From: Candidatus Peribacteraceae bacterium
GTDB taxonomy: Bacteria > Patescibacteriota > Gracilibacteria > Peribacterales > Peribacteraceae
Direction of reading: 5' to 3'
Assembly (NCBI GenBank): GCA_018061945.1
Contig: JAGOTD010000003.1
Span: 1,498 to 65,497 of the forward strand
Length of the DNA: 64,000 nucleotides
The translations under genes and the position numbers were made by a program. Every line of letters begins with the position of its first letter. The first letter of the stretch is position 1. This document shows positions 1 through 64,000 of this stretch, in pieces. The notes below the pieces were generated by a model. That model did not search any database. It saw only the letters and a list, made by a program, of their open reading frames with translations, and was not told the DNA's origin.

Positions 1-2
1 AT

Positions 3-260
3 AATGCCGGCGGCGGACATACGAACACGCTTTCACTGCGCAATTTTCTGTCGTTCATCCAGACGGATCTTGGACTCAAAATGGATCCGAAATTTGCCGC
101 TGTTCGCCCGGGCGATCAGCCGATTTTCATCAGCGATAATGCCAAAGCGTTCAAAGACTTTGGCTGGAAAGCCGAGATGAATGTTTCAGATGGGATCCGT
201 GCGCTGCATACGTGGCTCGCTGCCAATCGTGAACAATTGGCGGAGTTCTACGCTCGTTAG
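3..260 (+). CDS. NAD-dependent sugar epimerase, C-terminal fragment (CDP-paratose 2-epimerase-like)
   Basis: This is the last 85 codons of a gene that begins before the window. The readable protein runs from NAGGG to a TAG stop. It resembles the C-terminus of extended short-chain dehydrogenases of the CDP-paratose/tyvelose epimerase group: an N-x-GGG segment followed by a leucine-rich helix, then a P-GDQ-x-x-x-x-SD-x-x-KA segment that ends in a GW turn. Enzymes of this group invert a sugar carbon of a nucleotide-linked hexose using bound NAD in the cytoplasm. The nucleotide-binding N-terminus is missing, so the substrate cannot be judged. The location beside glycan genes supports a sugar-nucleotide role. 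Confidence 0.6.
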   Translation, partial: NAGGGHTNTLSLRNFLSFIQTDLGLKMDPKFAAVRPGDQPIFISDNAKAFKDFGWKAEMNVSDGIRALHTWLAANREQLAEFYAR

Positions 261-346
261 AAATTATTGTAGTAACAGATGTCGTAGCATCGGTTTATGG
301 TTCCATAGATCCGGCGAGGTAGACGAACCTCGCCTACGGAACTATA

Positions 347-1507
347 TTATTGCCGCATACACTGCGCGTACGCTTCCTGTATAGCTGCTGCCATTTTTTC
401 GACAGTAAAGAATGCAGTAAATCGTTCGCGCCCGGCTGTGCCGTACAGTTCCAGCGTCGCTGGTTCATTTGCGCATTGTTGCATGCGTTTGGCGTTTGCT
501 GGTTCATCGGTTGGATCAATAATCCAGCCGGTTATGCCGTCGGCAACCGATTCTTTGGCGCCGCCCCAGCTGGTGGCAATCACAGGTCTGGCGCACGCCA
601 TTGCCTCTAAACACACGGTTGGAAAACAGTCGAGACACAGCGAGGGGACCACTGCCACATCGCAGGCGGCATACACTGCGCGCATTTGATCGGCTGTTTG
701 CTTTGGTAAAAAATCCGTTCGGTCGGCAATCGGCGCAAAGAGTTCCATCGCGGTTTCGCCGGCAAGTAGTAAGCGAGCGTTCTGTGGCAGGCAATGGATC
801 ATCGTCAGCGCCCCTTTGTCGTGACCAATGCGTCCGGCGAGCAAGAAATAAAAGGCATGCGGATCGAGCTTGAGTTGCGACCGCGCTGCCTGTTTGTCTT
901 GCGGCTGCCAGAAAGAGGCACTGATGCCGTTATGGACAGTCGTTAAGCGTTCAAACTGCCACCGATGCAGATAGTCTTTGAGCGCATCGCTTACGCACAT
1001 TGTGGTATGTACAGACCGAAAAAAGCGGCGAATGAGGAAGGTGCGAAACGGATTCCACTGCCAGCGGTACAGTGTGAAATCGCGCAGCCACAAATGCTTT
1101 TCAAAGCCTGTCACTTTGCCGCAGGCGACATGCGAGACATCGTGTGCGGTAGCGACAATCGGTATTTTTTTCTGAGCGGTAAGTGCAATCCACTTGTAGC
1201 CAAGCTGACGCGATACCGTATGGAAATGCACGATGTCAGGTTTGAAATCCTCTGCGGCTGCCGCAACCTCGGCTGCGCGCTTTGTGCCGAAGACGCTGCG
1301 ATAATGCGACCAGCGCTCAGGCAATTTCTGCAGGCTCTGCACTTCTACCCCACTTGGCAGCTGCGCTTTTTTGGGCTGTGTTGCCGCGCACAGAATACGC
1401 ACAGTGTGACCTTGTTGCCGCTGGGCAGCGGCCAGTTCGCAGACGATTTGTCCGGTGCCACCGAGACTTTCGGGGGGTATGCCGTCGGTTAGGTGTAGGA
1501 TACGTAT
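347..1507 (-). CDS. GT4-family glycosyltransferase
   Basis: A retaining GT-B glycosyltransferase of family 4, expected to act at the cytoplasmic membrane face in glycan assembly. The N-terminus reads RILHLTDGIPPESLGGTG, the usual glycine-rich acceptor-side loop, and the C-terminal half carries LAGRIGHDKG and a DCF-x-x-x-CLEAMA segment that corresponds to the E-x7-E donor site with Asp replacing the first Glu. The start is uncertain. The frame stays open to a TTG at 1666, but that would overlap the divergent methyltransferase gene. Family alignment puts the start at the codon before RILHLTD, which is ATA, and a TATGAT hexamer lies six bases upstream. The alternative TTG at 1603 has no clear support. 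Confidence 0.8.
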   Translation of the reverse strand: MRILHLTDGIPPESLGGTGQIVCELAAAQRQQGHTVRILCAATQPKKAQLPSGVEVQSLQKLPERWSHYRSVFGTKRAAEVAAAAEDFKPDIVHFHTVSRQLGYKWIALTAQKKIPIVATAHDVSHVACGKVTGFEKHLWLRDFTLYRWQWNPFRTFLIRRFFRSVHTTMCVSDALKDYLHRWQFERLTTVHNGISASFWQPQDKQAARSQLKLDPHAFYFLLAGRIGHDKGALTMIHCLPQNARLLLAGETAMELFAPIADRTDFLPKQTADQMRAVYAACDVAVVPSLCLDCFPTVCLEAMACARPVIATSWGGAKESVADGITGWIIDPTDEPANAKRMQQCANEPATLELYGTAGRERFTAFFTVEKMAAAIQEAYAQCMRQ

Positions 1508-1513
1508 GGCAAC

Positions 1514-1519
1514 ATCATA
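1514..1519 (-). promoter_or_regulatory. -10 box (TATGAT) for the GT4 gene
   Basis: On the minus strand the hexamer TATGAT is followed by six bases and then the ATA codon proposed as the glycosyltransferase start. The spacing equals that of the clear leaderless promoters elsewhere in the window, so it also argues for the unusual start codon. Confidence 0.4.
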
Positions 1520-1583
1520 CCACCTTGCCGTTTTCGTTCGATGCTCTTTCCCTCTGTCTCGGTTGTTCCTACACTCTGCGTAT

Positions 1584-2321
1584 ATGGCGTACGTCTTTAC
1601 CAAATACCGTGATAGCGGAGCGATGCATTGGCGCGAAATGACCAGTCGATCGATTGTGGCGTTCAATGCGCATCAACACGCGCGCTACGCAGTGGGCTTG
1701 GATGCGATGGGGGATATTCAGGGTAAAAAAGTCTGTGATTTAGGCGCGGGCGATGGTGCGCTGTCGTCACTGCTCATCAAAAAAGGTGCCATTCTTACGG
1801 CTGTCGATAACGAGCAAGCTGGACTGGATTTGGCCAAGTCATTGTTTGAAAAAGAAGGACTCAAGGCGGAATTTGTCTGCGGAAGCGTGGAAAAAATTCC
1901 ACTCCCCGATGCATCTTTCGATGCGGTTATGTCGTGCGATGTTATTGAACATCTCGATGATCCGGCTGCGCATGTGCGGGAGGCTGCTCGTATTCTGAGG
2001 CCCGGGGGCGTACTCGTTGTCACAACGCCGTACAAAATCTGCGAAACACCAGCGCCGTTTCATACTAAAGAGTTTTTCCCAAGCGAGCTTTCTGCATTGG
2101 CAACGCCGTATTTTACCACCGTCACGATGCGCGAAACACATCACATGTTCTGGAATGCCTTTTTCAATTATCACCCGGCACTTTTTCGTAGACTGCCTAT
2201 CGGGCGCTACTTCATCAACATTATGACGCTGTGGTTTGGTAGAAATCCGTTTCTGCAAGACAGCACGAATCGCAAGAAGCGTCAGTACTTTACGCAATTA
2301 ACAATGCGCTGCGTTAAATAG
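1584..2321 (+). CDS. class I SAM-dependent methyltransferase
   Basis: A 245-residue Rossmann-fold methyltransferase. Motif I is VCDLGAGDGALSS near residue 50, the acidic strand-2 end is AVDNEQ, and MSCDVIEHLDDP matches the motif that follows the SAM site in UbiG/Methyltransf_11 proteins. The substrate is unknown; among sugar genes it may methylate a sugar hydroxyl or a glycan end. The ATG at 1584 is preferred over the earlier in-frame start because a TACACT hexamer (1570-1575) lies eight bases upstream, as in other leaderless genes here, and because the longer frame would overlap the divergent GT4 gene. The region after the SAM fold lacks further recognisable motifs. Confidence 0.85.
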   Translation: MAYVFTKYRDSGAMHWREMTSRSIVAFNAHQHARYAVGLDAMGDIQGKKVCDLGAGDGALSSLLIKKGAILTAVDNEQAGLDLAKSLFEKEGLKAEFVCGSVEKIPLPDASFDAVMSCDVIEHLDDPAAHVREAARILRPGGVLVVTTPYKICETPAPFHTKEFFPSELSALATPYFTTVTMRETHHMFWNAFFNYHPALFRRLPIGRYFINIMTLWFGRNPFLQDSTNRKKRQYFTQLTMRCVK

Positions 2322-2334
2322 TGCGCAGCCGCAT

Positions 2335-3672
2335 CTAGTTCACAACTTCCGTTGCGCTGTTTTTCGCTACGAGCAAGCGCGTAAAGATGTAACCGGTTAA
2401 GAGCATCGGCATTGTGAGGCCTACTGCGTATGCCAGAACAAACGCTGTTTCGGGACTTACTACACGCGATCCTCCGACGATGATCAGATACATGAGCCCC
2501 CAGGTCGCAACGGCCTGAATGGTCGAATAGTGAATGCGACGGTACAGGCGGAGAATGGATGAATTGGCAATGCATACGGAAACCGGGAGCGACAGAGGCA
2601 GGAGGATAATCGTAAGAGGAATCGCATTCAGATAGTCGCGACTGTAAGCGATGTAGATGATAATCGGCAGACCGAAGACTGCACCGAGAGTGAGCATGCT
2701 TTGTAAGGCGAGGGCGTGTTTGATCAATTTAGCCATGTTACGACGAAGCGTGAGAACGCCCTGCGATTTCATGTTGCCGAATGCAGTAGCCGATAAGTCG
2801 CCGGCTTGCGGGAGTAGAATAGTGCGGGGAACTGTAGCCATCTGCGTAGCAATTCGTGCGATACCGACAGTGGATGCCGGTGCGACGAAACTTAAGAAAA
2901 ATAGCAGGCCCTGCGGAAAGAAATTGCCGATGTTTTTATCCAGAGCGATGAGAAGTCCTTGCAGAAAATACGCTTCTGTCTGAACAAAGCGTACGCTGGA
3001 TATATCGCGTAGGCCTGGAATAGCTTTCTCCATTTGCAGCAGACGAATCACAACAAGGGTCACTATCAAAAAAAACGCACTGACCGCAAGTTGGCTGATC
3101 AAAATCCCTTTGATGCCGAAGCCGAGAAAGAGGCTGGCTATAGATAGGATAATCGCCGAAAAATTCTGTGATTGTTCAAACAGTACCTTTTGTCGGATGC
3201 GGCGCATGGACTGAAGCAGAATAATCGTCATGCTGTTAAAACTATCGATGGCCTGAAACAAAAACAGCAGTCGAGCGTACGTGCCAATCAATTCGTTGCT
3301 ATAGAGCAGCTTGGCAATGGACGGCGCAAAAACGGCGCAGGTGACAAGGAGGACAGTATTGAACAGCGAGATGTGTAGATAATTGCGGAGTACCGCGCTC
3401 ATGCCGGCCATGTTTTTTTTGCCATGTTCTTCGGCGAAAAAGATAAGCAGAGCCGGGCCCTGCCCAAGATTGACAAAAGTGGCGACAGTTCCTACGAATG
3501 CTAGAACGATGGCATACAGGCCGTATTGCTCGATCCCCAGTAAGCGTGCAAAGAGAATAGAGCTTACAAACGTCAGGCCCATGTAAAAAAACGACCCGAG
3601 CTGCAGCGTGAAGAGATCACGCATAAAGCGCATCGAGGCAAATGATCGGTAGTACTGCGAAAGAGATGGCAT
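2335..3672 (-). CDS. polysaccharide/lipid-linked oligosaccharide flippase (MATE/Wzx-like)
   Basis: A 445-residue integral membrane protein with about a dozen hydrophobic segments, beginning with the DLFTLQLGSFFYMGLTFVSS segment and the RLLGIEQYGLYA motif typical of Wzx/RfbX flippases of the MOP superfamily. The family moves undecaprenyl-diphosphate-linked repeat units across the cytoplasmic membrane. The chosen ATG gives the usual N-terminal amphipathic stretch before helix 1; the open frame extends 40 codons further but without family similarity. A TATCAT hexamer lies 12 bases upstream and overlaps the -10 candidate of the divergent gene at 3707. It is the only flippase I recognise in the window, so it is the likely exporter for the locus product. 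Confidence 0.8.
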   Translation of the reverse strand: MPSLSQYYRSFASMRFMRDLFTLQLGSFFYMGLTFVSSILFARLLGIEQYGLYAIVLAFVGTVATFVNLGQGPALLIFFAEEHGKKNMAGMSAVLRNYLHISLFNTVLLVTCAVFAPSIAKLLYSNELIGTYARLLFLFQAIDSFNSMTIILLQSMRRIRQKVLFEQSQNFSAIILSIASLFLGFGIKGILISQLAVSAFFLIVTLVVIRLLQMEKAIPGLRDISSVRFVQTEAYFLQGLLIALDKNIGNFFPQGLLFFLSFVAPASTVGIARIATQMATVPRTILLPQAGDLSATAFGNMKSQGVLTLRRNMAKLIKHALALQSMLTLGAVFGLPIIIYIAYSRDYLNAIPLTIILLPLSLPVSVCIANSSILRLYRRIHYSTIQAVATWGLMYLIIVGGSRVVSPETAFVLAYAVGLTMPMLLTGYIFTRLLVAKNSATEVVN

Positions 3673-3706
3673 GATGTGCGTGCCATGATACAGTAGTGCG
3701 CGACGT

Positions 3707-5251
3707 ATGAGTAAGCACAAGTCCTTTTCGCCTTTTTCACCCTGGCTCCTGCTGGCCATTGGGTTGTTTTTGACGGCGGGTTTCGCGCTCATGCCGTTCT
3801 ATGTGTATCACCTCAATAACGACGGAGTCTCGTATTTATCGATTGCGGCAAAGTATGCGCAGGGGAGTGCGACCGCCATCAGCAGTTACTGGGGTCCGCT
3901 GTACTCGTGGCTGATTGCAATTTTCCTCAAGCTTGGTGTTTCCGGATTTGTGGCCGTGCGCGTTATCAATCTCCTGTGTGGGGCGGCGATTTTAGTTGCT
4001 ATCTGGACACTGGCGAGACAGCTCAACGTACAGCCGTTTTTTCGTGTACCTTTGCTGCTTGTTTCAAGCGTATTGCTCCTGACGTATGCGCTTGATGTCA
4101 TCAGCCCAGATCTCTTACTTGCCTGTCTTTTGCTCTGGTATATCGTGATTGCGTTGGATGAGCGATCCATTACATCGCGTCGTCTGCAATTTCTCATTGG
4201 ACTCTTGGGCGGTATCGCATTTTTGGCCAAGAGCGTTGCACTCCCGCTCTTTTGTCTTCATCTATTTTTTCTGCATGGTGTCTGGTGGGTGAGTGGCAAG
4301 CGATTTCCGATTGTCGCACGGAGTTTTGCACTCAGCATCTTTGTGTTTGCGTGTATTGCTGCGCCGTGGATTGCCATTATCAGTAAACAGACAGGGCACA
4401 TGACAGTTGGCGAGAGCGCGCGCGTTATTCATGCTAGTTACAATCCGCTGCTTGGCAGATCTATTCCTATGTACACCCAAGGCTTGCTGCCGCCTCCAGA
4501 CGCTTTGGCAACTAGCATGTGGGATGATCCAACGCAGTCGGCAGCCAAAGATTGGTCGCCATTTGAATCGCTGGGCAAATTCATCGATCAGATCAAAATC
4601 GTCCTCCTCAACGCCATTGCTGCACTCACATTGTATGCGACGTATAGCTGGTTACTGTTGCCGCTCATCGGCTTTTCTTTTGTAGCGGCATGCACAAAAA
4701 GCAGCTGGTATGATCGTCATGTTGCTCGTATTTTTGCCGGAACTGCAGTTCTTATTACTGGCTTGTATCTGCCGTTTGTCGTGGATCTACGCTACTTGTG
4801 GGTCGTGGTATTACTGGGTTTGGTGTGGATGTTTGCATTAGTGTCAAAACTTTACGATCATCACATCTTCAGTCGCTTGCAGATGCGAGTCTTGCTATGC
4901 GGTATCGGGTGCTGCTTTCTGGTTTTGCCACTGTGGCAATTGGCGATGAATTTTCGCGATGGCGAGGGGCTCTATGCGCAAGCAATGGCGATTGCTGATG
5001 TCCTTCCGCTACGCGACGCAGCTATTGCATCCGACAGCTGGAAGCAAGGGCTGTATCTCTCATCGTTTGTCGGCGGTCGTTATTACGGTCAGCCGAAAAT
5101 AAGTAGCGATAATGAGGTAGATCAACAATTGCGGTCGCAAAACATTGATTATTACATCGTCTGGGGAAAGGCGCCGTCTTTGCGTTCATATACCGATGTG
5201 ACGCCCTCTGCATTAAGCGGAGTACATGTCTATACGCGAAACGTGCAGTAA
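3707..5251 (+). CDS. multi-spanning GT-C-type glycosyltransferase
   Basis: A 514-residue protein with many hydrophobic helices and a soluble C-terminal tail. The first extracellular loop holds YHLNNDGVSYLSIAAKYAQG followed by YWGPLYSWLIA, which matches the Asp-containing loop and the P-L-Y-x-x-L motif of ArnT/PMT-like (GT39, GT83) transferases that use polyprenyl-phosphate sugars. The acceptor is unknown. It is divergent from the flippase with overlapping -10 candidates (TACAGT, 3689-3694) and its 3' end converges with the asparagine-synthase gene, leaving two bases between stop codons. Confidence 0.7.
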   Translation: MSKHKSFSPFSPWLLLAIGLFLTAGFALMPFYVYHLNNDGVSYLSIAAKYAQGSATAISSYWGPLYSWLIAIFLKLGVSGFVAVRVINLLCGAAILVAIWTLARQLNVQPFFRVPLLLVSSVLLLTYALDVISPDLLLACLLLWYIVIALDERSITSRRLQFLIGLLGGIAFLAKSVALPLFCLHLFFLHGVWWVSGKRFPIVARSFALSIFVFACIAAPWIAIISKQTGHMTVGESARVIHASYNPLLGRSIPMYTQGLLPPPDALATSMWDDPTQSAAKDWSPFESLGKFIDQIKIVLLNAIAALTLYATYSWLLLPLIGFSFVAACTKSSWYDRHVARIFAGTAVLITGLYLPFVVDLRYLWVVVLLGLVWMFALVSKLYDHHIFSRLQMRVLLCGIGCCFLVLPLWQLAMNFRDGEGLYAQAMAIADVLPLRDAAIASDSWKQGLYLSSFVGGRYYGQPKISSDNEVDQQLRSQNIDYYIVWGKAPSLRSYTDVTPSALSGVHVYTRNVQ

Positions 5252-5253
5252 CG

Positions 5254-7074
5254 TTATGCGTCGTAGACTGTCTCGAACCAGAAGGCGAGTTGGATGATAT
5301 TGGAGAGAATGTGCAGATTGTATTTTTCTTTAGAGCGATGTTTATCGGCAATAGTGCGTAGTGCCGTTACATCGAAATACTCGGCAATGCGCTTGGAAGA
5401 CAGTGCTTCATCAATGAGCGGACTGCATTCGCGGCGCAGCCATTTGGCGAGCGGCGGATAGAACGACGCTTTTTTGAGCGAGAATAGATGCGAGGGGAGG
5501 ATCGGGCGATAGGTTTCTTTGAGGAGTTTTTTGGTCTTGTGCAGACTGACATGCCAATTGGCTTTGGTTCCGTGCGAGGCTTCTATAATCAGCGGATCGA
5601 GAAACGGCACGCGACATTCCAGGCCGCTGGCCATGGTCATCGCATCAGTTAAACGCAGCGATTCATCTACGAGCCACAGCTTGCGATCGAATTCCATAAA
5701 CTCGCGGACTGGATCGCCGTGTAGATGCAATTTCTCAAATCGTTCGTCCAACAATGCTTGTGTACATGTTTTTTGAAACCAGGTGCCGGTTGCAATCGAT
5801 TCAATCTCGTTAAGTGGCCGACATAGCAGCCGCTGCGCAAGCTCTGGGCCTGGGTGCATACTGAGGACATCTTGCGGATAGCCGAGGATACGTGCGACCT
5901 TGCGTCGCAGGCCGGGTGGAACACTGCCCAAAGCTGCAAGAATTTTCGCGACTCGATAGCGGGGATAGCCGCCGAATAGCTCGTCGCCACCCGCTCCGCA
6001 CAAGACGACATCTACGCTGCGCTTGGCTTCTTTGGCGAGCGCAAATTGGGCAATAGAAACCGAGTCGGCATTGGGTTGATCCATCGCCATGGCACTGTCT
6101 CTGTACACGGCGCGACACATCTCGGCAGTGACGGTAATTTCGTGGTGGTCGGTTGCGTAATGCTTGGCGGTGAGCTTCGCCAAATCGGCGTCGCGGTTGA
6201 AACGCATGGCGTCTTCCTCTTCGGTGGCGTCGAAGCGGACGGTAAAGGTTTTGACTGGCTGCACACTGTTTGCCGCCATGTGGTGCAGGACAATAGAGGA
6301 GTCCATGCCGCCGCTTAAGAAAATGCCAATCGGCTTATCGGATATCAGATGATCACGCACAACCCGGTCCATCAGGGTGGGAAACGACTTACGAAAATCG
6401 CCGGGTGTTTTTGAATGAATAGCCGATACATCGGCCTGCAGAACATCGCGACGTTCGCCATGTGGCGTAGAGGTAAGTACCGTGCCCGGAGGTAACGAGC
6501 TGATGCCTTCGCATAACGTATCTGGTCCCGGCACATACTGCAGGCGCATGTAGTGCGAGAGAGATTCTTGGTTGATCGCAGGTTTGCTTGGCAGTGCTTT
6601 CATGAGCGAACGCATTTCCGAGGCAAAGTGCAGTTTTCCATGCGGATACGACACAAAGAGCGGTTTGATGCCGCTTGGATCACGCGCCAGATGCCACGTC
6701 GATTTCTGTATATCGTAGAGACCAAAGGCGAACATGCCGCGCAGTTCGCGCACAAAACCAATGCCCAGTTTCTGGTACAACTTGAGAATTACTTCGGTAT
6801 CGGTGCCGGTTTTACAGTCCAGTCTGTGCGCGTCGCGCAGCTCGCGGTAGTTGAAAATCTCACCGTTATAGACAATCACTGTGTCGCGGTCGTCGTTCCA
6901 CATAGGTTGATCGCCGGCTGGAGTTGGGTCTAAAATGGCCAGTCGCGCATGGCCAAGTGATGCACCGTGGGTCACGACAATGGCGTCCCCATCTGGTCCG
7001 CGATGCACGAGGGCAGCGGTCATACGCTCAATGAGCTCGCGATTTTCTCCGGTGAAGCCAGCAATTCCGCACAT
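5254..7074 (-). CDS. asnB: asparagine synthase-like glutamine amidotransferase (paralogue 1)
   Basis: A 606-residue two-domain enzyme. The N-terminal class II glutaminase begins MCGIAGF, with Cys2 as nucleophile, and has HRGPDG and VYNGEIFNY. The synthetase domain has the pyrophosphate loop SGGMDSS around residue 250. Classical activity is ATP-dependent transfer of glutamine ammonia to aspartate. Members inside polysaccharide loci often amidate sugar acids instead, and this locus makes UDP-uronic acids, so either role fits. The ATG directly before Cys2 fixes the start. The TATACT at 7081-7086 leaves only six bases before it. Confidence 0.9.
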   Translation of the reverse strand: MCGIAGFTGENRELIERMTAALVHRGPDGDAIVVTHGASLGHARLAILDPTPAGDQPMWNDDRDTVIVYNGEIFNYRELRDAHRLDCKTGTDTEVILKLYQKLGIGFVRELRGMFAFGLYDIQKSTWHLARDPSGIKPLFVSYPHGKLHFASEMRSLMKALPSKPAINQESLSHYMRLQYVPGPDTLCEGISSLPPGTVLTSTPHGERRDVLQADVSAIHSKTPGDFRKSFPTLMDRVVRDHLISDKPIGIFLSGGMDSSIVLHHMAANSVQPVKTFTVRFDATEEEDAMRFNRDADLAKLTAKHYATDHHEITVTAEMCRAVYRDSAMAMDQPNADSVSIAQFALAKEAKRSVDVVLCGAGGDELFGGYPRYRVAKILAALGSVPPGLRRKVARILGYPQDVLSMHPGPELAQRLLCRPLNEIESIATGTWFQKTCTQALLDERFEKLHLHGDPVREFMEFDRKLWLVDESLRLTDAMTMASGLECRVPFLDPLIIEASHGTKANWHVSLHKTKKLLKETYRPILPSHLFSLKKASFYPPLAKWLRRECSPLIDEALSSKRIAEYFDVTALRTIADKHRSKEKYNLHILSNIIQLAFWFETVYDA

Positions 7075-7080
7075 GGGCCG

Positions 7081-7086
7081 AGTATA
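7081..7086 (-). promoter_or_regulatory. -10 box (TATACT), leaderless arrangement
   Basis: TATACT on the minus strand ends six bases before the asnB ATG, whose position is fixed by the obligatory Cys2. A -10 box this close puts the transcription start at the start codon itself, leaving no room for a Shine-Dalgarno sequence. Confidence 0.75.
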
Positions 7087-7123
7087 GCTTTCCTCGGCAC
7101 GGCGAGAACAGTCCAATTGCGGA

Positions 7124-8740
7124 TTACTTTGCTGGAGTCAGTTTGTCCCAATCAATATGATACAACGTGGCGTTGCGAGACGGTGGAGCGCCGGCGACTT
7201 TCGAGAGAGGTAATGTCGTATGGAGAGTCTTGTATAAGGCGTCTTTGCGCTGTTCCAGTGTGGGAATAAGTAGATACGACACATTGCGTGACTGCAAATA
7301 CTCAGCCAAACCGCCCTGGCGGACGTGGTAGGGGACATTGGGATCAATGTTACCCGCGATATCTTGAATGGGACGTTCACTAAACAAGGCGACGAGTCCA
7401 TGATCGCGTACGCCGATAATAGCATCGGCGGGAAGATTGGCCTTGATCCAGTCGATTCCCTGCCAGCCGTCCGTTAATTCCTGCTCCGTCAGTTGGCCGG
7501 TAAAGCTCATGCCTTTTGTCCACGCGATGTTGTTAACCAAATCGCGAAACGAAACCCATGACAGAATCAGTAAGTACACAGTGGCGAGCACAGCCGCGAT
7601 CTTTGTTAATTTTGCCGATGCAAATGGTAGTGACCACAGCAGGGCTGCTACAAAAATAAACAGCAGATGCACACCGGGGTTGATATAGCGCAGTCCGTGG
7701 AGATCGGGGAAATACCACTGGTAAGCAATCAGCATGCCGAAGAAGCTGACAATGTAGAGTGTGGTAATACTTGCCAGCGGTCGCAATTCTTTTTTTGCAA
7801 AACCAAACAATATGCCGACAAACGCCAAAGCCGACGAAGCGGTTGCTACATTCACCAGTTTCTCCAGCTGAAACACGTTCCAGATGACAATCCGGACATA
7901 ATGTGTGAGGGAGAAGTGGTCAAACGAAAAGTTATGCAGCGAGAGTGATAGTTCTCGTCGACCAATCTGGTTTGCTAAAAACGGCGTGCCCGTGCGCATG
8001 ACCTGCCAACCAATCAGAATTGCAAACAAGATGATTGCCCACAGAATGAAGCCGCTCAGTGCCTGAATATGCTTTTTACGCTCTGGTCCGGTATGCATCG
8101 CAATCGACAGAAGCTGAAACGCACCGAGTGCACCGATGATAAAAATACCGTCGCCGCGGACAAGCGCCGCAAGCCCGGCGCATGCTCCTACCACTCCACC
8201 CCAGCGAAAGGCTGACCAATTTTTCGGTCGTCCGACTCCTACAAATGTCGCAACGCTTACGATCACCAGAAAAGTGAAGAGCGACGTATCCATGCCATTT
8301 ACCGCTTCGAAGAATGCATTGCCGCTAAAAAGTGAAAGCAAGAAAGCAGTCCAGGCAATACGGCGGTCGTCGGTTACTTTTTTGGCGATCAGAAAAATAG
8401 TGACGGCGGCCAGCATTCCGAAGAAACCAGACTCAATGAATGTCATTTTGATGGCCATCATCTTCGGAAAGATCATATGGTTGATCGACATCAGGTATGT
8501 CCAAAAGGGTGGTGCACCACTCGTCGAGTGAATCCAGTCATACGAAAATCCTTTGCCTATAGCGATATTGCGCGAAATATTCATGATGATATAGGTATCA
8601 TCGATGATCCAGGATGTGAGCGCCAAATTGCGTATCGGCGTGACAGCGAAAAATATGGCTTTCAGCAGTAGGCTGCCAAGGGCGATGACAGTAACAAGGG
8701 CAAGATCGTGAAAACGTTTGGTGGTGTGCATGGCATGCAT
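7124..8740 (-). CDS. multi-spanning GT-C-type glycosyltransferase
   Basis: A membrane protein of about 538 residues. After the first helix it has IIDDTYIIMNISRNIAIGKG followed by GAPPFWTYLMS, the DD-x-Y motif in the first external loop of AftB/GtrB-type GT-C enzymes that use polyprenyl-phospho-sugars. The following helices are regular and the last 130 residues form a soluble external domain ending in WDKLTPAK. The frame is open for another 120 codons upstream, but the translated sequence there looks like the shadow of the divergent gene. Start is at 8740 or, nine bases later, at 8731; the TAGAAT-like box sits seven bases before the latter. Confidence 0.7.
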   Translation of the reverse strand: MHAMHTTKRFHDLALVTVIALGSLLLKAIFFAVTPIRNLALTSWIIDDTYIIMNISRNIAIGKGFSYDWIHSTSGAPPFWTYLMSINHMIFPKMMAIKMTFIESGFFGMLAAVTIFLIAKKVTDDRRIAWTAFLLSLFSGNAFFEAVNGMDTSLFTFLVIVSVATFVGVGRPKNWSAFRWGGVVGACAGLAALVRGDGIFIIGALGAFQLLSIAMHTGPERKKHIQALSGFILWAIILFAILIGWQVMRTGTPFLANQIGRRELSLSLHNFSFDHFSLTHYVRIVIWNVFQLEKLVNVATASSALAFVGILFGFAKKELRPLASITTLYIVSFFGMLIAYQWYFPDLHGLRYINPGVHLLFIFVAALLWSLPFASAKLTKIAAVLATVYLLILSWVSFRDLVNNIAWTKGMSFTGQLTEQELTDGWQGIDWIKANLPADAIIGVRDHGLVALFSERPIQDIAGNIDPNVPYHVRQGGLAEYLQSRNVSYLLIPTLEQRKDALYKTLHTTLPLSKVAGAPPSRNATLYHIDWDKLTPAK

Positions 8741-8818
8741 TCTAGAAGTGCTTTCAAGTATTTGGAAGGAGCTTGGTGTGCTTTGTTTCGTTCGGTACAC
8801 TGCGAGCTGATTCTTTGT

Positions 8819-10216
8819 ATGGATGTATCGTCCCACTCCGATCGGCAATTTTTTGATACGCTCGCTCCCAGGCGTGCGCAAGATGTCCGCAGGCATCGCG
8901 TGTATTACGCCGATCGTCTCAAGTGGCTCAAGCGTTTTATCCGTCATGATGCTTCGATCATCGAACTGGGCTGTGGTACCGGCGCCACTCTTGCTCATTT
9001 GCCGCACGCACGCAAAACCGGCATCGATTTTTCGCCGGCGATGATCGAGCTTGCCCGCAGCCACGACAAAACGAGTGAGTATTTTGTGGATGATATTCAG
9101 TCTCTCCATTATGCAAAAACATACGACTACGTTCTGCTGTTGGATACCGTCAACTTTTTAACTGATGTACAGTTGGCTTTTCGTCAGATCCGCGAAAAAT
9201 TGTGTCACTCGGGCACGCATCTCATCATCACTCATTATAATTTTCTGTGGCAGCCGCTATTTTTGATTGCCGAAAAACTGGGCTGGAAAACTAAATTCCC
9301 CGAACAAAACTGGCTGTCGCGAAACGATATTCGTAACTTGCTGCAGATGACCGGCTTCGATGTTATCGAATATGGTGAACGCTTACTCTTCCCGCTTTCG
9401 ATTCCACTCCTATCTAGGTTTTGTAACAAGTATCTCATCAGTCTTCCGTTCTTTCGAGCCTTCGCCCTCGTGAAATATGTTGTGGCACGGCCACTTCCAA
9501 CGGAAAGAATTGAGCAATCAGTCACGATTGTCTCCGCTGTCCGCAACGAAAAAGGCAATATCAGTCAGATTGTCTCGGCCATGCCAAGTATTGGCACGGC
9601 AACCGAACTCATTTTTATCGAGGGACATTCCGTCGATGGCACGTGGGAAGAAATCGAGCGCGTGATTGCGGAGTACAAAGGCCCCGTTACGGTGCGGGGT
9701 ATGAAGCAGACGGGCACCGGCAAAGCAAATGCGCTGCACTGCGGGCTTTTGGCTTCCACCAACGACATCATTATTGTCTACGATGGCGATTACACGGTGC
9801 ATCCATCGGAACTGCCGAAAATGTACGATGTTCTGGCCGACGGCAAAGCCGAATTTGTGAATGCTTCGCGTCTTGTATATCCGATGGAACAAGGATCTAT
9901 GCGCATTCTCAATTTGTTTGGCAACAAAATGTTCAGTGTGCTGTTTAGCTGGCTTTTTTCGCAGAAATTGGTCGATGTGCTGTCGCCGCTCAAAGCTTTC
10001 TCGCGCTTTCATTATCAGTACATGACCAGTCGCCGCGATCCGTTTGGCGACTTCGATCTCTTTCTGGGCGGAGCAGAGCAGCAGCTAAAAATGATGGAAG
10101 TGCCGGTCCATTACCTGGCCCGCAGTTATGGCACCACGAAAATTCGTCGCTTTCATCATGGCTGGCTGCTGCTATGCATGTGTCTGTTTGGCGCCAAGCG
10201 CATCAAGTGGATTTAA
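8819..10216 (+). CDS. fused methyltransferase - GT2 glycosyltransferase
   Basis: A 465-residue two-domain protein. Residues 1-215 are a SAM methyltransferase ([15 protein letters not shown], then [13 protein letters not shown]). Residues 235-465 are a GT2 domain with [14 protein letters not shown], a glycine-rich [10 protein letters not shown] and [11 protein letters not shown], where DGD is the metal-binding DxD-like motif. The two domains are joined without a stop in one continuous frame. The combination suggests that one polypeptide both transfers and methylates a sugar, or modifies a lipid carrier. The ATG at 8819 is chosen as the first in front of a plausible helix; the earlier frame reads into the divergent gene's promoter. 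The 3' end overlaps the convergent gmd gene by four bases. Confidence 0.8.
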
Positions 10217-11238
10217 AGAGAAATGCCGAGCGCTTTGCAGTCGGCGATCATCATCATAGACGCCAGCTCATCAACCGTCGTCTTGGCTTTCCAGCCGAGC
10301 TGACGCGCTGCTTTGGATGGATCGCCCAGCAGTAAATCCACTTCGGCTGGACGGTAGTAGCGCGGATCAATCCCGACAATTACTTTGCCTGTTTTTTTGT
10401 CGCGATACACTTCATTTTCGCCTTTCCCCTCGATGTCATACTGAAAGCCTGCTTGCTTGAGACAGATTTCCAGAAAATGACGCACAGTCGTCTTGCTGCC
10501 GGTTGCTAAAATATAATCTTCGGCTGTTGGCTGCTGCAGCATCAACCACATACCTTCCACATATTCTTTGGCATACCCCCAGTCGCGCTGTGCTTCCAGG
10601 TTTCCAAGTAAGAGTTTGTCCTGCTTGCCGGCGAGAATGCGCGCCAGGCTGAGTGTGATTTTGCGGGTAACGAAGTTTTCGCCGCGGCGTGGCGATTCAT
10701 GGTTAAACAAAATACCGTTCACTGCATACATGCCGTAACTTTCGCGGTAGTTACGCGTAAAATAAAATGCGTACGCTTTAGCGCAAGCATACGGACTGCG
10801 CGGGTAAAATGGCGTATCTTCGGTTTGTGGTGTTTGCAGTACTTTTCCGTACAGCTCGCTGCTGCTGGCTTGGTAGAAGCGGGCATTGCTCCCACTCGAA
10901 CGCAGTGCTTCCAGTAAACGTGTGGTACCAAGGCCGGTCACTTGTCCGGTGTATTCGGGAATATCGAAGCTGACAGCCACGTGCGACTGTGCCGCAAGGT
11001 TATAGATTTCATCGGGCTTCACCGTCAAAATAACGTGTAGCAAGGAATTGGAATCACCCAGATCGCCGTAGTGGAGATGCAGGTTTTTATGCGCGTCTGT
11101 CAGATGGTCGATCCGCCCGCGATTGAAGGTGGATGCGCGACGCACCAGTCCGTGAACTTCGTAGCCTTTATCCAACAGAAACTCAGCCAGGTACGATCCG
11201 TCCTGTCCGGTAATGCCTGTAATGAGTGCTTTCTTCAT
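10213..11238 (-). CDS. gmd: GDP-mannose 4,6-dehydratase
   Basis: A 341-residue extended SDR. The start [20 protein letters not shown] carries the G-x-x-G-x-x-G NAD loop in its Gmd form, [14 protein letters not shown] is the family signature, and [26 protein letters not shown] holds the Y-x-x-x-K catalytic pair, followed by [16 protein letters not shown]. It converts GDP-mannose to GDP-4-keto-6-deoxymannose, precursor of fucose, perosamine, rhamnose and colitose. It lies 16 bases downstream of the PLP-enzyme gene on the same strand, probably as an operon, which points to a 3,6-dideoxy or amino sugar. A TATCAT box sits only four bases before the ATG. The longer frame upstream is not needed. Confidence 0.95.
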
Positions 11239-11254
11239 GAGAATGATAGGAGAG

Positions 11255-12463
11255 TTACGAAAGAGTGCGAGACGAGAAAAAATCCGCAAAGACGTTTGTG
11301 ATGTAATCGAGATCCGATGCGCGTAGTCCCTGATGACAGCCGATGTAAAAACCATGTGTATTGACCCAATCAGCAACCGGGAAATCCGTCTGCACGATAT
11401 TCATAGGTGCGTAGACAGGTTGATTGATGAGCGGGAGCATATCGCGTGTTTCGACATTCCACTGCTCTAGATGCTCCACCAAATCGGATTTACTAAACGA
11501 CGCATCTTTTTTGATGACGATCGGGAACATCATGAATGCATGTTCTTGCAGGGCAGCGTCGAAGCGGGGGAGTTGGAGCCACTTGCTAAACTGCGCCAGT
11601 TTTGTTTGCAGGGCAGCAGCATTTTGTTGTCTGGCAGACAGAATGGTTGGCAGGCGCTCGAGCTGGCCAAGACCGATTGCGGCTTCCATTTCGGTTGCGC
11701 GGAAGCTAAAGCCACGTCGGATAAACCGGAAACGTCGCTTAATGACCTGCTTAAACTGCGCACCATCAATATCCTTATCATCATCAATCGATACATAAAT
11801 ACTGTCGCGCCCGTGGTTGGCGATGCTGCGTAGAATTTCGGCGTAGCGCGGATCACTCGTGACAGCCAGTCCGCCAACGCCGGTGACAATCAAGTGCGCA
11901 ACGTACGTAGAAAAACAGCTGATGTCGCCAAAAGAGCCGGCCTTCTTGCCTTTGTACGTTACCCCCATTGTTTCGCAGCTATCCTCGATAATCCGCAGAT
12001 TATGTTTCTTGGCGATCGCCAGAATAGGGTCCATGTCGGCAATGAGTCCAAACAAATGCACGACCATAATGCAGCGCGTTTTCGGCGTGATGGCTTTCTC
12101 TAATTGGGTCGGGTCCAGATTATAGGTAGTAGCGTCGCAATCCACAAATACAGGTTTCAAATTGTGATCCAGCACCACGTTGGCCGTTGCCACAAAGGTG
12201 AGTGCGGGGACAATTACTTCATCGCCATCCTGCCAATTGCCGGTTTCCTTGAGGCAGGCGACCGCAATAGAGAGCGCGCTGGTGCCGCTGTTTACAAACA
12301 CACTGAATTTGGAGTCGTGAGCTACAGCAAACTGGTGCTCGAACTTGCGACTGAACGGCCCATACGATAAACGACTGCTCGAAAGCACTTCCATCACATT
12401 GGCCTTTTCCTTCTCGCTTAAGTCGAGTGTGCCAACGCCTAGTTGTTGCAACGCTTTTTCCAT
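11255..12463 (-). CDS. DegT/RfbH-like PLP enzyme, probable sugar 3-dehydratase
   Basis: A 402-residue fold type I PLP protein of the DegT/DnrJ/EryC1/StrS family (NSGTSAL phosphate site near 58-63, [21 protein letters not shown]). Aminotransferases of the family hold PLP on a Lys inside S-F-x-x-x-K-x-x-x-x-G-x-G-G. Here the segment is [14 protein letters not shown], so His190 occupies the Lys position. A His there is the hallmark of ColD and RfbH (E1), which remove the C3 hydroxyl instead of adding an amine, and EDSCETMG also matches RfbH better than aminotransferases. Together with gmd next door, the product could be GDP-4-keto-3,6-dideoxymannose. TACACT ends six bases before the ATG. Confidence 0.8.
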
Positions 12464-12514
12464 GGCGAAAGTGTAGTGGATTCTCCGGCGGAGGAAAAGT
12501 CGCTGTCTTTCATA

Positions 12515-13261
12515 TTAGACTGCTGTTTGCTGCATCGATTTTTTCTTCTCTTCGTACTGCCAACGAATGCGCAAAACAGACATAAACGCTTCGCGGATTT
12601 CGTGCCAACCTAAATTGGAAATACCGCGGCGGCGATTGATGAATACCGTCGGTACTTCGCCAATCTTCATACCCTTCAAATGCAATTGATACGCCACTTC
12701 GGAAAGCACCACGTAGCCTTTTGAGTCAATTCGATCCATTTCCAGCGCATCGATTGCTTTGCGTGTGTAACAGCGAAAGCCGTTGGTGTAGTCGGTAATG
12801 GGAATACCAAGTACCAGGCGAGCGTACTGGTTGGCAAACCGGCTGAAGATCGTGCGCTTAATGCCCCATTCTTCGATCCGGCTGCTTGGCAAGTAGCGCG
12901 AGCCGAGCACCATGTCGTAGTGGGGAATGGCATCCAGAAAGCGTTGGATTTCGGTCGGCTCATGGGAAAAGTCGCTATCCATTTCGAAAATCAAATCCAC
13001 ATTCTGCTGCATCGCGAGTTTGAATCCTTCCAGTACGGCCGATCCGCGGCCTCCTTTGCCTTGGCGTTCGAGCAGTTGCACACGGCTGCCGTGCACTGCC
13101 TGCGCATCCTTTACTTTTTGACCGGTTCCATCGGGCGACGCATCATCTACAATCAGGATGGTCATGGTCGGATACAACTCACACAGCCGATCAATCAACT
13201 GGCGGATATTTTGCGCCTCGTTAAACGTCGGAATGACTGTCAGGAGAGTAGGTTGATCCAT
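12515..13261 (-). CDS. polyprenol-phosphate mannosyltransferase (DPM1-like GT2)
   Basis: A 248-residue soluble GT2 enzyme: TVIPTFNEAQNI, ILIVDDASPDGTG, FEMDSDFSHEP with the DSD metal site, GSRYLPSSRIEEWGIKR and ITDYTNGFRCYTR. These are the signatures of dolichol/polyprenol monophosphomannose synthase. It charges polyprenyl phosphate with a sugar on the cytoplasmic face, which supplies the GT-C enzymes encoded around it. The protein has no C-terminal membrane helices. TATACT at 13269-13274 lies seven bases before the ATG, and the oppositely oriented gene at 13342 has its own TATACT 55 bases away. Confidence 0.9.
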   Translation of the reverse strand: MDQPTLLTVIPTFNEAQNIRQLIDRLCELYPTMTILIVDDASPDGTGQKVKDAQAVHGSRVQLLERQGKGGRGSAVLEGFKLAMQQNVDLIFEMDSDFSHEPTEIQRFLDAIPHYDMVLGSRYLPSSRIEEWGIKRTIFSRFANQYARLVLGIPITDYTNGFRCYTRKAIDALEMDRIDSKGYVVLSEVAYQLHLKGMKIGEVPTVFINRRRGISNLGWHEIREAFMSVLRIRWQYEEKKKSMQQTAV

Positions 13262-13268
13262 CGGTTTC

Positions 13269-13335
13269 AGTATACGCAGGCCTGTTTGGTTTACGAAAGT
13301 GAATGTTGTCAGTTGTTTTGCACTCTGGCTATACT
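13269..13335. promoter_or_regulatory. divergent pair of leaderless promoters
   Basis: Two TATACT hexamers face outward: minus strand at 13269-13274 (seven bases before the GT2 ATG) and plus strand at 13330-13335 (six bases before the ATG at 13342). The intervening 55 bases are all that is available for both -35 regions. Confidence 0.65.
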
Positions 13336-13341
13336 CCAGTA

Positions 13342-15300
13342 ATGCTAGCGGGGATTGCAATCGGCTTTGTCTACGCTGCTATTTTGTTTTGGGTTGGTTT
13401 TGCAGTCGCCGTCTATCTTCTGCATCTGCGCTCTCCACTGGCAATTGCCGGCACAACTCTCTGTTTTGGCAATGCGGCTTTTCTGGTTTTAGCTAACGGA
13501 CTGGGCTACATTTTGCCGCTTCGCATGGCTGTTATCGTGACATTGATACTACTTGCGATTCTGGCAGCTGGATTACAGTTTTTCTCGCGCACTCCTCAAC
13601 ATTCAATCGATCGTCTCGATCGTCGCTATGTTTTCGGCTACGGCTTCATTCTGGTTTTATGCGGACTTGTAAATGCGCGATTTGTGGGCAGCGATCCGTG
13701 GTCGTGGCAGCATTTTCCGCTGGCGGCTACCATCGCCGCCGGCAATTTTCCGGTGATGACACCCATTAATCCCGCGCAGCATTTGGCGTATCACTACGCG
13801 CCGGCATTTTTGGCAGGTACGTTCCGTCTTCTTACCGGACTTCCTCTTTCCATCGAATTTCTGTTTCAGCCGTTTATCGGTGGAGCGGGTGTTCTGCTCT
13901 TTACCGGCGCACTGGTTCGCCGGCTTACTAAGTCTGATCGCACGGCATTGGTTGCAGCTGTACTGGCTCTTATGGGAACGGGTTGGGTGTGGATGGGTGG
14001 TCTATTTGCTTTTTTGCAAACCGGTGTCAGTGGACTTTCTCATCCGTTCGCTTTTCTGGGCACCATGGTTGGGAGCGGCATTACAACCTCACTTCTCAAT
14101 TTCCTTGGCCATCGTTCGACGGCTCTTGGTTTTCCGCTCGTGTATGCACTGCTGTATTTCTTCAGCTTGATCGGTGGTAAAAAATCGGTTCGTCAGCAGG
14201 GGAGCTTGATTATAGTGTGCTTCGTGCTCGCGCTCGCTCTTACGCTCACGATGGAAATTGCGTTCGTCACTGTACCGTTCGCTCTCGGCTTGTACATCGC
14301 TTTGCTATGGTGCGGGTCATCCGAGGATCGAATGACGGGTCATCGTTTGTTTGTAGCATCGTTACTTGTTTTTCTGCCGGCCAGTTTGATTGCTTTGGTT
14401 CATGGCGGGGTTTTGAGTGGCGTTCTCTCGGATCATAGTGACAGCGCATTCCTGCTTCGTCCCAGTCTGTCTGTTACCTATACATCGCTTGGCGAGCATG
14501 TGTCGTTTTTCAGTTGGCATTTTCTGCGTGATTTCGGTTTGCCGCTTCTACTTCTGCCGTTTGCATGGGTGTATTTTTGGAAGCGCCATAGTCGCTCCTC
14601 CTTCTTTCTCTGCCTTTGCGCACTTGCCTCTGTGCATCTGATTATTCCGTTTCTCGTCCAATACACACTTATTCCCGGTGAAATGCATCGACTCTTCTAT
14701 ACGACATCAACTATTGGATCACTGCTCGCGGGCGTGCTGTTGATGCAAACGTTTGTGGTGTCCAAGCACCGTTTTGTACGCATCAGCGGCTGGATTCTGA
14801 TTGCCAGCATGCTCGTTTCCAGCAGTATTTATTTTTGTTTGCGCCTTACTATTCCAACAATGCGCTTGGAGACAGCGCCGATTTTTGCGGGTCTGCCGCC
14901 AGTAACGGCGAGTCAGCAGCGACTGTACAATTGGGTATCGACACACACTACGCTTTCGGATTGGTTCTACGTGCGGAATCTGACTGTGGATTTTCACGAT
15001 GTATCCCAAGAAGAAGCGCAGATGCGCGATCGCGTTTTGTTTACGACGTACACCGGTCGCTACACCATTGGTCCGATTATTTTCTGGTCGTACGATTCGC
15101 AGTGGCTCGACACAGTTTTAGTTGCCGAAAAAACATGTTCTGCAGATGCCATGAAAACGCTAGGTGTGCGCTACTTGCTGGTAGAAACAGCCGATCGTGC
15201 GGTGTGGTTTGATGCTCACTGCGACAGCGCAAAATGGATCAGTCGATACGATGATCCGTCGATTGCGCCAAATTATCCGCGCGTGTACGAATTGCGATAG
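13342..15300 (+). CDS. large multi-spanning membrane protein, GT-C-like
   Basis: A 652-residue protein with many hydrophobic helices. The first external loop reads FVGSDPWSWQHFPLAATIAAG, followed by PINPAQHLAYHYAPAFLAG, an arrangement similar to the acidic loop plus aromatic Y-H-Y stretch of GT-C or DUF2298-like proteins. About 130 C-terminal residues are soluble (SQQRLYNWVSTHTTLSDWFYVRN onward), as in several other proteins of this locus. I do not recognise a precise family. The ATG at 13342 is set by the TATACT six bases upstream. Its stop is followed after one base by the convergent oxidoreductase gene. Confidence 0.65.
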   Translation: MLAGIAIGFVYAAILFWVGFAVAVYLLHLRSPLAIAGTTLCFGNAAFLVLANGLGYILPLRMAVIVTLILLAILAAGLQFFSRTPQHSIDRLDRRYVFGYGFILVLCGLVNARFVGSDPWSWQHFPLAATIAAGNFPVMTPINPAQHLAYHYAPAFLAGTFRLLTGLPLSIEFLFQPFIGGAGVLLFTGALVRRLTKSDRTALVAAVLALMGTGWVWMGGLFAFLQTGVSGLSHPFAFLGTMVGSGITTSLLNFLGHRSTALGFPLVYALLYFFSLIGGKKSVRQQGSLIIVCFVLALALTLTMEIAFVTVPFALGLYIALLWCGSSEDRMTGHRLFVASLLVFLPASLIALVHGGVLSGVLSDHSDSAFLLRPSLSVTYTSLGEHVSFFSWHFLRDFGLPLLLLPFAWVYFWKRHSRSSFFLCLCALASVHLIIPFLVQYTLIPGEMHRLFYTTSTIGSLLAGVLLMQTFVVSKHRFVRISGWILIASMLVSSSIYFCLRLTIPTMRLETAPIFAGLPPVTASQQRLYNWVSTHTTLSDWFYVRNLTVDFHDVSQEEAQMRDRVLFTTYTGRYTIGPIIFWSYDSQWLDTVLVAEKTCSADAMKTLGVRYLLVETADRAVWFDAHCDSAKWISRYDDPSIAPNYPRVYELR

Positions 15301-15301
15301 G

Positions 15302-16891
15302 CTAGCATGTTGCGAGCACTTCTGTCCCGATGCGATTGGCATTGGCCATCAGCGTCAGCGTGTGTGGTTTGGCAGGTAGTGCGCGAAAGACCGAGCTATC
15401 GGCTACATACACATTGTTCGTATCATTCAGCTTTCCGTTGCTATCGGTTCGCAGTTCGCCAGTTCCGTTGCAGGCAATAGTACCGCCGTAGTGACTGGTG
15501 GATGCTTCGGGCAGGAGCAAAGTTTTAACAGGCAGTAAGCCGATTTTTCTCATAGCTCGATGCTGACGCCGAAGGCTTGTGCGTCTGGCTGATTGCTCGT
15601 CACGGGAGACGGTCATACGGATCAGCGTATGCGCAAGTGGATGATCAGTTTGCTGGATTGATAACGTGTTGGCATCTGATACGAAGCCTGGAAAACGAAT
15701 ATCAGCAATCACGAGTGCGGGCGACAGTGCGGCAAGAATTCGCAGTGCAGACGGCGCAGCCAGCGGCACCGACGATAGCAAGCGAAATAGCAGCAGTGAG
15801 CGATAGCTATACAGCTGAGTGCAGCTTTGCTCAAAATCGTCGCGGGTTACTTCATCACGAATGATCAATTGGCAAAGGCTCGATCGTTTTTTTGGGCCAG
15901 GATTTCCGAGGCTTGCCGGATGAAAGCAGGCGCTTAAGACATGCGGTTTGCCGACAAATGGAATCTCTGTGTTGTACAGATTGCGACTGAGGAGTGTTAG
16001 GCGAGCGGAGCCGACTGCACCTGCAGCTAGTATTAATCGTTTGGCAGTGAACGAGAGTGCTTTTGATGGGTGGTCTTTTTCGATCGCATCGACAATAACT
16101 TCGTTACTTTCTTCCCGAAATTTTGTAACCACGTAGCCAGGCTTGTAGCTAAAATTCGAGTGTGTCGATAATTCTTTCACGCTCATTTGCGGACGATACA
16201 CACTCCCGCCGGCATCGGACCAATACTCCATATCGTTTTCCGTTGATGCCTGCCTCGTCCCCAGTGGCTCAGTCAAAATGGCTGAATGTGGCTGCGTCAC
16301 GAGCATCTGTTTTTTCGTGAGCCAATCCTTTTTGCTCACCGTTTTTTTTAGAATCAACTGCGCATGCAAATCGGGAGTAAGTGGAGGCTGCACGCCGCTT
16401 CGGCTTTGCGGGCCGGAAATGCCGATACGTTTGGTGATGATATCGTAGTGCTTCTCTATAGCAGCCGGATCCATTCCCATTGTCTGGAGTTCATGTGGTT
16501 CGAGGTACGCACATGCAGCGCCCCACACCGCACCAAGTCCGCCGAGTGCCAGGCTTTGAATAACCTGTGCGTTTTGTAGCGAAAGTGGAAGCAGTTTTTC
16601 TGCATCTTGTACTGCGTAGGCGCGATTGCCACTGATCTGTCCGCCACCCAACCCACCTTGCAAGCCGCCGAGTGGAATGCCCGAAAAATCATCACCGACA
16701 AACCAGCGATATTGATCACTGTGTGTGCGCCTAACGTCTTCAAAATTCTCGATTGGAGCGGACGCCATGCTCTCGGGTGGTGTGTTGCCGCCATCAATCA
16801 TCCACACAGTTTTACCGGCTTCGACGAGCGGATAGGCGCTATGTACGGCCGCGGGCCCGCTGCCAATAATGATAATGTCACAGTCCGGCAT
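15302..16891 (-). CDS. GMC-type FAD-dependent oxidoreductase
   Basis: A 529-residue flavoprotein. MPDCDIIIIGSGPAAVHSAY is the dinucleotide fold, GGLQGGLGGGQISGNR and LGGLGAVWGAACAYL are substrate/FAD-proximal glycine-rich segments, and the C-terminus has SHYGGTIACNGTG then NNVYVADSSVFRALPAKPHTLTLMANANRI, the GMC C-terminal His/Asn region. GMC enzymes oxidise alcohols. In glycan loci they may oxidise a sugar hydroxyl to a ketone before reductive modification. The ATG lies inside the last codons of the upstream SDR gene (14-base overlap), so translation is probably coupled and the two enzymes may act in sequence. Confidence 0.75.
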   Translation of the reverse strand: MPDCDIIIIGSGPAAVHSAYPLVEAGKTVWMIDGGNTPPESMASAPIENFEDVRRTHSDQYRWFVGDDFSGIPLGGLQGGLGGGQISGNRAYAVQDAEKLLPLSLQNAQVIQSLALGGLGAVWGAACAYLEPHELQTMGMDPAAIEKHYDIITKRIGISGPQSRSGVQPPLTPDLHAQLILKKTVSKKDWLTKKQMLVTQPHSAILTEPLGTRQASTENDMEYWSDAGGSVYRPQMSVKELSTHSNFSYKPGYVVTKFREESNEVIVDAIEKDHPSKALSFTAKRLILAAGAVGSARLTLLSRNLYNTEIPFVGKPHVLSACFHPASLGNPGPKKRSSLCQLIIRDEVTRDDFEQSCTQLYSYRSLLLFRLLSSVPLAAPSALRILAALSPALVIADIRFPGFVSDANTLSIQQTDHPLAHTLIRMTVSRDEQSARRTSLRRQHRAMRKIGLLPVKTLLLPEASTSHYGGTIACNGTGELRTDSNGKLNDTNNVYVADSSVFRALPAKPHTLTLMANANRIGTEVLATC

Positions 16892-18182
16892 TGCGTACGA
16901 ACGAAGGTGACAGACTGCGTAGGAATCCAATGAAAGTTGAGATAATGGCTTTGATGGTCGTATTGATGCAGATCGAGATAATCTGCACGATCGATTTTTG
17001 CGTGGGAAGAAACCAATCAGCTGATACTGGATCACATTCAAGTAGCGCAGCGGCAATCAGGATTTTTTGCTGGAAGTGACAGTGCGGGTGTCGCAAGCGT
17101 GTCCAACTGTCGAGCGCACTCAGACGCGATGGTTTTTGTACGAATGATTCATCCAGTGGATTGGCAGTCTCCAGTTTGTGCGCAGACAGGGCAATGAGAA
17201 AACGATCAATGAGTAGACTCGATGGTTCAAATGCTTGGTCGAACGACCGACCGATGTAGCGTAAGAGGACGGTGGCTTCGGCTCGTTTGGCGCGTTCTTT
17301 TCGCATCAGCCCAATATCCTGTAAGCCTTGTGTGAGAGTTCGCGGCTCAATGCCGGTGATCTGCAAAATCGGATCAGGATTCATCGGCACATTTTCCGCA
17401 GCCCCCAGAACATTGCTGCGGGTGAGTGGAGGTTTTGGCATCCAACGCGTTACAAAGGCGAGCAATATACAAAGCCAAATAGGTAGATGGAGTTTGTGCT
17501 TCTGTAGTCCTCGTAGTGTCAGCACCGCATCGACTAATTGATTGAACGTCCACGGCTCGCGCCCACCAACATCGAATGATTGGCCGATAATCTGTGGCTT
17601 CTCAATACACCCTACAATTACGGCTGCTGCATCCTCTACGTGGATCGGGTGATACGCCGCCTCGCCGTTTCCAATGACAGGTACAATGGGCAAGCTCGTG
17701 AAAGCAAACAAGCTCTGGAAAATGCCTGATTGATCATCACTATAAACAACGCTTGGCAGCAGTGTGACGGTTGGAATACCGCTGCTCATTATTATGTGAT
17801 CAGCCGCGGCTTTGGTGGAAGCGTAGATTCCCTTCTTGCTTAGTCGTACCGACTGGGTGGAGATGTTGATGATCGATGCGATCCCATTGGCTTTGCAGGC
17901 AGCAACCAGATTCTTCGCGCCATCAATATTGATTGCTTGGCTGTCCTTTTCATCCGACTTACGGGCTGCCAAATGAATAACAGTGGTCGCACCGGTTAGT
18001 GCTTTCGTGAGGGCGTTACCGTCGCGCATATCGGCTAGGCGATACTCCAGGTTGGTGCGAGGAGTATCTATTGGCAGTGTGCGTACAATCGCAATTACTC
18101 GAAAATCGGCGTTCAGCAATTGCTTCACCACTGCCGTGCCGATCATTCCGTTGCTGCCTGTAACGGCAATGGTTTGCGTCAT
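16878..18182 (-). CDS. NAD(P)-dependent epimerase/dehydratase with C-terminal extension
   Basis: A 434-residue protein. Residues 1-270 form an atypical SDR: TQTIAVTGSNGMIGTAVVKQL, VIHLAARKSD, and Y-A-S-T-K as the Y-x-x-x-K pair. About 165 further residues (from roughly 271) follow that are not part of SDRs, including a hydrophobic segment LPIWLCILLAFVT near the junction and a Cys/His-containing stretch (RHPHCHFQQK). The ATG overlaps the upstream methyltransferase stop as ATGA, and the gene in turn overlaps the GMC gene by 14 bases. The three form one tight operon, probably a sugar oxidation, reduction and methylation module. The extension could be a redox-partner or membrane-anchoring domain; I do not recognise it. 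Confidence 0.75.
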   Translation of the reverse strand: MTQTIAVTGSNGMIGTAVVKQLLNADFRVIAIVRTLPIDTPRTNLEYRLADMRDGNALTKALTGATTVIHLAARKSDEKDSQAINIDGAKNLVAACKANGIASIINISTQSVRLSKKGIYASTKAAADHIIMSSGIPTVTLLPSVVYSDDQSGIFQSLFAFTSLPIVPVIGNGEAAYHPIHVEDAAAVIVGCIEKPQIIGQSFDVGGREPWTFNQLVDAVLTLRGLQKHKLHLPIWLCILLAFVTRWMPKPPLTRSNVLGAAENVPMNPDPILQITGIEPRTLTQGLQDIGLMRKERAKRAEATVLLRYIGRSFDQAFEPSSLLIDRFLIALSAHKLETANPLDESFVQKPSRLSALDSWTRLRHPHCHFQQKILIAAALLECDPVSADWFLPTQKSIVQIISICINTTIKAIISTFIGFLRSLSPSFVRNAGL

Positions 18183-18952
18183 ACGGTACGTGTGCCAGAT
18201 CCGCGCCAGCTCACCCCTTTGTAGGGCGAAATATGTACGTCGGTAAATTCGGACGCGGGGAACCAGCTCGTTATTTGTTCTTTCGTTATAAACCACGTTT
18301 GCGGCGCATTCAGTTTATCGAAGACGTTCAGTAAATTGCGTTGGTAGCTCAACTTACGCCAGTTTTGGAAGTACTCAAAAAACGGCAGGAAGCGCAGTGG
18401 CAAGAAATACAAACTATAAATCGGAATGTACAGGAGGGCTGTTAGCAGATGAGCAATACCCATGACCATCGGACGAGGCAGATGATAGACGATGAGTGTT
18501 TTGATTGGTTCTAAGACAAAGCGATTTAAAAAATTTCCTTCGTTGCTATACACCCACACAATGACGCGGCCGCCTTTTTTGCAGTGACGGGCGATATTGG
18601 CAAATGAGGCGTTCGGATTATCCGTATGATGCAGAACACCGATGGAATACACGACATCGAATTGGCGATTCAAATGCATGGCAGCGATATCGTCTTCGAT
18701 CAGTTCCACATTGCTCAGGTTCTTCGTGTGTTCCTTGGAACTCGAGAGAGCGTTTAAGTCTACGCCTGTCACTTTTTTAGCATACGGCGCGACAAAGTTG
18801 ATGTGCTGACCGCCGCCACAGCCACAGTCCAAAACTTCTTTATCTTTAAATGTGTCGAATGTATTGGGCGAGATCCACTCAGTAAACAGCCACTGATTGT
18901 CGTCGTAGACGTGGTCCCATTGCCAGGCCCACTCGGATTGTTTCTGTTGCAT
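18179..18952 (-). CDS. class I SAM-dependent methyltransferase
   Basis: A 257-residue methyltransferase: EVLDCGCGGGQHINFVAPYAKKVTGVDLNA is motif I plus the acidic strand-2 end, and FDVVYSIGVLHHTDNP is the motif IV region. A basic, partly hydrophobic segment (residues 145-190) may associate with the membrane. The ATG at 18952 is preferred over the GTG at 18988 because TACACT (18960-18965) lies seven bases upstream. It is the first gene of the operon that continues with the SDR and GMC genes. The substrate is unknown, probably a sugar or lipid-linked sugar. Confidence 0.85.
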   Translation of the reverse strand: MQQKQSEWAWQWDHVYDDNQWLFTEWISPNTFDTFKDKEVLDCGCGGGQHINFVAPYAKKVTGVDLNALSSSKEHTKNLSNVELIEDDIAAMHLNRQFDVVYSIGVLHHTDNPNASFANIARHCKKGGRVIVWVYSNEGNFLNRFVLEPIKTLIVYHLPRPMVMGIAHLLTALLYIPIYSLYFLPLRFLPFFEYFQNWRKLSYQRNLLNVFDKLNAPQTWFITKEQITSWFPASEFTDVHISPYKGVSWRGSGTRTV

Positions 18953-18959
18953 GGAGCGT

Positions 18960-19040
18960 AGTGTAATGGAAACTCTGTTGTTTCGCACGTAGGCATTTTC
19001 AGTCGATTCTTCGCTTGGCAGCGCATCGTATTCTTATAGT
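18960..19040. promoter_or_regulatory. divergent leaderless promoters between methyltransferase and asnB genes
   Basis: TACACT on the minus strand (18960-18965, spacer 7) and TATAGT on the plus strand (19035-19040, spacer 8 to the asnB ATG at 19049) face outward. The asnB start is fixed by its catalytic Cys2, so at least that -10-to-ATG distance is firm. Confidence 0.65.
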
Positions 19041-19048
19041 ATGAGCAC

Positions 19049-20929
19049 ATGTGCGGAATTGCTGGCATCATTACTTTGGACGGCTCACAAGTTGATCAAG
19101 CGCAACTGGATGTGTTGATTGACGCGCTGGCCCACCGCGGACCGAATGGTCGCGGCACATACATCCACGGTTCAGTCGGCTTGGCCCAACGGCGCCTGTC
19201 TGTGCTCGATTTATCCGAAGCGGCCAGTCAGCCCATGATCAGTGCCGATGGAAAAACGGTACTGGTATTTAATGGAGAAATCTACAACTTTGCGCAGAAG
19301 CGACAAATGCTCGAAGAGCGCGGACATGTATTTCATTCAACCGGAGATACAGAGGTGCTGCTTAAGCTGTACGAAGAATTCGGACCGCAGTGCACCGATC
19401 ACTTGCGGGGGATGTTCACCTTCGCCGTGCATGATCTGAAGCGGGGGATTGTCGTACTGGCACGCGATAGAGTCGGCAAAAAACCGCTCAAGTATTTTTC
19501 AAACAGTAACGTATTTGCCTTTGCATCGGAACTCAAAGCGTTGCGCACGCTGCCCTCGTGCCCTAAAACCATGGACGCGGAAGCTGTTCATCATTTCCTT
19601 ACCATGATGTACGTGCCGGCACCTGCAACGGGTTTTGTCGGTATTCAGAAATTACCGGCGGCGACCACGCTCATCATCGATCTTGCCGGCAAGCCGATGG
19701 AGCAGAAAAAATACTGGGAGCTGCGTTACGACATCGATGAAACAACGCCACTCGAAACCTGGAAGGAGAAAATTCTGCACACGTTTAACGAGAGTGTGCA
19801 TTTGCGCATGGTGGCCGATGTACCGGTTGGCGCATTTTTATCCGGTGGTATCGACAGCGCGGCGGTTGTGGCGTTTATGAGTCGTCATAGCGCGCATCCA
19901 GTCCAAACATTTTCGATCGGCAGCTCTCTGGACTCACACAATGAATTGCCGGATGCACAGCGCATTGCCACGCTGTTTGGTACCGATCATCATCCTATTT
20001 TGGTCGAGCCGGATATCGTTCATTTACTCCCGGAATTGGTGCGGACGTACGAAGAGCCGTATGCCGATTCATCGGCCATTCCGACCTATCTGATTGCCCG
20101 CGAATCGCGCAAGTTTGTGACAGTCGCGCTCAATGGCGATGGTGGCGACGAGAATTTTGCAGGCTACGTGCGGTATCCTATTCTCCGTTTTTCCAACAGG
20201 TGGGCGACTGCACCGGGCTTTGTGCATGCGCTTGCACGGCTTGGTACATCGGTTTTCCATCGCCTAGCCAACAATACATTTAGCTACCGCTGCAAACGGT
20301 TTGAGCATTCGATGCATCTGCCGTGGCCCGAGCGTTCGCTGCAGTACTTAAGTTTTTTTACAGATGACGAAAAGCGTGGTTTGTATGCTGCGGGTTTCGG
20401 CCAGCAATTTCTCGCAACCGACAGTTGGTACGCCGCTCGTACAGCCGATGCCAGAGAGCGTGCCAAGGAAATTCTGCATCAGAACATGAGCATGGATATT
20501 GCCTCGTATTTGGCGGATGACTTGCTGCCGAAAGTCGATTTAGGCTCGATGGCGTTTGGCCTGGAAGCGCGTTCGCCGTTTCTGGATCACGAACTGCTGG
20601 AACTGACAGCGCGCATGCCGGCTCGTTACAAACTGCACGGCAAATCCAAGAAGTGGATTTTAAAAGAAATACTCAAAGGCATTGTGCCCGATGAAACACT
20701 TACGCGACCCAAATCCGGTTTCCGTTTGCCGCTCGATCATTGGTTTAGAACAAATCTTGCATCATTTGTTGACGATCGATTACTGGCAGCAGATTCAAAG
20801 CTCTGGACGATATTTGACCGCGTCAAAATGGAAGCTTTCCTCAAAACATATCGGACATCAAAAATTGATTACAGCGACCACATCTGGGCTCTGCTCTGGC
20901 TCGATGAGTGGATGAGGCAGTACACTTAA
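19049..20929 (+). CDS. asnB: asparagine synthase-like glutamine amidotransferase (paralogue 2)
   Basis: A 626-residue paralogue of the gene at 5254-7074. It starts MCGIAGIITLDG with Cys2, then HRGPNGRG, FNGEIYNF, and a synthetase pyrophosphate loop FLSGGIDSAAV near residue 265. The C-terminal RSPFLDHELLE and KWILKEILKG segments are typical of AsnB. Two copies inside a sugar locus, each as a separate unit, suggest that at least one amidates a uronic acid or another carboxylate in the glycan. The next gene starts six bases after its stop and has its -10 hexamer inside the last codons of this one. Confidence 0.9.
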   Translation: MCGIAGIITLDGSQVDQAQLDVLIDALAHRGPNGRGTYIHGSVGLAQRRLSVLDLSEAASQPMISADGKTVLVFNGEIYNFAQKRQMLEERGHVFHSTGDTEVLLKLYEEFGPQCTDHLRGMFTFAVHDLKRGIVVLARDRVGKKPLKYFSNSNVFAFASELKALRTLPSCPKTMDAEAVHHFLTMMYVPAPATGFVGIQKLPAATTLIIDLAGKPMEQKKYWELRYDIDETTPLETWKEKILHTFNESVHLRMVADVPVGAFLSGGIDSAAVVAFMSRHSAHPVQTFSIGSSLDSHNELPDAQRIATLFGTDHHPILVEPDIVHLLPELVRTYEEPYADSSAIPTYLIARESRKFVTVALNGDGGDENFAGYVRYPILRFSNRWATAPGFVHALARLGTSVFHRLANNTFSYRCKRFEHSMHLPWPERSLQYLSFFTDDEKRGLYAAGFGQQFLATDSWYAARTADARERAKEILHQNMSMDIASYLADDLLPKVDLGSMAFGLEARSPFLDHELLELTARMPARYKLHGKSKKWILKEILKGIVPDETLTRPKSGFRLPLDHWFRTNLASFVDDRLLAADSKLWTIFDRVKMEAFLKTYRTSKIDYSDHIWALLWLDEWMRQYT

Positions 20930-20934
20930 GCCTG

Positions 20935-22167
20935 GTGACAAAGAAAGTTTTCACTATCGGCTTTGTTCTGTATGCCATACTTTGTGCGGTCGTCTTTTCA
21001 AGTTGGCTTCCCTATGGGCCTGCCGACGGCTTTGCCGGTGATGCCGATGCGTATAACCGCGGGGCAATCAACTTGGCGCAATCGGGATTCTATTCGTACG
21101 ATGGCATTCATCCAACCGCCGAGCGTGAGCCAGGATACAGTCTGTTTTTGGCTGTTATCTATTGGATTTTCGGTATCGGTAATTTTCGTGCGGTGTTCAT
21201 AGTGCAGGCACTTGTCTACGTCGCAGCAGTCACACTCTTCTGTCGTCAGCTCGTTCCAATGGCCGGCAAACGTACAGCGGGTATTGCGTTTTTTTTGCTG
21301 CTCACACAAATCTCGGTCTTTCATGCGATCTTCACGTTGTACCGCGAAATCAGCGCTCTCATCGCCCTTCTACTGTTTGCAACTGTGTTTCTCTCGTATC
21401 AGCGTAAGTCGACTTACATGAAGGCAATTGGAATGGGTATAACGCTCGGCTACAGCATCCTCTGTTATTTTTCCTTTCTCTTTTTTCCGTTCGCTCTGGT
21501 CGGCTTATTACTGTGGCAGAAATTTCCGTGGAAACACATTCTGATCAGCTTCCTTATTTGTATGAGTATTGTGTCAGTGTGGGTGCTGCGTAACAAAGCC
21601 TACGGCGATAGTGCGTCTATGGCTTCGTGGCGCGTATCGGTTATGTTGTACGTGCGTGGCGAACAAGCAGTACGTGTCACCGGCACCGAGCCGTTTATGT
21701 GTCTGTGGGCCGAATACATCTCGCGCAATTGGGAAGGGCGCAGCTCTGCGTGCAGCTTTAACGGCGTTATGCATACCGAGCTGCCCGAAAAATTCGATCA
21801 AACATTCGCCGCAAAAATATCGGGTGAAGCCAAGCAGAAAATTCTGTCGCATATTGGCAATTACCTGTGGTTTTCGGTTTTCGAAATTCTTGAGCTCCAT
21901 TTGCCATTTGTCGGTGCAGGATGGAGTCGCCTGTATAATATCGCTGCATCCGTGACACTACTGTGTACGTACATCGGTTGTTTGTTTTCGTGGCTGTATG
22001 TTCGTATGAAAAAGTATCTCCTCTTCGTCTTGCTTATTGGCTACAATACGTCGTTTTTCATTCTGACTGATGCCACTCCGCGGTACTTGATGCCCGTCAT
22101 CTTCTGTTATGTATTGTTTGCCGCTTTGGGCTACAATCGACTCCTTACTCGTTTCACAAAGGCATGA
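20935..22167 (+). CDS. multi-spanning GT-C-type glycosyltransferase
   Basis: A 410-residue membrane protein. The first external loop has GFAGDADAYNRGAINLAQSGFYSYDG and then TAEREPGYSLFLAVIYWIFG, the acidic D-x-x-x-Y and REPGYP-like motif of GT39-type polyprenyl-phosphosugar transferases. The GTG at 20935 is chosen because TACACT (20921-20926), which itself encodes the last two residues of asnB, ends eight bases before it; the ATG further upstream would overlap asnB. The stop overlaps the next gene as ATGA, so the two are probably translated together and may form a donor-synthesis and transfer pair. Confidence 0.7.
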   Translation: MTKKVFTIGFVLYAILCAVVFSSWLPYGPADGFAGDADAYNRGAINLAQSGFYSYDGIHPTAEREPGYSLFLAVIYWIFGIGNFRAVFIVQALVYVAAVTLFCRQLVPMAGKRTAGIAFFLLLTQISVFHAIFTLYREISALIALLLFATVFLSYQRKSTYMKAIGMGITLGYSILCYFSFLFFPFALVGLLLWQKFPWKHILISFLICMSIVSVWVLRNKAYGDSASMASWRVSVMLYVRGEQAVRVTGTEPFMCLWAEYISRNWEGRSSACSFNGVMHTELPEKFDQTFAAKISGEAKQKILSHIGNYLWFSVFEILELHLPFVGAGWSRLYNIAASVTLLCTYIGCLFSWLYVRMKKYLLFVLLIGYNTSFFILTDATPRYLMPVIFCYVLFAALGYNRLLTRFTKA

Positions 22168-23018
22168 CCGCTTTTTCCGTTATTATTCCGGCCTACAACG
22201 AACAGGATGGAATCGGCTCTGTTATCGATGTTATTCGCGCGCAGCATCCGTCTGCCGAAATTATTGTCGTGGATGATGGATCGACCGATGCCACGGCTCA
22301 GAAAGCAGCCGAGAAAGGGGTGCAGGTGGTACGCCATCCGGCCAATGCGGGATACGGCAAGAGTCTGAAAGACGGTATTCTGATGGCGAGTAATGATATT
22401 ATTGTCATTACTGATGCGGACGGAAGTTACCCGGTTGAAACGATGCAAACACTCGTTGATACACTCGAGCAAGGGTTCGATATGGTCGTAGGAGCCAGGC
22501 AGGGAACCAAGCAATACGATTCTTTTCTAAAGGCGCCCGCACGTTTATTTTTCCGCTTTCTTGTTGAATTTACAGTGGGCCGACACATTCCGGATATCAA
22601 CTCTGGCTTTCGTGCATTTCGCAAAAGCCAGGCGTTGCCGTATTTCCCCGACTTGTGTCAGGGATTCAGTTTTACGACGACCATCACACTTATCTACTGT
22701 CTCACCAGTAAGTTTGTTACCTATCTGCCGATTGAATACCGTCCGCGCATCGGCAAATCCAAAGTGCGTATCATTCGTGATTCACTACGCACACTCCAGT
22801 ACATTACCGAAGTGATTGCCACCTACAATCCGCTCAAGCTCTTTTTGTTGCTCACCGCGATGGATCTCGCGTGCGCAGGTATTGCCGCAATCATCGCCAT
22901 AGTGTTTGCCAATACGAGTATCGGTATACTGGCATCACTCTTGCTTGTTGGATCATTCATTCTGTTTGGCATGGGAATCATGGCCTATAGTCTGCGTGGT
23001 AAGCGCCCTTCGTTGTAA
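22164..23018 (+). CDS. GT2 glycosyltransferase with C-terminal membrane helices (polyprenyl-phosphate sugar synthase-like)
   Basis: A 284-residue GT2: FSVIIPAYNEQDGI, IIVVDDGSTDATA, IVITDADGSYP with the DAD metal site, and PDINSGFRAFRKS. Two hydrophobic helices (FLLLTAMDLACAGIAAIIAIVF and ILASLLLVGSFILFGMGIM) close the protein, as in GtrB/ArnC and DPM1-III relatives that attach sugars to polyprenyl phosphate. The four-base overlap with the preceding GT-C gene supports a joint role: this enzyme would make the lipid-linked donor that the GT-C protein uses. Confidence 0.85.
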   Translation: MTAFSVIIPAYNEQDGIGSVIDVIRAQHPSAEIIVVDDGSTDATAQKAAEKGVQVVRHPANAGYGKSLKDGILMASNDIIVITDADGSYPVETMQTLVDTLEQGFDMVVGARQGTKQYDSFLKAPARLFFRFLVEFTVGRHIPDINSGFRAFRKSQALPYFPDLCQGFSFTTTITLIYCLTSKFVTYLPIEYRPRIGKSKVRIIRDSLRTLQYITEVIATYNPLKLFLLLTAMDLACAGIAAIIAIVFANTSIGILASLLLVGSFILFGMGIMAYSLRGKRPSL

Positions 23019-23022
23019 TTTT

Positions 23023-24789
23023 ATGCATCAGATCTCTGCATTCCGTCGTCTGTTTCCCCGTAATCGGGAGGATCGACTCTGGATTGTTGCCGTGGTTCTT
23101 TGTAGTGCTCTGTTTGCTTTTGCCTGTGTATTACCGCATGTGTTACAAGTGCGGGATGCTCAGTATCCGTATCAGGGGATTGCGATTATGCCCACCGATC
23201 AGGAGTTTTACTACGCCGCACGAGTGCGGGAAGTAGCCGATGGTTTTTGGTCGGTTGGTAATGCGTATCGCGAAACGAAAGATACCCCGGGACTGCAGCC
23301 GGCATTTCCGGAATGGACGATTGCGATGGCAGGCCGAATATTTGGATTCGATCCAGTTACAGCTTTTCTTCTATCGCGCATAGTGCTCGGCTTTTTAGTA
23401 TCATTTCTTTTTATTGGCCTTTTTACTGCGCTTACTCGTCGAAAGTGGGAGGTCTTACTTGCTGTTGCTTTTCTGCTGTTTGCAGGCAGCATTCTCGGTT
23501 CGCCGTGGAATATTATGTCGATGCTGTTCGATGTCCACGCGCACGATTGGCTGCGCTTTGCGCGGCCCGTGAATCCGCAGTGGAGTAGTGCCTGGTTTTT
23601 ACTTGCCGTGTGGTTGCTGCATGCGTGGCTCACACATCGAAAAGCTTGGCAGATGCCGCTCATTGCGATGTGTACGGCTGTCATGCTGTATTCGTACGTG
23701 TATGCGTGGACATTTATGGGTGTCGTGCTGGTGTGCGTGTTTGTCCAGTGTGCTTTGAATAAAGATACTAAACGTCTGCTGGATTTTGTGTGGTTCGGAT
23801 TTATTTTTTTCCTCCTAGCGCTGCCGTACGCGTTTCATATGCATGAGTTGGTTAATAATTCCCTCTACGCCGAGACAGCGGTGCGTCAGGGTTTAGTTGA
23901 GCGCCGCCTACCAGTTTTTGGTGTCTGGGCAACGGTCTTGGTGCTTCTCATTCCGTTTCGTAAATGGCTGATGCCGGCGGGCTTCGGCTTGGTTCCTGCA
24001 TTTGCGGTCGCCGGTATTGTGACTCTTAATCAGCAGCTTATCACCGGTCAGTACTTAGTTCCGCATCACTATCATTGGTATTTTGTGCAGCCGCTTGCAA
24101 GCTTGTTTCTGGTAACCGGTTTTTTCAGTCTCGTGTCGCTCTATCTGCCGAAGAAATGGAGCGTCGCACTGGGATCTCTTCTCATGCTGTTCTTTGTCGC
24201 ATTTGGTTTTGTGCAGCAACAGCGCGGGTACAACGACAGTGCAAAGTATTGGGGACAGTTGCAGCAATATGCGCCTGTCATGCAGGCGATTAGGCAGCAA
24301 GGCATCGGCCCCCGGCAGGTTATTTTCATCAGTAATCAGTCACCCATTTTGCCAGATCTCACCGCTGTCTATACGGCAGCAGATGTGTACTTTGCCGGCA
24401 ATGCCAACGGATTTTTAACCTCCGATGCCCGCGCTCGCAATTCGTACTTTATGGATTTATGGCTGCAGGGAGTGACTCCAGAGCAGGCAGAAAAAGAGTT
24501 TCCGACGACTCGGCGATTCATGCTCAGTAGCCGCGTGCATTCCATTTACTATCGCGAGCTGTTGGATGATTACAGCGCCATTCCGGATGTCGAAGTTGCT
24601 GCCAGTATTCAGGCTTACAAAGATTTCTTTGCACTCACAACGGACGAAAAAATCGCCCTGCATCCCATGCAGTTTGCGCTCTTTACTCCTCTCGATACAA
24701 AAACCGATGCATGGACAGATCTTCTGAATCATTCGAATGTCCTGTTTCAGGAAAATGGCTATGTGCTGGCAAAAATCGTTACACGATAG
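23023..24789 (+). CDS. large multi-spanning membrane protein, GT-C-like
   Basis: A 588-residue protein with repeated hydrophobic helices and a soluble C-terminal part from about residue 440. The first external loop holds MPTDQEFYYAARVREVADG and then GLQPAFPEWTIAMAGRIFG, which has the acidic-plus-YY arrangement of GT-C proteins. The ATG at 23023 is four bases after the stop of the GT2 gene, so this is the third member of a co-directional group 19049-24789. The last 11 bases overlap the convergent SDR gene. Exact function unknown. Confidence 0.65.
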   Translation: MHQISAFRRLFPRNREDRLWIVAVVLCSALFAFACVLPHVLQVRDAQYPYQGIAIMPTDQEFYYAARVREVADGFWSVGNAYRETKDTPGLQPAFPEWTIAMAGRIFGFDPVTAFLLSRIVLGFLVSFLFIGLFTALTRRKWEVLLAVAFLLFAGSILGSPWNIMSMLFDVHAHDWLRFARPVNPQWSSAWFLLAVWLLHAWLTHRKAWQMPLIAMCTAVMLYSYVYAWTFMGVVLVCVFVQCALNKDTKRLLDFVWFGFIFFLLALPYAFHMHELVNNSLYAETAVRQGLVERRLPVFGVWATVLVLLIPFRKWLMPAGFGLVPAFAVAGIVTLNQQLITGQYLVPHHYHWYFVQPLASLFLVTGFFSLVSLYLPKKWSVALGSLLMLFFVAFGFVQQQRGYNDSAKYWGQLQQYAPVMQAIRQQGIGPRQVIFISNQSPILPDLTAVYTAADVYFAGNANGFLTSDARARNSYFMDLWLQGVTPEQAEKEFPTTRRFMLSSRVHSIYYRELLDDYSAIPDVEVAASIQAYKDFFALTTDEKIALHPMQFALFTPLDTKTDAWTDLLNHSNVLFQENGYVLAKIVTR

Positions 24790-25762
24790 CAGGACGTAGC
24801 AGCTGGCCTTTGGCGTATTGTAAACGTTGATGGTCATGCAGCTGAGCAATGCCTTCGGGCAGTGTCAGTGGGTTTTCTGTACGTATAGCCGGCAAGACGA
24901 CAGACATAAACCGCATGCTGTGACGATGCTGTGCGCTCAGAGCATTGGCACTCGTGATAATGCGCAGCGGCTGTCTGCTGATGCGATTGAAGATGCTCAC
25001 AATCTGCGCAACGGTTGTCGGCCGCTCACTGCAGAAGAGCTTGATGTATCGACTTGGTGGCTTGCTGAGTATAAAGCGCAGGCACGTCAGAATGGCAGAG
25101 CTGCATTCATCGACATGCAGATAGTCGCGGGTGGTATCGAGTGGCACAAAAATATGCACCGGCATATGAAACAGCAGGCTGCGTGAAATATGCGAAATAA
25201 TTCCCTGTGGCTTCTGTACATTCTGCCCGGGACCGTACAAGTTTGAAATTCGACCGATGAGAGTGGAGTTCCCAGGATTCTTTTCTTGCCACTGTGTGAG
25301 TAGATCTTCCTGTGCCAATTTCGTTTTGCCGTACTGCGACAGTGGATGGCTGGCAGATTCTTCAGTTAATACACTGTCTGGACTATCGCCATAGACAGCT
25401 CCGGCAGAGCTGGCTAAAAAGACACATCCTTTTGCATGAAGGAGCGATGGCTCCAGGCTGATGGCTGCTAGAAGCGATGCAAAGTATTCCTCTTCACGCC
25501 GTAATTGATCTGCACTTGTTCCGATTACCCCCGCACCTGCCGCCCAACAAATGAGCCATTGTCCGCCGTGCGTTTGTACGGAGGCAGCAAGATGACGTAC
25601 CGTGTCCTTCCAGGCTTGCTCGACAGATAGTGTGTTGTGCCATTCTATTGGCGATGTCGGGCGAATCACGTGTGTCGGCTGTAGTTGATTGCTCGCTTTT
25701 CGCTCAAGAGCCGAGCCGAGCATGCCGCCTCTGCCAATCACCCAGAGCGAGAGGGGAGTCAT
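24779..25762 (-). CDS. NAD-dependent epimerase/dehydratase (divergent SDR)
   Basis: A 327-residue extended SDR-like protein. SLWVIGRGGMLGSALER is the N-terminal nucleotide loop in a variant G-x-G-x-x-G form, FLASSAGAVYGDSPDSVLTEE carries the Ser and a VYG motif, and YGKTKLAQE is the Y-x-x-x-K pair. RISNLYGPGQN and DYLHVDECS match the C-terminal substrate-side motifs. It starts three bases after the GT2 gene stop at 25766 and is the last gene of a minus-strand operon that runs down from 30791. The substrate is a nucleotide sugar of unknown type. Confidence 0.8.
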   Translation of the reverse strand: MTPLSLWVIGRGGMLGSALERKASNQLQPTHVIRPTSPIEWHNTLSVEQAWKDTVRHLAASVQTHGGQWLICWAAGAGVIGTSADQLRREEEYFASLLAAISLEPSLLHAKGCVFLASSAGAVYGDSPDSVLTEESASHPLSQYGKTKLAQEDLLTQWQEKNPGNSTLIGRISNLYGPGQNVQKPQGIISHISRSLLFHMPVHIFVPLDTTRDYLHVDECSSAILTCLRFILSKPPSRYIKLFCSERPTTVAQIVSIFNRISRQPLRIITSANALSAQHRHSMRFMSVVLPAIRTENPLTLPEGIAQLHDHQRLQYAKGQLLRPAIV

Positions 25763-25765
25763 GGT

Positions 25766-26785
25766 TTACGAGCGAGTATGTGGATGGCGACGCGGTTTGG
25801 AGGCAATAAGATACAGCGGTTTGCCCATCATAATAGTGAGGGCAACTGCCAGATACTCGGCAATGATACCAAGCGAAAACAGAATACAGCCCGAGAAGAA
25901 CGACACGACAATCACGATCGATGCCCAGCCTTGCACTGGTACTTGCAGGGCGAATTTGACGTAGAGAGCATAGATCGTCAGCAGAATTGCCAGGAACATA
26001 GAGAGCATGCCAAGTGCGGCAATAATACGCAGTGGCCGCGTGCCAGCTGTCAGTACCAGTCGTAAGAAATGCCGGATCAATTTCTGCAGCGAATACCCCG
26101 ATGGTCGATCCATTTCTTGGCGCAGCGTGACGGGGCAGTGGCTGGCTTTGGCAACAACCCAGAACAAGGCGACATCTAGATACACGCTGTTACCGCAGTA
26201 GGCCGCCAAACTACGGGCGATTTCCCCATCAATGAAGCGGAAGCTGTTAAACGAACCGGCAGCGGCGCTGCCCAGTAAGTAGCGAGCCACGAATTTACTG
26301 CCTTTGCTTAAGCTGTTGCGCACAAAGCCATGCGGTGGCGCATTCGTTGGCTTACCGTACACGAGCTGGGAGCAGTCCGTCATTGCGGTATCCAGCATGG
26401 CGGCAATATCGGCTGGATCCTGCTGGCCGTCCTCATCCATCGTGACGACCCACTGGCCGGTTGAACACGACATACCGGCAAGCGTTGCCGGGTGTTGACC
26501 AAAATTACGCGATAGCCACACTGGTCGGACGCAAGAATGTTTGGTAGCTAATTTTTGGATAACCGTATCCGATGCATCCGGTCCGCAGTCGTGAACGAGG
26601 ATAATTTCGGTAATCTGAAAGCGATGATGATGTTTGGTGTGCTGGATGTGCGTGAGTGGTAGCAGTTCTTCCAGCAGAGATGGTAATGTTTTTTCACCCT
26701 GATACACCGGAATGACAGCCGAGATCAGATGAACAGCCGATGCAGTAGAGTCAGTATGAGACATAGCAGCGCTTAAGCGTATCAT
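25766..26785 (-). CDS. GT2 glycosyltransferase, GtrB/ArnC-like
   Basis: A 339-residue GT2: ISAVIPVYQGEKTLPSLLEEL, ILVHDCGPDASDTVI, WVVTMDEDGQQDPADI with the DED-type metal site, and FRFIDGEIARSLAAYCGNSVYLDVALFWV. Two transmembrane helices follow (IIAALGMLSMFLAILLTIYAL and ASIVIVVSFFSGCILFSLGII). GtrB/ArnC enzymes transfer a sugar from NDP-sugar to undecaprenyl phosphate at the membrane. The ATG at 26785 overlaps the stop of the upstream methyltransferase by one base (TAATG), which implies coupled translation; a Met at codon 8 is an alternative. Confidence 0.88.
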   Translation of the reverse strand: MIRLSAAMSHTDSTASAVHLISAVIPVYQGEKTLPSLLEELLPLTHIQHTKHHHRFQITEIILVHDCGPDASDTVIQKLATKHSCVRPVWLSRNFGQHPATLAGMSCSTGQWVVTMDEDGQQDPADIAAMLDTAMTDCSQLVYGKPTNAPPHGFVRNSLSKGSKFVARYLLGSAAAGSFNSFRFIDGEIARSLAAYCGNSVYLDVALFWVVAKASHCPVTLRQEMDRPSGYSLQKLIRHFLRLVLTAGTRPLRIIAALGMLSMFLAILLTIYALYVKFALQVPVQGWASIVIVVSFFSGCILFSLGIIAEYLAVALTIMMGKPLYLIASKPRRHPHTRS

Positions 26786-27630
26786 TATTTGGTGACGACT
26801 GCATAGAACTGACCGGCGCCGTGAATAGCCGTCGGATAGCGCGCAAACAGGTAGTCTAAGAATTTAATCGGAAAAAAGATAACTAGTAGCAGCATCGAGA
26901 GCAAGTTATACAGCGGCGTCCAGCCAAACGAGAGCACAATTGCAACCCAGGTTGTTAGCTGACCCATCAGCGCGCCAGATGGCCCTGAGCGCACGCCGAT
27001 TTTTTCGATGGTTGCGCCTTTGCACATTTCCTGCACGCCCGTTTGTGACCAGCGGTAGAAATCGTTAGGACAAGCGTGAAACGGATACACGAATGGCACC
27101 ACAATATACATTTGGCCGCCGGGTTTGAGGACACGCAACATATCGGCCATAATCGCATTCGGGTCTGGCACATGTTCGAGCAAGCTCTCGCAGATGATGC
27201 CGTCGATAGAATTGTCGGCGAGTGGCAAACGCGTGGCATCGGCTACGATATCTACACCTTTGTAATAGAAAATATCGACATTGAGGACATTTGCTGTAAA
27301 CGTATGCACACCCGAACCGATATTCAGTAGTGTGCTTTTTTCTGAAAAACGTTTGAGAAAGCGCTGAGCCGAGAGTCCAGTGTGGCACACCGGGCTAATA
27401 ATATAAATGAGCGCGACATACAGCCACGGAAAGGTACGAAGAAGTGTTTTGACCGTATTAACGAGCCCCGATCGCTCTTCTTCCATATGTGCCTCCAAAT
27501 CCTGGGGCACAAAAATAGGCACGCCGTTTTGAATGGTGAATGTGTCGCCATTTTGTTCGCACACGAGAGTGTTGTCTTTGCGCACAAGAGGTGTCCGCAA
27601 AACTGGGTGCACAAAATTGATATGCTGCAT
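26785..27630 (-). CDS. class I SAM-dependent methyltransferase with N-terminal Trm112-like stretch
   Basis: A 281-residue protein. Residues 1-45 (VLRTPLVRKDNTLVCEQNGDTFTIQNGVPIFV) look like the small YcaR/Trm112 fold often fused before methyltransferases. The SAM region is weak at motif I (LLNIGSGVHTFTANVLNVDIFYYKGVDIVADATRLP) but FDG-like and EHVPDPNAIMADMLRVLKPGGQMYIVVPFVYPFHACPNDFYRW is the typical Methyltransf_11 core. TATACT (27639-27644) lies eight bases before the ATG at 27630, so I prefer it to the ATG at 27669, although the latter would sit 12 bases after the upstream gene. Substrate unknown. Confidence 0.8.
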   Translation of the reverse strand: MQHINFVHPVLRTPLVRKDNTLVCEQNGDTFTIQNGVPIFVPQDLEAHMEEERSGLVNTVKTLLRTFPWLYVALIYIISPVCHTGLSAQRFLKRFSEKSTLLNIGSGVHTFTANVLNVDIFYYKGVDIVADATRLPLADNSIDGIICESLLEHVPDPNAIMADMLRVLKPGGQMYIVVPFVYPFHACPNDFYRWSQTGVQEMCKGATIEKIGVRSGPSGALMGQLTTWVAIVLSFGWTPLYNLLSMLLLVIFFPIKFLDYLFARYPTAIHGAGQFYAVVTK

Positions 27631-27681
27631 GCACGTAGAGTATACGGCGGCCTGGCGTTTATCAAACATCTCTATGGTTTG

Positions 27682-28368
27682 CTATGCCTGCTTTGCAAAT
27701 CGAATGCGCAGCATGGTCAAAAGCGCTTTCCATCCGTCGTGCCAGCCGATCTTCTTGCCCTCCTCAAGAGAACGCGGTTTGTAGGAGATAGGATATTCAT
27801 CGATTGCAATACCGCGCTTGAGGCACTTGGCGCAGATTTCCGCTTCCATTTCAAAGCCGTTTGATTCGAGTGTCAGCGATCGCATCAAATCGGTCGGCAG
27901 AAGTTTGTAACAGGTGTAACTATCGGTTATGTGCGAACGAAACAAGATATTTAAAAACAGCGTGATTGCTTTGTTTCCAAGTAAGTAGCGTTTATAAATA
28001 TTGGGATTGGGCTGTAAAAAACGCGATCCGAAGATGACCGAACGTTCATCTTTGATATGCGACAAAAGCTCATTAATTTGCAGGGGATCGTATTCGAGAT
28101 CTGCATCTTGGATCATGACAAAAGCGCCCGTTACTTTTTCGAGACCGACGCGGATAGCCGATCCTTTGCCGCCGTTTTTCTTGGTGATCACACTGTCTTG
28201 CGTGCGACATTCGCGTTTAAGAATATCGTACGATCCATCCATGGAGCCGTCATCAATATAAATAATCTGTGCTGTGGGGCAGGCTCTGACCAATGCATCC
28301 ATCAAATTTTTTAGCGTATGTTCTTCGTTGTAGACCGGCACGAGAATTGAGAGCGTAAAAGGAGGCAT
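27682..28368 (-). CDS. GT2 glycosyltransferase
   Basis: A 228-residue GT2 domain protein: LSILVPVYNEEHTLKNLMDAL, IIYIDDGSMDGSYDIL, GAFVMIQDADLEYDPLQI with the DAD metal site, FGSRFL and the DSYTCYKLLPTDLM acceptor-side segment, then ISYKPRSLEEGKKIGWHDG. These features match DPM1-type or UDP-glucose:polyprenyl-phosphate transferases without membrane helices. It begins two bases after the stop of the GT-C-like gene and likely supplies its lipid-linked donor. Confidence 0.88.
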   Translation of the reverse strand: MPPFTLSILVPVYNEEHTLKNLMDALVRACPTAQIIYIDDGSMDGSYDILKRECRTQDSVITKKNGGKGSAIRVGLEKVTGAFVMIQDADLEYDPLQINELLSHIKDERSVIFGSRFLQPNPNIYKRYLLGNKAITLFLNILFRSHITDSYTCYKLLPTDLMRSLTLESNGFEMEAEICAKCLKRGIAIDEYPISYKPRSLEEGKKIGWHDGWKALLTMLRIRFAKQA

Positions 28369-28370
28369 GG

Positions 28371-29510
28371 TTACAAAACAGTGTACGGATGTGGCATAAG
28401 TGCAAGACCGATTGCAGCAGCGAGGCCTAATACAATGAGTATGGCAGCAAGCAAACGGGTCGACAATGTGTCTTCCTTGGCGGTTGCCATGGCAAACAGC
28501 GGATACACTGGTGTAATAACACGACCAATCGACGTGATCGATCCCCAGATATGATCGGGCATGGCAAGCATGATGCAGAGAAAAAAGAGCAACATGGCAT
28601 GCAAAAACGTGACTGTGCGTTTACGTATTATTTCTACAATCACCCATACGGTTGCTGGCAGAACGAAACCGATAAACAGCGCGATTGATGACAGGGTATA
28701 TCTGTTGTAACCGCGTTTGCCCGATACAAGCTCGACAATGGCCGTTAGCGGCAATGCACGTTTGTCTGTACTCATGAGGAAAGGGATTTCGTCGAAGATC
28801 AAATAGATGATCCCGTGTAACGCTACAAATGCGGCTGCCGGAATACATAGTGCCAGCACATCTTTCCATTGGCGTTTCCAAACCAGCCATCCGCCAACGC
28901 TTACAATAAAGAGAATATTAATTTCGCGGGTGATGACAGCCGCTGACAGCAGGAGAGCATTTGGGAAATCGATGCGCTGCGTGCGGGTGAAGCGTACGAG
29001 AAATGTGGTGATGAGAAAAATAGTGAGTGGCTCGGCTAGTGAGAACTGCAGCGAGACCATTGCTGCCGGCGAGAGGCAGAGAGCAAACGCATATAGGTGT
29101 CGGTGCTTCTTGGTGGAGATGACAAAAAAAGTTGCGACAATCGCCGCGATATTGATCAGCAGAAAGCTGTACGGTAACAAGTTTTCCTGACCAAATGCTA
29201 GTAAGAAGGCGAGCAGTGGCAGTAGGAAACGCTGGTAGGCATAGGAACCTGGCGATGCTTTTGTAATCTCGTTCCAACGAGTTGGTTGAAAGAAAGCCGG
29301 CATGTTGCGGGCGATTTGCCAATATTCCATGCCATCGTAGCCCGGGTCTTTTAGCACTACTGTGCCAGCGGGCGCGCCGCGCTGACCAGTGAGCGTTTCG
29401 TCGATGCGCAGCAATGCCGACACATTGCCGCCATATGGTGTAAGAGCCATAAGTAGAATGGCAATAAGCAAGGCAAGAAGGATGCTTATAGGTACGAGAA
29501 GTCGCCGCAT
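28371..29510 (-). CDS. multi-spanning GT-C-like membrane protein
   Basis: A 379-residue integral membrane protein. Its first external loop has LKDPGYDGMEYWQIARNMPAFF and then SPGSYAYQRFLLPLLAFLLAFG. The G-Y-D-G and Y-Q-R-x-L-x-P motifs are frequent in bacterial hypothetical mannosyltransferases of the GT-C superfamily. It follows the UDP-sugar dehydrogenase gene after three bases and precedes a GT2 gene by two, so all three are in one operon. The length is shorter than the other GT-C proteins because the soluble C-terminal domain is absent. Confidence 0.65.
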   Translation of the reverse strand: MRRLLVPISILLALLIAILLMALTPYGGNVSALLRIDETLTGQRGAPAGTVVLKDPGYDGMEYWQIARNMPAFFQPTRWNEITKASPGSYAYQRFLLPLLAFLLAFGQENLLPYSFLLINIAAIVATFFVISTKKHRHLYAFALCLSPAAMVSLQFSLAEPLTIFLITTFLVRFTRTQRIDFPNALLLSAAVITREINILFIVSVGGWLVWKRQWKDVLALCIPAAAFVALHGIIYLIFDEIPFLMSTDKRALPLTAIVELVSGKRGYNRYTLSSIALFIGFVLPATVWVIVEIIRKRTVTFLHAMLLFFLCIMLAMPDHIWGSITSIGRVITPVYPLFAMATAKEDTLSTRLLAAILIVLGLAAAIGLALMPHPYTVL

Positions 29511-29513
29511 AGA

Positions 29514-30791
29514 TTAGAGAGAAAGATACATGTAGCCCTTCGATTCGATCTCATGTGGTTGCCAATGAGATTTGAGATCGTAAAAAATGCCGCCTTTTTT
29601 GAGAGATTTCGTTATCTCGTTTGCCGAAAGTTGCTGGTACTGCTTGTGCGATACAGCAGCCACAATCACATCGAAATTGTCGTCGTCTAAATTCCCTGGT
29701 GTCATATCCAGCGAGCGGACTGCATCATTTGTTAGTAGTGGATCATGACAGAAAACAGTGGCACCGGTTTTTTCCAACTTACGAATGAGTTCATGTACTT
29801 TGGCATTGCGGGTGTCGGGCACATTTTCTTTGAATGTCAGCCCAAGAACTAATATTCTCGCCCCCATAGGACTGATGCTTTGCTTGGTCATAGCATGCGT
29901 TATCTGACGTTCTATAAAAGTGGGCATCGTGTCATTCATTTTGCGGCCAGCCGAAATTACTTCGGTATGCAGGCCCAATTCTTTAGCTTTGTGTACCAAG
30001 TAATACGGATCCACGCCGATGCAATGACCACCCACCAATCCCGGTGAAAATTTCAGAAAGTTCCACTTGGTACCGGCAGCTTCCAGTACGTCTTTGGTGC
30101 GAATGCCGAGCCTGTCGCAGAAGCGCGCGATTTCGTTCATGAGGGCTATATTGATATCGCGCTGCGTGTTTTCGAGTGCCTTCGCCAGTTCGGCGACTTT
30201 GATGCTCGGTGCCCTATGAATACCAGCCGTGATAATTTTGCTGTAGACCATCGATACCCAGTCGAGGGTCTGTGCATCTTGCCCCGAAACCACCTTGATG
30301 ATTTTATCGATGGTATGCTCTTTATCGCCGGGGTTAATGCGTTCAGGCGAATAGCCGACCGTAAAATCTTTGCCACACTGCATGCCAGACTCGCGCTCTA
30401 AAATAGGCACACAAATATCTTCCGTCACACCCGGATAGACCGTCGATTCCGAAATGACAACAGTTCCTTTGCTTATGTGCTTGCCAACCGTTTCGCACGC
30501 TCTGATGACGGGGGTTAAATCCGGATTATTGGCGGCATCGATTGGCGTTGGGACAGCGATAATAATGGTATTGGCTTTGGCGATGATCGTTGGATCGCTG
30601 CTGTATTCGATAGCCGTCTTCTGTAAATCTTCGGCTGTTAATTCATGCGTCCAGTCTTCGCCGGCTTTGAGTGTTTTGATACGCTCTTTGTTGATATCGA
30701 AGCCGTAGGTTTTCCAGCCGCTGCGCCCGAAGGCAGCTGCCAGTGGCAAGCCGACATAGCCAAGACCGATGATGCAAATCGAAGGTTCCAT
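29514..30791 (-). CDS. UDP-N-acetylhexosamine 6-dehydrogenase (TviB/WbpA-like nucleotide sugar dehydrogenase)
   Basis: A 425-residue nucleotide-sugar dehydrogenase. SICIIGLGYVGLPLAAAFG is the NAD fold, ISESTVYPGVTEDIC and VGYSPERINPGDK are typical of the UDP-GlcNAc/UDP-ManNAc branch (TviB, WbpA, WecC), and VGGHCIGVDPYYL contains the catalytic Cys. It oxidises C6 of a UDP-HexNAc to the uronic acid with two NAD. It differs from the UDP-glucose dehydrogenase at 42878-44203, so the locus can make two acidic sugars. The ATG at 30791 is supported by family alignment; TACACT lies 11 bases upstream. The gene is first in a minus-strand operon. Confidence 0.9.
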   Translation of the reverse strand: MEPSICIIGLGYVGLPLAAAFGRSGWKTYGFDINKERIKTLKAGEDWTHELTAEDLQKTAIEYSSDPTIIAKANTIIIAVPTPIDAANNPDLTPVIRACETVGKHISKGTVVISESTVYPGVTEDICVPILERESGMQCGKDFTVGYSPERINPGDKEHTIDKIIKVVSGQDAQTLDWVSMVYSKIITAGIHRAPSIKVAELAKALENTQRDINIALMNEIARFCDRLGIRTKDVLEAAGTKWNFLKFSPGLVGGHCIGVDPYYLVHKAKELGLHTEVISAGRKMNDTMPTFIERQITHAMTKQSISPMGARILVLGLTFKENVPDTRNAKVHELIRKLEKTGATVFCHDPLLTNDAVRSLDMTPGNLDDDNFDVIVAAVSHKQYQQLSANEITKSLKKGGIFYDLKSHWQPHEIESKGYMYLSL

Positions 30792-30880
30792 AGTGCTGGC
30801 CCAGTGTATACTATCTTCTACTGACAGGCATCTGTCTTCAGAGTTTAAGTCATTACTTTTTGCGCATTGCCCTTCTATTG

Positions 30881-32584
30881 ATGTCTCACCTCTCTCCTCG
30901 TCGGTTTTATGGTATGCAGAGCGTGACACTGGTGTTGTACAGCATTTGCTTTGCCGTCCTTATTAACAGTGGTGTTATGTTTGCAATGGCTCGGTATCAT
31001 CTATCTTGGGATTCCATTCTCACCTCTTCGGATCAGGCTTTCTACACGGCTACGGTAGCGAAAGGGTCTTCCAATTTGCATAAGCTTGGAAATGTTTCGC
31101 TCAAAGAGCATGCAAACGATCCGTCGCTCTCGACTTACGCCCCACTTATACAGGCGCTTTTTAAGCGCATGACAGGTCTTTCTACGCTTACTGTCATGTG
31201 GGTCGGCAATTTTTTCTTTCCGGCAGTAGCGTTCTTACTGGCAACCTTTTTATTTTTTCCGTTTATTGTACAGGCGTGGAAACGTGCGTGCTTGGCCTTT
31301 ATAATCCTCAGCCCTTTTACCATCGGATTACTCCGACCGATGAATCCTCAGATTACGCTGCTTTTTGTTTTAGGCTATTTTGTCTGTTTTTTCCGCAACA
31401 GACATTTGTTGATTTTTACGATTGGTCGCAGTCTTTGTGTTGCTTTGCTCCTCTTTTGCCAGCCTGTTTTCAGCGTCTACTTTCTTATCCTTGAAGGATG
31501 TGCCGTGGCCTACGATATGTGGCGCACCAGGAAAATAGGTCGCTTGGATGTGGTGCAGATTCTTGTCTTTGCCATTCCATTTGCTATCGCACTGGCACTC
31601 AAACTGGCTCTTTCGGCTCATACCAATGACCCGGTTGCTATAAGCGATACGTATCGGAGGCTCGGACTCATTCACACACATGTGCCAGCGGATCCGATTC
31701 TCCAGGCCAAATTACTTGTCATACTAGCTGCTGCTTTTGTGTTGCAGCGGTATGTGCATAGAAAGAATGATCTATTTGTCCGCCAATGCATGCTTGCCGT
31801 ATGTGCTGGAATTATCGCTCTTAATCAGTCGCTCTTGCACGGTATCGATATTATTTTTGGTCTCTACTATTCGCGTGTGTTCGAAATGGTGTTTTTTATA
31901 AGTGCCATTGCTATTTGCATACGATTGCTACGTGGATATTGGCAATTGGCAGCCGTCGGATTTCTTTTTTTTCTTTCTGTCATGAGCTACGGCGGGAATC
32001 TGCTGTCTCAAGTGAAAAGTTATCCGCAAGCCTCAGATAGCTTTTTTCCGGCAAGTGAAAAGTCTGTTGTCCAGTGGTTGCAACATCAGCCGGGAGAAAT
32101 GGTAATACTTGCGCCGTTCCATCTATCGGGCCTTATCCCAGTTTTTACCAGCCATTTTGTCGTATTCAACGATTATGCCCGCTATCAGCAGGCATCGGAT
32201 AGTGAACTCGCAGATAGGTTTCTTTTACAGGATGCAGTTTTTCCAGCTGATAATGCCCGTTTTGATACTACTTTTGGTCGCGTATTTGGTCTTGCCGCTG
32301 GCAATCTTTACGCCAAACATCGTAACGTGTGTGCGGTACGTGCATTCTTCGATACGCATTTTTCCTTCGATGAATGCAAAGGCACTATTCGTCAGTATAT
32401 TTTTCATCAGGACTTGCTTCGTAAGCTCGATACGCCAGATGTCGATGTACCGGCTTCTGTGCGTCGATTTCATGTCGATCTTCTTCTTTCGCCAACAGCT
32501 CTCGGCGCATTGCAGCCAAAAAATTGTCGCGACACTGGGCTTATTGCAGGGTATTACACGTATGACTGCAGGACACAGTTATAG
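30881..32584 (+). CDS. large multi-spanning GT-C-like membrane protein
   Basis: A protein of about 567 residues with many hydrophobic helices. The first external loop reads ILTSSDQAFYTATVAKGSSNL, followed by LSTYAPLIQALFKRMTGLS, again the acidic plus P-x-x-x-L pattern of GT-C enzymes. The soluble C-terminal domain begins near residue 385. The start is unsure: ATG at 30881 is chosen, but TTG at 30860 (nine bases after a TTAAGT) or ATG at 30914 are possible. It is divergent from the UDP-HexNAc dehydrogenase gene and convergent with the FkbM pseudogene. Confidence 0.62.
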   Translation: MSHLSPRRFYGMQSVTLVLYSICFAVLINSGVMFAMARYHLSWDSILTSSDQAFYTATVAKGSSNLHKLGNVSLKEHANDPSLSTYAPLIQALFKRMTGLSTLTVMWVGNFFFPAVAFLLATFLFFPFIVQAWKRACLAFIILSPFTIGLLRPMNPQITLLFVLGYFVCFFRNRHLLIFTIGRSLCVALLLFCQPVFSVYFLILEGCAVAYDMWRTRKIGRLDVVQILVFAIPFAIALALKLALSAHTNDPVAISDTYRRLGLIHTHVPADPILQAKLLVILAAAFVLQRYVHRKNDLFVRQCMLAVCAGIIALNQSLLHGIDIIFGLYYSRVFEMVFFISAIAICIRLLRGYWQLAAVGFLFFLSVMSYGGNLLSQVKSYPQASDSFFPASEKSVVQWLQHQPGEMVILAPFHLSGLIPVFTSHFVVFNDYARYQQASDSELADRFLLQDAVFPADNARFDTTFGRVFGLAAGNLYAKHRNVCAVRAFFDTHFSFDECKGTIRQYIFHQDLLRKLDTPDVDVPASVRRFHVDLLLSPTALGALQPKNCRDTGLIAGYYTYDCRTQL

Positions 32585-32606
32585 ATATGTGATGTGGCTT
32601 CTCCTA

Positions 32607-33352
32607 TTACGCTCGATACGCAAAGTAGAGTGATTTCTTCGGCTGCATCACGGTCCATCCCAGCTTTTCCAAATGTGCCTTGAGCGCTACCGGGGAATGA
32701 CTTGGTTCGTTTGAAAAATGATGGTACTCGATGGCTATAAAGCCGATTTTTTTGTAGAGATCGGCAGGCAGCGCGTACAAAATATCGTATTCCGCTCCTT
32801 CACAATCAATTTTCAGGAAGTCGCAGAACGGAATATTGTTGTCGGCGTGCCTTTGTGCGAGTAATCAAATACCGAATGTCCGCCGGTATCGCCTGTAACG
32901 TACAGCGTCAGGCTGCCGGTTGTTGCCGAAACACCGGCATTGAATGCATGCACGCGCTGCTCTAAGTGATTGGCCTGCATGTTTTCCTGGACTAATGCAT
33001 GGTTACTTGGCTCCGGTTCAAAGGTATATATCTGCGCCATGGGTGCTTTGGCTGCGGCATATAACATAAACGTGCCGATATTGGCGCCGATATCGATAAT
33101 GTGCGTGCACTTCGACCAATCAAATACAATTCCTTTATCGTTTGGTTCATACGAACGGTCGAGCCACACATCATTCAGTGCGCCGCCTTCTATAGCGTAC
33201 GGGCGAGCAATGAGGGTAGTGCCGTTGCGCAGCTGGTAGCGAATGCGATCACCTTTTGCGAGATGCCATTTATTCAAAAGATACAGCGGCCAGTTGCGCA
33301 TTGTGCTCATCAAACGCACCATCGTTGCTGCGTATAGACGCAATTTTTTCAT
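32607..33352 (-). pseudogene. FkbM-family methyltransferase, broken by frameshift and internal deletion
   Basis: The 5' part (33352 down to about 32850) encodes MKKLRLYAATMVRL, HIIDIGANIGTFMLYAAA with motif I, and IYTFEPEPSNHALVQENM, typical of FkbM sugar O-methyltransferases. After HSVFDYSHKGTPTT the frame leaves the family and stops at 32813. In another frame, 32840 down to 32607 continues with NNIPFCDFLKIDCEGAEYDIL, which is the FkbM C-terminal core, and 78 codons end at TAA. About 20 residues expected between the two halves are missing, so a deletion that changed the frame is more likely than a single-base sequencing error. A TACAGT box sits six bases before the ATG, so the promoter is intact. 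Confidence 0.8.
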
Positions 33353-33459
33353 GCGGTCACTGTAGCATTGTTCGTTGCTAGTGTGGAATAACTTCGGTTG
33401 CCGGGAAAAACCATGCAGTGCAATTGCAATCGGACGGGGGTTTCTCTACTCTCGGTTCT

Positions 33460-34392
33460 ATGACGAGAAGCTGGAAAAATAAGCGGGTAGTCGTAACCGG
33501 TGCCACGGGTTTTGTCGGCAGTGTGCTGGTAGAACATTTGCTCTCTCTGGGCGCTTCTGTACGTGCACCTATTCGGTCGGACAACTATCGCGCCTTGTCT
33601 AAAAAGCGCTCTGAAATCGAATGGGTAGAAGGCGATTTGCGCGAAGCTGAGTATTGCAGTCAGCTTCTGGAAGGAGTTGATCATATTTTTCACTTGGCAT
33701 CGCATCGTCGCAATATCGATTTTCACCGCAAGCACTGTAGCGACGTTATGAACGGCAACATAGAAATGTCGCTCGCTCTTATTCATGCCATGAAATCCCA
33801 CAAGAAAACGAGTGTGACGTTTTTTAGCAGCGCCAACGTTCCGCCTGCTATCGACGTGATTGCGGTTGCCCAGGAACAGCAGCTCGATGGTTACATTCTC
33901 GGTAAAGCGGTATCTGAAACTCTCTGGCTAGCATCGTCTCATCAGTTGGGCTTCCCCCTTCTCATCGTTCGTCCTGTTGGCGTGTATGGACCGCGCGATA
34001 CTTTCTCGAAAGACGCCAATGTCATTCCGTCTCTCATGGTCAAAGCGCGTGATAGTAAAGATGTGCTGCAGGTGTGGGGAAGCGGCATGCAGAAGCGCGT
34101 GTTTTTGTATGTAGATGATTTGGTTCAAGCAGTCTTCACACTCATCGACAGTGATGTGCATGGTATTCAGTACATTGCACCAACCGGCATGGTAACGATT
34201 GCCGAACTTGCCGAACAGATTCGGCAGATTGTGAATCCAGCACTCACAGTACAGTTCGATACAACGCAGCCCGAAGGCAGTCGCTCGATTGCAGTGCTGC
34301 CTATGCATCCTGCATTGGAATCGTTGCAATGGACAACGCTTGTCGATGGTTTACAGAAAACGTATGACGGATGGGTGACGAAGGGCAAGTAA
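33460..34392 (+). CDS. NAD-dependent epimerase/dehydratase
   Basis: A 310-residue extended SDR: RVVVTGATGFVGSVLVEHLL is the NAD loop, DHIFHLASHRRNIDFH the strand-4 region, and the catalytic area reads TVFFSSANVPP with DGYILGKAVSETLW providing the Y-x-x-x-K pair. LIVRPVGVYGPRD and RVFLYVDDLVQAVF are the later motifs. The substrate is a nucleotide sugar of unknown type. The ATG at 33460 is supported by TACTCT seven bases upstream. It lies 107 bases from the divergent FkbM pseudogene and is followed by the GtrA gene. Confidence 0.83.
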   Translation: MTRSWKNKRVVVTGATGFVGSVLVEHLLSLGASVRAPIRSDNYRALSKKRSEIEWVEGDLREAEYCSQLLEGVDHIFHLASHRRNIDFHRKHCSDVMNGNIEMSLALIHAMKSHKKTSVTFFSSANVPPAIDVIAVAQEQQLDGYILGKAVSETLWLASSHQLGFPLLIVRPVGVYGPRDTFSKDANVIPSLMVKARDSKDVLQVWGSGMQKRVFLYVDDLVQAVFTLIDSDVHGIQYIAPTGMVTIAELAEQIRQIVNPALTVQFDTTQPEGSRSIAVLPMHPALESLQWTTLVDGLQKTYDGWVTKGK

Positions 34393-34453
34393 TGAGTCGT
34401 GAGCCCCTGCATCCTTATCTTTATAGTATTTTGTTCTTTGCTCTTCCTCTCGT

Positions 34454-34888
34454 ATGAAAAAACTTCTCTCCGATCCGACTGTACGCAAGCATCTTGTTCA
34501 AGGTATAAAATTCGGCATCTGCGGGCTGACCGGATTTTCGATTGAATTTGGCATTCTGACGCTCTTGGTTGAGAAATTTCATATTGTACCGTGGATGGCC
34601 AATTTGCCAGCCGGCTTGGCATCGATCACGTTCGTCTTTTTCTTCAATAAATACATCACCTTTCGTAACAAAGAACGCAGTCGTGCCCAGACCATGCGCT
34701 TTATTCTGGTCTACACTTGCGCGTTCCTTGGAAGTTATGCTTTCTATGCAGCACTACTTTGGCTGCATGTGCAGTACCAGCTCGGTAAAGTGATTGTTGT
34801 GGGTACCGTTGCCATTATCAACTACTGTCTCTCTCACGGTTTTATCTTCAAAAAAGTCGATCAAGTACCGGACATCGTCGCGGTGTAA
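34454..34888 (+). CDS. GtrA-family membrane protein
   Basis: A 144-residue protein with four hydrophobic helices: LTGFSIEFGILTLLV, ANLPAGLASITFVFFFNKYITFRN (the N-K-x-x-T-F signature), FILVYTCAFLGSYAFYAAL and VIVVGTVAIINYCLSHGFIF. GtrA proteins are thought to flip or help present polyprenyl-phosphate-linked sugars and occur with GtrB-type GT2 and GT-C enzymes, all of which the locus has. The upstream TATAGT is 27 bases away, so this gene may have a short leader. Confidence 0.88.
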   Translation: MKKLLSDPTVRKHLVQGIKFGICGLTGFSIEFGILTLLVEKFHIVPWMANLPAGLASITFVFFFNKYITFRNKERSRAQTMRFILVYTCAFLGSYAFYAALLWLHVQYQLGKVIVVGTVAIINYCLSHGFIFKKVDQVPDIVAV

Positions 34889-34959
34889 GCCATAAGCTCG
34901 TCATGTACTGTTCAGTTTGATCGAGGCTATCAGGCTTTAATTTTCGATTTTATACTTGC

Positions 34960-35023
34960 TCTTGTTATACTCCGTCTGGTTCGTCTGCATCCTCTGGTTC
35001 CTCTGTTTCTTCTCGGTTACACT
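34960..35023. repeat. CTCTGGTTC-word repeat with embedded -10 box
   Basis: The stretch consists of degenerate copies of CTCTGGTTCNTCTGG. A 14-base piece (34987-35000) and a 12-base piece CTCGGTTACACT (35012-35023) recur identically at 63341-63354 and 63366-63377, both upstream of genes. The second piece contains TACACT, a -10 hexamer used elsewhere here. Confidence 0.6.
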
Positions 35024-35066
35024 CGCTGCACGCCATTTGTCTGCGTTGCTTATTTTTCTGCCTTTC

Positions 35067-36887
35067 ATGACCCATAAAAAAATCGCCATTATCGCCGGAG
35101 CCGGACCTGCCGGTCTTACTACGGCTTACGAATTACTCAAGCGCACCGATATTCAGCCAATTGTATTTGAATCGACCGATGCCATTGGCGGCATTGCGCA
35201 GACGTTCAATTACAAAGGCAATCGTATCGATATCGGTGGTCACCGTTTTTTCTCCAAGATCGATCGCGTCATGAAGTGGTGGTTTAACATTCTGCCGCCT
35301 CAAGGTGCGCCGGCCGCGGACACAGCAGCCAAGCAGCATGAAATTGAGTATGCGGTACAGGTTACTATGGAGTATTTGTGCCCGGAAGTGGGGGTGGGTG
35401 GTGATGGCGTCGAAAAAGGACTTGGGACTTTGGACAAAGGACAGGGGAATGAGATAGCGCATGTGGATGGAGTGCTCAGCAGCGATCATCCAGCGCAGAA
35501 AGGACATGGAACAAAAGACAAAGGACATGGGAAAAGTCATTCTGCTGCACATCATCATTCTACTCCAAAGTCCAAAGTCCCACTCCCTACGTCCATCACC
35601 CGCGCTGCTCCAGATCCCGAGAAAGAAGATAACGTGATGCTCCAGCGGCCACGCGTGTCGCGCATTTTCTATCGCAAGCACTTCTTTCCGTATCCCATCG
35701 GCATTACATTTCTGGTGGCTCGTAGACTTGGCATAATCAACACGTTTTTGATCGGTATGAGTTACATAAAAGCGCAGATGTTTCCGCTTGCCGACGAAAC
35801 ATTCTTGGATTCGTTTTATATCAATCGCTTTGGACGTCGCTTGTACAAAACGTTTTTCGAAGCGTACACCGAAAAAGTCTGGGGTGTGCCGTGTAGCCAG
35901 ATCCGGGCTGACTGGGGCGCACAACGTGTCAAAGGCTTGTCGCTCAAGCGGGCACTTACCCATGCGATTCGCGACTTGCTCAGCAGTGATTTTGCCAAAT
36001 CGCAGCGCGAGCGCGAAACGAGTCTCATCACTCGCTTCTTCTACCCTAAGTTTGGCCCGGGACAAATGTGGGAAGTGGTGGCAAAGCAGATTGCGCAATG
36101 CGGTGGTTCTATAGAAATGCGCAAACGTATTTCCAGCGTGCACGTCGAAAACGGCGCTATTACCTCCGTCATGGTTGAAGACATGGCAACGGGTGAACTG
36201 AAAAAAATGGCCTGTGACTATTTCTTTTCCACTATGCCGATCAAACATTTGATTGGCATGATGACACCGCATCCACCAGCGCTTGTTACAGAAGTGGCAG
36301 AAGGTCTGCAGTACCGCGACTTTTTGACAGTCGGTTTGCTTCTCAAAAAATTGAACGTGATTGAAAAGGGGAAGCCGGTGCAAACTGACGTACCCGATAA
36401 CTGGATCTATATTCAAGATGGCGGTGTGCGGGTTGGTCGCGTGCAGATTTTCAATAACTGGAGCCCGTATATGGTGGCCGACAGCAAGAATACCAAGTGG
36501 ATCGGGCTGGAATATTTTGTGAATGAAGGCGGTGATTTATGGGTGATGCCGGATAAAGATTTGATTGAACTAGGAATCACCGAAATGGAAAAAGTAGGGC
36601 TCTTAAGTCGCAGCGACGTTCTCGATGGCTGCATACTGCGCATGCCAAAGGCCTATCCGGCTTACTTTGGTAGCTACGATCAAATCGATACGGTCCGTCA
36701 CTTCGTCGATGCCATTCCAAACTTATTCCTGATTGGCAGAAACGGCATGCATCGTTACAACAATCAGGATCACAGCATGCTTACGGCCATGCTGGCGGTC
36801 GACAACATTATTGCTGGCGTCGTGGATAAGGCGAATTTGTGGGACGTAAACTTGGAAATGGAGTATCACGAAGAAAAGAAGGCGTAG
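35067..36887 (+). CDS. UDP-galactopyranose mutase-like NAD(P)/FAD-dependent oxidoreductase with repeat-derived insertion
   Basis: A 606-residue flavoprotein. [20 protein letters not shown] is the dinucleotide fold and [13 protein letters not shown] the second FAD contact. [24 protein letters not shown] and [10 protein letters not shown] are typical of the mutase-like family found in glycan loci, and the end has [20 protein letters not shown]. Between WWFNILPPQ and [13 protein letters not shown], where relatives join almost directly, about 115 residues rich in Gly, Lys, His and Asp are inserted. They are encoded by the inverted repeat at 35424-35581 and flanks. The rest is undisturbed, so the insert is presumably an external loop. 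Start is the ATG before THKKIA. Confidence 0.8.
35424..35581. repeat. palindromic repeat element inside a coding gene
   Basis: GGGACTTTGGAC (35424-35435) is the exact reverse complement of 35570-35581. Around the arms, copies of GGACAAAGGAC and GGACATGG words continue. The element keeps the frame open and produces a Gly/Lys/His-rich insert in the flavoprotein. Architecture (short words, inverted arms) is that of the intergenic elements further along the window. Confidence 0.7.
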
Positions 36888-37374
36888 AATTGACTGCTCT
36901 CATACTTGGAAAAGATGGCGGCTTCGATGTGTCATCATTCGGTGGTAGATTGAAAATATTTTGCAGTTGCGTAATGGTGTATTCTTTCATTGGAGAAATT
37001 GGCCGTGGATTGTTTTTTGCTGACAATGTTGGAGTAGTTTTGCGAGATTGAATATGGAGCAATTGGCCTGTCGCAAGAGCCCCAGCACATGTTATGGCAA
37101 TGCACATGGCTGTCGTAGATGTTATGCGTCGTAATGTGGTTAATGTTGGAACATTATTTTCGTCATCTGAAGCATGTAAAATATCGTACCTAGTCATAGG
37201 GTTTGGGTTGTCTAGGCAAGGGTTCCCTGCCTTTTTCCATCTATCCGCTGGGTCATCGTATTCATCTTCGTCATCATCATCGCAGCTTTCACATATTGTT
37301 CCTCTTGAAATGAGAGAAGTATGAGGAGAATGATGTCTGCCATCTCGATGCGAGTTATCTATTCGTATTGTCAT
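36808..37374 (-). CDS. hypothetical single-span membrane protein
   Basis: A 188-residue frame with one hydrophobic segment ([21 protein letters not shown], about residues 86-106) and an acidic run ([11 protein letters not shown]) before it; a Pro/Ser-rich tail follows. I recognise no family. It fills the only gene-free stretch between the flavoprotein and the next SDR gene, and the base composition is a little more AT-rich than its neighbours. It overlaps the 3' end of the flavoprotein gene by 80 bases on the other strand, which is large for this genome. An AATACT hexamer lies five bases before the ATG, in the leaderless pattern. Real but uncertain. Confidence 0.45.
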
Positions 37375-37457
37375 AGTCGAGTATTTTCCGCCCTTTTATT
37401 TTTTTCGCAAACGAATGAATTGCCTAGTGGCTATAATGCTCTGTTTGACGACAAAAT

Positions 37458-38384
37458 TTACGTATTCTTGGCATACCACTCCACGGCTTTTTTCACACCT
37501 TCATCGAACGAGATTTTTGGGTCATAGCCCAGCTTTTCGCGTGCTTTGGTTATATCAGCCACATAATGAATGATTTCGCCGATGCGCGGTTTGCCGAGAA
37601 TTATGTCGGCGGTGCTGCCTTTCATGGCTTTGATCGTTTCGGCTAGTTTTAAAATAGTATTGCCTTCGCCAAACGCTAAATTCATCACCTCACCATTCAC
37701 ACTATCGAACTTTTCGATGCCTTTCATAATTCCCGACACCGTATCGTCGATGTACGTAAAATCCAGACACTTGTCTTTGCCGAACACCGTCATCGGTTTG
37801 TTGGCCAGTGCGAGGCGGATAAAGAGGGGAACGACACGCTCGGAGTCGTCGTACATACCGTAGACGTTGCTGAAACGGAAGATGACGGTGCCAATGTCGT
37901 AGCAGCGTCGGTAGGAATGCACGAGCGCTTCGCCGCCGATTTTGCTGGCCGTGTAGGGGCTCTCGCAGTTTTCGACGCGTGCCATGTTTTCCTGAATCAT
38001 CTCCACATCGATATTGCCGTAGCTCTCACGCGATGAAGCGAAAATGAAGCGTTTAATCGGCAGCAACCGTGCCAGTTCGAGTGCGTTAAACAGTGTGGTG
38101 AAATTATCCAGTGCCTTGGTGGGATCTTCGACCAATTCGTACACGCGCGCGTTGGCAGCCAAATGCACGAGCACATCGAATGTCTGGCCTTTCAGTTTGG
38201 TCTCCATCAGCTCACGCACTTTCGCGCTGTCGCGCAGATCGATTTGATGTGTGATGGCATCGACGCTTTTCTGCCATTTATTTGGCACCCAATCCAAACC
38301 GGTCACTGTGTGACCCGCCTCCATAAGTCGCTCGCAAAGCCGCGTACCGATTGTTCCGGATGATCCTGTAATGAGAATATGCAT
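37458..38384 (-). CDS. NAD-dependent epimerase/dehydratase
   Basis: A 308-residue extended SDR: MHILITGSSGTIGTRLCERL NAD loop, DVLVHLAANARVYELVEDP, then FIFASSRESYGNI with the catalytic Ser and YTASKIGGEALVHSYRR as the Y-x-x-x-K pair. VFRFSNVYGMYDDSERVVPLFI and LDFTYIDDTVSGIM are the C-terminal motifs. The arrangement resembles UDP-glucose or UDP-GlcNAc 4-epimerase relatives. TAATCT (38391-38396) lies six bases before the ATG. The gene stands alone on its strand between two orphan genes. Confidence 0.85.
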   Translation of the reverse strand: MHILITGSSGTIGTRLCERLMEAGHTVTGLDWVPNKWQKSVDAITHQIDLRDSAKVRELMETKLKGQTFDVLVHLAANARVYELVEDPTKALDNFTTLFNALELARLLPIKRFIFASSRESYGNIDVEMIQENMARVENCESPYTASKIGGEALVHSYRRCYDIGTVIFRFSNVYGMYDDSERVVPLFIRLALANKPMTVFGKDKCLDFTYIDDTVSGIMKGIEKFDSVNGEVMNLAFGEGNTILKLAETIKAMKGSTADIILGKPRIGEIIHYVADITKAREKLGYDPKISFDEGVKKAVEWYAKNT

Positions 38385-38541
38385 GGATGCAGATTAGCAG
38401 AAGATCAAGGGCCTCAGCTAGGAATTAACTATCGGGCAGTTAATAGTTTTTTTTGGTATCTTTGCTCTTCTATAAACTTGGTGATGGAAGTTTTTCGACC
38501 AAAAGGCTTTTTTTGGTGCTCTGTGTTTCTTGCATCTTTCT

Positions 38542-39195
38542 TTACTGTTCTATTCCTGCACTTACACCAGCATTCTCTCTATGCGCGCGTCTGGCATCTT
38601 GTACAGCTTTCAGCAACTTACGTTCCTCGCTGCGATTGCTTGGCAGCTGAGATTCAATCGATGATACAGATGAACGTGTGGCAGTAGGTGTCGCAACGGA
38701 TGCACTACTCGATACTACTGAGGCCTTGGAAGAAGACGCGGCCTTCTTCGAGCTTGTCGTGCCGGCTGCCTTATGAATAACAGCCGGAGCACTACTGGCA
38801 GGTGCTGGTACAGAAGAAACAGCAGAATTTGTAACGCTGCTCGTGCTAGAAGTGGTGGTATCGGTTGATTCAAATGATGTTTTTTCTATCACGTAGGCAA
38901 GTCCGATAATGGCAACAGTGAGTCCTATAAGACTGAATAAGATCATCAAGAGAGACTTGCAGATGCTTTTAAGTTTCTGCCATGATTTGGCTTTTCGTGC
39001 AGCAAGTGTACTGGGGGAAGGATGGACTTCCACCCGTGGGGTTTCTGCTTGGTGAGCAGGCTTCGTAGTTATTTTTGTTCCAGCCTGAGGCGTGTTTGCT
39101 GAGCTGCCAGGCGTTCTGCCCGCATTCCAGGGCAACAAAGCCTTGGTCACGAGTCGTGACTCTTTTGATGCCTGTAAAGATGTATGTTTGAACAT
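38542..39195 (-). CDS. hypothetical single-span protein with Ser/Thr/Ala-rich external domain
   Basis: A protein of about 217 residues: a basic N-terminal half (MFKHTSLQASKESRL to KSICKSL), one strong transmembrane helix LLMILFSLIGLTVAIIGLAYVI (about 93-114) and a low-complexity Ser/Thr/Ala/Val tail with a charged end (EERKLLKAVQDARRAHRE). The tail probably lies outside and could be glycosylated or span a surface layer; this is inference. The frame is open upstream, but that part overlaps the divergent GT2 promoter and has no helix logic. No family recognised. Confidence 0.55.
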   Translation of the reverse strand: MFKHTSLQASKESRLVTKALLPWNAGRTPGSSANTPQAGTKITTKPAHQAETPRVEVHPSPSTLAARKAKSWQKLKSICKSLLMILFSLIGLTVAIIGLAYVIEKTSFESTDTTTSSTSSVTNSAVSSVPAPASSAPAVIHKAAGTTSSKKAASSSKASVVSSSASVATPTATRSSVSSIESQLPSNRSEERKLLKAVQDARRAHRENAGVSAGIEQ

Positions 39196-39292
39196 GATGG
39201 AGCAGTAACTGAATATTATAGCACATTTTCCAGTATTTTGGAAATGAGGTTGTAGTAGCCGGATCAGCTGCGGGGGGCTACTCTTGGTGTGC

Positions 39293-40276
39293 ATGTTCTC
39301 GCTTATCCTGCCTACATTCAACGAGTCGGGGAATATCGTGTCTTTGCTCAACGAACTCTCGCGTTGTCTTACAACTATCGAGTACGAAATAATTGTGGTG
39401 GATGACGACTCGCCCGATGGGACCTGGCGCTTGGTGCAAGAATACGGCCAGCACGATGCGCACGTTCGTGTGGTGCGACGAGTGGGCGAACGCGGATTAA
39501 GCTCTGCGGTTTTACGCGGGTTTGAAACAGCTAAAGGCAATGTGCTCGCAGTGATGGACGCCGATGGCCAGCACGACACGCAGCTTCTTCTGACGATGAA
39601 TACATTGGTAAACGAGGGAAAAGGCGTCGTGATTGGTTCGCGTTATATTGCAGGTGGAAGCATCGGCGAGTGGGATGAACGGCGTCATACGCTTAGTCGT
39701 ATTGCAACGGCTCTTGCCGTGCGCTTGTGTCGTGTGCGTGTGAAAGACCCGATGAGCGGATTTTTCGCCCTCTCGCGGTCCGTGTACGAACAATCCCTTC
39801 CATCACTTAACCCAAAAGGCTTTAAAATCCTGCTCGATTTTCTGGTGCATTTGCCTGCGGGGACAACCGTCGAGGAAATACCGTTGCAGTTTGGTGTCCG
39901 TACGGCCGGCGAGAGTAAATTATCCAGACGGGTGCAGTTGGAGTTTGTGCAGTATCTTTACGATGTGACACTCGGAAAATATATTACGCCGTTTGCATCC
40001 TTCTGCGTGTTTCTCATTTGCGTTGGTGCTGTCTGTCTGTATCGATTGTTGCCGCTTCTACCACTGTACATCGATCGTCCGTTGCAGACATCGGTTCGCA
40101 CGGCGCTACTCGAGATTTCCGGTCACCAAGGCTGGCTTGTGTCCGATATTTCTCTGACACGCGTTACGTCGTCTGGCATCACACTTACGTACACGCCGCA
40201 TCGACGGTTGCCGGATGCAGGAACGTGCTTTCAGTTTACCTTTGCCGATTCTTCCCTTACGCCATGCGCAGACTAA
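39293..40276 (+). CDS. DPM1-like GT2 glycosyltransferase with C-terminal membrane helix
   Basis: A 327-residue protein. SLILPTFNESGNIVSLLNEL, IIVVDDDSPDGTWRL, VLAVMDADGQHD, GSRYIAGGSIGEWDERRHTLSRIATALA and VKDPMSGFFALSRSVYE are DPM1/polyprenol-phosphate hexose synthase motifs. A hydrophobic helix (PFASFCVFLICVGAVCLYRLL) and about 70 external residues follow. It makes a polyprenyl-phosphate sugar. The 3' end overlaps the next gene, a GT-C protein, by 13 bases, so donor synthesis and use are probably coupled. TACTCT lies eight bases before the ATG. Confidence 0.88.
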   Translation: MFSLILPTFNESGNIVSLLNELSRCLTTIEYEIIVVDDDSPDGTWRLVQEYGQHDAHVRVVRRVGERGLSSAVLRGFETAKGNVLAVMDADGQHDTQLLLTMNTLVNEGKGVVIGSRYIAGGSIGEWDERRHTLSRIATALAVRLCRVRVKDPMSGFFALSRSVYEQSLPSLNPKGFKILLDFLVHLPAGTTVEEIPLQFGVRTAGESKLSRRVQLEFVQYLYDVTLGKYITPFASFCVFLICVGAVCLYRLLPLLPLYIDRPLQTSVRTALLEISGHQGWLVSDISLTRVTSSGITLTYTPHRRLPDAGTCFQFTFADSSLTPCAD

Positions 40277-41499
40277 TCAGCATCGTCGGCTTGCAGCTCT
40301 ACGCACTTTGTCTGGCAGTAATGCAGCTGTCTGTAGGACTTCGCACAGATGAAGCAAAGTATTTGCTGAATGTGCCGTACCCGCATCCGCCACTTGCACG
40401 CAGTGTACTTGCCACAATAAAAATGTTTCCGTATCAGGAACTTCTGTGGCGCATTGTGCTGGCGAGTCTTTTGGTACAGCTTGTGTGGTGCGTGATCGTT
40501 CTTACTTCCGATAAGCGCTTGCAGCGATTGCTCGCCTGTCTGTGGCTCACGGTGCCAGCACTTATATTGCAATCGGGTAGTATTATGATGGCGCCGCTCA
40601 CAGCAGTGTCTGGTTTTTTATTTTTGATAGCCGCCGCTTCATCGCAGCGTATCAAGCTCGAAAAAGATGAGTATCTTGGCAAGCGACAGGCATTTTTTCT
40701 GGGAGTGTTGTGGCTTGCGTCTCTGTTTACGGCCTATCAGGCGGTGCTGTATCTTCCGCTTGTTATTGCTGCATTCTTGCGGTCGTCCATTGCTCGTTGG
40801 AAGGCGGTTGTGTACATCTTTGCTCCGCTCGTTGCTTTGGGCTTGTATACGCTTATCAATCCACTCGCCATTGCGAGTATGGGCAATGCAGCGACAGAAA
40901 ACGGATCACTTTCCCTTCTCATGCATGCTCACAATGCTTTCATGCTGTGGGTGCTTGGCGGCGGCATTGTGTTCGGTATCACAGGTATCATCGGTATTGT
41001 TCTTTCGCGTCGGTTTGAAATCATCGCCACGCTGGTGCTCATCTTTACGTATTGCACGCTGTCGTATCACGATTACTACGCCATTTTTCTCGTGCCACTT
41101 CTGCTGTATGGCACGTTTGTCTTGGTTCGTACGTGGTCTCGTTCCAGTATTATTCTTCTCACGATTATCGGCACTCTTTCGTCTCTGTGCGTCAGCGCGT
41201 ACTTTCTCCAGTTTTTCGATACCACTCATGCCAATCTGCCGCGCCAGACAATGACCCAGCTGCATGCGGCGCGCCCGGATATATTTGATGCCACAGCGTC
41301 GCAGCGCACCATGCTGATGGTTGGCTACTTCGGTCACGACTGGCAGTACGAAAGTCCGTTTGAAGTGCATAAGTATTCGGACGCTTTGAAAAATACGCAC
41401 AGCGACATTCTTGTGTGCCTACAATCGTGTACTGATACGCTCAAGCAGGGGATGCAGCGGGTAGCGGAAGTGACGGCGGCGGAGGTATATGTACAATAA
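40264..41499 (+). CDS. multi-spanning GT-C-type glycosyltransferase
   Basis: A 411-residue membrane protein. Right after the first helix it has GLRTDEAKYLLNVPYPHPPLARSVL, a D-E-A-K-Y-L-x-x-x-P-Y-P-H-P-P-L motif close to that of ArnT/PMT-like GT39 enzymes, with D-E as the catalytic acid pair. About nine further helices follow. The ATG lies inside the preceding GT2 gene (13-base overlap). The longer open frame upstream is a shadow of that gene. Downstream a weak hairpin followed by a T-run (41524-41558) may terminate the transcript. Confidence 0.75.
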   Translation: MRRLISIVGLQLYALCLAVMQLSVGLRTDEAKYLLNVPYPHPPLARSVLATIKMFPYQELLWRIVLASLLVQLVWCVIVLTSDKRLQRLLACLWLTVPALILQSGSIMMAPLTAVSGFLFLIAAASSQRIKLEKDEYLGKRQAFFLGVLWLASLFTAYQAVLYLPLVIAAFLRSSIARWKAVVYIFAPLVALGLYTLINPLAIASMGNAATENGSLSLLMHAHNAFMLWVLGGGIVFGITGIIGIVLSRRFEIIATLVLIFTYCTLSYHDYYAIFLVPLLLYGTFVLVRTWSRSSIILLTIIGTLSSLCVSAYFLQFFDTTHANLPRQTMTQLHAARPDIFDATASQRTMLMVGYFGHDWQYESPFEVHKYSDALKNTHSDILVCLQSCTDTLKQGMQRVAEVTAAEVYVQ

Positions 41500-41659
41500 G
41501 AAAGTTATCGCTCTCATCACAGAACCGCGATTTGCGAATCGTGGCTGCGGGATTTTTTCAAACGAAAAACGAACTAACGAATAACGATCAACGTTATACG
41601 TTATAATATTTCCTATACCACTCCACACTTCGACTCGCTTCACTCTCTCAGGGTAAAAT
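41500..41659. repeat. intergenic word repeats, possible terminator
   Basis: The gap contains a hairpin (CCGCGATT / AATCGTGG, about 41525-41544) with a run of six T at 41553-41558, then copies of AACGAA and AACGTTATACGTTATA words, and CTTCGACTCGCTTCACTCTCTCAGGG-like text in degenerate form. No open frame of note. Confidence 0.45.
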
Positions 41660-42607
41660 TTATAGATGGTAATAGTCTCTGTACCATTTTACAAACTTGG
41701 GAATTCCGTCCTTTATCATGGTCTTCGGTTCGTAGCCGAGCATTTTTTGCGCTTTGGAAATATCGGCGAGACTGGCTCGTACATCACCTGGCTGCATCGG
41801 TAGAAACTCTTTATTACCCTCGGTACCGCACTCTTTTTCGATCATGCTGATAAAATCCATCAGCTCTTCTTTGCGGCCGGAGCCTAGGTTGAAAATCTCT
41901 TCGGGATAATTTTTATCAATCGATGCAATAATGCCGTTTGCAATGTCGTCGACATACGTAAAGTCGCGCTGCATTTTGCCTTCGCCGAATACCTGCATTT
42001 TGTTTTTTTTGAGGATTGCATCCGTAAATAAAAACAGCGCCATATCCGGTCGACCGTACGGACCATAGACCGTAAAGAAGCGCAGGCCGGTGACTGGCAT
42101 GCCATAGAGATGATGATACGTGTGCGCCATCAGTTCGTTGTCTTTTTTGTTCTGACCATACAGCGAGAGCTGATTATCAGTCCGATCCAATTCGGCTGCG
42201 GGCAGTTTGTCGTTGCCGCCGTACACAGAGCTGCTTGATGCGTAAATAAGGCCATTGATCTTCTGCTTTCGTACTTCATCGAGGACATTGAAGAAGCCCG
42301 TAATATTGATATCGATATATTCGTCGGGATGTTCAAACGAGTAGCGAACGCCGGCAAGTGCGGCCAAATGACAAACGCGGTCAACGCCTGTCATGGCTTT
42401 GGCGACAGCAGCGCGATCGAGAATGTCGCCACGAATGAATGTAAAGCCTTTCAGGTTTTGCAGAATTTTCAGGCGATTTTCTTTGAGCGTCGGATCGTAA
42501 TACGGACTCACGTTATCGAACCCGATTACTTCGTCGCCTCTCGCGATCAGTTTTTGAATGGTATGAAAGCCGATGAATCCGGCAGCGCCGGTAAGCAAAA
42601 TCTTCAT
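41660..42607 (-). CDS. UDP-glucuronate 4-epimerase-like SDR
   Basis: A 315-residue extended SDR. KILLTGAAGFIGFHTIQKL is the NAD loop, and DNVSPYYDPTLKENRL matches the signature of UDP-glucuronate 4-epimerases rather than GalE. HLAALAGVRYSFEHPDEYID, IYASSSSVYGGNDKLP and LYGQNKKDNELMAHTYHHLYG (Y-x-x-x-K) follow, then RFFTVYGPYGRPDMALFLF. It would interconvert UDP-glucuronate and UDP-galacturonate, using the product of the dehydrogenase encoded just upstream at 42878-44203. TATTCT (42614-42619) lies six bases before the ATG. Confidence 0.88.
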   Translation of the reverse strand: MKILLTGAAGFIGFHTIQKLIARGDEVIGFDNVSPYYDPTLKENRLKILQNLKGFTFIRGDILDRAAVAKAMTGVDRVCHLAALAGVRYSFEHPDEYIDINITGFFNVLDEVRKQKINGLIYASSSSVYGGNDKLPAAELDRTDNQLSLYGQNKKDNELMAHTYHHLYGMPVTGLRFFTVYGPYGRPDMALFLFTDAILKKNKMQVFGEGKMQRDFTYVDDIANGIIASIDKNYPEEIFNLGSGRKEELMDFISMIEKECGTEGNKEFLPMQPGDVRASLADISKAQKMLGYEPKTMIKDGIPKFVKWYRDYYHL

Positions 42608-42877
42608 GGAACAAGAATAGCAGAGGTTATGCTTGGGTCGTAAGCGAATTACGAATCACGTAGTACGAATTACGAATGATAGATAGATTTGATCAATTGA
42701 TACTATCCGCAGGAGGGGCATTGCCCGCCTCAATGACTTAGAAGTCGGGCCCGTCCGATCCGGACTCATCCAGGTAGGCAGGGCCCCCGATCGTTTGATG
42801 TGAATCTACGATCAAACTCCGGGATGCGACGTCCCGGCTGCGGGAAGTACAAATGATCCTTTGAGTCTTCTGAGTCC
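42608..42877. repeat. composite intergenic repeat region
   Basis: About 270 bases without a gene. They hold ATTACGAAT words (42645-42680; a 21-base piece from 42642 recurs at 55330), a GC hairpin GCATTGCCCGCCTC with its partner, CCGGGA-N7-TCCCGG at 42821-42839, and GTTTGAT/ATCAAAC arms around 42793-42817. A promoter lies at the left end. Otherwise nothing coding. Confidence 0.6.
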
Positions 42878-44203
42878 TTACGCAATCCCAATCCCCACAT
42901 ATTCTAGTCTAACCTCCCGCACTTCCTCTGGGTCATAAATATTACGACCATCAAATACTTTTTTTCCTTTCATGACACTTGCGACAGCTTTGAGATCGAT
43001 CCCGCGGAATTCATCCCACTCCGTTAAAATGATCAGCGCATCTGCTTTCTCTGCTGCTTCCAGTGGATTGTCAGTATAGGTAATCGGAGCCTTCAGAATT
43101 TTCTTCGTATTCTCGATAGCTACCGGATCAAAGGCTTTCACGGTGTGACCGGCTTTTAGGAGCTGCGGCAGTAAATCCAAACTGGGTGCTTCGCGCATAT
43201 CGTCGGTCTTTGGCTTAAAGCTTAAACCCCACACGGCAACAGTCGATTGTGCAGGCAGCGATGATAGAATTTTTTCGAAGAACCGGCTGCGGGCGCGCTT
43301 GTTAATTTTGTCGGTCGCTTCCACCAGTGGCATATCGACGCCAAAGTCTTTGGCTGTCACGAGCAATGCCTGTACGTCTTTTGGAAAACAGCTGCCGCCG
43401 TAGCCGATGCCGGCATGCAGAAAGCGCGGGCCGATGCGGTCGTCGAGGCCCATGCCTTTGGCGATATCGCGAATATTGGCCCCGCTCTTTTCGGCCAATT
43501 CCGAGAGCATATTGATGAAGCTGATTTTGCTCGCCAAGAATGCATTGCTTGCGTACTTCACAATTTCGGCGCTCTCGCGCGTCATACAGACAAGCGGCTT
43601 TCCCACGCGCGTAATCGGCCGATAGAGTTCCTGCATCATTTTGACTGCGTGATTGTAGCGATCAGCTGTTTCTTTGTTGATACCTATGACAATGCGGTCG
43701 GGCATGAGCGTATCACCGACCGCCATTCCTTCGCGCAGGAATTCCGGATTGCTCACAACCGGCACATGGAAATCTACCCCACGCTCTTTGAGGATCGCCG
43801 CTATTTTTTCTTCGCACAGTTTTCCTGTCCCAACAGGAACCGTCGATTTGTTCACGAAAATCAAGTCGTGATCAATAGTCCTGGCAACCGTTTCGGCAAC
43901 GGTAAAGACTGCTTTCAAATCTGCTCGAAATCCTTCGCCGGGAGGTGTAGCCACAGCCGAAAAAAGAATTTGAATTGTTGGGAGTGCAGACTGTAAATCA
44001 GTGGTGAAAGACAGGCGATTGGCTTTGATATTTTTGACAATCAGTTCTTCCAGTCCCGGTTCGTAAATAGGAGAAATTCCCTGTTTGAGTTTCTCTATTT
44101 TGGCAGCATCAATATCCACACCAATCACTTCATGTCCCAGTTCTGCAAAACATGCTGCAGAGACAAGGCCAACGTAGCCGGTACCGACAATCGCTATTCG
44201 CAT
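42878..44203 (-). CDS. ugd: UDP-glucose 6-dehydrogenase
   Basis: A 441-residue enzyme. MRIAIVGTGYVGLVSAACFAELG, VDIDAAKIEKLKQGISPIYEPGLEEL, FVNKSTVPVGTG, SNPEFLREGMAVGD and YGGSCFPKDVQAL, the last with the catalytic Cys, are unmistakable. It oxidises UDP-glucose to UDP-glucuronate. With the neighbouring epimerase it forms a uronic-acid module. The ATG at 44203 is preferred over the longer frame because TACACT (44211-44216) lies seven bases upstream. Confidence 0.95.
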   Translation of the reverse strand: MRIAIVGTGYVGLVSAACFAELGHEVIGVDIDAAKIEKLKQGISPIYEPGLEELIVKNIKANRLSFTTDLQSALPTIQILFSAVATPPGEGFRADLKAVFTVAETVARTIDHDLIFVNKSTVPVGTGKLCEEKIAAILKERGVDFHVPVVSNPEFLREGMAVGDTLMPDRIVIGINKETADRYNHAVKMMQELYRPITRVGKPLVCMTRESAEIVKYASNAFLASKISFINMLSELAEKSGANIRDIAKGMGLDDRIGPRFLHAGIGYGGSCFPKDVQALLVTAKDFGVDMPLVEATDKINKRARSRFFEKILSSLPAQSTVAVWGLSFKPKTDDMREAPSLDLLPQLLKAGHTVKAFDPVAIENTKKILKAPITYTDNPLEAAEKADALIILTEWDEFRGIDLKAVASVMKGKKVFDGRNIYDPEEVREVRLEYVGIGIA

Positions 44204-44217
44204 CGTGGAGAGTGTAG

Positions 44218-44335
44218 CGGAGGAGAATGAGAAGAGGAAAGGGAGGAAAAGAGGATAGGAGGAAAGGAAATAAGGCAGATTCACGTTCGCTATTTTTCAT
44301 TTCCTCCTCTATAACCTCTCCTCCTTTCTTCTCTT
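44218..44335. repeat. purine/pyrimidine inverted repeat upstream of the kinase gene
   Basis: A purine tract made of GGAGGAAAAGAGGA words (44218-44271) is followed by a pyrimidine tract (44300-44335) that is its imperfect reverse complement. The same words occur at 45313-45460 and inside trmD. Confidence 0.65.
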
Positions 44336-44372
44336 TGAAGAATCTTTCACTGCCTGTACTCTCTGAGGCACT

Positions 44373-45314
44373 ATGCGCTTTCTCATTCACGGTTCCATTG
44401 CGTACGACTATCTCCTGCATTCCGACAGTTCGTTTGTCGATGGACTCAAAGGTCAAGACTTGGAAAAATTATCGGTTGGATTCTTCGCCCATCGTATGGC
44501 TCGTCATCATGGGGGAACCGCTACCAACATCAGCTGGAATATGCTGATACTTGGCCAAAAGCCGATGGTTGTGGGAACGGTCGGCCGCGACGGCAAAGAG
44601 TGTATTGAGCTACTTGCCGGACAGGGGATTGACGTGTCGATGATCGAAATGAAACGCGACTATTTAACTGCGAGTGCCTTTATCGCAACCGATTCCAATG
44701 AACGTCAGATCACGTTCTTTCACCCAGGTGCCGATGCGCATGGCACGTTGCCCGCACCGGAGCTGCTTAAAAATATCGACTGTGCCATTATCTCACCGCG
44801 CGACCATGTACTTATGCAGCAGGCGGCAGCCCAATGTCAGGCGCTGAGCATTCCGTATATTTTCGATCCGGGCCAGCAGTCGCTTGCTTTCAGTCGCGAT
44901 GAATTGCGTCGTGTCGTGACAGGTGCTCGATGCCTTGTTATGAACGCCTACGAATGGCAGATTACACGCGATAAACTGGAGTGGGACGCACCGGATATTT
45001 TGCGTGTCTGCGAACTGATTGTCGTAACGCAGGGCGATCAAGGTGTGACCATCCATTCACGTGAAGAGACGCTGCAAGTACCAGCCTGTAGTCCGAAATT
45101 ATTCATGAACCCGACCGGTGCAGGTGATGCGATGCGTGCGGCTTTGCTCGTTGGTCTCGTATCCGAATGGTCGCTGCGAGACACAGCTCGATTGGGTGCG
45201 GCTATGGCGTCGTTTGTCATTGAGCAGGAAGGCACACTTCTGGAAACCGTCACACTTGCCGATATCCGCGCTCGCGCAAAGGCGACGTACGGAGAAGAAT
45301 TGCCTGTAATTTGA
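44373..45314 (+). CDS. PfkB-family carbohydrate/nucleoside kinase (adenosine kinase-like)
   Basis: A 313-residue ribokinase-fold kinase. HHGGTATNISWNMLILG is the PfkB signature 1 region and FMNPTGAGDAMRAALLVGL the signature 2 with the catalytic Asp and anion hole; VGTVGRDGKECIELL lies between. The N-terminus RFLIHGSIAYDYLLH is typical of CPR and archaeal adenosine kinase-like proteins. Adenosine kinase converts adenosine to AMP. The next gene encodes S-adenosylhomocysteine hydrolase, which releases adenosine, so a role in pulling that reaction forward is likely but inferred from position. TACTCT lies ten bases before the ATG. Confidence 0.82.
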   Translation: MRFLIHGSIAYDYLLHSDSSFVDGLKGQDLEKLSVGFFAHRMARHHGGTATNISWNMLILGQKPMVVGTVGRDGKECIELLAGQGIDVSMIEMKRDYLTASAFIATDSNERQITFFHPGADAHGTLPAPELLKNIDCAIISPRDHVLMQQAAAQCQALSIPYIFDPGQQSLAFSRDELRRVVTGARCLVMNAYEWQITRDKLEWDAPDILRVCELIVVTQGDQGVTIHSREETLQVPACSPKLFMNPTGAGDAMRAALLVGLVSEWSLRDTARLGAAMASFVIEQEGTLLETVTLADIRARAKATYGEELPVI

Positions 45315-45460
45315 GGAGGAAAGGTTGTAGAAGAGGATAAGAGGAAGGGGATGTGAGGATAAAATAAAATGATATCGTGCAGACTTTTTCTGTTTTCTTT
45401 TTATACATTCGTCAAATTCTCTCCTCTCAAGCCTCTTCTCTTCTACAACCTTTCCTCCTC
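45313..45460. repeat. 23-base perfect inverted repeat between kinase and ahcY genes
   Basis: 45313-45335 (begins GAGGAGGAAAGGTTGTAG) is the exact reverse complement of 45438-45460. The loop is 102 bases with TATACA and T-rich text. The arms overlap the kinase stop codon on the left and end 18 bases before ahcY. It could terminate the kinase transcript or shape the ahcY promoter. Confidence 0.8.
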
Positions 45461-45478
45461 TGCTATTCTTCTTTCACT

Positions 45479-46732
45479 ATGCCTTCCTTTGTCAAAGATC
45501 CAACTCTCGCCGCTCAAGGTCGTCTCAATTTAGAAATTGCCGAAAAACGTATGGGCGCTCTTATGCATGTACGTGCACAGTTTGAAAAATCCAAACCCTT
45601 TGCCGGACTGACTATCGGCATGGCGCTTCACGTTACCAAAGAAACTGGCATCCTCGTGCGCACGCTCGTTGCGGGAGGTGCAAAAGTTGCCATCACTGGC
45701 TGTAACCCACTTTCGACCCAAGACGACATTGCGGCTGCTCTAGCCGAGGAAAAGGATGTAATGGTGTGGGCCTACAAAGGCGAGACAACGGAAGACTACT
45801 ACAAATATTTGAACGAAGTGATTGCCCAGAAGCCGGACATTACTATCGACGATGGTTGCGATCTCATCACTGCTATTCACAAAAATCATCCAGAGTTACT
45901 TGCAACAATGATCGGCGGTTGCGAGGAGACCACAACTGGCATCATCCGTTTGCATTCGATGGTGCGCGATGGTGCATTAAAAACGCCAGTGATTGCAGTG
46001 AACGATAACAAGACCAAGCACCTGATGGACAACTACTACGGTACAGGCCAGTCGACATTCGACGGCATTCTGCGCTCCACCAACATGCTTATTGCCGGAC
46101 GCACAGTCGTGGTTCTCGGCTACGGCAGCTGCGGCAAGGGAGTGGCTCTACGTGCTCGTGGCCTTGGGGCGCAGGTGATTGTGACCGAAGTTGATGCGTT
46201 TTGCGCACTACAAGCAGCTATGGACGGACATCGCGTGATGAAAATGGAAGAAGCCGCCGCTCTTGGCGATTTGTTCATTACGGTTACCGGAAATTTGAAT
46301 GTGATCCGCTACGAGCACATCGAAAAAATGAAAGACGGCAGCGTGCTTGCCAACTCCGGCCACTTCGATGATGAAATTGATCTGAAAGTCCTGGAGACAA
46401 AAGCCAAGAAGCGTCGCGTGCGTCATTACTTGGACGAATACGCACTCGGCAACGGTCGCGTAGTGTATGTCGCTGGCGAAGGGCGTTTAGTGAATTTGGC
46501 TTCTGCCGAAGGCCACCCAAGCGAAGTAATGAGCTTGTCGTTCTGCGGTCAGGCGTTGGCGTGTGAATATTTGGTCAAGAACAAAGGCAAGATGAAGAAT
46601 GAGGTGATCACTCTCCCACCAGAAATCGATGACTTCATTTCTGGCTTGCAGCTGAAGGCTATGGGGCTTTCTATTGATGATTTAACGGCTGAGCAGAAGG
46701 CATACTTGGGCAGCTGGCAGCATGGAACTTGA
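45479..46732 (+). CDS. ahcY: S-adenosylhomocysteine hydrolase
   Basis: A 417-residue enzyme. LTIGMALHVTKETGILVRTLVAGGAKV, DDGCDLI, IGGCEETTTGIIRL, NDNKTKHLMDNYYGTGQST and the NAD loop VVLGYGSCGKGVALRARGLGAQV identify AdoHcy hydrolase. It splits S-adenosylhomocysteine into adenosine and homocysteine in the cytoplasm, which relieves product inhibition of the methyltransferases. The length fits the shorter archaeal/thermophile-type class. The C-terminus (KAYLGSWQHGT) lacks the usual KPDHYRY tail, which holds NAD across the subunit interface in many homologues. Start is the ATG before PSFVKDP. Confidence 0.95.
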   Translation: MPSFVKDPTLAAQGRLNLEIAEKRMGALMHVRAQFEKSKPFAGLTIGMALHVTKETGILVRTLVAGGAKVAITGCNPLSTQDDIAAALAEEKDVMVWAYKGETTEDYYKYLNEVIAQKPDITIDDGCDLITAIHKNHPELLATMIGGCEETTTGIIRLHSMVRDGALKTPVIAVNDNKTKHLMDNYYGTGQSTFDGILRSTNMLIAGRTVVVLGYGSCGKGVALRARGLGAQVIVTEVDAFCALQAAMDGHRVMKMEEAAALGDLFITVTGNLNVIRYEHIEKMKDGSVLANSGHFDDEIDLKVLETKAKKRRVRHYLDEYALGNGRVVYVAGEGRLVNLASAEGHPSEVMSLSFCGQALACEYLVKNKGKMKNEVITLPPEIDDFISGLQLKAMGLSIDDLTAEQKAYLGSWQHGT

Positions 46733-47048
46733 AGAGCGGCTACCGGCAAGCGATAAGCGGGAAGAATAATTGGAATTGCTTATTGCTTTACGCTTACAGC
46801 TTATCGCTCGTCGAGTGATTTTTGGCCTCACCAAAGCCATTTATTGCTGTTGCTTAGACAAACATTTGCAAGTTTTATTGACATCCTTACTATGCATCAA
46901 ATTTGTGTACTGGTTTAGCGGTACATTTTTGGTCTTTAATAGCATCAAACAGTGAGAAAAAACATGCTTTTGGCTTGACCCGATTTTATGGATCGGACCG
47001 CATTCGCGGTCCAATCGGGTTTAGTTGATTGCAGTTGGAGGTCACATC
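46733..47048. other. intergenic region with inverted repeat and structured leader
   Basis: AGCGATAAGC (46749-46758) pairs with 46799-46808, the same AAGCGATAAGC word found at 61986-62177. At 46979-47019 CCCGATT encloses GGACCGC-ATTC-GCGGTCC and closes with AATCGGG, a strong stem with one side bulge. It lies just before the zinc-ribbon gene and could be a leader structure or a terminator without a T-run. No gene seen between 46809 and 46978. Confidence 0.55.
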
Positions 47049-47177
47049 ATGGCTCGCAAAATCAAGACGAAGACTGGGCAGTGCACGGCTTGTGGCTATC
47101 ACCGGAATTGTAAGGCCTGCAAGGCCGAACAAGTCCGGGCTCAGCAGGCACAAGCCGCTGCTCAGAAACAGAATTGA
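47049..47177 (+). CDS. small zinc-ribbon protein
   Basis: A 42-residue basic protein too short for usual gene finders. It contains CTACGYHRNCKAC, i.e. two C-x-x-C pairs at residues 12-15 and 21-24, which suggests one bound zinc, followed by a Gln/Ala-rich tail predicted as a helix. GGAGG lies seven bases before the ATG, in contrast to the leaderless genes. Functionally unknown; size and charge would suit a ribosome- or nucleic-acid-associated factor. Confidence 0.65.
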   Translation: MARKIKTKTGQCTACGYHRNCKACKAEQVRAQQAQAAAQKQN

Positions 47178-47240
47178 GCGATGACCCACCTCCTTCCGCT
47201 CAAGTTATCGTGATTGTCTCCCAATCATAAACTTGAGCTT

Positions 47241-47290
47241 GCTGGTTCCTGCGCGCTCGCGCGGGAACCGGCTTCTCTAAAGTATGTTTT
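47241..47290 (+). terminator. hairpin terminator after the zinc-ribbon gene
   Basis: GCTGGTTCCTGCGCG (47241-47255) pairs with 47258-47272 apart from G-U positions. A T-run (about 47285-47290) follows after 13 bases. Likely terminator of the zinc-ribbon transcript, though the gap before the T-run is long. Confidence 0.5.
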
Positions 47291-47407
47291 TTCTCATTGT
47301 TCTTTTACATCATTCCTGTCTCTCGTTTTCCACTCCTCAGTAAGTGCGGCCGTTTGTTCGGTTGCTATGGGGGTTGGTTGTCCGAGAGACCAGCGGAGTT
47401 TCGCAAC

Positions 47408-47752
47408 ATGGATTCCCGAATCGCGTCGCAGCGTTCAGCACTGGAGACGACTCTCATCCTTATTTTCGCCATCGCGGAGAAGGCCTCGGGAGCTCTTCAC
47501 GGGGCCGTCCTCGATGAAGCTTTCTGTCGTCGAATCGGTCTTCAGTTCCAGACGATCTCGGATGGATTGTCCATCTTCGACGCCGCCTGTGATCGTAAGC
47601 GGAATAGAATGATCGCAGAAGTTCAGAGCGCTGTCGCTAAAGCCCGCGCCGGGAACTGTCAGACGACTGCCCGCGTCGTTCCGTTCAAAAAGCGTCGCGC
47701 TCGCTTGACGAGGAACGACTTCGGTTACAATCGGTCCACCATGTTCGCGTGA
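47408..47752 (+). CDS. hypothetical small protein
   Basis: A 114-residue protein with a predicted helical N-terminal half (SALETTLILIFAIAEKASGALHGAVLDEAF) and a basic end (RVVPFKKRRARLTRNDFGYN). No family recognised. It has a leader with a weak GGAG nine bases before the ATG and is closed by a clear terminator at 47764-47807, so it is a stand-alone transcription unit. Codon choice is more GC-biased than in the glycan genes. Confidence 0.5.
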   Translation: MDSRIASQRSALETTLILIFAIAEKASGALHGAVLDEAFCRRIGLQFQTISDGLSIFDAACDRKRNRMIAEVQSAVAKARAGNCQTTARVVPFKKRRARLTRNDFGYNRSTMFA

Positions 47753-47763
47753 ACCTTTCTCTC

Positions 47764-47807
47764 GGCTCGACCGTCGCTTGCCCCTTGGCAGCGGCGGTCG
47801 GCCTTTT
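47764..47807 (+). terminator. rho-independent terminator
   Basis: The stem CGACCGTCGCTTGCC / GGCAGCGGCGGTCG (47768-47800) with a four-base loop is followed by five T. Confidence 0.8.
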
Positions 47808-47845
47808 TGCTATGTAGATTCTCGTGACAGCTCTGGCAATATTGC

Positions 47846-47851
47846 TACACT
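47846..47851 (+). promoter_or_regulatory. -10 box (TACACT) of tRNA-Ser
   Basis: TACACT ends 11 bases before the first tRNA base. This shows the same hexamer acting as promoter for a non-translated gene, independent of any start codon. Confidence 0.6.
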
Positions 47852-47862
47852 CTTGCAACATT

Positions 47863-47953
47863 GGAGAGATGGCCGAGTGGTCGAAGGCGCACGACTCGAA
47901 ATCGTGTATTCCCCTAAAGGGAATCGAGGGTTCGAATCCCTCTCTCTCCGCCA
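47863..47953 (+). tRNA. tRNA-Ser(CGA)
   Basis: The acceptor arm GGAGAGA pairs with TCTCTCC, the discriminator is G and CCA is encoded. The anticodon stem CACGA/TCGTG encloses CTCGAAA with anticodon CGA, which reads UCG. A long variable arm (TTCCCCTAAAGGGAA) is present as required for serine tRNA, and GGTTCGAATCC is the T loop. Confidence 0.97.
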
Positions 47954-48112
47954 TTCGACTCTCCGCCGCGGCGGATCGCTCATGGCCTGCGGCCAGTTTT
48001 ATTGCAAAAGCGTAGTAAGAGTTTTGAGTCTGTCACGGGTAGTTTCTCAGCAAATCCTTCAATTTTGACTGTACTAGCTAATTTTACCGTGCTAGCATGA
48101 TGCTATCACGAT

Positions 48113-48161
48113 GAGGGGTCAAGCAAAGGGTTTCGTCCCGCGCCTATGCCCCTCGTTTTTT
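48113..48161 (+). terminator. hairpin with T-run
   Basis: GAGGGG (48113-48118) pairs with CCCCTC (48149-48154) around an inner GGG/CCC stem, followed by six T. It could terminate the tRNA-Ser transcript 160 bases upstream or a small RNA that starts in the 47954-48110 gap, where I see no gene. It overlaps the end of the convergent NYN gene. Confidence 0.55.
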
Positions 48162-48656
48162 ATGATCAACTATTTTCTTTTCCAAATGAATTCGAAGTGG
48201 TGTTAAGAAGCTCATATGAGGTCCAAAGACCCTTAGAAGTGAAGAAAATTTGCGCTGGTTGGGAATCATCAGCTTTAAAAGCTTGTCATATTTGAGCAAG
48301 TGCTCAACCAGACAGTGAAAATCTCCGTCACCTGATACGATCATTGCTTTCTCATAATTGTTCCATTCGATCATTGTATGCAAAACAAGCTCTGCATCGA
48401 CATTTCCTTTTATAATAACTTCTTTCCCCCTCCGTATTTCCAAAGTTGGCTTGTGTATGACAATAAATCCTGCTCTTTGTAGATACGTATAGAGTGATTC
48501 ATTGCCCGGCACATAGCCGATGAAAGCAAAAGCTGTCTCGATTTTATACTTGTCTTTTAAGTATTGGCGAAAACGCTTCCAGTCCAATTTCCATCCTTGA
48601 TCCCGTATGGCAAGATTTACATTTTGAGAATCGATGAAGGCAAAATTGGATCGCAT
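48144..48656 (-). CDS. NYN-domain (LabA/DUF88-like) protein
   Basis: A 170-residue PIN-like protein. NFAFIDSQNVNLAIRDQGW carries the first acidic residue and N-V-N signature, KGNVDAELVLHTMIEW the second Asp, and KAMIVSGDGDFHCLVEHLL the S-G-D-G-D-F motif, as expected for a metal-dependent ribonuclease active site. Such proteins are suspected RNA processing or decay nucleases. TACGCT lies eight bases before the ATG, so it too appears leaderless. Confidence 0.85.
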   Translation of the reverse strand: MRSNFAFIDSQNVNLAIRDQGWKLDWKRFRQYLKDKYKIETAFAFIGYVPGNESLYTYLQRAGFIVIHKPTLEIRRGKEVIIKGNVDAELVLHTMIEWNNYEKAMIVSGDGDFHCLVEHLLKYDKLLKLMIPNQRKFSSLLRVFGPHMSFLTPLRIHLEKKIVDHKKRGA

Positions 48657-48711
48657 ACCATTAAAGCGTAGCAGATTTTTTCCTGAATGCTTCTAAAAAG
48701 GTGTACGATCG

Positions 48712-49801
48712 TTACCTCTCCGACCCTCTCCTCTTCAGCTCACTATCAATAAACTGATCCAAATCTCCATCGAGCACGCCAGTGGTATCGCTCGTTTCTG
48801 TATCAGTTCGTAAATCTTTGACCATTTGATACGGATGCAGCACGTAACTTCGTATCTGGCTGCCGAAATCGGCACTGGCAGAGCTGCCTTTCATTTTTTG
48901 CTTCTCGGCATCGTCTGCTTCCAGTTTCTTTTCCAGCAACTTGGCTTTCAGCATTGCCATGGCGCGGGCACGGTTTTGCAGTTGGCTGCGTTCGTTTTGG
49001 CACGCGACTACAATGCCGCTTGGAATATGTGTGATGCGCACGGCGCTATCGGTTTTATTCACGTGCTGTCCACCGGCGCCACCGGATCTATACGTATCCA
49101 CGCGCAGGTCTTCCGCTTTTATTTCTACGTCGTCACTCTCGGCCATGTCGGGCAGCACTTCTACCAGCGCAAACGATGTCTGGCGCAAGCTCTTGGCATT
49201 GAAAGGGGAGAGGCGCACGAGTCTGTGTGTGCCGCGTTCGCATTGTAGTAAGCCGTACGCGCTGTCGCCTTCCACATAAATCGTTGCCGATTTTATGCCT
49301 GCTTCCTGGCCGTCGGTTCTATCAACCATTTCCGCTTTCCAGCCTTTGCGTTCGCAGAAACGCAAATACATACGCATCAGCATGCTGGCCCAGTCCTGAG
49401 CTTCGGTACCACCGGCGCCGCTTGTTATGCTTAAGTACGCATTACCCACATCATATTTGCCACCCAGGTAAATCGCGCGCTCAGCCGATTGCCAGCGACT
49501 TAATAATTTCTCATATTCTGTCGCTAAATCACCAACATCATTTTCACCGCTCGCTTTTGCAAGCTCATGCATGTCGGCTACTTCGTTTGCTAGCTGCACG
49601 ATTGGTTCCCATTGTTTTTTGAGCCCCCTCAATTGGCCAAACAGTGCATTGGCTCGTTTTTGATCATTCCAAATATCACTTGCCTGCGTTTGCGTCTCTA
49701 AATCTGTAATTTGTCCTGGAATACCGCGCGCCTCAAAGAGAGTCCTTGCCCGTGTTCACAGCCGATCGCAGGTCATTCAATTTTGCGAGAAGCTCTTCCA
49801 T
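48712..49801 (-). CDS. prfB: peptide chain release factor 2, expressed by programmed +1 frameshift
   Basis: The gene starts with 22 codons (MEELLAKLNDLRSAVNTGKDSL) that end at CTT-TGA (TGA at 49735-49733). Skipping one T continues as EARGIPGQITDLETQTQAS and runs to 48712, giving about 362 residues, the usual RF2 length. CTT-TGA is the classic prfB slippery site, by which UGA recognition by RF2 regulates its own synthesis; a purine-rich GGGCAAGG stretch precedes it as a possible internal Shine-Dalgarno. The stop-codon motif is SPF (RLSPFNAK) and the peptidyl-hydrolase motif GGAGGQHVN holds GGQ. An ORF caller would start the gene at the internal codon at 49632. Confidence 0.93.
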
Positions 49802-49869
49802 AGGAAAGGGGGAATGTGTGAGGGGATGATACTGATAAGTAGGCGGAAGGGGAAGTGAAGGGGGTGGAG

Positions 49870-49940
49870 AGGTAAGGTATGTATGGTAGGTACGGTAGGT
49901 ATCCAATTTACCTACTATACTTACTATACGTACCTTACCT
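49870..49940. repeat. long hairpin of AGGTA words upstream of the PilN-like gene
   Basis: 49870-49901 and 49909-49940 form 32-base arms that match at 27 positions, with most mismatches G-U compatible in RNA, around a seven-base loop. Words are AGGTA/GGTAC. Near-identical text occurs at 52295-52389. TATACT hexamers lie inside the right arm. Confidence 0.8.
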
Positions 49941-49991
49941 ACGCTACCTACCTTACTTTTTCTCCCTTTTTCTGCTATAATAAGAGGAAAC

Positions 49992-50708
49992 ATGCATACA
50001 AAACCCACATTAGATTCTATGGAAGACGATAGTACAACTTGGATTGTCACTGATGACACGGAAACTGCGCATGCCCCAGCGCAGATTACCGAAGATAATG
50101 CGTCGGGTTCTTTTCAGTCGTTTTCATCGGATGAACAGCCGGTTTTGGTAGCAATGCATCATTTGGGATTACCCCTCATTACGTTTGGTGGCTGCCTCTG
50201 CGTTCTTATGGTGGCTCTTATGTTCCTATTTACACCGGATCGTTTTCCGGTTCGCATTGGCGATACAACAATTCCGCTCGCTGCTCTTACAGGCGAGCAG
50301 GAAGCTTTGCATAGAGAAGAGAGTCGCTTACTTGATGAGCGTCGCAGTATTGATCAGCTGGTGCCAACGCCGACACTACAGAAAGTACGCCAGTTGGCTG
50401 CCGCTTTTGTCCCCGTTGGCTCGGCACTGAATGCTCTCAGTACTGTGCGTCAGACATTTGCCATCAATGGGCTCGATCCTGTTCGTATCGATGAATTGCA
50501 GATCGATGGGCAGACGCGACGCATTACGGTGTCCGGTCGGATGATAGAGGCCTCAAGGTCGGTTGAGATGCTCGCTTCTTTTGTCGATAATTTGCGTCAG
50601 CATCCTATTTTTATGTCTGTATCCGAACCGGATTATCAGGTGCTGCGCGCAGAGGATGGTACCAATTTCTCGCCGTTCACTCTCACCCTTACTATCGCCA
50701 ATGGTTAA
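49992..50708 (+). CDS. PilN-like inner membrane protein
   Basis: A 238-residue protein: an acidic N-terminal cytoplasmic part of about 58 residues, one transmembrane helix (LPLITFGGCLCVLMVALMFLFT), a predicted coiled coil (GEQEALHREESRLLDERR) and an alpha/beta domain (DELQIDGQTRRITVSGRM). Topology and partner suggest the PilN component of a type IV pilus assembly platform, but sequence identity is not obvious. A TATAAT and a GAGG lie directly upstream of the ATG, so this gene has a short leader. It overlaps the next gene by eight bases. Confidence 0.5.
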   Translation: MHTKPTLDSMEDDSTTWIVTDDTETAHAPAQITEDNASGSFQSFSSDEQPVLVAMHHLGLPLITFGGCLCVLMVALMFLFTPDRFPVRIGDTTIPLAALTGEQEALHREESRLLDERRSIDQLVPTPTLQKVRQLAAAFVPVGSALNALSTVRQTFAINGLDPVRIDELQIDGQTRRITVSGRMIEASRSVEMLASFVDNLRQHPIFMSVSEPDYQVLRAEDGTNFSPFTLTLTIANG

Positions 50709-51564
50709 TCGCACCTTCCATCGGCGTTTTCCCTATACGTTTATTCTGGGTGTACTGCTCATTATTCTGTCGTGCTTCCTGCTTTTTGCTCATATTCGTT
50801 CACTCGCTATCAAGAAAAATACAGCGCTAAGTGTCGGCCTTGCTCTGCCGGCTTTACGCACACAGGTCACATTGCTTAAGGCGACAGTCGAAGCGGAAAA
50901 AGTGACTGGTACCGACATGTTGGCAGCGCTCGAGCAGCAATCGGCTGTCACTATTTTCCCCCAAGATCAAAGCACCGCTCGCTTTGCACGCACGGTTCCT
51001 GTGCTCATTTCAGCGATCGATGCCGGAAGGCAGCAGCTGGTTTTCGATCAACTGCAATTTGCGCCCACACCTGTCACTTTCGATTCTCATGTCGAACGAA
51101 CTGCAACCGTAAGTTTACGTGGTTCGCTGCGCGATGTGAGTCAGTTTTTGTCGTTGCTTGAGCTTCAAGGTACGTTAACGATTGCAGATGTTCTCGGGCC
51201 AAAAGTCAGTGCCGACTTTCTGCGTCAGGTTGAAAAAAACAGTCCGGCTTCTTTGGCTGCGGCTTCGTCTTTTCTGCTTATGGATATTCTGCGCTATAGC
51301 TTAGATCCGCAGGCAGCCGAGAAAACGGTATTGCAGGATATGGACACGACAACAGCGGCCGATGTTCATACGTTGTTACTTTCGGGGGGCTTAAGTACTG
51401 TTCGTAGTATGCTTTCTCCCGTTGCAAGCAAGATCAAAACTGAACGTGTCTGGCCGTTGCCACTGGCGAGTATTGATTCTGTCAGCGAGAAAAACGGCGA
51501 GTGGATGATTACTTTCCGATTATTGACACGGCATCCTTCGACTCCGCTTAGGATAACAGAGTAG
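50701..51564 (+). CDS. PilO-like inner membrane protein
   Basis: A 287-residue protein. Helix FILGVLLIILSCFLLFAHI near the start is followed by a coiled-coil region (ALPALRTQVTLLKATVEAEKV) and a domain ending in strand-rich segments (LVFDQLQFAPTPVTF, ATVSLRGSLRDVSQFLSLLELQG). This order matches PilO, which pairs with PilN. The start codon lies inside the previous gene, so the two are coupled. No ATPase or pilin is encoded in the window, so pilus assembly is inference only. The three-copy GCTCAGGATGAC repeat starts inside its last codons. Confidence 0.5.
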   Translation: MVNRTFHRRFPYTFILGVLLIILSCFLLFAHIRSLAIKKNTALSVGLALPALRTQVTLLKATVEAEKVTGTDMLAALEQQSAVTIFPQDQSTARFARTVPVLISAIDAGRQQLVFDQLQFAPTPVTFDSHVERTATVSLRGSLRDVSQFLSLLELQGTLTIADVLGPKVSADFLRQVEKNSPASLAAASSFLLMDILRYSLDPQAAEKTVLQDMDTTTAADVHTLLLSGGLSTVRSMLSPVASKIKTERVWPLPLASIDSVSEKNGEWMITFRLLTRHPSTPLRITE

Positions 51565-51604
51565 TACGCTCAGGATGACACAGTAATAATATGCTCAGGA
51601 TGAC
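51545..51604. repeat. GCTCAGGATGAC direct repeats
   Basis: GCTCAGGATGAC occurs at 51568-51579 and 51593-51604, and a degenerate copy overlaps the end of the preceding gene at 51545-51556; copies are about 25 bases apart. The related TCACTCTGAGCTCAGTCGAAGAG occurs at 62022. Confidence 0.6.
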
Positions 51605-51692
51605 GTATGCGTGCATTGCCTAGAGTTGTTTTCAGTGATTGATGGCCAAAGCCACTTCCTGTTCTTCCTTGACCTAAGACCCTCTTTTCGGC

Positions 51693-52277
51693 ATGCTGAG
51701 GCTCGTTTTCCTTCGTTTCTTTCCCCTCACTCTTCTGCGCCAACATCATAAAGGTTCGTTCAATGCTCCAAGCGGGCTTAAGCCTCGATACAACGAGCAA
51801 ATCCGTGTTCTTGAGGTTCTTTTCGTCGACGATAACGAAGTCGCAACCAAAATGTCGACTGCCGACGCCATGAAATTGGCACAAGAAGCAGGCCTCGATC
51901 TCATCGAAGTATCGCCCAAAGCACAGCCACCGGTTGTGAAGCTCGGCGATTTCGGGAGTTACTTGTATCAGCTCAAAAAGCGCGAGAAGCGTCAGAAGTC
52001 GCACAGCAAACAGACAGAAGTAAAAGTGATCCGTTTCGGTTTCCGTACCGATACTGGAGATTTAGACCGTCTTGCCAATCGCGCGCGCGAGTTTTTGGCC
52101 GAGCGCAACATGGTAAAAGTTACCATCGTCCTGCGCGGTCGCGAACTGACCAACAAAGAATACGGTATTACCAAGCTCAATAATTTCGTCAAAAGCCTCG
52201 TCGACGCAGCAGAAGTCGATCAGCCAACGAAGCGGCAGGGGAATCAGTATATTGTTATTCTCCGGCCGAAGAAGTAA
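51693..52277 (+). CDS. infC: translation initiation factor IF-3
   Basis: A 194-residue protein with the IF3 N-domain (KPRYNEQIRVLEVLFVDDNE, LIEVSPKAQPPVVKLGDFGSYLYQLKKREK) and C-domain (EVKVIRFGFRTDTGDLDRLANRAREFL, KVTIVLRGRE). It prevents subunit association and proofreads the start codon. The first 24 residues are hydrophobic and not conserved in the family, so the true start may lie later, near GLKPRYNE, possibly with a non-ATG codon as in other infC genes. It begins the usual infC-rpmI-rplT cluster. Confidence 0.95.
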   Translation: MLRLVFLRFFPLTLLRQHHKGSFNAPSGLKPRYNEQIRVLEVLFVDDNEVATKMSTADAMKLAQEAGLDLIEVSPKAQPPVVKLGDFGSYLYQLKKREKRQKSHSKQTEVKVIRFGFRTDTGDLDRLANRAREFLAERNMVKVTIVLRGRELTNKEYGITKLNNFVKSLVDAAEVDQPTKRQGNQYIVILRPKK

Positions 52278-52294
52278 GTAAGGTAGATAAGGAT

Positions 52295-52389
52295 AGGTAA
52301 GGTACGTATTGTAGGTAAAGTAGGTCAGGTAGGTACGTATCCAATACATACCTACTATACTTACTTTACTTTCAATACCTACCTTACCT
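52295..52389. repeat. long hairpin of AGGTA words between infC and rpmI
   Basis: 52295-52335 and 52349-52389 are 41-base arms with 34 matching positions and a 13-base loop. The words and central text (TATCCAAT) are those of 49870-49940. It is between infC and its normally co-transcribed partner, so it may act on the rpmI-rplT mRNA. Confidence 0.8.
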
Positions 52390-52461
52390 CCCTTTTCCCT
52401 TTGCAATTTTCCAAAATCTGTCTATACTCGCTCGTCCGTACAGGTATTCACCTCATTTTTT

Positions 52462-52656
52462 GTGCCTAAACTCAAGTCCCATAGCGGCGCTAAGAAAAGA
52501 ATCCGCAAGACCGGCTCTGGCCGTCTCGCATTTAAGCGCAATAGTCGCGGCCATCTTCTCCAGCAGAAGAGCAAGCGCCAGAAGCGCCTCAACCGCACAA
52601 AAATGATGTCGCCTCGCGATGAGCGCAATATCTCTCTTTTGCTCCCAAACATTTAA
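52462..52656 (+). CDS. rpmI: 50S ribosomal protein L35
   Basis: A 64-residue basic protein, PKLKSHSGAKKRIRKTGSGRL with later RNISLLLP, the full L35 pattern. The start codon is GTG. TATACT is 32 bases upstream, so unlike most genes it has a short leader. It binds the large subunit. Confidence 0.95.
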   Translation: MPKLKSHSGAKKRIRKTGSGRLAFKRNSRGHLLQQKSKRQKRLNRTKMMSPRDERNISLLLPNI

Positions 52657-52668
52657 TCCTCTTCGATC

Positions 52669-53010
52669 ATGCGTGTTACACGTGGTATTCATAGGCACCG
52701 TCGCACCAAGAAGCTTCATAAGATGACCAAGGGGTACCGTGGTATGAAGCGCTCGACCGTGAAGAAGGGTAAGGAAGCTATCATCAAAGCTGGTCAAAAC
52801 TCGTACCGCGATCGTCGCCTTAAGAAGCGCACATTCCGCGCTCTGTGGACTGTTCGTTTGTCTGGCGCTCTCCGTGCGCAGGGTCTTAACTACTCGCGCT
52901 TCATCAAGGCTCTCAAGGACCACAAAATCGTCCTCGATCGCAAAGCTCTCTCCGAACTTGCGATTCACCATCCAACCGCCTTTCAGGCTGTTGTAGATGC
53001 TGCTAAATAA
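52669..53010 (+). CDS. rplT: 50S ribosomal protein L20
   Basis: A 113-residue protein, MRVTRGIHRHRRTKKLHKMTKGYRGMKRSTVKKGKEA with later DRRLKKRTFRALWTVRLSGALR and NYSRFIKAL. L20 is an early 23S rRNA assembly protein and, in other bacteria, represses its own operon. It lies 12 bases after rpmI. Its downstream hairpin (53026-53050) with a T-run is a likely end of the operon. Confidence 0.96.
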   Translation: MRVTRGIHRHRRTKKLHKMTKGYRGMKRSTVKKGKEAIIKAGQNSYRDRRLKKRTFRALWTVRLSGALRAQGLNYSRFIKALKDHKIVLDRKALSELAIHHPTAFQAVVDAAK

Positions 53011-53025
53011 CAACGATACTCAGCA

Positions 53026-53054
53026 AATGTCTTTCCATTCGAGAGGCATTTTTT
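53026..53054 (+). terminator. weak hairpin terminator after rplT
   Basis: AATGTCT (53026-53032) pairs with AGGCATT (53044-53050) with a G-U pair; a T-run to 53054 follows. Confidence 0.45.
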
Positions 53055-53077
53055 GATTTAATATAATTTTTATGGTT

Positions 53078-53106
53078 TAATACTATTACGTCAGGACGTT
53101 CTGACG
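53078..53106 (+). promoter_or_regulatory. promoter with CGTCAG-N6-CTGACG operator-like palindrome
   Basis: TAATAC/TACTAT (53078-53086) is a -10 candidate. Directly after it CGTCAG (53089-53094) and CTGACG (53101-53106) form a symmetric site around GACGTT at the expected transcription start, a position where a bound repressor would block initiation. No regulator is evident nearby. Confidence 0.45.
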
Positions 53107-53141
53107 CTCACCCGCTCTTTCACTTTTCCGGAGGTTCGAAG

Positions 53142-53657
53142 ATGAATACTCTTCCCGTGGCCACCCAAGCGACGATCAACGACGTTCTTGAGGAAATTGG
53201 CGTCAATCCTGTCGATTATTTCCATCAGTATTGGCGTATGTTGTCAGAGCACAACACATTTCTTGCTCTCGAGGTCGAACGACTGTTTGATACTGACTTT
53301 GACTGGAGACGGACGCCAGCCCATGACTTGCCGTGGCAAGCAGGCCTGCATATCCTCAATTGTGTCGGCCTAGAGCCAAGGGCGGCGCCAGGACTTCTGC
53401 CAGTGGTCAAGGCAGAAACGATTCAAATTGCTCGGACGCAGTGGAGGGATTTTGGTTCAAAGAAGTACTTTCAAGGTCTTCTCGATGAATTCAAGCCCAC
53501 TCATCGTGAGCTTTTCACTGCGATGAACAAGATGCAACGAACAGTGTCTCAAGAAAAAAGCTATTCGCTTGAGACGCAGGTGAGAATGGTAGCTTTCTTT
53601 GCACTTAGCTGCATTGGCAGCGAGACCGAACCAGACCCCACCTCCTTCGAAGTGTGA
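53142..53657 (+). CDS. hypothetical protein
   Basis: A 171-residue, mostly helical soluble protein (NTLPVATQATINDVLEEIGVNPVDYFHQYWRML and later TQVRMVAFFALSCIGSE). No family recognised. It has a leader of about 50 bases and GGAGG seven bases before the ATG, and is closed by a strong terminator, so it is an independent unit with possible repression at the palindrome in its promoter. Confidence 0.6.
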   Translation: MNTLPVATQATINDVLEEIGVNPVDYFHQYWRMLSEHNTFLALEVERLFDTDFDWRRTPAHDLPWQAGLHILNCVGLEPRAAPGLLPVVKAETIQIARTQWRDFGSKKYFQGLLDEFKPTHRELFTAMNKMQRTVSQEKSYSLETQVRMVAFFALSCIGSETEPDPTSFEV

Positions 53658-53671
53658 GCCCTGACGTTCCT

Positions 53672-53707
53672 GCCCCGATGTATCGAAAGATATATCGGGG
53701 CTTTTTT
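53672..53707 (+). terminator. rho-independent terminator
   Basis: GCCCCGATGTATC pairs with GATATATCGGGGC (53672-53701) around GAAA, followed by six T. Confidence 0.92.
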
Positions 53708-53761
53708 GTTTGAGGTTCTTTGAATCGCGAGTGTAAATATTGTAATATATAAAATTTGTTG

Positions 53762-53767
53762 TATAAT
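53762..53767 (+). promoter_or_regulatory. -10 box (TATAAT), leaderless arrangement
   Basis: TATAAT ends six bases before the ATG at 53774, and TTGTAA lies 16 bases upstream as a -35 candidate. Confidence 0.6.
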
Positions 53768-53773
53768 ATAATC

Positions 53774-54313
53774 ATGGAATTCAGCATTTCGGACATAGAA
53801 GGAGAAGTAATTGATTTGGCTTTTGAAGAGCAGGACATATTTTATGCATATGAGGATAAGCTCAAGAGAAAGAAAAAAAATTTGAAGAAAAATAAAGAAG
53901 AACGTAACAATCCAAAAACAAAAAATTTTCTAGATTTATTGGATACATGGATTGAAAGAGATCAAAAAACAATAGATAAAATGAATACCGATATTATAGA
54001 GTCAGTAAAAAATGATACTTTGGCCGATATTTTTCTTTTAATACGAAAAAAGCTAGAAGAAAAAATGACTCCTCCAACTTTGATTAATTGCTTGAATATT
54101 TTACCTACTCTTAAAGGAAAAGAACTATTTCTTTTTGATGAAAATTTGTTATTTGAAGAGATAAAGGCAGAGCTTATCGATTCTGCCATATTAGAGAAAT
54201 ATGGATCTGAAGAACATTGTTCAGACAATGCAAAAAAAATTACCAATGAACTTCGTACCAAATTTGGATTGCCGCCATTGTCCGAGGAAGATGATGAAGA
54301 CGAGGAGAATTAG
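53774..54313 (+). CDS. hypothetical acidic protein of AT-rich composition
   Basis: A 179-residue charged protein with many Lys and Glu, a basic stretch (KLKRKKKNLKKNKEER) and an acidic end (EEDDEDEEN). It reads as helical, with possible coiled coil in residues 30-75. No family recognised. Its codons are far more AT-rich than any neighbour, which suggests later acquisition or a lack of codon selection. It converges with the NIF3-like gene after two bases. Confidence 0.6.
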   Translation: MEFSISDIEGEVIDLAFEEQDIFYAYEDKLKRKKKNLKKNKEERNNPKTKNFLDLLDTWIERDQKTIDKMNTDIIESVKNDTLADIFLLIRKKLEEKMTPPTLINCLNILPTLKGKELFLFDENLLFEEIKAELIDSAILEKYGSEEHCSDNAKKITNELRTKFGLPPLSEEDDEDEEN

Positions 54314-54315
54314 CT

Positions 54316-55275
54316 TTATCTCTTCACCCTCACAAACCCCGACACTTCCAGAATTTGGAGTTTCGGCTCTTTCTTCATCAGCTTGTCGAGCAAGAGGTTG
54401 ATACCCAGAGAATCCGAGGCCATGTGGCTACACTGGATCATATTGATATGGTGCTTCTTGGCTTCTTCTAGGCTTTTCTCCGTTACGTGCATAGAAATGA
54501 TTGTACCGACTCCGGCGCGCGACTGGGCTTCGATTAGCTCTTCGGGGCCATTGGTACCACCGGTAAATTCCGAGGCGATTATTTTGCCCGGACGGCCGCT
54601 CTTAGAGCCACTTACGAGAATGGCAGGATTGCCTTTTTTAGCGTAGTACTTGTATTCCTCAATTTCTCCAATCGCTTTGAGAACTTCACCCAAATCGTCG
54701 TATTCTTTCTCGCAAATGTGTTTTTCCATGAATCTCCAGGCCAGGTTATCGGTGATGGTGTGGCAGCAGAAAGCAGGAATGCCAAGGAGCTGCGCCGCGC
54801 GTTCGGTGCGGAAGAGGTTATCGGCGTGGATAGAGCGCCAAATGCGATCCATGCGTGGGCGTAGTAAGCCTTCGGAGTGGTTAATGGGCACGCCAGACAG
54901 TGCGAGCAAATCAGCCTGAAGCGGCAAAACTTTTTCAAGATCGGCAAGCGCGCGACCTTCTGGATGATGAATGAAGATAGCGTCGATCTTGTGGCCTTTC
55001 TCGCGCAAACGATCAGCCAAAATCATCTCTGGCGTTTCGATATCGATACCGACCATTAAGTGTTTTACGTCTTCTTCGCCGGTTCCATTGATAATGCGAC
55101 AGTCGGAATAGGGGTTCCAGCTGCGCTCACTGTCGTGCATTTCTTTCTCGACACCTGTCAATTTCTCGGCCTTCTTCTTTACTTTAGCGAGTGCTTTTTC
55201 AATCTGCTTGCGGCTGCGTGGATCGGCGTCGATGCCGATAGAGACAGAATCGGCGAAAAGTGTTTTGAGTTTCAT
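54316..55275 (-). CDS. NIF3/DUF34-like protein
   Basis: A 319-residue protein. VGIDIETPEMILADRLREKGHKIDAIFIHHPEGRAL and later GVPINHSEGLLRPRMDRIWRS with AFCCHTITDN supply His and Asp groups like those that bind two metals in NIF3 proteins, and SHMASDSLGINLLLDK closes the domain. The biochemical role of the family is not settled. Start is the ATG before KLKTLFAD; the longer frame is not supported. Confidence 0.6.
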   Translation of the reverse strand: MKLKTLFADSVSIGIDADPRSRKQIEKALAKVKKKAEKLTGVEKEMHDSERSWNPYSDCRIINGTGEEDVKHLMVGIDIETPEMILADRLREKGHKIDAIFIHHPEGRALADLEKVLPLQADLLALSGVPINHSEGLLRPRMDRIWRSIHADNLFRTERAAQLLGIPAFCCHTITDNLAWRFMEKHICEKEYDDLGEVLKAIGEIEEYKYYAKKGNPAILVSGSKSGRPGKIIASEFTGGTNGPEELIEAQSRAGVGTIISMHVTEKSLEEAKKHHINMIQCSHMASDSLGINLLLDKLMKKEPKLQILEVSGFVRVKR

Positions 55276-55506
55276 AGTGGGAGGAGGGTACAGGAGAATT
55301 GAGATTTGGAGAAGTTGAAGGAGAATCAGAAGCGAATTACGAATCACGTATTACGAATTATGAATTTTAGCTGAAATATTTACAGCATTTCATAAAATCT
55401 ACAATCTACAGCAGCGAGCGTCCCCGCCCGCGGCGTGTGATCAATCACGAATGCTGTAAAATTATAACTAATTACAAAAGAGCGGGATGCTTCCCGCGGC
55501 GTTCGG
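55276..55506. repeat. composite intergenic repeat region
   Basis: It holds ATTACGAAT words (55330-55366, including a 21-base piece identical to 42642-42662), a ten-base inverted pair TTACAGCATT (55380-55389) / AATGCTGTAA (55450-55459), and two GC hairpins: AGCGAGCGTCCCCGCCCGCG near 55413 and AGCGGGATGCTTCCCGCGGC (55481-55500). No coding signal. Confidence 0.7.
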
Positions 55507-56457
55507 TCAATATTTTTTCTCCATCACATATCGCACCAATCCACCAATCAGCAACGGATACAGTCGCAGTGGAATTTTTGTTGTGGCACTTGTCGCTCCA
55601 GCGGTATTGCTTTTGGCTCGATGAAAAAATGTATCGATCATCATCACCACATTTTTCTTGAGCGCTTTTTTCGTCTGCTTGCGATCCGCTTCTGGCAATG
55701 TATTCATCAATTTTTCAAAACACAGCAGGCGATCGAACATGCCGACTCCGGACATTTCGTTCTGCGCACTGGCGCCTTTGCTGTGTACACGGAAACTGCC
55801 GAGTTCTTCGGCCAAGTAATATAAATCTCCTTTTTGCAGCAAGCGAGTCCAGTATTCCAAATCCAGGCATTGCGGCAGGTTGTCTGCGTACGGTCCGCAT
55901 GTCTTGGCCGTGGCAGTTCGTATCATGACAAAGCTCGGTTCGCCAATGAGGTTCGGGCGTAGACCGTTTTCGATCCACTGCATCAGAAATTCGTGGCCGT
56001 TATGTACGCCATCACGCATGCATTCATTTTTATGATGATACAGCGTGTCGTAGATGCCAAAGGCTGCATTTTCCAGCTCGTCTTTGTAGCGGTGATTCGC
56101 AGCTGTAAAGACAATGCCTGGGTTTGTTTTGAGAGCATTTAGACTCTTTTCCAGATACTGCGCATGCCACACGTCATCCTGGAAGAGGAGTTGCACAAAC
56201 GGAGCAGTGGCCAGCGCCATGCAAGCATTCCAGTTACCAGCAATGCCGAGCCGTTTTGGGCTGCGTCGAAAGGTAATACGCGCGTCTTTGAGGTACGGTT
56301 CGACAATGGGGAATGGATCTTTACTCGATGCGTCATCGTGGATGAGGAGAGTCCAGTCTTCGCATGTTTGAGCTAATACACTGTCGATTGCCTGTTGCAG
56401 CTGCACCGCAATCGGGTTGTAAGTCGGAATGAAGATGTTGATCTGGGGAGAGGGCAT
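55507..56457 (-). CDS. GT2 glycosyltransferase
   Basis: A 316-residue GT2: INIFIPTYNPIAVQLQQAIDSVL, TLLIHDDASSKDPFPIV, and APFVQLLFQDDVWH with the D-D metal site. It transfers sugars from a nucleotide donor and has no membrane helices. The C-terminal part with LLQKGDLYYLAEELGSFRVHSKGASAQ resembles the acceptor-side region of LPS transferases. It lies away from the main locus, between repeat regions. Start is the ATG before PSPQINIF. Confidence 0.85.
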   Translation of the reverse strand: MPSPQINIFIPTYNPIAVQLQQAIDSVLAQTCEDWTLLIHDDASSKDPFPIVEPYLKDARITFRRSPKRLGIAGNWNACMALATAPFVQLLFQDDVWHAQYLEKSLNALKTNPGIVFTAANHRYKDELENAAFGIYDTLYHHKNECMRDGVHNGHEFLMQWIENGLRPNLIGEPSFVMIRTATAKTCGPYADNLPQCLDLEYWTRLLQKGDLYYLAEELGSFRVHSKGASAQNEMSGVGMFDRLLCFEKLMNTLPEADRKQTKKALKKNVVMMIDTFFHRAKSNTAGATSATTKIPLRLYPLLIGGLVRYVMEKKY

Positions 56458-56621
56458 GCGGGTGGAGGTATTGCGAGGATTGAAGCAGCGGTAAGATGGA
56501 AGCGATAAGCTGGAAGAGAAGAAGTAAGAAGCTAGACGTAAGAAGTAAGGATTTCTGTTACACTTCTTCTGATTTTTGTGAAGGTACTTACATCTCATAT
56601 CTTACCTCTTATATCTTGCTC

Positions 56622-57326
56622 ATGCGTATTGATATTCTGACATTATTCCCCGACATGTTCGCAGGCCCGCTGACCGAAAGTATTTTGAAGCGTGCAACCG
56701 CAGCTGGTCGTTTGGAAATCAATCTCCACGATATTCGGAAGTTTTCGAAGGCCAGGCACAGCCAGGTGGACGATAAGCCGTATGGCGGGGGAGCGGGGAT
56801 GCTCATGATGTGTGAGCCGATTGTGGAGGCGATTGAGGCGATTACGGAAGAGGGCAGGAAGGCTGGAAAAGAGGAGAGGAGGAAAAGAGGAGAGGAGGAA
56901 AAAATAATGAAGCCGCATCGCATCTATTTTTCGCCGCGTGGCAAACGACTCAAGCAAGCGATGGTTGAGAAAATGGCCAAGAAACACGAATGGCTCATTC
57001 TGCTTTGTGGTCACTATGAAGGGATTGATCAGCGGATTATTGATGGTGGTTGGATCGATGAAGAAATATCAATTGGTGATTTTGTGCTAACTGGCGGCGA
57101 ATTGCCTGCAATGGTCTTGGTCGACGCAGTGGCGCGGCATTTGCCGGGCGTTTTGGGCGACGACGCATCGGCGCATTTGGACAGTTTCTCGAAAGAATTT
57201 GGTCGTAAGAAAGAATATCCGCACTACACCCGGCCGCCAGAGTTTCGGGGTTTAAAAGTGCCGGATATATTAGTTTCTGGTAATCATGCCAAGATTGAGG
57301 AGTGGAGGAAGGAGAACCTTCGGTAA
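56622..57326 (+). CDS. trmD: tRNA (guanine-N1)-methyltransferase, with repeat-derived insert
   Basis: A 234-residue SPOUT enzyme. MRIDILTLFPDMFAGPLTESIL, HDIRKFSKARHSQVDDKPYGGGAGM, LLCGHYEGIDQRIID and EEISIGDFVLTGGELPAMVLVDAVARHLPGVLG match TrmD closely. It makes m1G37 in tRNAs to prevent frameshifting. After PIVEAIEAI the gene contains about 20 extra codons, rich in Glu/Lys/Arg (EEGRKAGKEERRKRGEEEK), before the conserved IYFSPRGKR. Their DNA is the GGAGGAAAAGAGGA-word purine tract seen between other genes. The ATG is preceded closely by TATATCT. Confidence 0.93.
   Translation: MRIDILTLFPDMFAGPLTESILKRATAAGRLEINLHDIRKFSKARHSQVDDKPYGGGAGMLMMCEPIVEAIEAITEEGRKAGKEERRKRGEEEKIMKPHRIYFSPRGKRLKQAMVEKMAKKHEWLILLCGHYEGIDQRIIDGGWIDEEISIGDFVLTGGELPAMVLVDAVARHLPGVLGDDASAHLDSFSKEFGRKKEYPHYTRPPEFRGLKVPDILVSGNHAKIEEWRKENLR
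56841..56907. repeat. purine-word repeat inside trmD
   Basis: A tract of GGAGGAAAAGAGGA words in frame inside trmD, with no pyrimidine partner arm. Sequence and strand bias match the purine arms at 44218-44271 and 45313-45360. Confidence 0.7.
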
Positions 57327-57373
57327 CTACCAAATTCCAATTTCCAATTACCAACAATTCCTTGCATCTCTAG

Positions 57374-57394
57374 AGCGGGCGTTCGCGCCCGCGG
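57374..57394. repeat. GC-rich palindrome (AGCGGGC...GCCCGCGG)
   Basis: A perfect short hairpin of the type also seen near 55413, at 55481 and at 60001, located between trmD and the YggU-like gene. Upstream (57327-57370) are CCAATT/CCAA words, as at 63837. Confidence 0.7.
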
Positions 57395-57410
57395 TCTCTC
57401 AATCAGTTCA

Positions 57411-57683
57411 ATGCCCATCCTCGAGGATCTCCAAAAACGGCTTCTACTTGAAAAGGAAATCATGTTCTCCATCAAAGTTCGGCCAAATGCAGCGAAGACC
57501 GAATGCAAGAGCATGATGGACGATGGCACCATCAAAATGAACGTCGCAGCGGTGCCAGAGGATGGAAAGGCAAACAGAGAATTGACGAAGTTTCTGTCGA
57601 AAAGCTTTGGTGTTGGTGTTGCGAATATCGAGATCCTGTTGGGGCAAACGTCGCCAATGAAGAGGATTCGAATATTTGTGTAG
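57411..57683 (+). CDS. YggU/DUF167 family protein
   Basis: A 90-residue protein, FSIKVRPNAAKTECKSMMDDGTIKMNVAAVPEDGKANRELTKFLSKSFGV and then IEILLGQTSPMKRIRI, the full YggU pattern of a small alpha/beta fold of unknown role. The ATG at 57411 gives 17 extra N-terminal residues before the family begins; a second Met at residue 18 is possible. Confidence 0.8.
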   Translation: MPILEDLQKRLLLEKEIMFSIKVRPNAAKTECKSMMDDGTIKMNVAAVPEDGKANRELTKFLSKSFGVGVANIEILLGQTSPMKRIRIFV

Positions 57684-57724
57684 AACATTGAAATTATTGA
57701 CAAAAAATAAAAATAATCGAAAAT

Positions 57725-58051
57725 ATGCGTACTATGTCTTTAGAAAGTCCATCACTCCCAGATCTCACGATGCGCTTGGAAGAAGTGCTCGTTAAAGCAG
57801 AGTCTTTGACCGCAAATGAAATGACGGATAAAGCGAGGGCTCATATACGTAAAATTTTTGAATCCATGTCGGCTCTTGCTATTAAAGAACTTGGACAAGA
57901 TGAAGCTTTAGATTTTAGGTCGGATTTAGATGAAAGAGTTTTGAAAATTGCGCCAAGAATTGATCCAAGGCCATTAACGATTAGACCTCGTGTAAAGAAA
58001 AAACGTAGCCAAACTGGCGGAGATACAGGAACCTATTTAAAGCGACGCTAA
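57725..58051 (+). CDS. hypothetical small protein
   Basis: A 108-residue protein with a helical middle (LEEVLVKAESLTANEMTDKARAHIRKIFESMSALAIKEL) and a basic end (RPRVKKKRSQTGG). TTGACA at 57696 is the best -35 element in the window. The first ATG is at 57725, but the ATG three codons later (57734) would match the leaderless spacing better. No family recognised. Convergent with the recombinase gene after one base. Confidence 0.55.
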   Translation: MRTMSLESPSLPDLTMRLEEVLVKAESLTANEMTDKARAHIRKIFESMSALAIKELGQDEALDFRSDLDERVLKIAPRIDPRPLTIRPRVKKKRSQTGGDTGTYLKRR

Positions 58052-58052
58052 A

Positions 58053-58970
58053 TTACCGATGGAATTTCTCATGAATTTCCTTCAGGCGTTCATTTGTCAC
58101 GTGCGTATAAATTTGGGTGGTGGTTATACTCGCATGGCCAAGGAGCTCTTGCACCGAGCGAATATCGGCGCCGTTTCGTAGCAGTTCGGTTGCAAAAGTA
58201 TGGCGTAGTGTGTGCGGGGTGACTTTCTTGAGAATACCTGCGCGCTTGGTGCATTCGCGCACGATACGTTCGATTGATTGTGGCTGCAGTCTGCGCTTTT
58301 CGCCGGAGCTGACAATATCATCGCTTGAGCGATTGGAGTTGGAAATAAACAGTGGTTTGAAGTTATCATTCCTATTATCTAAGTACGTTTTAAGATACTG
58401 ACGCGCATCGTACGACAGAAACACAATGCGCACTTTGCGGCCTTTGCCCCGCACCGGAAATTCGCTTTTCGTCACACTTATATCGTCGCGATTGAGGTTA
58501 GAAATCTCGCTCACACGCAGGCCGGTCGAATACAGCATGTGCAGCAGCGCCAAGTCGCGCGGGCCGTTTTTGTGCGTCATATCCACCGAACCAAACAAGC
58601 CTTCCAGTTCTTCGCGCTCGAGTGCTTCTACTTGGCGTTGCTCCACCTTTGGCAGTTCGATCTTTTCCGCTGCGAGTGTTTCTATATCATTTTTCGCCAA
58701 GTATTTGAGAAATGCGCGTAGTGCGATGAGGTGATACTGCTGTGTTTTGATATCCAGATTCACGCCTGTGCCCTGTATGTACATGCGATGGAGGTGCAAG
58801 CGGTAGTCGCGCACGAGGTTTGCGTCGATTTTTGCGACAGCAGTTTTTGCTCCCGCAAAATCCTGGAAGCGCTTGAGGTAATGCCTGTAATTCTCAACGG
58901 TCTTCTTGCTCTGATACTTGCCAATCTCGCAATGCGTGAGAAATTCGTAAATGGCATCGGGGAGGAGCAT
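58053..58970 (-). CDS. tyrosine recombinase (XerC/XerD-like)
   Basis: A 305-residue integrase-fold protein. N-terminal SAM-like core-binding domain (residues 1-95), then the catalytic domain with Arg152 (STGLRVSEI), Lys176 (RGKGRKVR), His253 and Arg256 (TPHTLRHTFA), His279 (LLGHASITTTQIYTH) and Tyr288. Length and the absence of adjacent mobile genes favour a chromosome dimer-resolution role at dif, but this is not tested. A TAAACT hexamer is six bases before the ATG. Confidence 0.9.
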   Translation of the reverse strand: MLLPDAIYEFLTHCEIGKYQSKKTVENYRHYLKRFQDFAGAKTAVAKIDANLVRDYRLHLHRMYIQGTGVNLDIKTQQYHLIALRAFLKYLAKNDIETLAAEKIELPKVEQRQVEALEREELEGLFGSVDMTHKNGPRDLALLHMLYSTGLRVSEISNLNRDDISVTKSEFPVRGKGRKVRIVFLSYDARQYLKTYLDNRNDNFKPLFISNSNRSSDDIVSSGEKRRLQPQSIERIVRECTKRAGILKKVTPHTLRHTFATELLRNGADIRSVQELLGHASITTTQIYTHVTNERLKEIHEKFHR

Positions 58971-58994
58971 TGATAGAGTTTAGCATAGAGTAGA

Positions 58995-59074
58995 AATGAT
59001 TGATCGGAAGCGAATTACGACGTACGAATTATGAATTACGAATGGATCGTACTTCGCGATTCGTCATTCGTACT
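58995..59074. repeat. ATTACGAAT-word repeat, inverted arms
   Basis: Left arm with CGAATTACGA, CGTACGAATT, GAATTACGAAT (59010-59042), right arm with CGATTCGTCATTCGTACTT (59057-59075) in reverse-complement orientation. Confidence 0.6.
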
Positions 59075-59887
59075 TCATCGTTGACATTCTCCGCACCACA
59101 CCGTCGTCCGCTGACCGATTGTTGTTTTCTGCAGTGTTGATTGACAGGTCAGGCAAGGTTTTCCTGCGCGGCCGTATACAAAGAGTGATTGCTGATTTTT
59201 GCCGGGTTTTCCGAATAGATTCGAGAAATCCGAAAAGCTTGTGCCTTTGTTTTCGATTCCCTTTTCGAGGGTTTTGATGATGCCGATGTGTAATCGTTTA
59301 AGCTCTGCCTGATTCAAATTTTCGATACGGCGACGCGGATCGATCTTTGCCACAAAACATGCTTCGTCCGCATAAATATTGCCGATACCGGCAAGAAATG
59401 CTTGATCCAGCAAGACAGCTTTGAGAACGCCACGTTTCTTTTTTGCTCGCGTTAGAAATACTTCTTCACTCACGTTAAGGGCATCGGGTCCCATTTTGGC
59501 GAGCGGGCTATGTGTCTCGATATCTTTCGTTTCGATGACATACGCGCGGCCGAGTGTACGCGGGTCGTTGAAAATCAGCAGTTGATCTTTTGGTAGATGA
59601 AAGCGAATGCGTTCGTAGGTGAGTGGTGTGTCAGTCAATGATCGCAGCCCCAATCGGCCACTCATTTTTAAGTGCAGAATCATCGTGTGATCATTCTCAA
59701 AATGCATCAGTAAATATTTGCCCCTGCGAATGATCGTGAGAATTTCCTGATTGCGAATCATCTGCAAAGAATCTGGTTTATGCAGCGTCATGTTCGGTCG
59801 CAGGACTTCTATGGCCAGAATCTTGTTGCCTTTGAGCAGCGGCAAAATAGCGCGCAGTGTTGTTTCTACTTCGGGAAGTTCGGGCAT
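59075..59887 (-). CDS. mutM: formamidopyrimidine-DNA glycosylase
   Basis: A 270-residue repair enzyme. PELPEVETTLRAI after the initiator Met supplies catalytic Pro2 and Glu3, MILHLKMSGRLGL the DNA-binding loop, GIGNIYADEACF the H2TH motif, and CLTCQSTLQKTTIGQRTTVWCGECQR the C-terminal zinc finger with four Cys. It removes 8-oxoguanine and cleaves the strand. Complete and unremarkable apart from repeats on both sides. Confidence 0.96.
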   Translation of the reverse strand: MPELPEVETTLRAILPLLKGNKILAIEVLRPNMTLHKPDSLQMIRNQEILTIIRRGKYLLMHFENDHTMILHLKMSGRLGLRSLTDTPLTYERIRFHLPKDQLLIFNDPRTLGRAYVIETKDIETHSPLAKMGPDALNVSEEVFLTRAKKKRGVLKAVLLDQAFLAGIGNIYADEACFVAKIDPRRRIENLNQAELKRLHIGIIKTLEKGIENKGTSFSDFSNLFGKPGKNQQSLFVYGRAGKPCLTCQSTLQKTTIGQRTTVWCGECQR

Positions 59888-60021
59888 GGGGAAGAGGGCG
59901 AATTATGAATCACGTATTACGAATTACGAATGAAGATTCAAGATACCACAGCATGAGTGCAGATAAAAAATAAGTATCAAAAAATTACCTCCGCTTCAGC
60001 AGCGGGCGTCCCTGCCCGCGG
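59888..60021. repeat. ATTACGAAT words and GC palindrome
   Basis: Words (CACGTATTACGAATTACGAAT, 59911-59930 region) lie before mutM, and AGCGGGCGTCCCTGCCCGCG (60001-60020) ends the region before the DsbA-like gene. Confidence 0.65.
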
Positions 60022-60034
60022 CGGTTTATTATTC

Positions 60035-60796
60035 CTACGATTGTTTTGTCCCCAATGCTTTCTCAATTTTCTTCTTCCACTGCGACACGCTGATAATGCC
60101 GACCCATTGATCATCGCCCACAATAAACGACGGAACACGGGTGACGTTTTTACTCTCGGCGAATGCCTGATGGGTTTTGAGAATACCATCAGCAAATTCG
60201 GATGCGCGACACTTGTTCCATTTGGCCGTATCCATTTTTAAGTCTTTGGCCAACTTGGTCATGGATGCTTCGGTTGTGGGGTAGCCGGCGATTAGTTTGG
60301 AGTGAAAGTCGATAAACGTATTCTGCTCGATGGTACAAATGGCAGCTTTCGCGGCATTGATACCGGATGGCGCAAGCGGCAGATACATCAGAATCATATT
60401 CATCTTGCCGGTTGCAATATAGCCTTTTGTGAGTGCTGGAAGCGCTTGCGTGCCAAATTGATGACAGTAATCGCAGTTGTAATCCAAGAAAGCAGTGAGC
60501 GTTGTTGTTGCCGTTTCGCTTCCAATGAGCAATGTGCCGACATCGAGCATGCGTACGGTGGTTGCAGCGCCGGTTTGAGTGGATGTGGATACTTCTTCAA
60601 TAGGTTCGATGACAACGGGCGGATCTTCCACGCCTGTACTGGTTGGCTGCATACTCGATTGCAGGCTATTTGTGCTGACATTCATCGATGATGACATTGA
60701 TGAAGATGAAGAAGCAGGGGATCCACTTGGCAGAGAAGCACAACTCGAAAGCAGCAGAATGCTGCCAATAAGGGTGAGAATTTTTGCTCTTTGCAT
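60035..60796 (-). CDS. DsbA-like thioredoxin-fold lipoprotein
   Basis: A 253-residue exported protein. KILTLIGSILLLSSCASL is a lipoprotein signal with the Cys of the lipobox at about residue 19. A Ser/Thr-rich linker (to about 80) leads to a thioredoxin domain with C-D-Y-C (TAFLDYNCDYCHQFG) and cis-Pro VPSFIVGDD. Disulfide formation in secreted proteins is likely. TACGAT lies six bases before the ATG, overlapping the divergent gene's -10 box. Confidence 0.88.
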   Translation of the reverse strand: MQRAKILTLIGSILLLSSCASLPSGSPASSSSSMSSSMNVSTNSLQSSMQPTSTGVEDPPVVIEPIEEVSTSTQTGAATTVRMLDVGTLLIGSETATTTLTAFLDYNCDYCHQFGTQALPALTKGYIATGKMNMILMYLPLAPSGINAAKAAICTIEQNTFIDFHSKLIAGYPTTEASMTKLAKDLKMDTAKWNKCRASEFADGILKTHQAFAESKNVTRVPSFIVGDDQWVGIISVSQWKKKIEKALGTKQS

Positions 60797-60802
60797 GGTG
60801 GC

Positions 60803-60812
60803 ATCGTATGCT
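60803..60812. promoter_or_regulatory. overlapping divergent -10 boxes
   Basis: TACGAT on the minus strand (60803-60808, spacer 6 to the lipoprotein ATG) and TATGCT on the plus strand (60807-60812, spacer 8 to the ATG at 60821) share two bases. Only 24 bases separate the start codons. Confidence 0.6.
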
Positions 60813-60820
60813 ATTTGCGT

Positions 60821-61546
60821 ATGAAGCGCATCTCAATTCTTAGGGTTCCAGTGGATGATTGCACCCTGCGTGGCGCTGTCGAACGCATCGATCAATTCTT
60901 GCACGCAGACTCTCAGCACATGGTCGCAACGCCGAATCCTGAAATGATTCTGGCAGCGCACCATGACTGCGATTTTCTTACAATTCTGCAATCAACCAGT
61001 TTGAATATTCCCGATGGTACGGGTGTGCTATGGGCAGCGAAACATCAGAAACATCCGCTTACGGAGCGTGTAACCGGGACCGATGTCATGATCGATCTGT
61101 GTTCGCTCAAACATAATTATCGCATTTTTCTGCTCGGTGCAGCCGAAGGGATTGCAGAGCAGGTGAAAGAAAAATTGGTTAAAAAAAATCCAGGTCTTCA
61201 GATTGTCGGGGCGTTAGCCGGTTCGTGGAAGGTGAGTGACGAACTGTCGATTGTCGAGTGCATCAATAGAACGCAGGCGCAACTTGTGTTTGTTGCCTAC
61301 GGTGCGCCACATCAAGAGCGATGGATCGCGCGCAACTTGGCAAAAATGCCGAGTGTGAAAGTGGCAATGGGAGTTGGTGGAGCCTTCGATTTTATTGCCG
61401 GCAAACAAAAACGTGCGCCGCAAGCCTGGCAGAAGGCAGGTTTTGAATGGGCGTGGCGATTGCTGCACGCACCGCAAAGATGGCGACGCATGTGGAACGC
61501 GGTTGTCGTGTTTCCACTTACTGTTTTGCTATCTCGCTCGTCTTAG
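60821..61546 (+). CDS. WecG/TagA/CpsF-family glycosyltransferase
   Basis: A 241-residue GT26. VPVDDCTLRGAVERIDQFL, VATPNPEMILAAHHD, LNIPDGTGVLWAAKH and RVTGTDVMIDLC are the family motifs, and FVAYGAPHQERWIARNL with GVGGAFDFIAGKQKRAP close it. Members add N-acetylmannosamine or a related sugar to lipid-linked GlcNAc in wall polymers. A wecB-like epimerase gene that makes UDP-ManNAc starts 1.8 kb further on. Membership in ManNAc metabolism is therefore plausible. The 3' end overlaps the next gene on the other strand by 29 bases. Confidence 0.9.
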   Translation: MKRISILRVPVDDCTLRGAVERIDQFLHADSQHMVATPNPEMILAAHHDCDFLTILQSTSLNIPDGTGVLWAAKHQKHPLTERVTGTDVMIDLCSLKHNYRIFLLGAAEGIAEQVKEKLVKKNPGLQIVGALAGSWKVSDELSIVECINRTQAQLVFVAYGAPHQERWIARNLAKMPSVKVAMGVGGAFDFIAGKQKRAPQAWQKAGFEWAWRLLHAPQRWRRMWNAVVVFPLTVLLSRSS

Positions 61547-61931
61547 ATGAACTGCTGGAACTGGATCGTGGACTGAGTGAATGCATGACGTCTTCTTCCA
61601 GGACTGCGACCCACTCACCATTTTTTCCTTCATGAAGGAGGGTAACTTTAATACCTTCGTTCGTATCAATGTAGTAGCGAATGCGATTTCCGTCCGTTGC
61701 CCGGCCCGGCAGCATATGGACGCCGTAGACCTTAAACGGATATTTTTGCAATGCGGCAATAACAGCGAGATCACTTTCTGGCACGCGCGCGTGCGCCACA
61801 GCTGCACCTTGCAAGTTCATCACTTCACGTCCCAGCAGCGATACAACCGCAATCAGAAGGCACGAAAGCCCGACTGCAACGACCATTGCCAAGCGGTAAT
61901 TCTTCCGGTGTGGGTTTTGGTATGCGAACAT
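61518..61931 (-). CDS. hypothetical membrane-anchored protein
   Basis: A 137-residue protein with one N-terminal helix (LAMVVAVGLSCLLIAVVSLL, about 14-33), an external alpha/beta part (YPFKVYGVHMLPGRATDGNRIRYYIDTNEGIKVTLL) and a Ser-rich end. Probably anchored with the main part outside. No family recognised. TATAAT is eight bases before the ATG, the best example of the consensus hexamer in leaderless spacing. Confidence 0.65.
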   Translation of the reverse strand: MFAYQNPHRKNYRLAMVVAVGLSCLLIAVVSLLGREVMNLQGAAVAHARVPESDLAVIAALQKYPFKVYGVHMLPGRATDGNRIRYYIDTNEGIKVTLLHEGKNGEWVAVLEEDVMHSLSPRSSSSSSSKTSEIAKQ

Positions 61932-61985
61932 ATCGAAACATTATAGCAGAATCTTGGTGTGTTGCCAAGCCTTTGGCGGCTTGGG

Positions 61986-62177
61986 AAAGCGGTGAGCGAC
62001 AAGCGACAAGCGGTCAGTGTGTCACTCTGAGCTCAGTCGAAGAGTGGTTTAGGGGATTGGCAGCCAGTTCCTCGGATCATAGTTCGGCCCGTCCGAACGG
62101 ATGAGCGTTCATCCGGGCGGGCTCCGCTCACTATGACACTTTTAACTAATCGCTTATCGCTTCCAGCTAACCGCTTT
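61986..62177. repeat. nested inverted-repeat element
   Basis: AAAGCGGT (61986-61993) pairs with 62170-62177, GTGTCA (62019-62024) with 62134-62139, CATAGT (62078-62083) with 62130-62135 and a GCCCG-type core from 62088 closes at 62122, all nested. A side hairpin CACTCT...AGAGTG lies at 62023-62046. Between the arms are AAGCGACAAGCG words. Confidence 0.75.
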
Positions 62178-62228
62178 TACGGCCCCAAATGTCCTGCTAC
62201 ACTCTCGCCACTACTTTTTCTCAACCCT

Positions 62229-62873
62229 ATGAATACTCTCGTTCTCATTCGTCACGGACAGTCGCAGTGGAATTTGGAAAACCGTTTTACGGGCTGGACT
62301 GATGTGCCGGTTACCGATCAGGGAGCTGGTGATGCCGGCAAAGCAGGGCAGGCGCTCAAAGGATTGAAATTCGATATGGCGTTTACCTCTCGTCTTACGC
62401 GCGCCAACCAGACGCTGGAGATTATTTTGAAGGAGTTGGGTCAAGATGGCTTGGAGACGATGAAAGATTCGGCTCTCAACGAACGTCACTATGGTGATTT
62501 GCAAGGTCTCAACAAAGCCGAGACTGCCGATAAATACGGTGCAGACCAGGTGAAGTTATGGCGTCGCAGTTACGATACGCCACCGCCAAACGGCGAAAGC
62601 ATGGCCGACTGCGAGCGCCGTACACTGCCATTTTTCAAGCAGTATGTCTGGCCGCACATTCAGTCTGGTAAAAATATCATTATCGCTGCGCACGGTAACA
62701 GCTTGCGTCCGATGATGAAATTCTTAGAAAATTTAAGTGTCGAAGTAGCCGGAAGTATGGAAATAGGCCTTTGTACGCCCTATGTGTATACGTTTGAGAA
62801 TGGGAAGATGACGAAGAAAGAAATCCGCGAAGTACCGGGAATTGTGAGCTTTGCAGACCCGAACAAAAAGTAA
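62229..62873 (+). CDS. gpmA: 2,3-bisphosphoglycerate-dependent phosphoglycerate mutase
   Basis: A 214-residue phosphatase-superfamily enzyme. LIRHGQSQWNLENRFTGWTDVPVT has the phospho-accepting His, LNERHYGDLQGLNKAETADKYG and YDTPPP are mutase-specific, and IIAAHGNSLR has the second catalytic His. It interconverts 3- and 2-phosphoglycerate in glycolysis. Length is slightly below the E. coli protein's 250 residues. The start is fixed by NTLVLIRHG. Confidence 0.95.
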   Translation: MNTLVLIRHGQSQWNLENRFTGWTDVPVTDQGAGDAGKAGQALKGLKFDMAFTSRLTRANQTLEIILKELGQDGLETMKDSALNERHYGDLQGLNKAETADKYGADQVKLWRRSYDTPPPNGESMADCERRTLPFFKQYVWPHIQSGKNIIIAAHGNSLRPMMKFLENLSVEVAGSMEIGLCTPYVYTFENGKMTKKEIREVPGIVSFADPNKK

Positions 62874-62985
62874 TTCCTAACTGCCAAGACGCCAATTCCC
62901 ACATAGTTGGGAGCTGGTTTTTTGGTGCAAGAAGATAACAAAAGATGGCCGCGGTGCTCAGATGAGTCCGCTGGCGCCTTGCCGA

Positions 62986-63192
62986 TCAGCTGCGAAAGCC
63001 AATCAGCCATTGTTTCAATCTTCCCGTCCACGTGAGTGATGCTCCGCAGGCGCAACACTTTTGTTTTTCGGCGCATGCGTCGCAGAGGGTCTGATGGCGG
63101 TAGGCGGTTTCCCCCTCGCAATTCTTTGTTTTACAGGAATTGCTCATCGGGAGCGCGACTTGTCTTCGAGCGCATTTTTGGCAAATTGCCAT
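62986..63192 (-). CDS. small multi-cysteine zinc-binding protein
   Basis: A 68-residue protein with four C-x-x-C or related pairs: CQKC at 4-7, CKTKNC at 20-25, CDAC at 38-41, CCAC around 46-49. It may bind two zincs. It reads like a cytoplasmic adaptor or RNA-binding factor; unknown. It has a leader of about 30 bases with GGGAG five bases before the ATG and a standard promoter (63228-63255), so it belongs to the minority of genes with conventional initiation. Confidence 0.6.
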   Translation of the reverse strand: MAICQKCARRQVALPMSNSCKTKNCEGETAYRHQTLCDACAEKQKCCACGASLTWTGRLKQWLIGFRS

Positions 63193-63227
63193 CGGATCTC
63201 CCTCGATTGGTGAAATGATACCTCCTA

Positions 63228-63255
63228 GTTATAAAGATATTTTTTGAATAGTCAA
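63228..63255 (-). promoter_or_regulatory. standard promoter (TTGACT-N16-TATAAC)
   Basis: On the minus strand TTGACT (63255-63250) and TATAAC (63233-63228) are spaced 16 bases. The transcript would have a leader with two Shine-Dalgarno-like sites before the zinc protein. Confidence 0.7.
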
Positions 63256-63340
63256 TTTTTTGACATATACCGAAGAAGGGGGAGGGATGAGGGCTGGGGT
63301 TAGGACAGAGGGATTGGGACTTGGGATTTTTCAATCCTCG

Positions 63341-63377
63341 GCATCCTCTGGTTCGTCTGGTTCCACTCGGTTACACT
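63341..63377. repeat. CTCTGGTTC-word repeat with embedded -10 box
   Basis: Two pieces (63341-63354 and 63366-63377) are identical to 34987-35000 and 35012-35023. The second ends with TACACT, six bases before the wecB ATG. Here the repeat appears to supply the promoter. Confidence 0.65.
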
Positions 63378-63383
63378 GCGCTC

Positions 63384-64000
63384 ATGCAAGAAATCACCTA
63401 CAAATCAGCATCATTGTTCGACGATATTGCTGCGGACAAAGAAAAACATGTGCACCTCATCATGATCGCAACCAAGCCGGATATCATCAAGCAGATTCCG
63501 CTATATAAGGAACTCAAGAAGCGCGGACATCTCGTTTTACTTGGCCACACGGGTCAGCATTATGACGAGAACTTGAGTGGAGGAATGCTCAAGGAGTTCG
63601 GTGTTGAACCCGATTTTAACTTGAATGTACGTGGCGTGATGTACGAAATTGTCAGTCAGATTATCGGACGACTAGGGTTTGTGATGAGCGAGCTTAAAAA
63701 GCGTGGCAAGATTGTCATCCCGTACATACATGGCGATACCACAACCGCGATGGCGGCGGGAAATGCGGGCTACGCTCTGGAGTTTGCATCGGTGCATGTT
63801 GAGGCAGGAATCAGAACTTTAACTCCCGATTACGCGAAATTCCCAACTCCCAACAACCAATTCCCAATTGCTGATTGGCACAAATTTCTACAGAGTCGCG
63901 CTAACTGGCTGAGAGGTTCACAGGAACCCTATCCTGAGCAATTCTGTACACGCTCAGCTGAGTCGGCGACAGGCGTACATCTCGCTCCCGTTGAGTTGGA
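63384..64000 (+). CDS. wecB: UDP-N-acetylglucosamine 2-epimerase-like protein, 3' truncated by window end
   Basis: The first 205 codons of a WecB-type enzyme. HLIMIATKPDIIKQIPLYKEL, LLGHTGQHYDENLSGGML, VIPYIHGDTTTAMAAGNAGY and ASVHVEAGIRTLTPD are the family motifs with catalytic His/Glu region, and EPYPEQFCTRSAE follows. It interconverts UDP-GlcNAc and UDP-ManNAc. An insert of about 13 residues (KFPTPNNQFPIAD) directly after RTLTPDYA is encoded by CCAA/AATTCCC words (63837-63872) that also occur between genes. The stop lies beyond 64000. Confidence 0.85.
   Translation, partial: MQEITYKSASLFDDIAADKEKHVHLIMIATKPDIIKQIPLYKELKKRGHLVLLGHTGQHYDENLSGGMLKEFGVEPDFNLNVRGVMYEIVSQIIGRLGFVMSELKKRGKIVIPYIHGDTTTAMAAGNAGYALEFASVHVEAGIRTLTPDYAKFPTPNNQFPIADWHKFLQSRANWLRGSQEPYPEQFCTRSAESATGVHLAPVEL
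63837..63872. repeat. AATTCCCAA-word repeat inside wecB
   Basis: Tandem degenerate AATTCCCAACTCCCAA words in the wecB reading frame. The same words occur outside genes at 57331-57355 and 62872-62905. Confidence 0.65.

Follow-up and report, generated by a model that had tools for sequence, protein, structure and literature searches.

We conclude that a DegT-fold protein of Candidatus Peribacteraceae, in which a histidine occupies the position of the PLP-binding lysine of aminotransferases, is most likely a GDP-4-keto-6-deoxymannose 3-dehydratase, judging from its sequence and from the genes that surround it. The protein, here called DegT-His, is encoded in the window (the whole 64,000-nucleotide stretch that was analyzed) and its family is a subfamily distinct in sequence from other His-bearing DegT enzymes, being neither ColD nor RfbH. 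We put the probability of the reading as a whole, that is, a PMP-dependent nucleotide-sugar 3-dehydratase acting in the pathway proposed below, at roughly 0.75. What is observed, and what the argument builds on, is the histidine, its conservation, the placement of the family in trees, the missing iron-sulfur cysteines of E1, the order of the genes and the fusions of DegT-His to other enzymes. The features of the window that are used in the argument are as follows.

3..260, plus strand: 3′ end of a CDP-tyvelose 2-epimerase-like SDR gene; the full gene starts upstream of the window (G000:C9:487-)
10213..11238, minus strand: gmd, GDP-mannose 4,6-dehydratase (TIGR01472 at 530 bits, cut-off 415; PF16363)
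11255..12463, minus strand: DegT-fold PMP-type enzyme, proposed GDP-4-keto-6-deoxy-D-mannose 3-dehydratase (PF01041, His190, trees, AU tests, AF2 model)
11894..11896, minus strand: codon CAC of the catalytic His190 (sequence; alignment to ColD, E1 and perosamine synthase)
12515..13261, minus strand: GT2 of the polyprenyl-phosphate-mannose-synthase (DPM) kind (PF00535; related GT2 domains are fused to DegT-His elsewhere)
33460..34392, plus strand: SDR related to Fcl/GDP-mannose 3,5-epimerase, candidate 4-keto reductase (Tyr-Lys kept; Asn replaces the epimerase Cys and His)

A conserved histidine in place of the catalytic lysine

The initial annotation had located the DegT gene at 11255-12463 without giving a strand, and an open reading frame of 402 amino acids with an ATG start is indeed present there, on the minus strand. 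Its product matches PF01041 at 312 bits (Pfam); among NCBIfam models RfbH scores highest, with 267 bits, which is below the cut-off of that model (423 bits). The histidine that had been claimed for the PLP-lysine position 190 is present in the expected motif (codon 11896-11894) and is aligned to Lys186 of GDP-perosamine synthase (chain index 188) on the one hand and to His188 of ColD (index 190) and His220 of E1 on the other. Replacement of this Lys by His is the feature by which 3-dehydratases are recognized (PMC8987622).

A scan of genome contigs for relatives of DegT-His returned 71 loci; identities were 46-80% for 70 of them, and the remaining one, L101 (37% identity), is an outlier that groups with ColD in the tree. 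His190 is found in 72 of 72 aligned family rows, taken from Peribacteria as well as from many further lineages of bacteria and archaea, and a His is also at this site in all 37 readable relatives from virus-classed contigs. Because the residue is kept in all 72 aligned members, from organisms down to 46% identity, it reflects neither chance nor sequencing error. The lysine has not merely shifted, since the sole conserved Lys of the 72-row alignment, K72 (67 K, 5 R), lies away from the motif; no conserved Lys was found near His190 in this alignment. Carriers of the family in the CPR include Peribacteria, Magasanikbacteria, Sungbacteria, Buchananbacteria, Roizmanbacteria and others, those in the DPANN archaea are Woesearchaeota, Nanoarchaeota and Micrarchaeota, and further carriers belong to Omnitrophota, Planctomycetota, Chloroflexota, Acidobacteriota, Gemmatimonadota, Myxococcota and more phyla. 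The distribution is patchy, with DegT-His in 6 of 59 close relatives and, in a sample of 380 genomes of the phylum, in 9.

In trees that took in Lys-type DegT proteins, ColD, E1 and other His proteins, the DegT-His family formed one clade (support 100/99) and every His lineage fell on the same side of one 100/99 branch, a His/Lys split that was also obtained after masking the catalytic motif and the EDSCE motif. AU tests rejected the grouping of the family with ColD (p-AU 0.000252) and with perosamine synthase (p-AU 0.0086), both groupings having been picked after the first tree was seen. The tree, being unrooted, is consistent with one common origin of the His enzymes without proving it. Tree placement bears out the kinship with C3-dehydratase lineages, as opposed to Lys aminotransferases, that the initial annotation had proposed, and the trees, the AU test and the alignment all place DegT-His outside any aminotransferase clade in which the Lys is shifted elsewhere. 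The likeness to ColD and RfbH that it had drawn stands in part: the protein is on the His side of the tree and resembles ColD in its lack of Fe-S cysteines, but it falls in neither of the two clades and instead belongs to a separate His clade.

Other His-type DegT proteins were seen in the course of this work. One, encoded on plasmid pDMC1 of Solidesulfovibrio magneticus (L102:4977-6182), has a Cys-rich loop (RGCSCPSC...C), forms its own branch and adjoins Fcl-like and nucleotidyltransferase genes. A protein encoded on pSymB of Sinorhizobium meliloti (L103:4001-5149), together with L007, makes up another His clade that lies near E1 and is without the Fe-S cysteines (SFYGSHVITAAGNGG).

Association of DegT-His with Gmd and a GT2 glycosyltransferase

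The GT2, DegT-His and gmd genes are consecutive and form a compact three-gene set on the minus strand, with GT2 51 bp upstream and gmd 16 bp downstream of DegT-His, bounded on both sides by opposite-strand genes. Across the family, gmd was near DegT-His in 33 of 67 loci and adjacent to it in 21, many of the contigs being short, and an Fcl/ColC-like SDR with catalytic Cys and His was within three genes of DegT-His in 17 of the 67. All six DegT-His carriers among the 59 relatives have gmd over cut-off.

The window neighbors of DegT-His, Gmd and GT2, are also its fusion partners in relatives. An in-frame Gmd-DegT(His) fusion of 733 aa is encoded in the MAG bacterium C24_metabat.bin.60 (L043:6978-9176), where what had been taken for a separate gmd neighbor at position 0 turned out to be part of this real fusion. 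DegT(His)-GT2 fusions were found at seven loci of different organisms (L053, L057, L068, L069, L080, L085 and L090); their C-terminal domain of ∼235 aa is GT2/DPM-like by profile comparison (probability 99.8%), with dolichol-phosphate mannose synthase as the best solved match (E 2e-7), and Pfam searches with single C-terminal fusion domains gave no match. Three Chloroflexi loci (L081, L084 and L087) have the reverse arrangement, GT2-DegT(His), with an N-terminal GT2. An apparent fusion at L065 was rejected because its reading frame crosses N, and N-terminal extensions at L034 and L055 were judged to be spurious read-through of a simple ORF caller.

A scan of IMG/VR identified 38 family members, 37 of which have the His and one of which is cut before the site. 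At 17 of these loci gmd is nearby, and nine virus-classed contigs resemble the colitose set gmd-ColD-ColC in that they hold gmd, DegT-His and an Fcl/ColC-like SDR with both Cys and His, a full colitose-type set. Among these records (L164-L201; for example L186:54-3119, L176:1355-5164 and L185), gmd, the Fcl/ColC-like SDR and DegT-His were observed beside glycosyltransferase genes. A large-terminase match over cut-off was present in 4 of 14 IMG/VR records tested, so at least those four are likely phages; the other virus-classed records may be fragments or wrongly classed. Searches of putative structural neighbors on the viral contigs against PHROGs gave no match.

Adjacency, fusion and the complete viral cassettes support the proposal of the initial annotation that the neighboring gmd supplies a ColD-type substrate. 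One could argue instead that DegT-His is a 3-dehydratase, or another PMP-dependent elimination enzyme, that takes as substrate a GDP- or NDP-sugar formed later or of another kind, or acts at a different position, and that Gmd is a mere neighbor. Such a view draws on the presence of gmd near only about half of the loci, on the frequency of gmd in genomes without DegT-His (it is over cut-off in 29 of the 59 relative genomes, often beside perosamine-type DegT genes) and on a clade distinct from that of ColD; because the family is not sister to ColD, its substrate and cycle may differ. We nevertheless consider it unlikely in view of the in-frame Gmd fusion, the tight gmd adjacency, the viral gmd-Fcl-DegT cassettes and the lack of a CDP-glucose 4,6-dehydratase over cut-off in any of the six carriers (the window genome, G000, is 94.6% complete), the last of which also sets DegT-His apart from RfbH/E1.

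Comparison with characterized DegT enzymes

The AlphaFold2 model of DegT-His (pLDDT 91.7) was closest among solved folds to E1/RfbH (CDP-4-keto-6-deoxyglucose 3-dehydrase; PDB 3bcx, 3bb8; Z 51.7), GDP-perosamine synthase (PDB 3bn1, 3dr4, 3dr7; Z 51.5, rmsd 1.4) and ColD (GDP-4-keto-6-deoxy-D-mannose 3-dehydratase of E. coli; PDB 2gms, 3b8x; Z 49.0, 30% identity to 3b8x). Because all DegT enzymes listed score above 46 and Z differences below 1 are ties, the fold alone does not decide function. The closest solved sequences (phmmer, PDB) were GDP-perosamine synthase at 216 bits, E1/RfbH at 190 bits and ColD at 180 bits.

That the closest PDB sequence is GDP-perosamine synthase, which uses the same substrate as that proposed for DegT-His, would suit a Lys-less aminotransferase that holds PMP/PLP non-covalently and yields GDP-perosamine or a single-turnover product with the 3-OH kept. 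This reading also gains from SpnQ, a His-bearing enzyme that is able to transaminate under some conditions, but ColD and E1 showed no transamination under the same conditions (PMC8987622). In addition, GDP-perosamine synthase has its own Lys186 and a 4-amino sugar product, its grouping with the family was rejected, DegT-His is placed among the His lineages in the tree, and Lys perosamine-type enzymes are already used by relatives; we thus judge transamination to be quite improbable. A DegT paralogue that is catalytically dead or structural, although loss of the catalytic lysine is a possible sign of a pseudoenzyme, is scarcely credible here, given that the His, E160-D161-S162-C163-E164, R219-D220 and R255 are invariant in an alignment of 42 relatives reaching down to 46% identity, and given the fusions to active-looking Gmd and GT2 domains.

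DegT-His shares features with two known 3-dehydratases. It has in common with ColD the DegT fold, the His at the Lys position, the ED-x-CE motif, the absence of further Fe-S cysteines and a substrate that would be supplied by Gmd; with RfbH/E1 it shares the Ala-His motif, a GRD loop and the best-scoring NCBIfam model. It differs from ColD in that Ala precedes the His, where ColD has Ser187, in that the family has STYxAH..TGVGG where ColD has SSFYSHHIATMEGG, and in the conserved HGRD loop of the family and the fusion of some members to Gmd or a DPM-like GT2. The difference from E1 lies in the 2Fe-2S site, the cysteines of which we take to be Cys 193, 251, 253 and 263. A counterpart of Cys 193 is kept in the family, as it is in ColD, and Cys 251, 253 and 263 have no counterpart in the DegT-His family alignment. 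Because these iron-sulfur cysteines of E1 are absent from the family, its chemistry should be ColD-like. Three nucleotide-sugar 3-dehydratases, E1, ColD and SpnQ, are called well characterized; E1 and SpnQ need a 2Fe-2S cluster and an electron partner, whereas ColD has no Fe-S cluster and its PMP is regenerated with glutamate (PMC8987622). For the DegT-His family we regard a ColD-like cofactor cycle as the likelier one, the fine active-site contacts being read from the alignment alone.

A candidate reductase and the epimerase-like gene at the window edge

Unlike the colitose set, the window genome yielded no Fcl/ColC-type SDR with both catalytic residues: its Fcl-like SDRs are without the Cys/His pair, and the candidate reductase at 33460-34392 has Asn at both positions. 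No full-length Fcl over cut-off was found in the carriers; in G021, a true Fcl that carries the Cys and the His is split. The guanylyltransferase type that was searched, the bifunctional GMP-PMI model, gave no match over cut-off in the six carriers.

The SDR at 33460-34392 occurs in 6 of 6 carriers compared with 11 of 30 other genomes of the family (hand-computed hypergeometric p ∼0.006, uncorrected for kinship). In G024 a homologue follows DegT-His immediately, and in G014 one follows DegT-gmd. The idea that this SDR is a dedicated partner of DegT-His was weakened by its presence in relatives without DegT-His, in which several homologues are directly beside gmd, and it may therefore serve another branch. 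Its general role is probably the reduction of 4-keto sugars that derive from Gmd; completion of the DegT-His pathway by this SDR is only a candidate reading.

The initial annotation had further pointed to a paratose-epimerase-like gene at the start of the window as a sign of dideoxy sugars. The gene is real, and its full copy matches solved CDP-tyvelose 2-epimerases best (283 and 267 bits; next 116), but it does not track with DegT-His: of the 59 relatives, 2 of the 6 carriers have it, as do 9 non-carriers, and we rejected it as support for a dideoxy pathway. Copies in several relatives share contigs with perosamine-type DegT and gmd genes, which hints at a GDP-sugar 2-epimerase. TaCPa2E, a relative of this gene product, epimerizes CDP-, UDP-, TDP-, GDP- and ADP-glucose (PMC7851689), and given this broad nucleotide range and the distribution of the gene, the latter provides no evidence for a dideoxy pathway.

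Proposed pathway

From these observations we infer a reaction, a substrate, a cofactor cycle, a reductase and a glycosyl acceptor as follows. Gmd would convert GDP-D-mannose to GDP-4-keto-6-deoxy-D-mannose. DegT-His would bind PMP without an internal aldimine and form a Schiff base with the 4-keto group of this sugar, His190 would abstract the proton at C4′ to allow departure of the 3-hydroxyl, and hydrolysis would release GDP-4-keto-3,6-dideoxy-mannose. PMP would be restored from glutamate as in ColD, with no iron-sulfur cluster and no partner reductase. Reduction of the 4-keto group would fall to a separate SDR, and transfer of the sugar to a polyprenyl carrier for surface glycans to the DPM-like GT2 encoded in the gene set.

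The best reductase candidate of the window genome has neither the Cys nor the His of the epimerases, which leaves room for a D-series (tyvelose-type) product. We give a low probability to the suggestion that the window organism converts GDP-mannose directly into a D-series 3,6-dideoxyhexose, either tyvelose (3,6-dideoxy-D-mannose) or the corresponding C4 epimer, by way of Gmd, DegT-His and a non-epimerizing 4-reductase encoded at 33460-34392. We likewise infer that 3,6-dideoxyhexoses may be present in the coat of this bacterium.

Implications

A search of the available literature returned no relevant paper that links colitose or tyvelose with Patescibacteria/CPR, which does not prove that none exists. 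If the D-series reading is true, a sugar known as a product of the CDP route would also be reached by a GDP route, and this in bacteria that are not known to make LPS. The clade is covered by the general family name "DegT aminotransferase," and DegT proteins without the Lys should not be called aminotransferases. The natural fusions to Gmd and to the DPM-like transferase are ready constructs for probing substrate and acceptor. Finally, 3,6-dideoxy sugars, known from enterobacterial O-antigens, may be far more widely distributed, to judge from the presence of a separate His clade in CPR bacteria and DPANN archaea as well as in many further phyla and on phage-like contigs.
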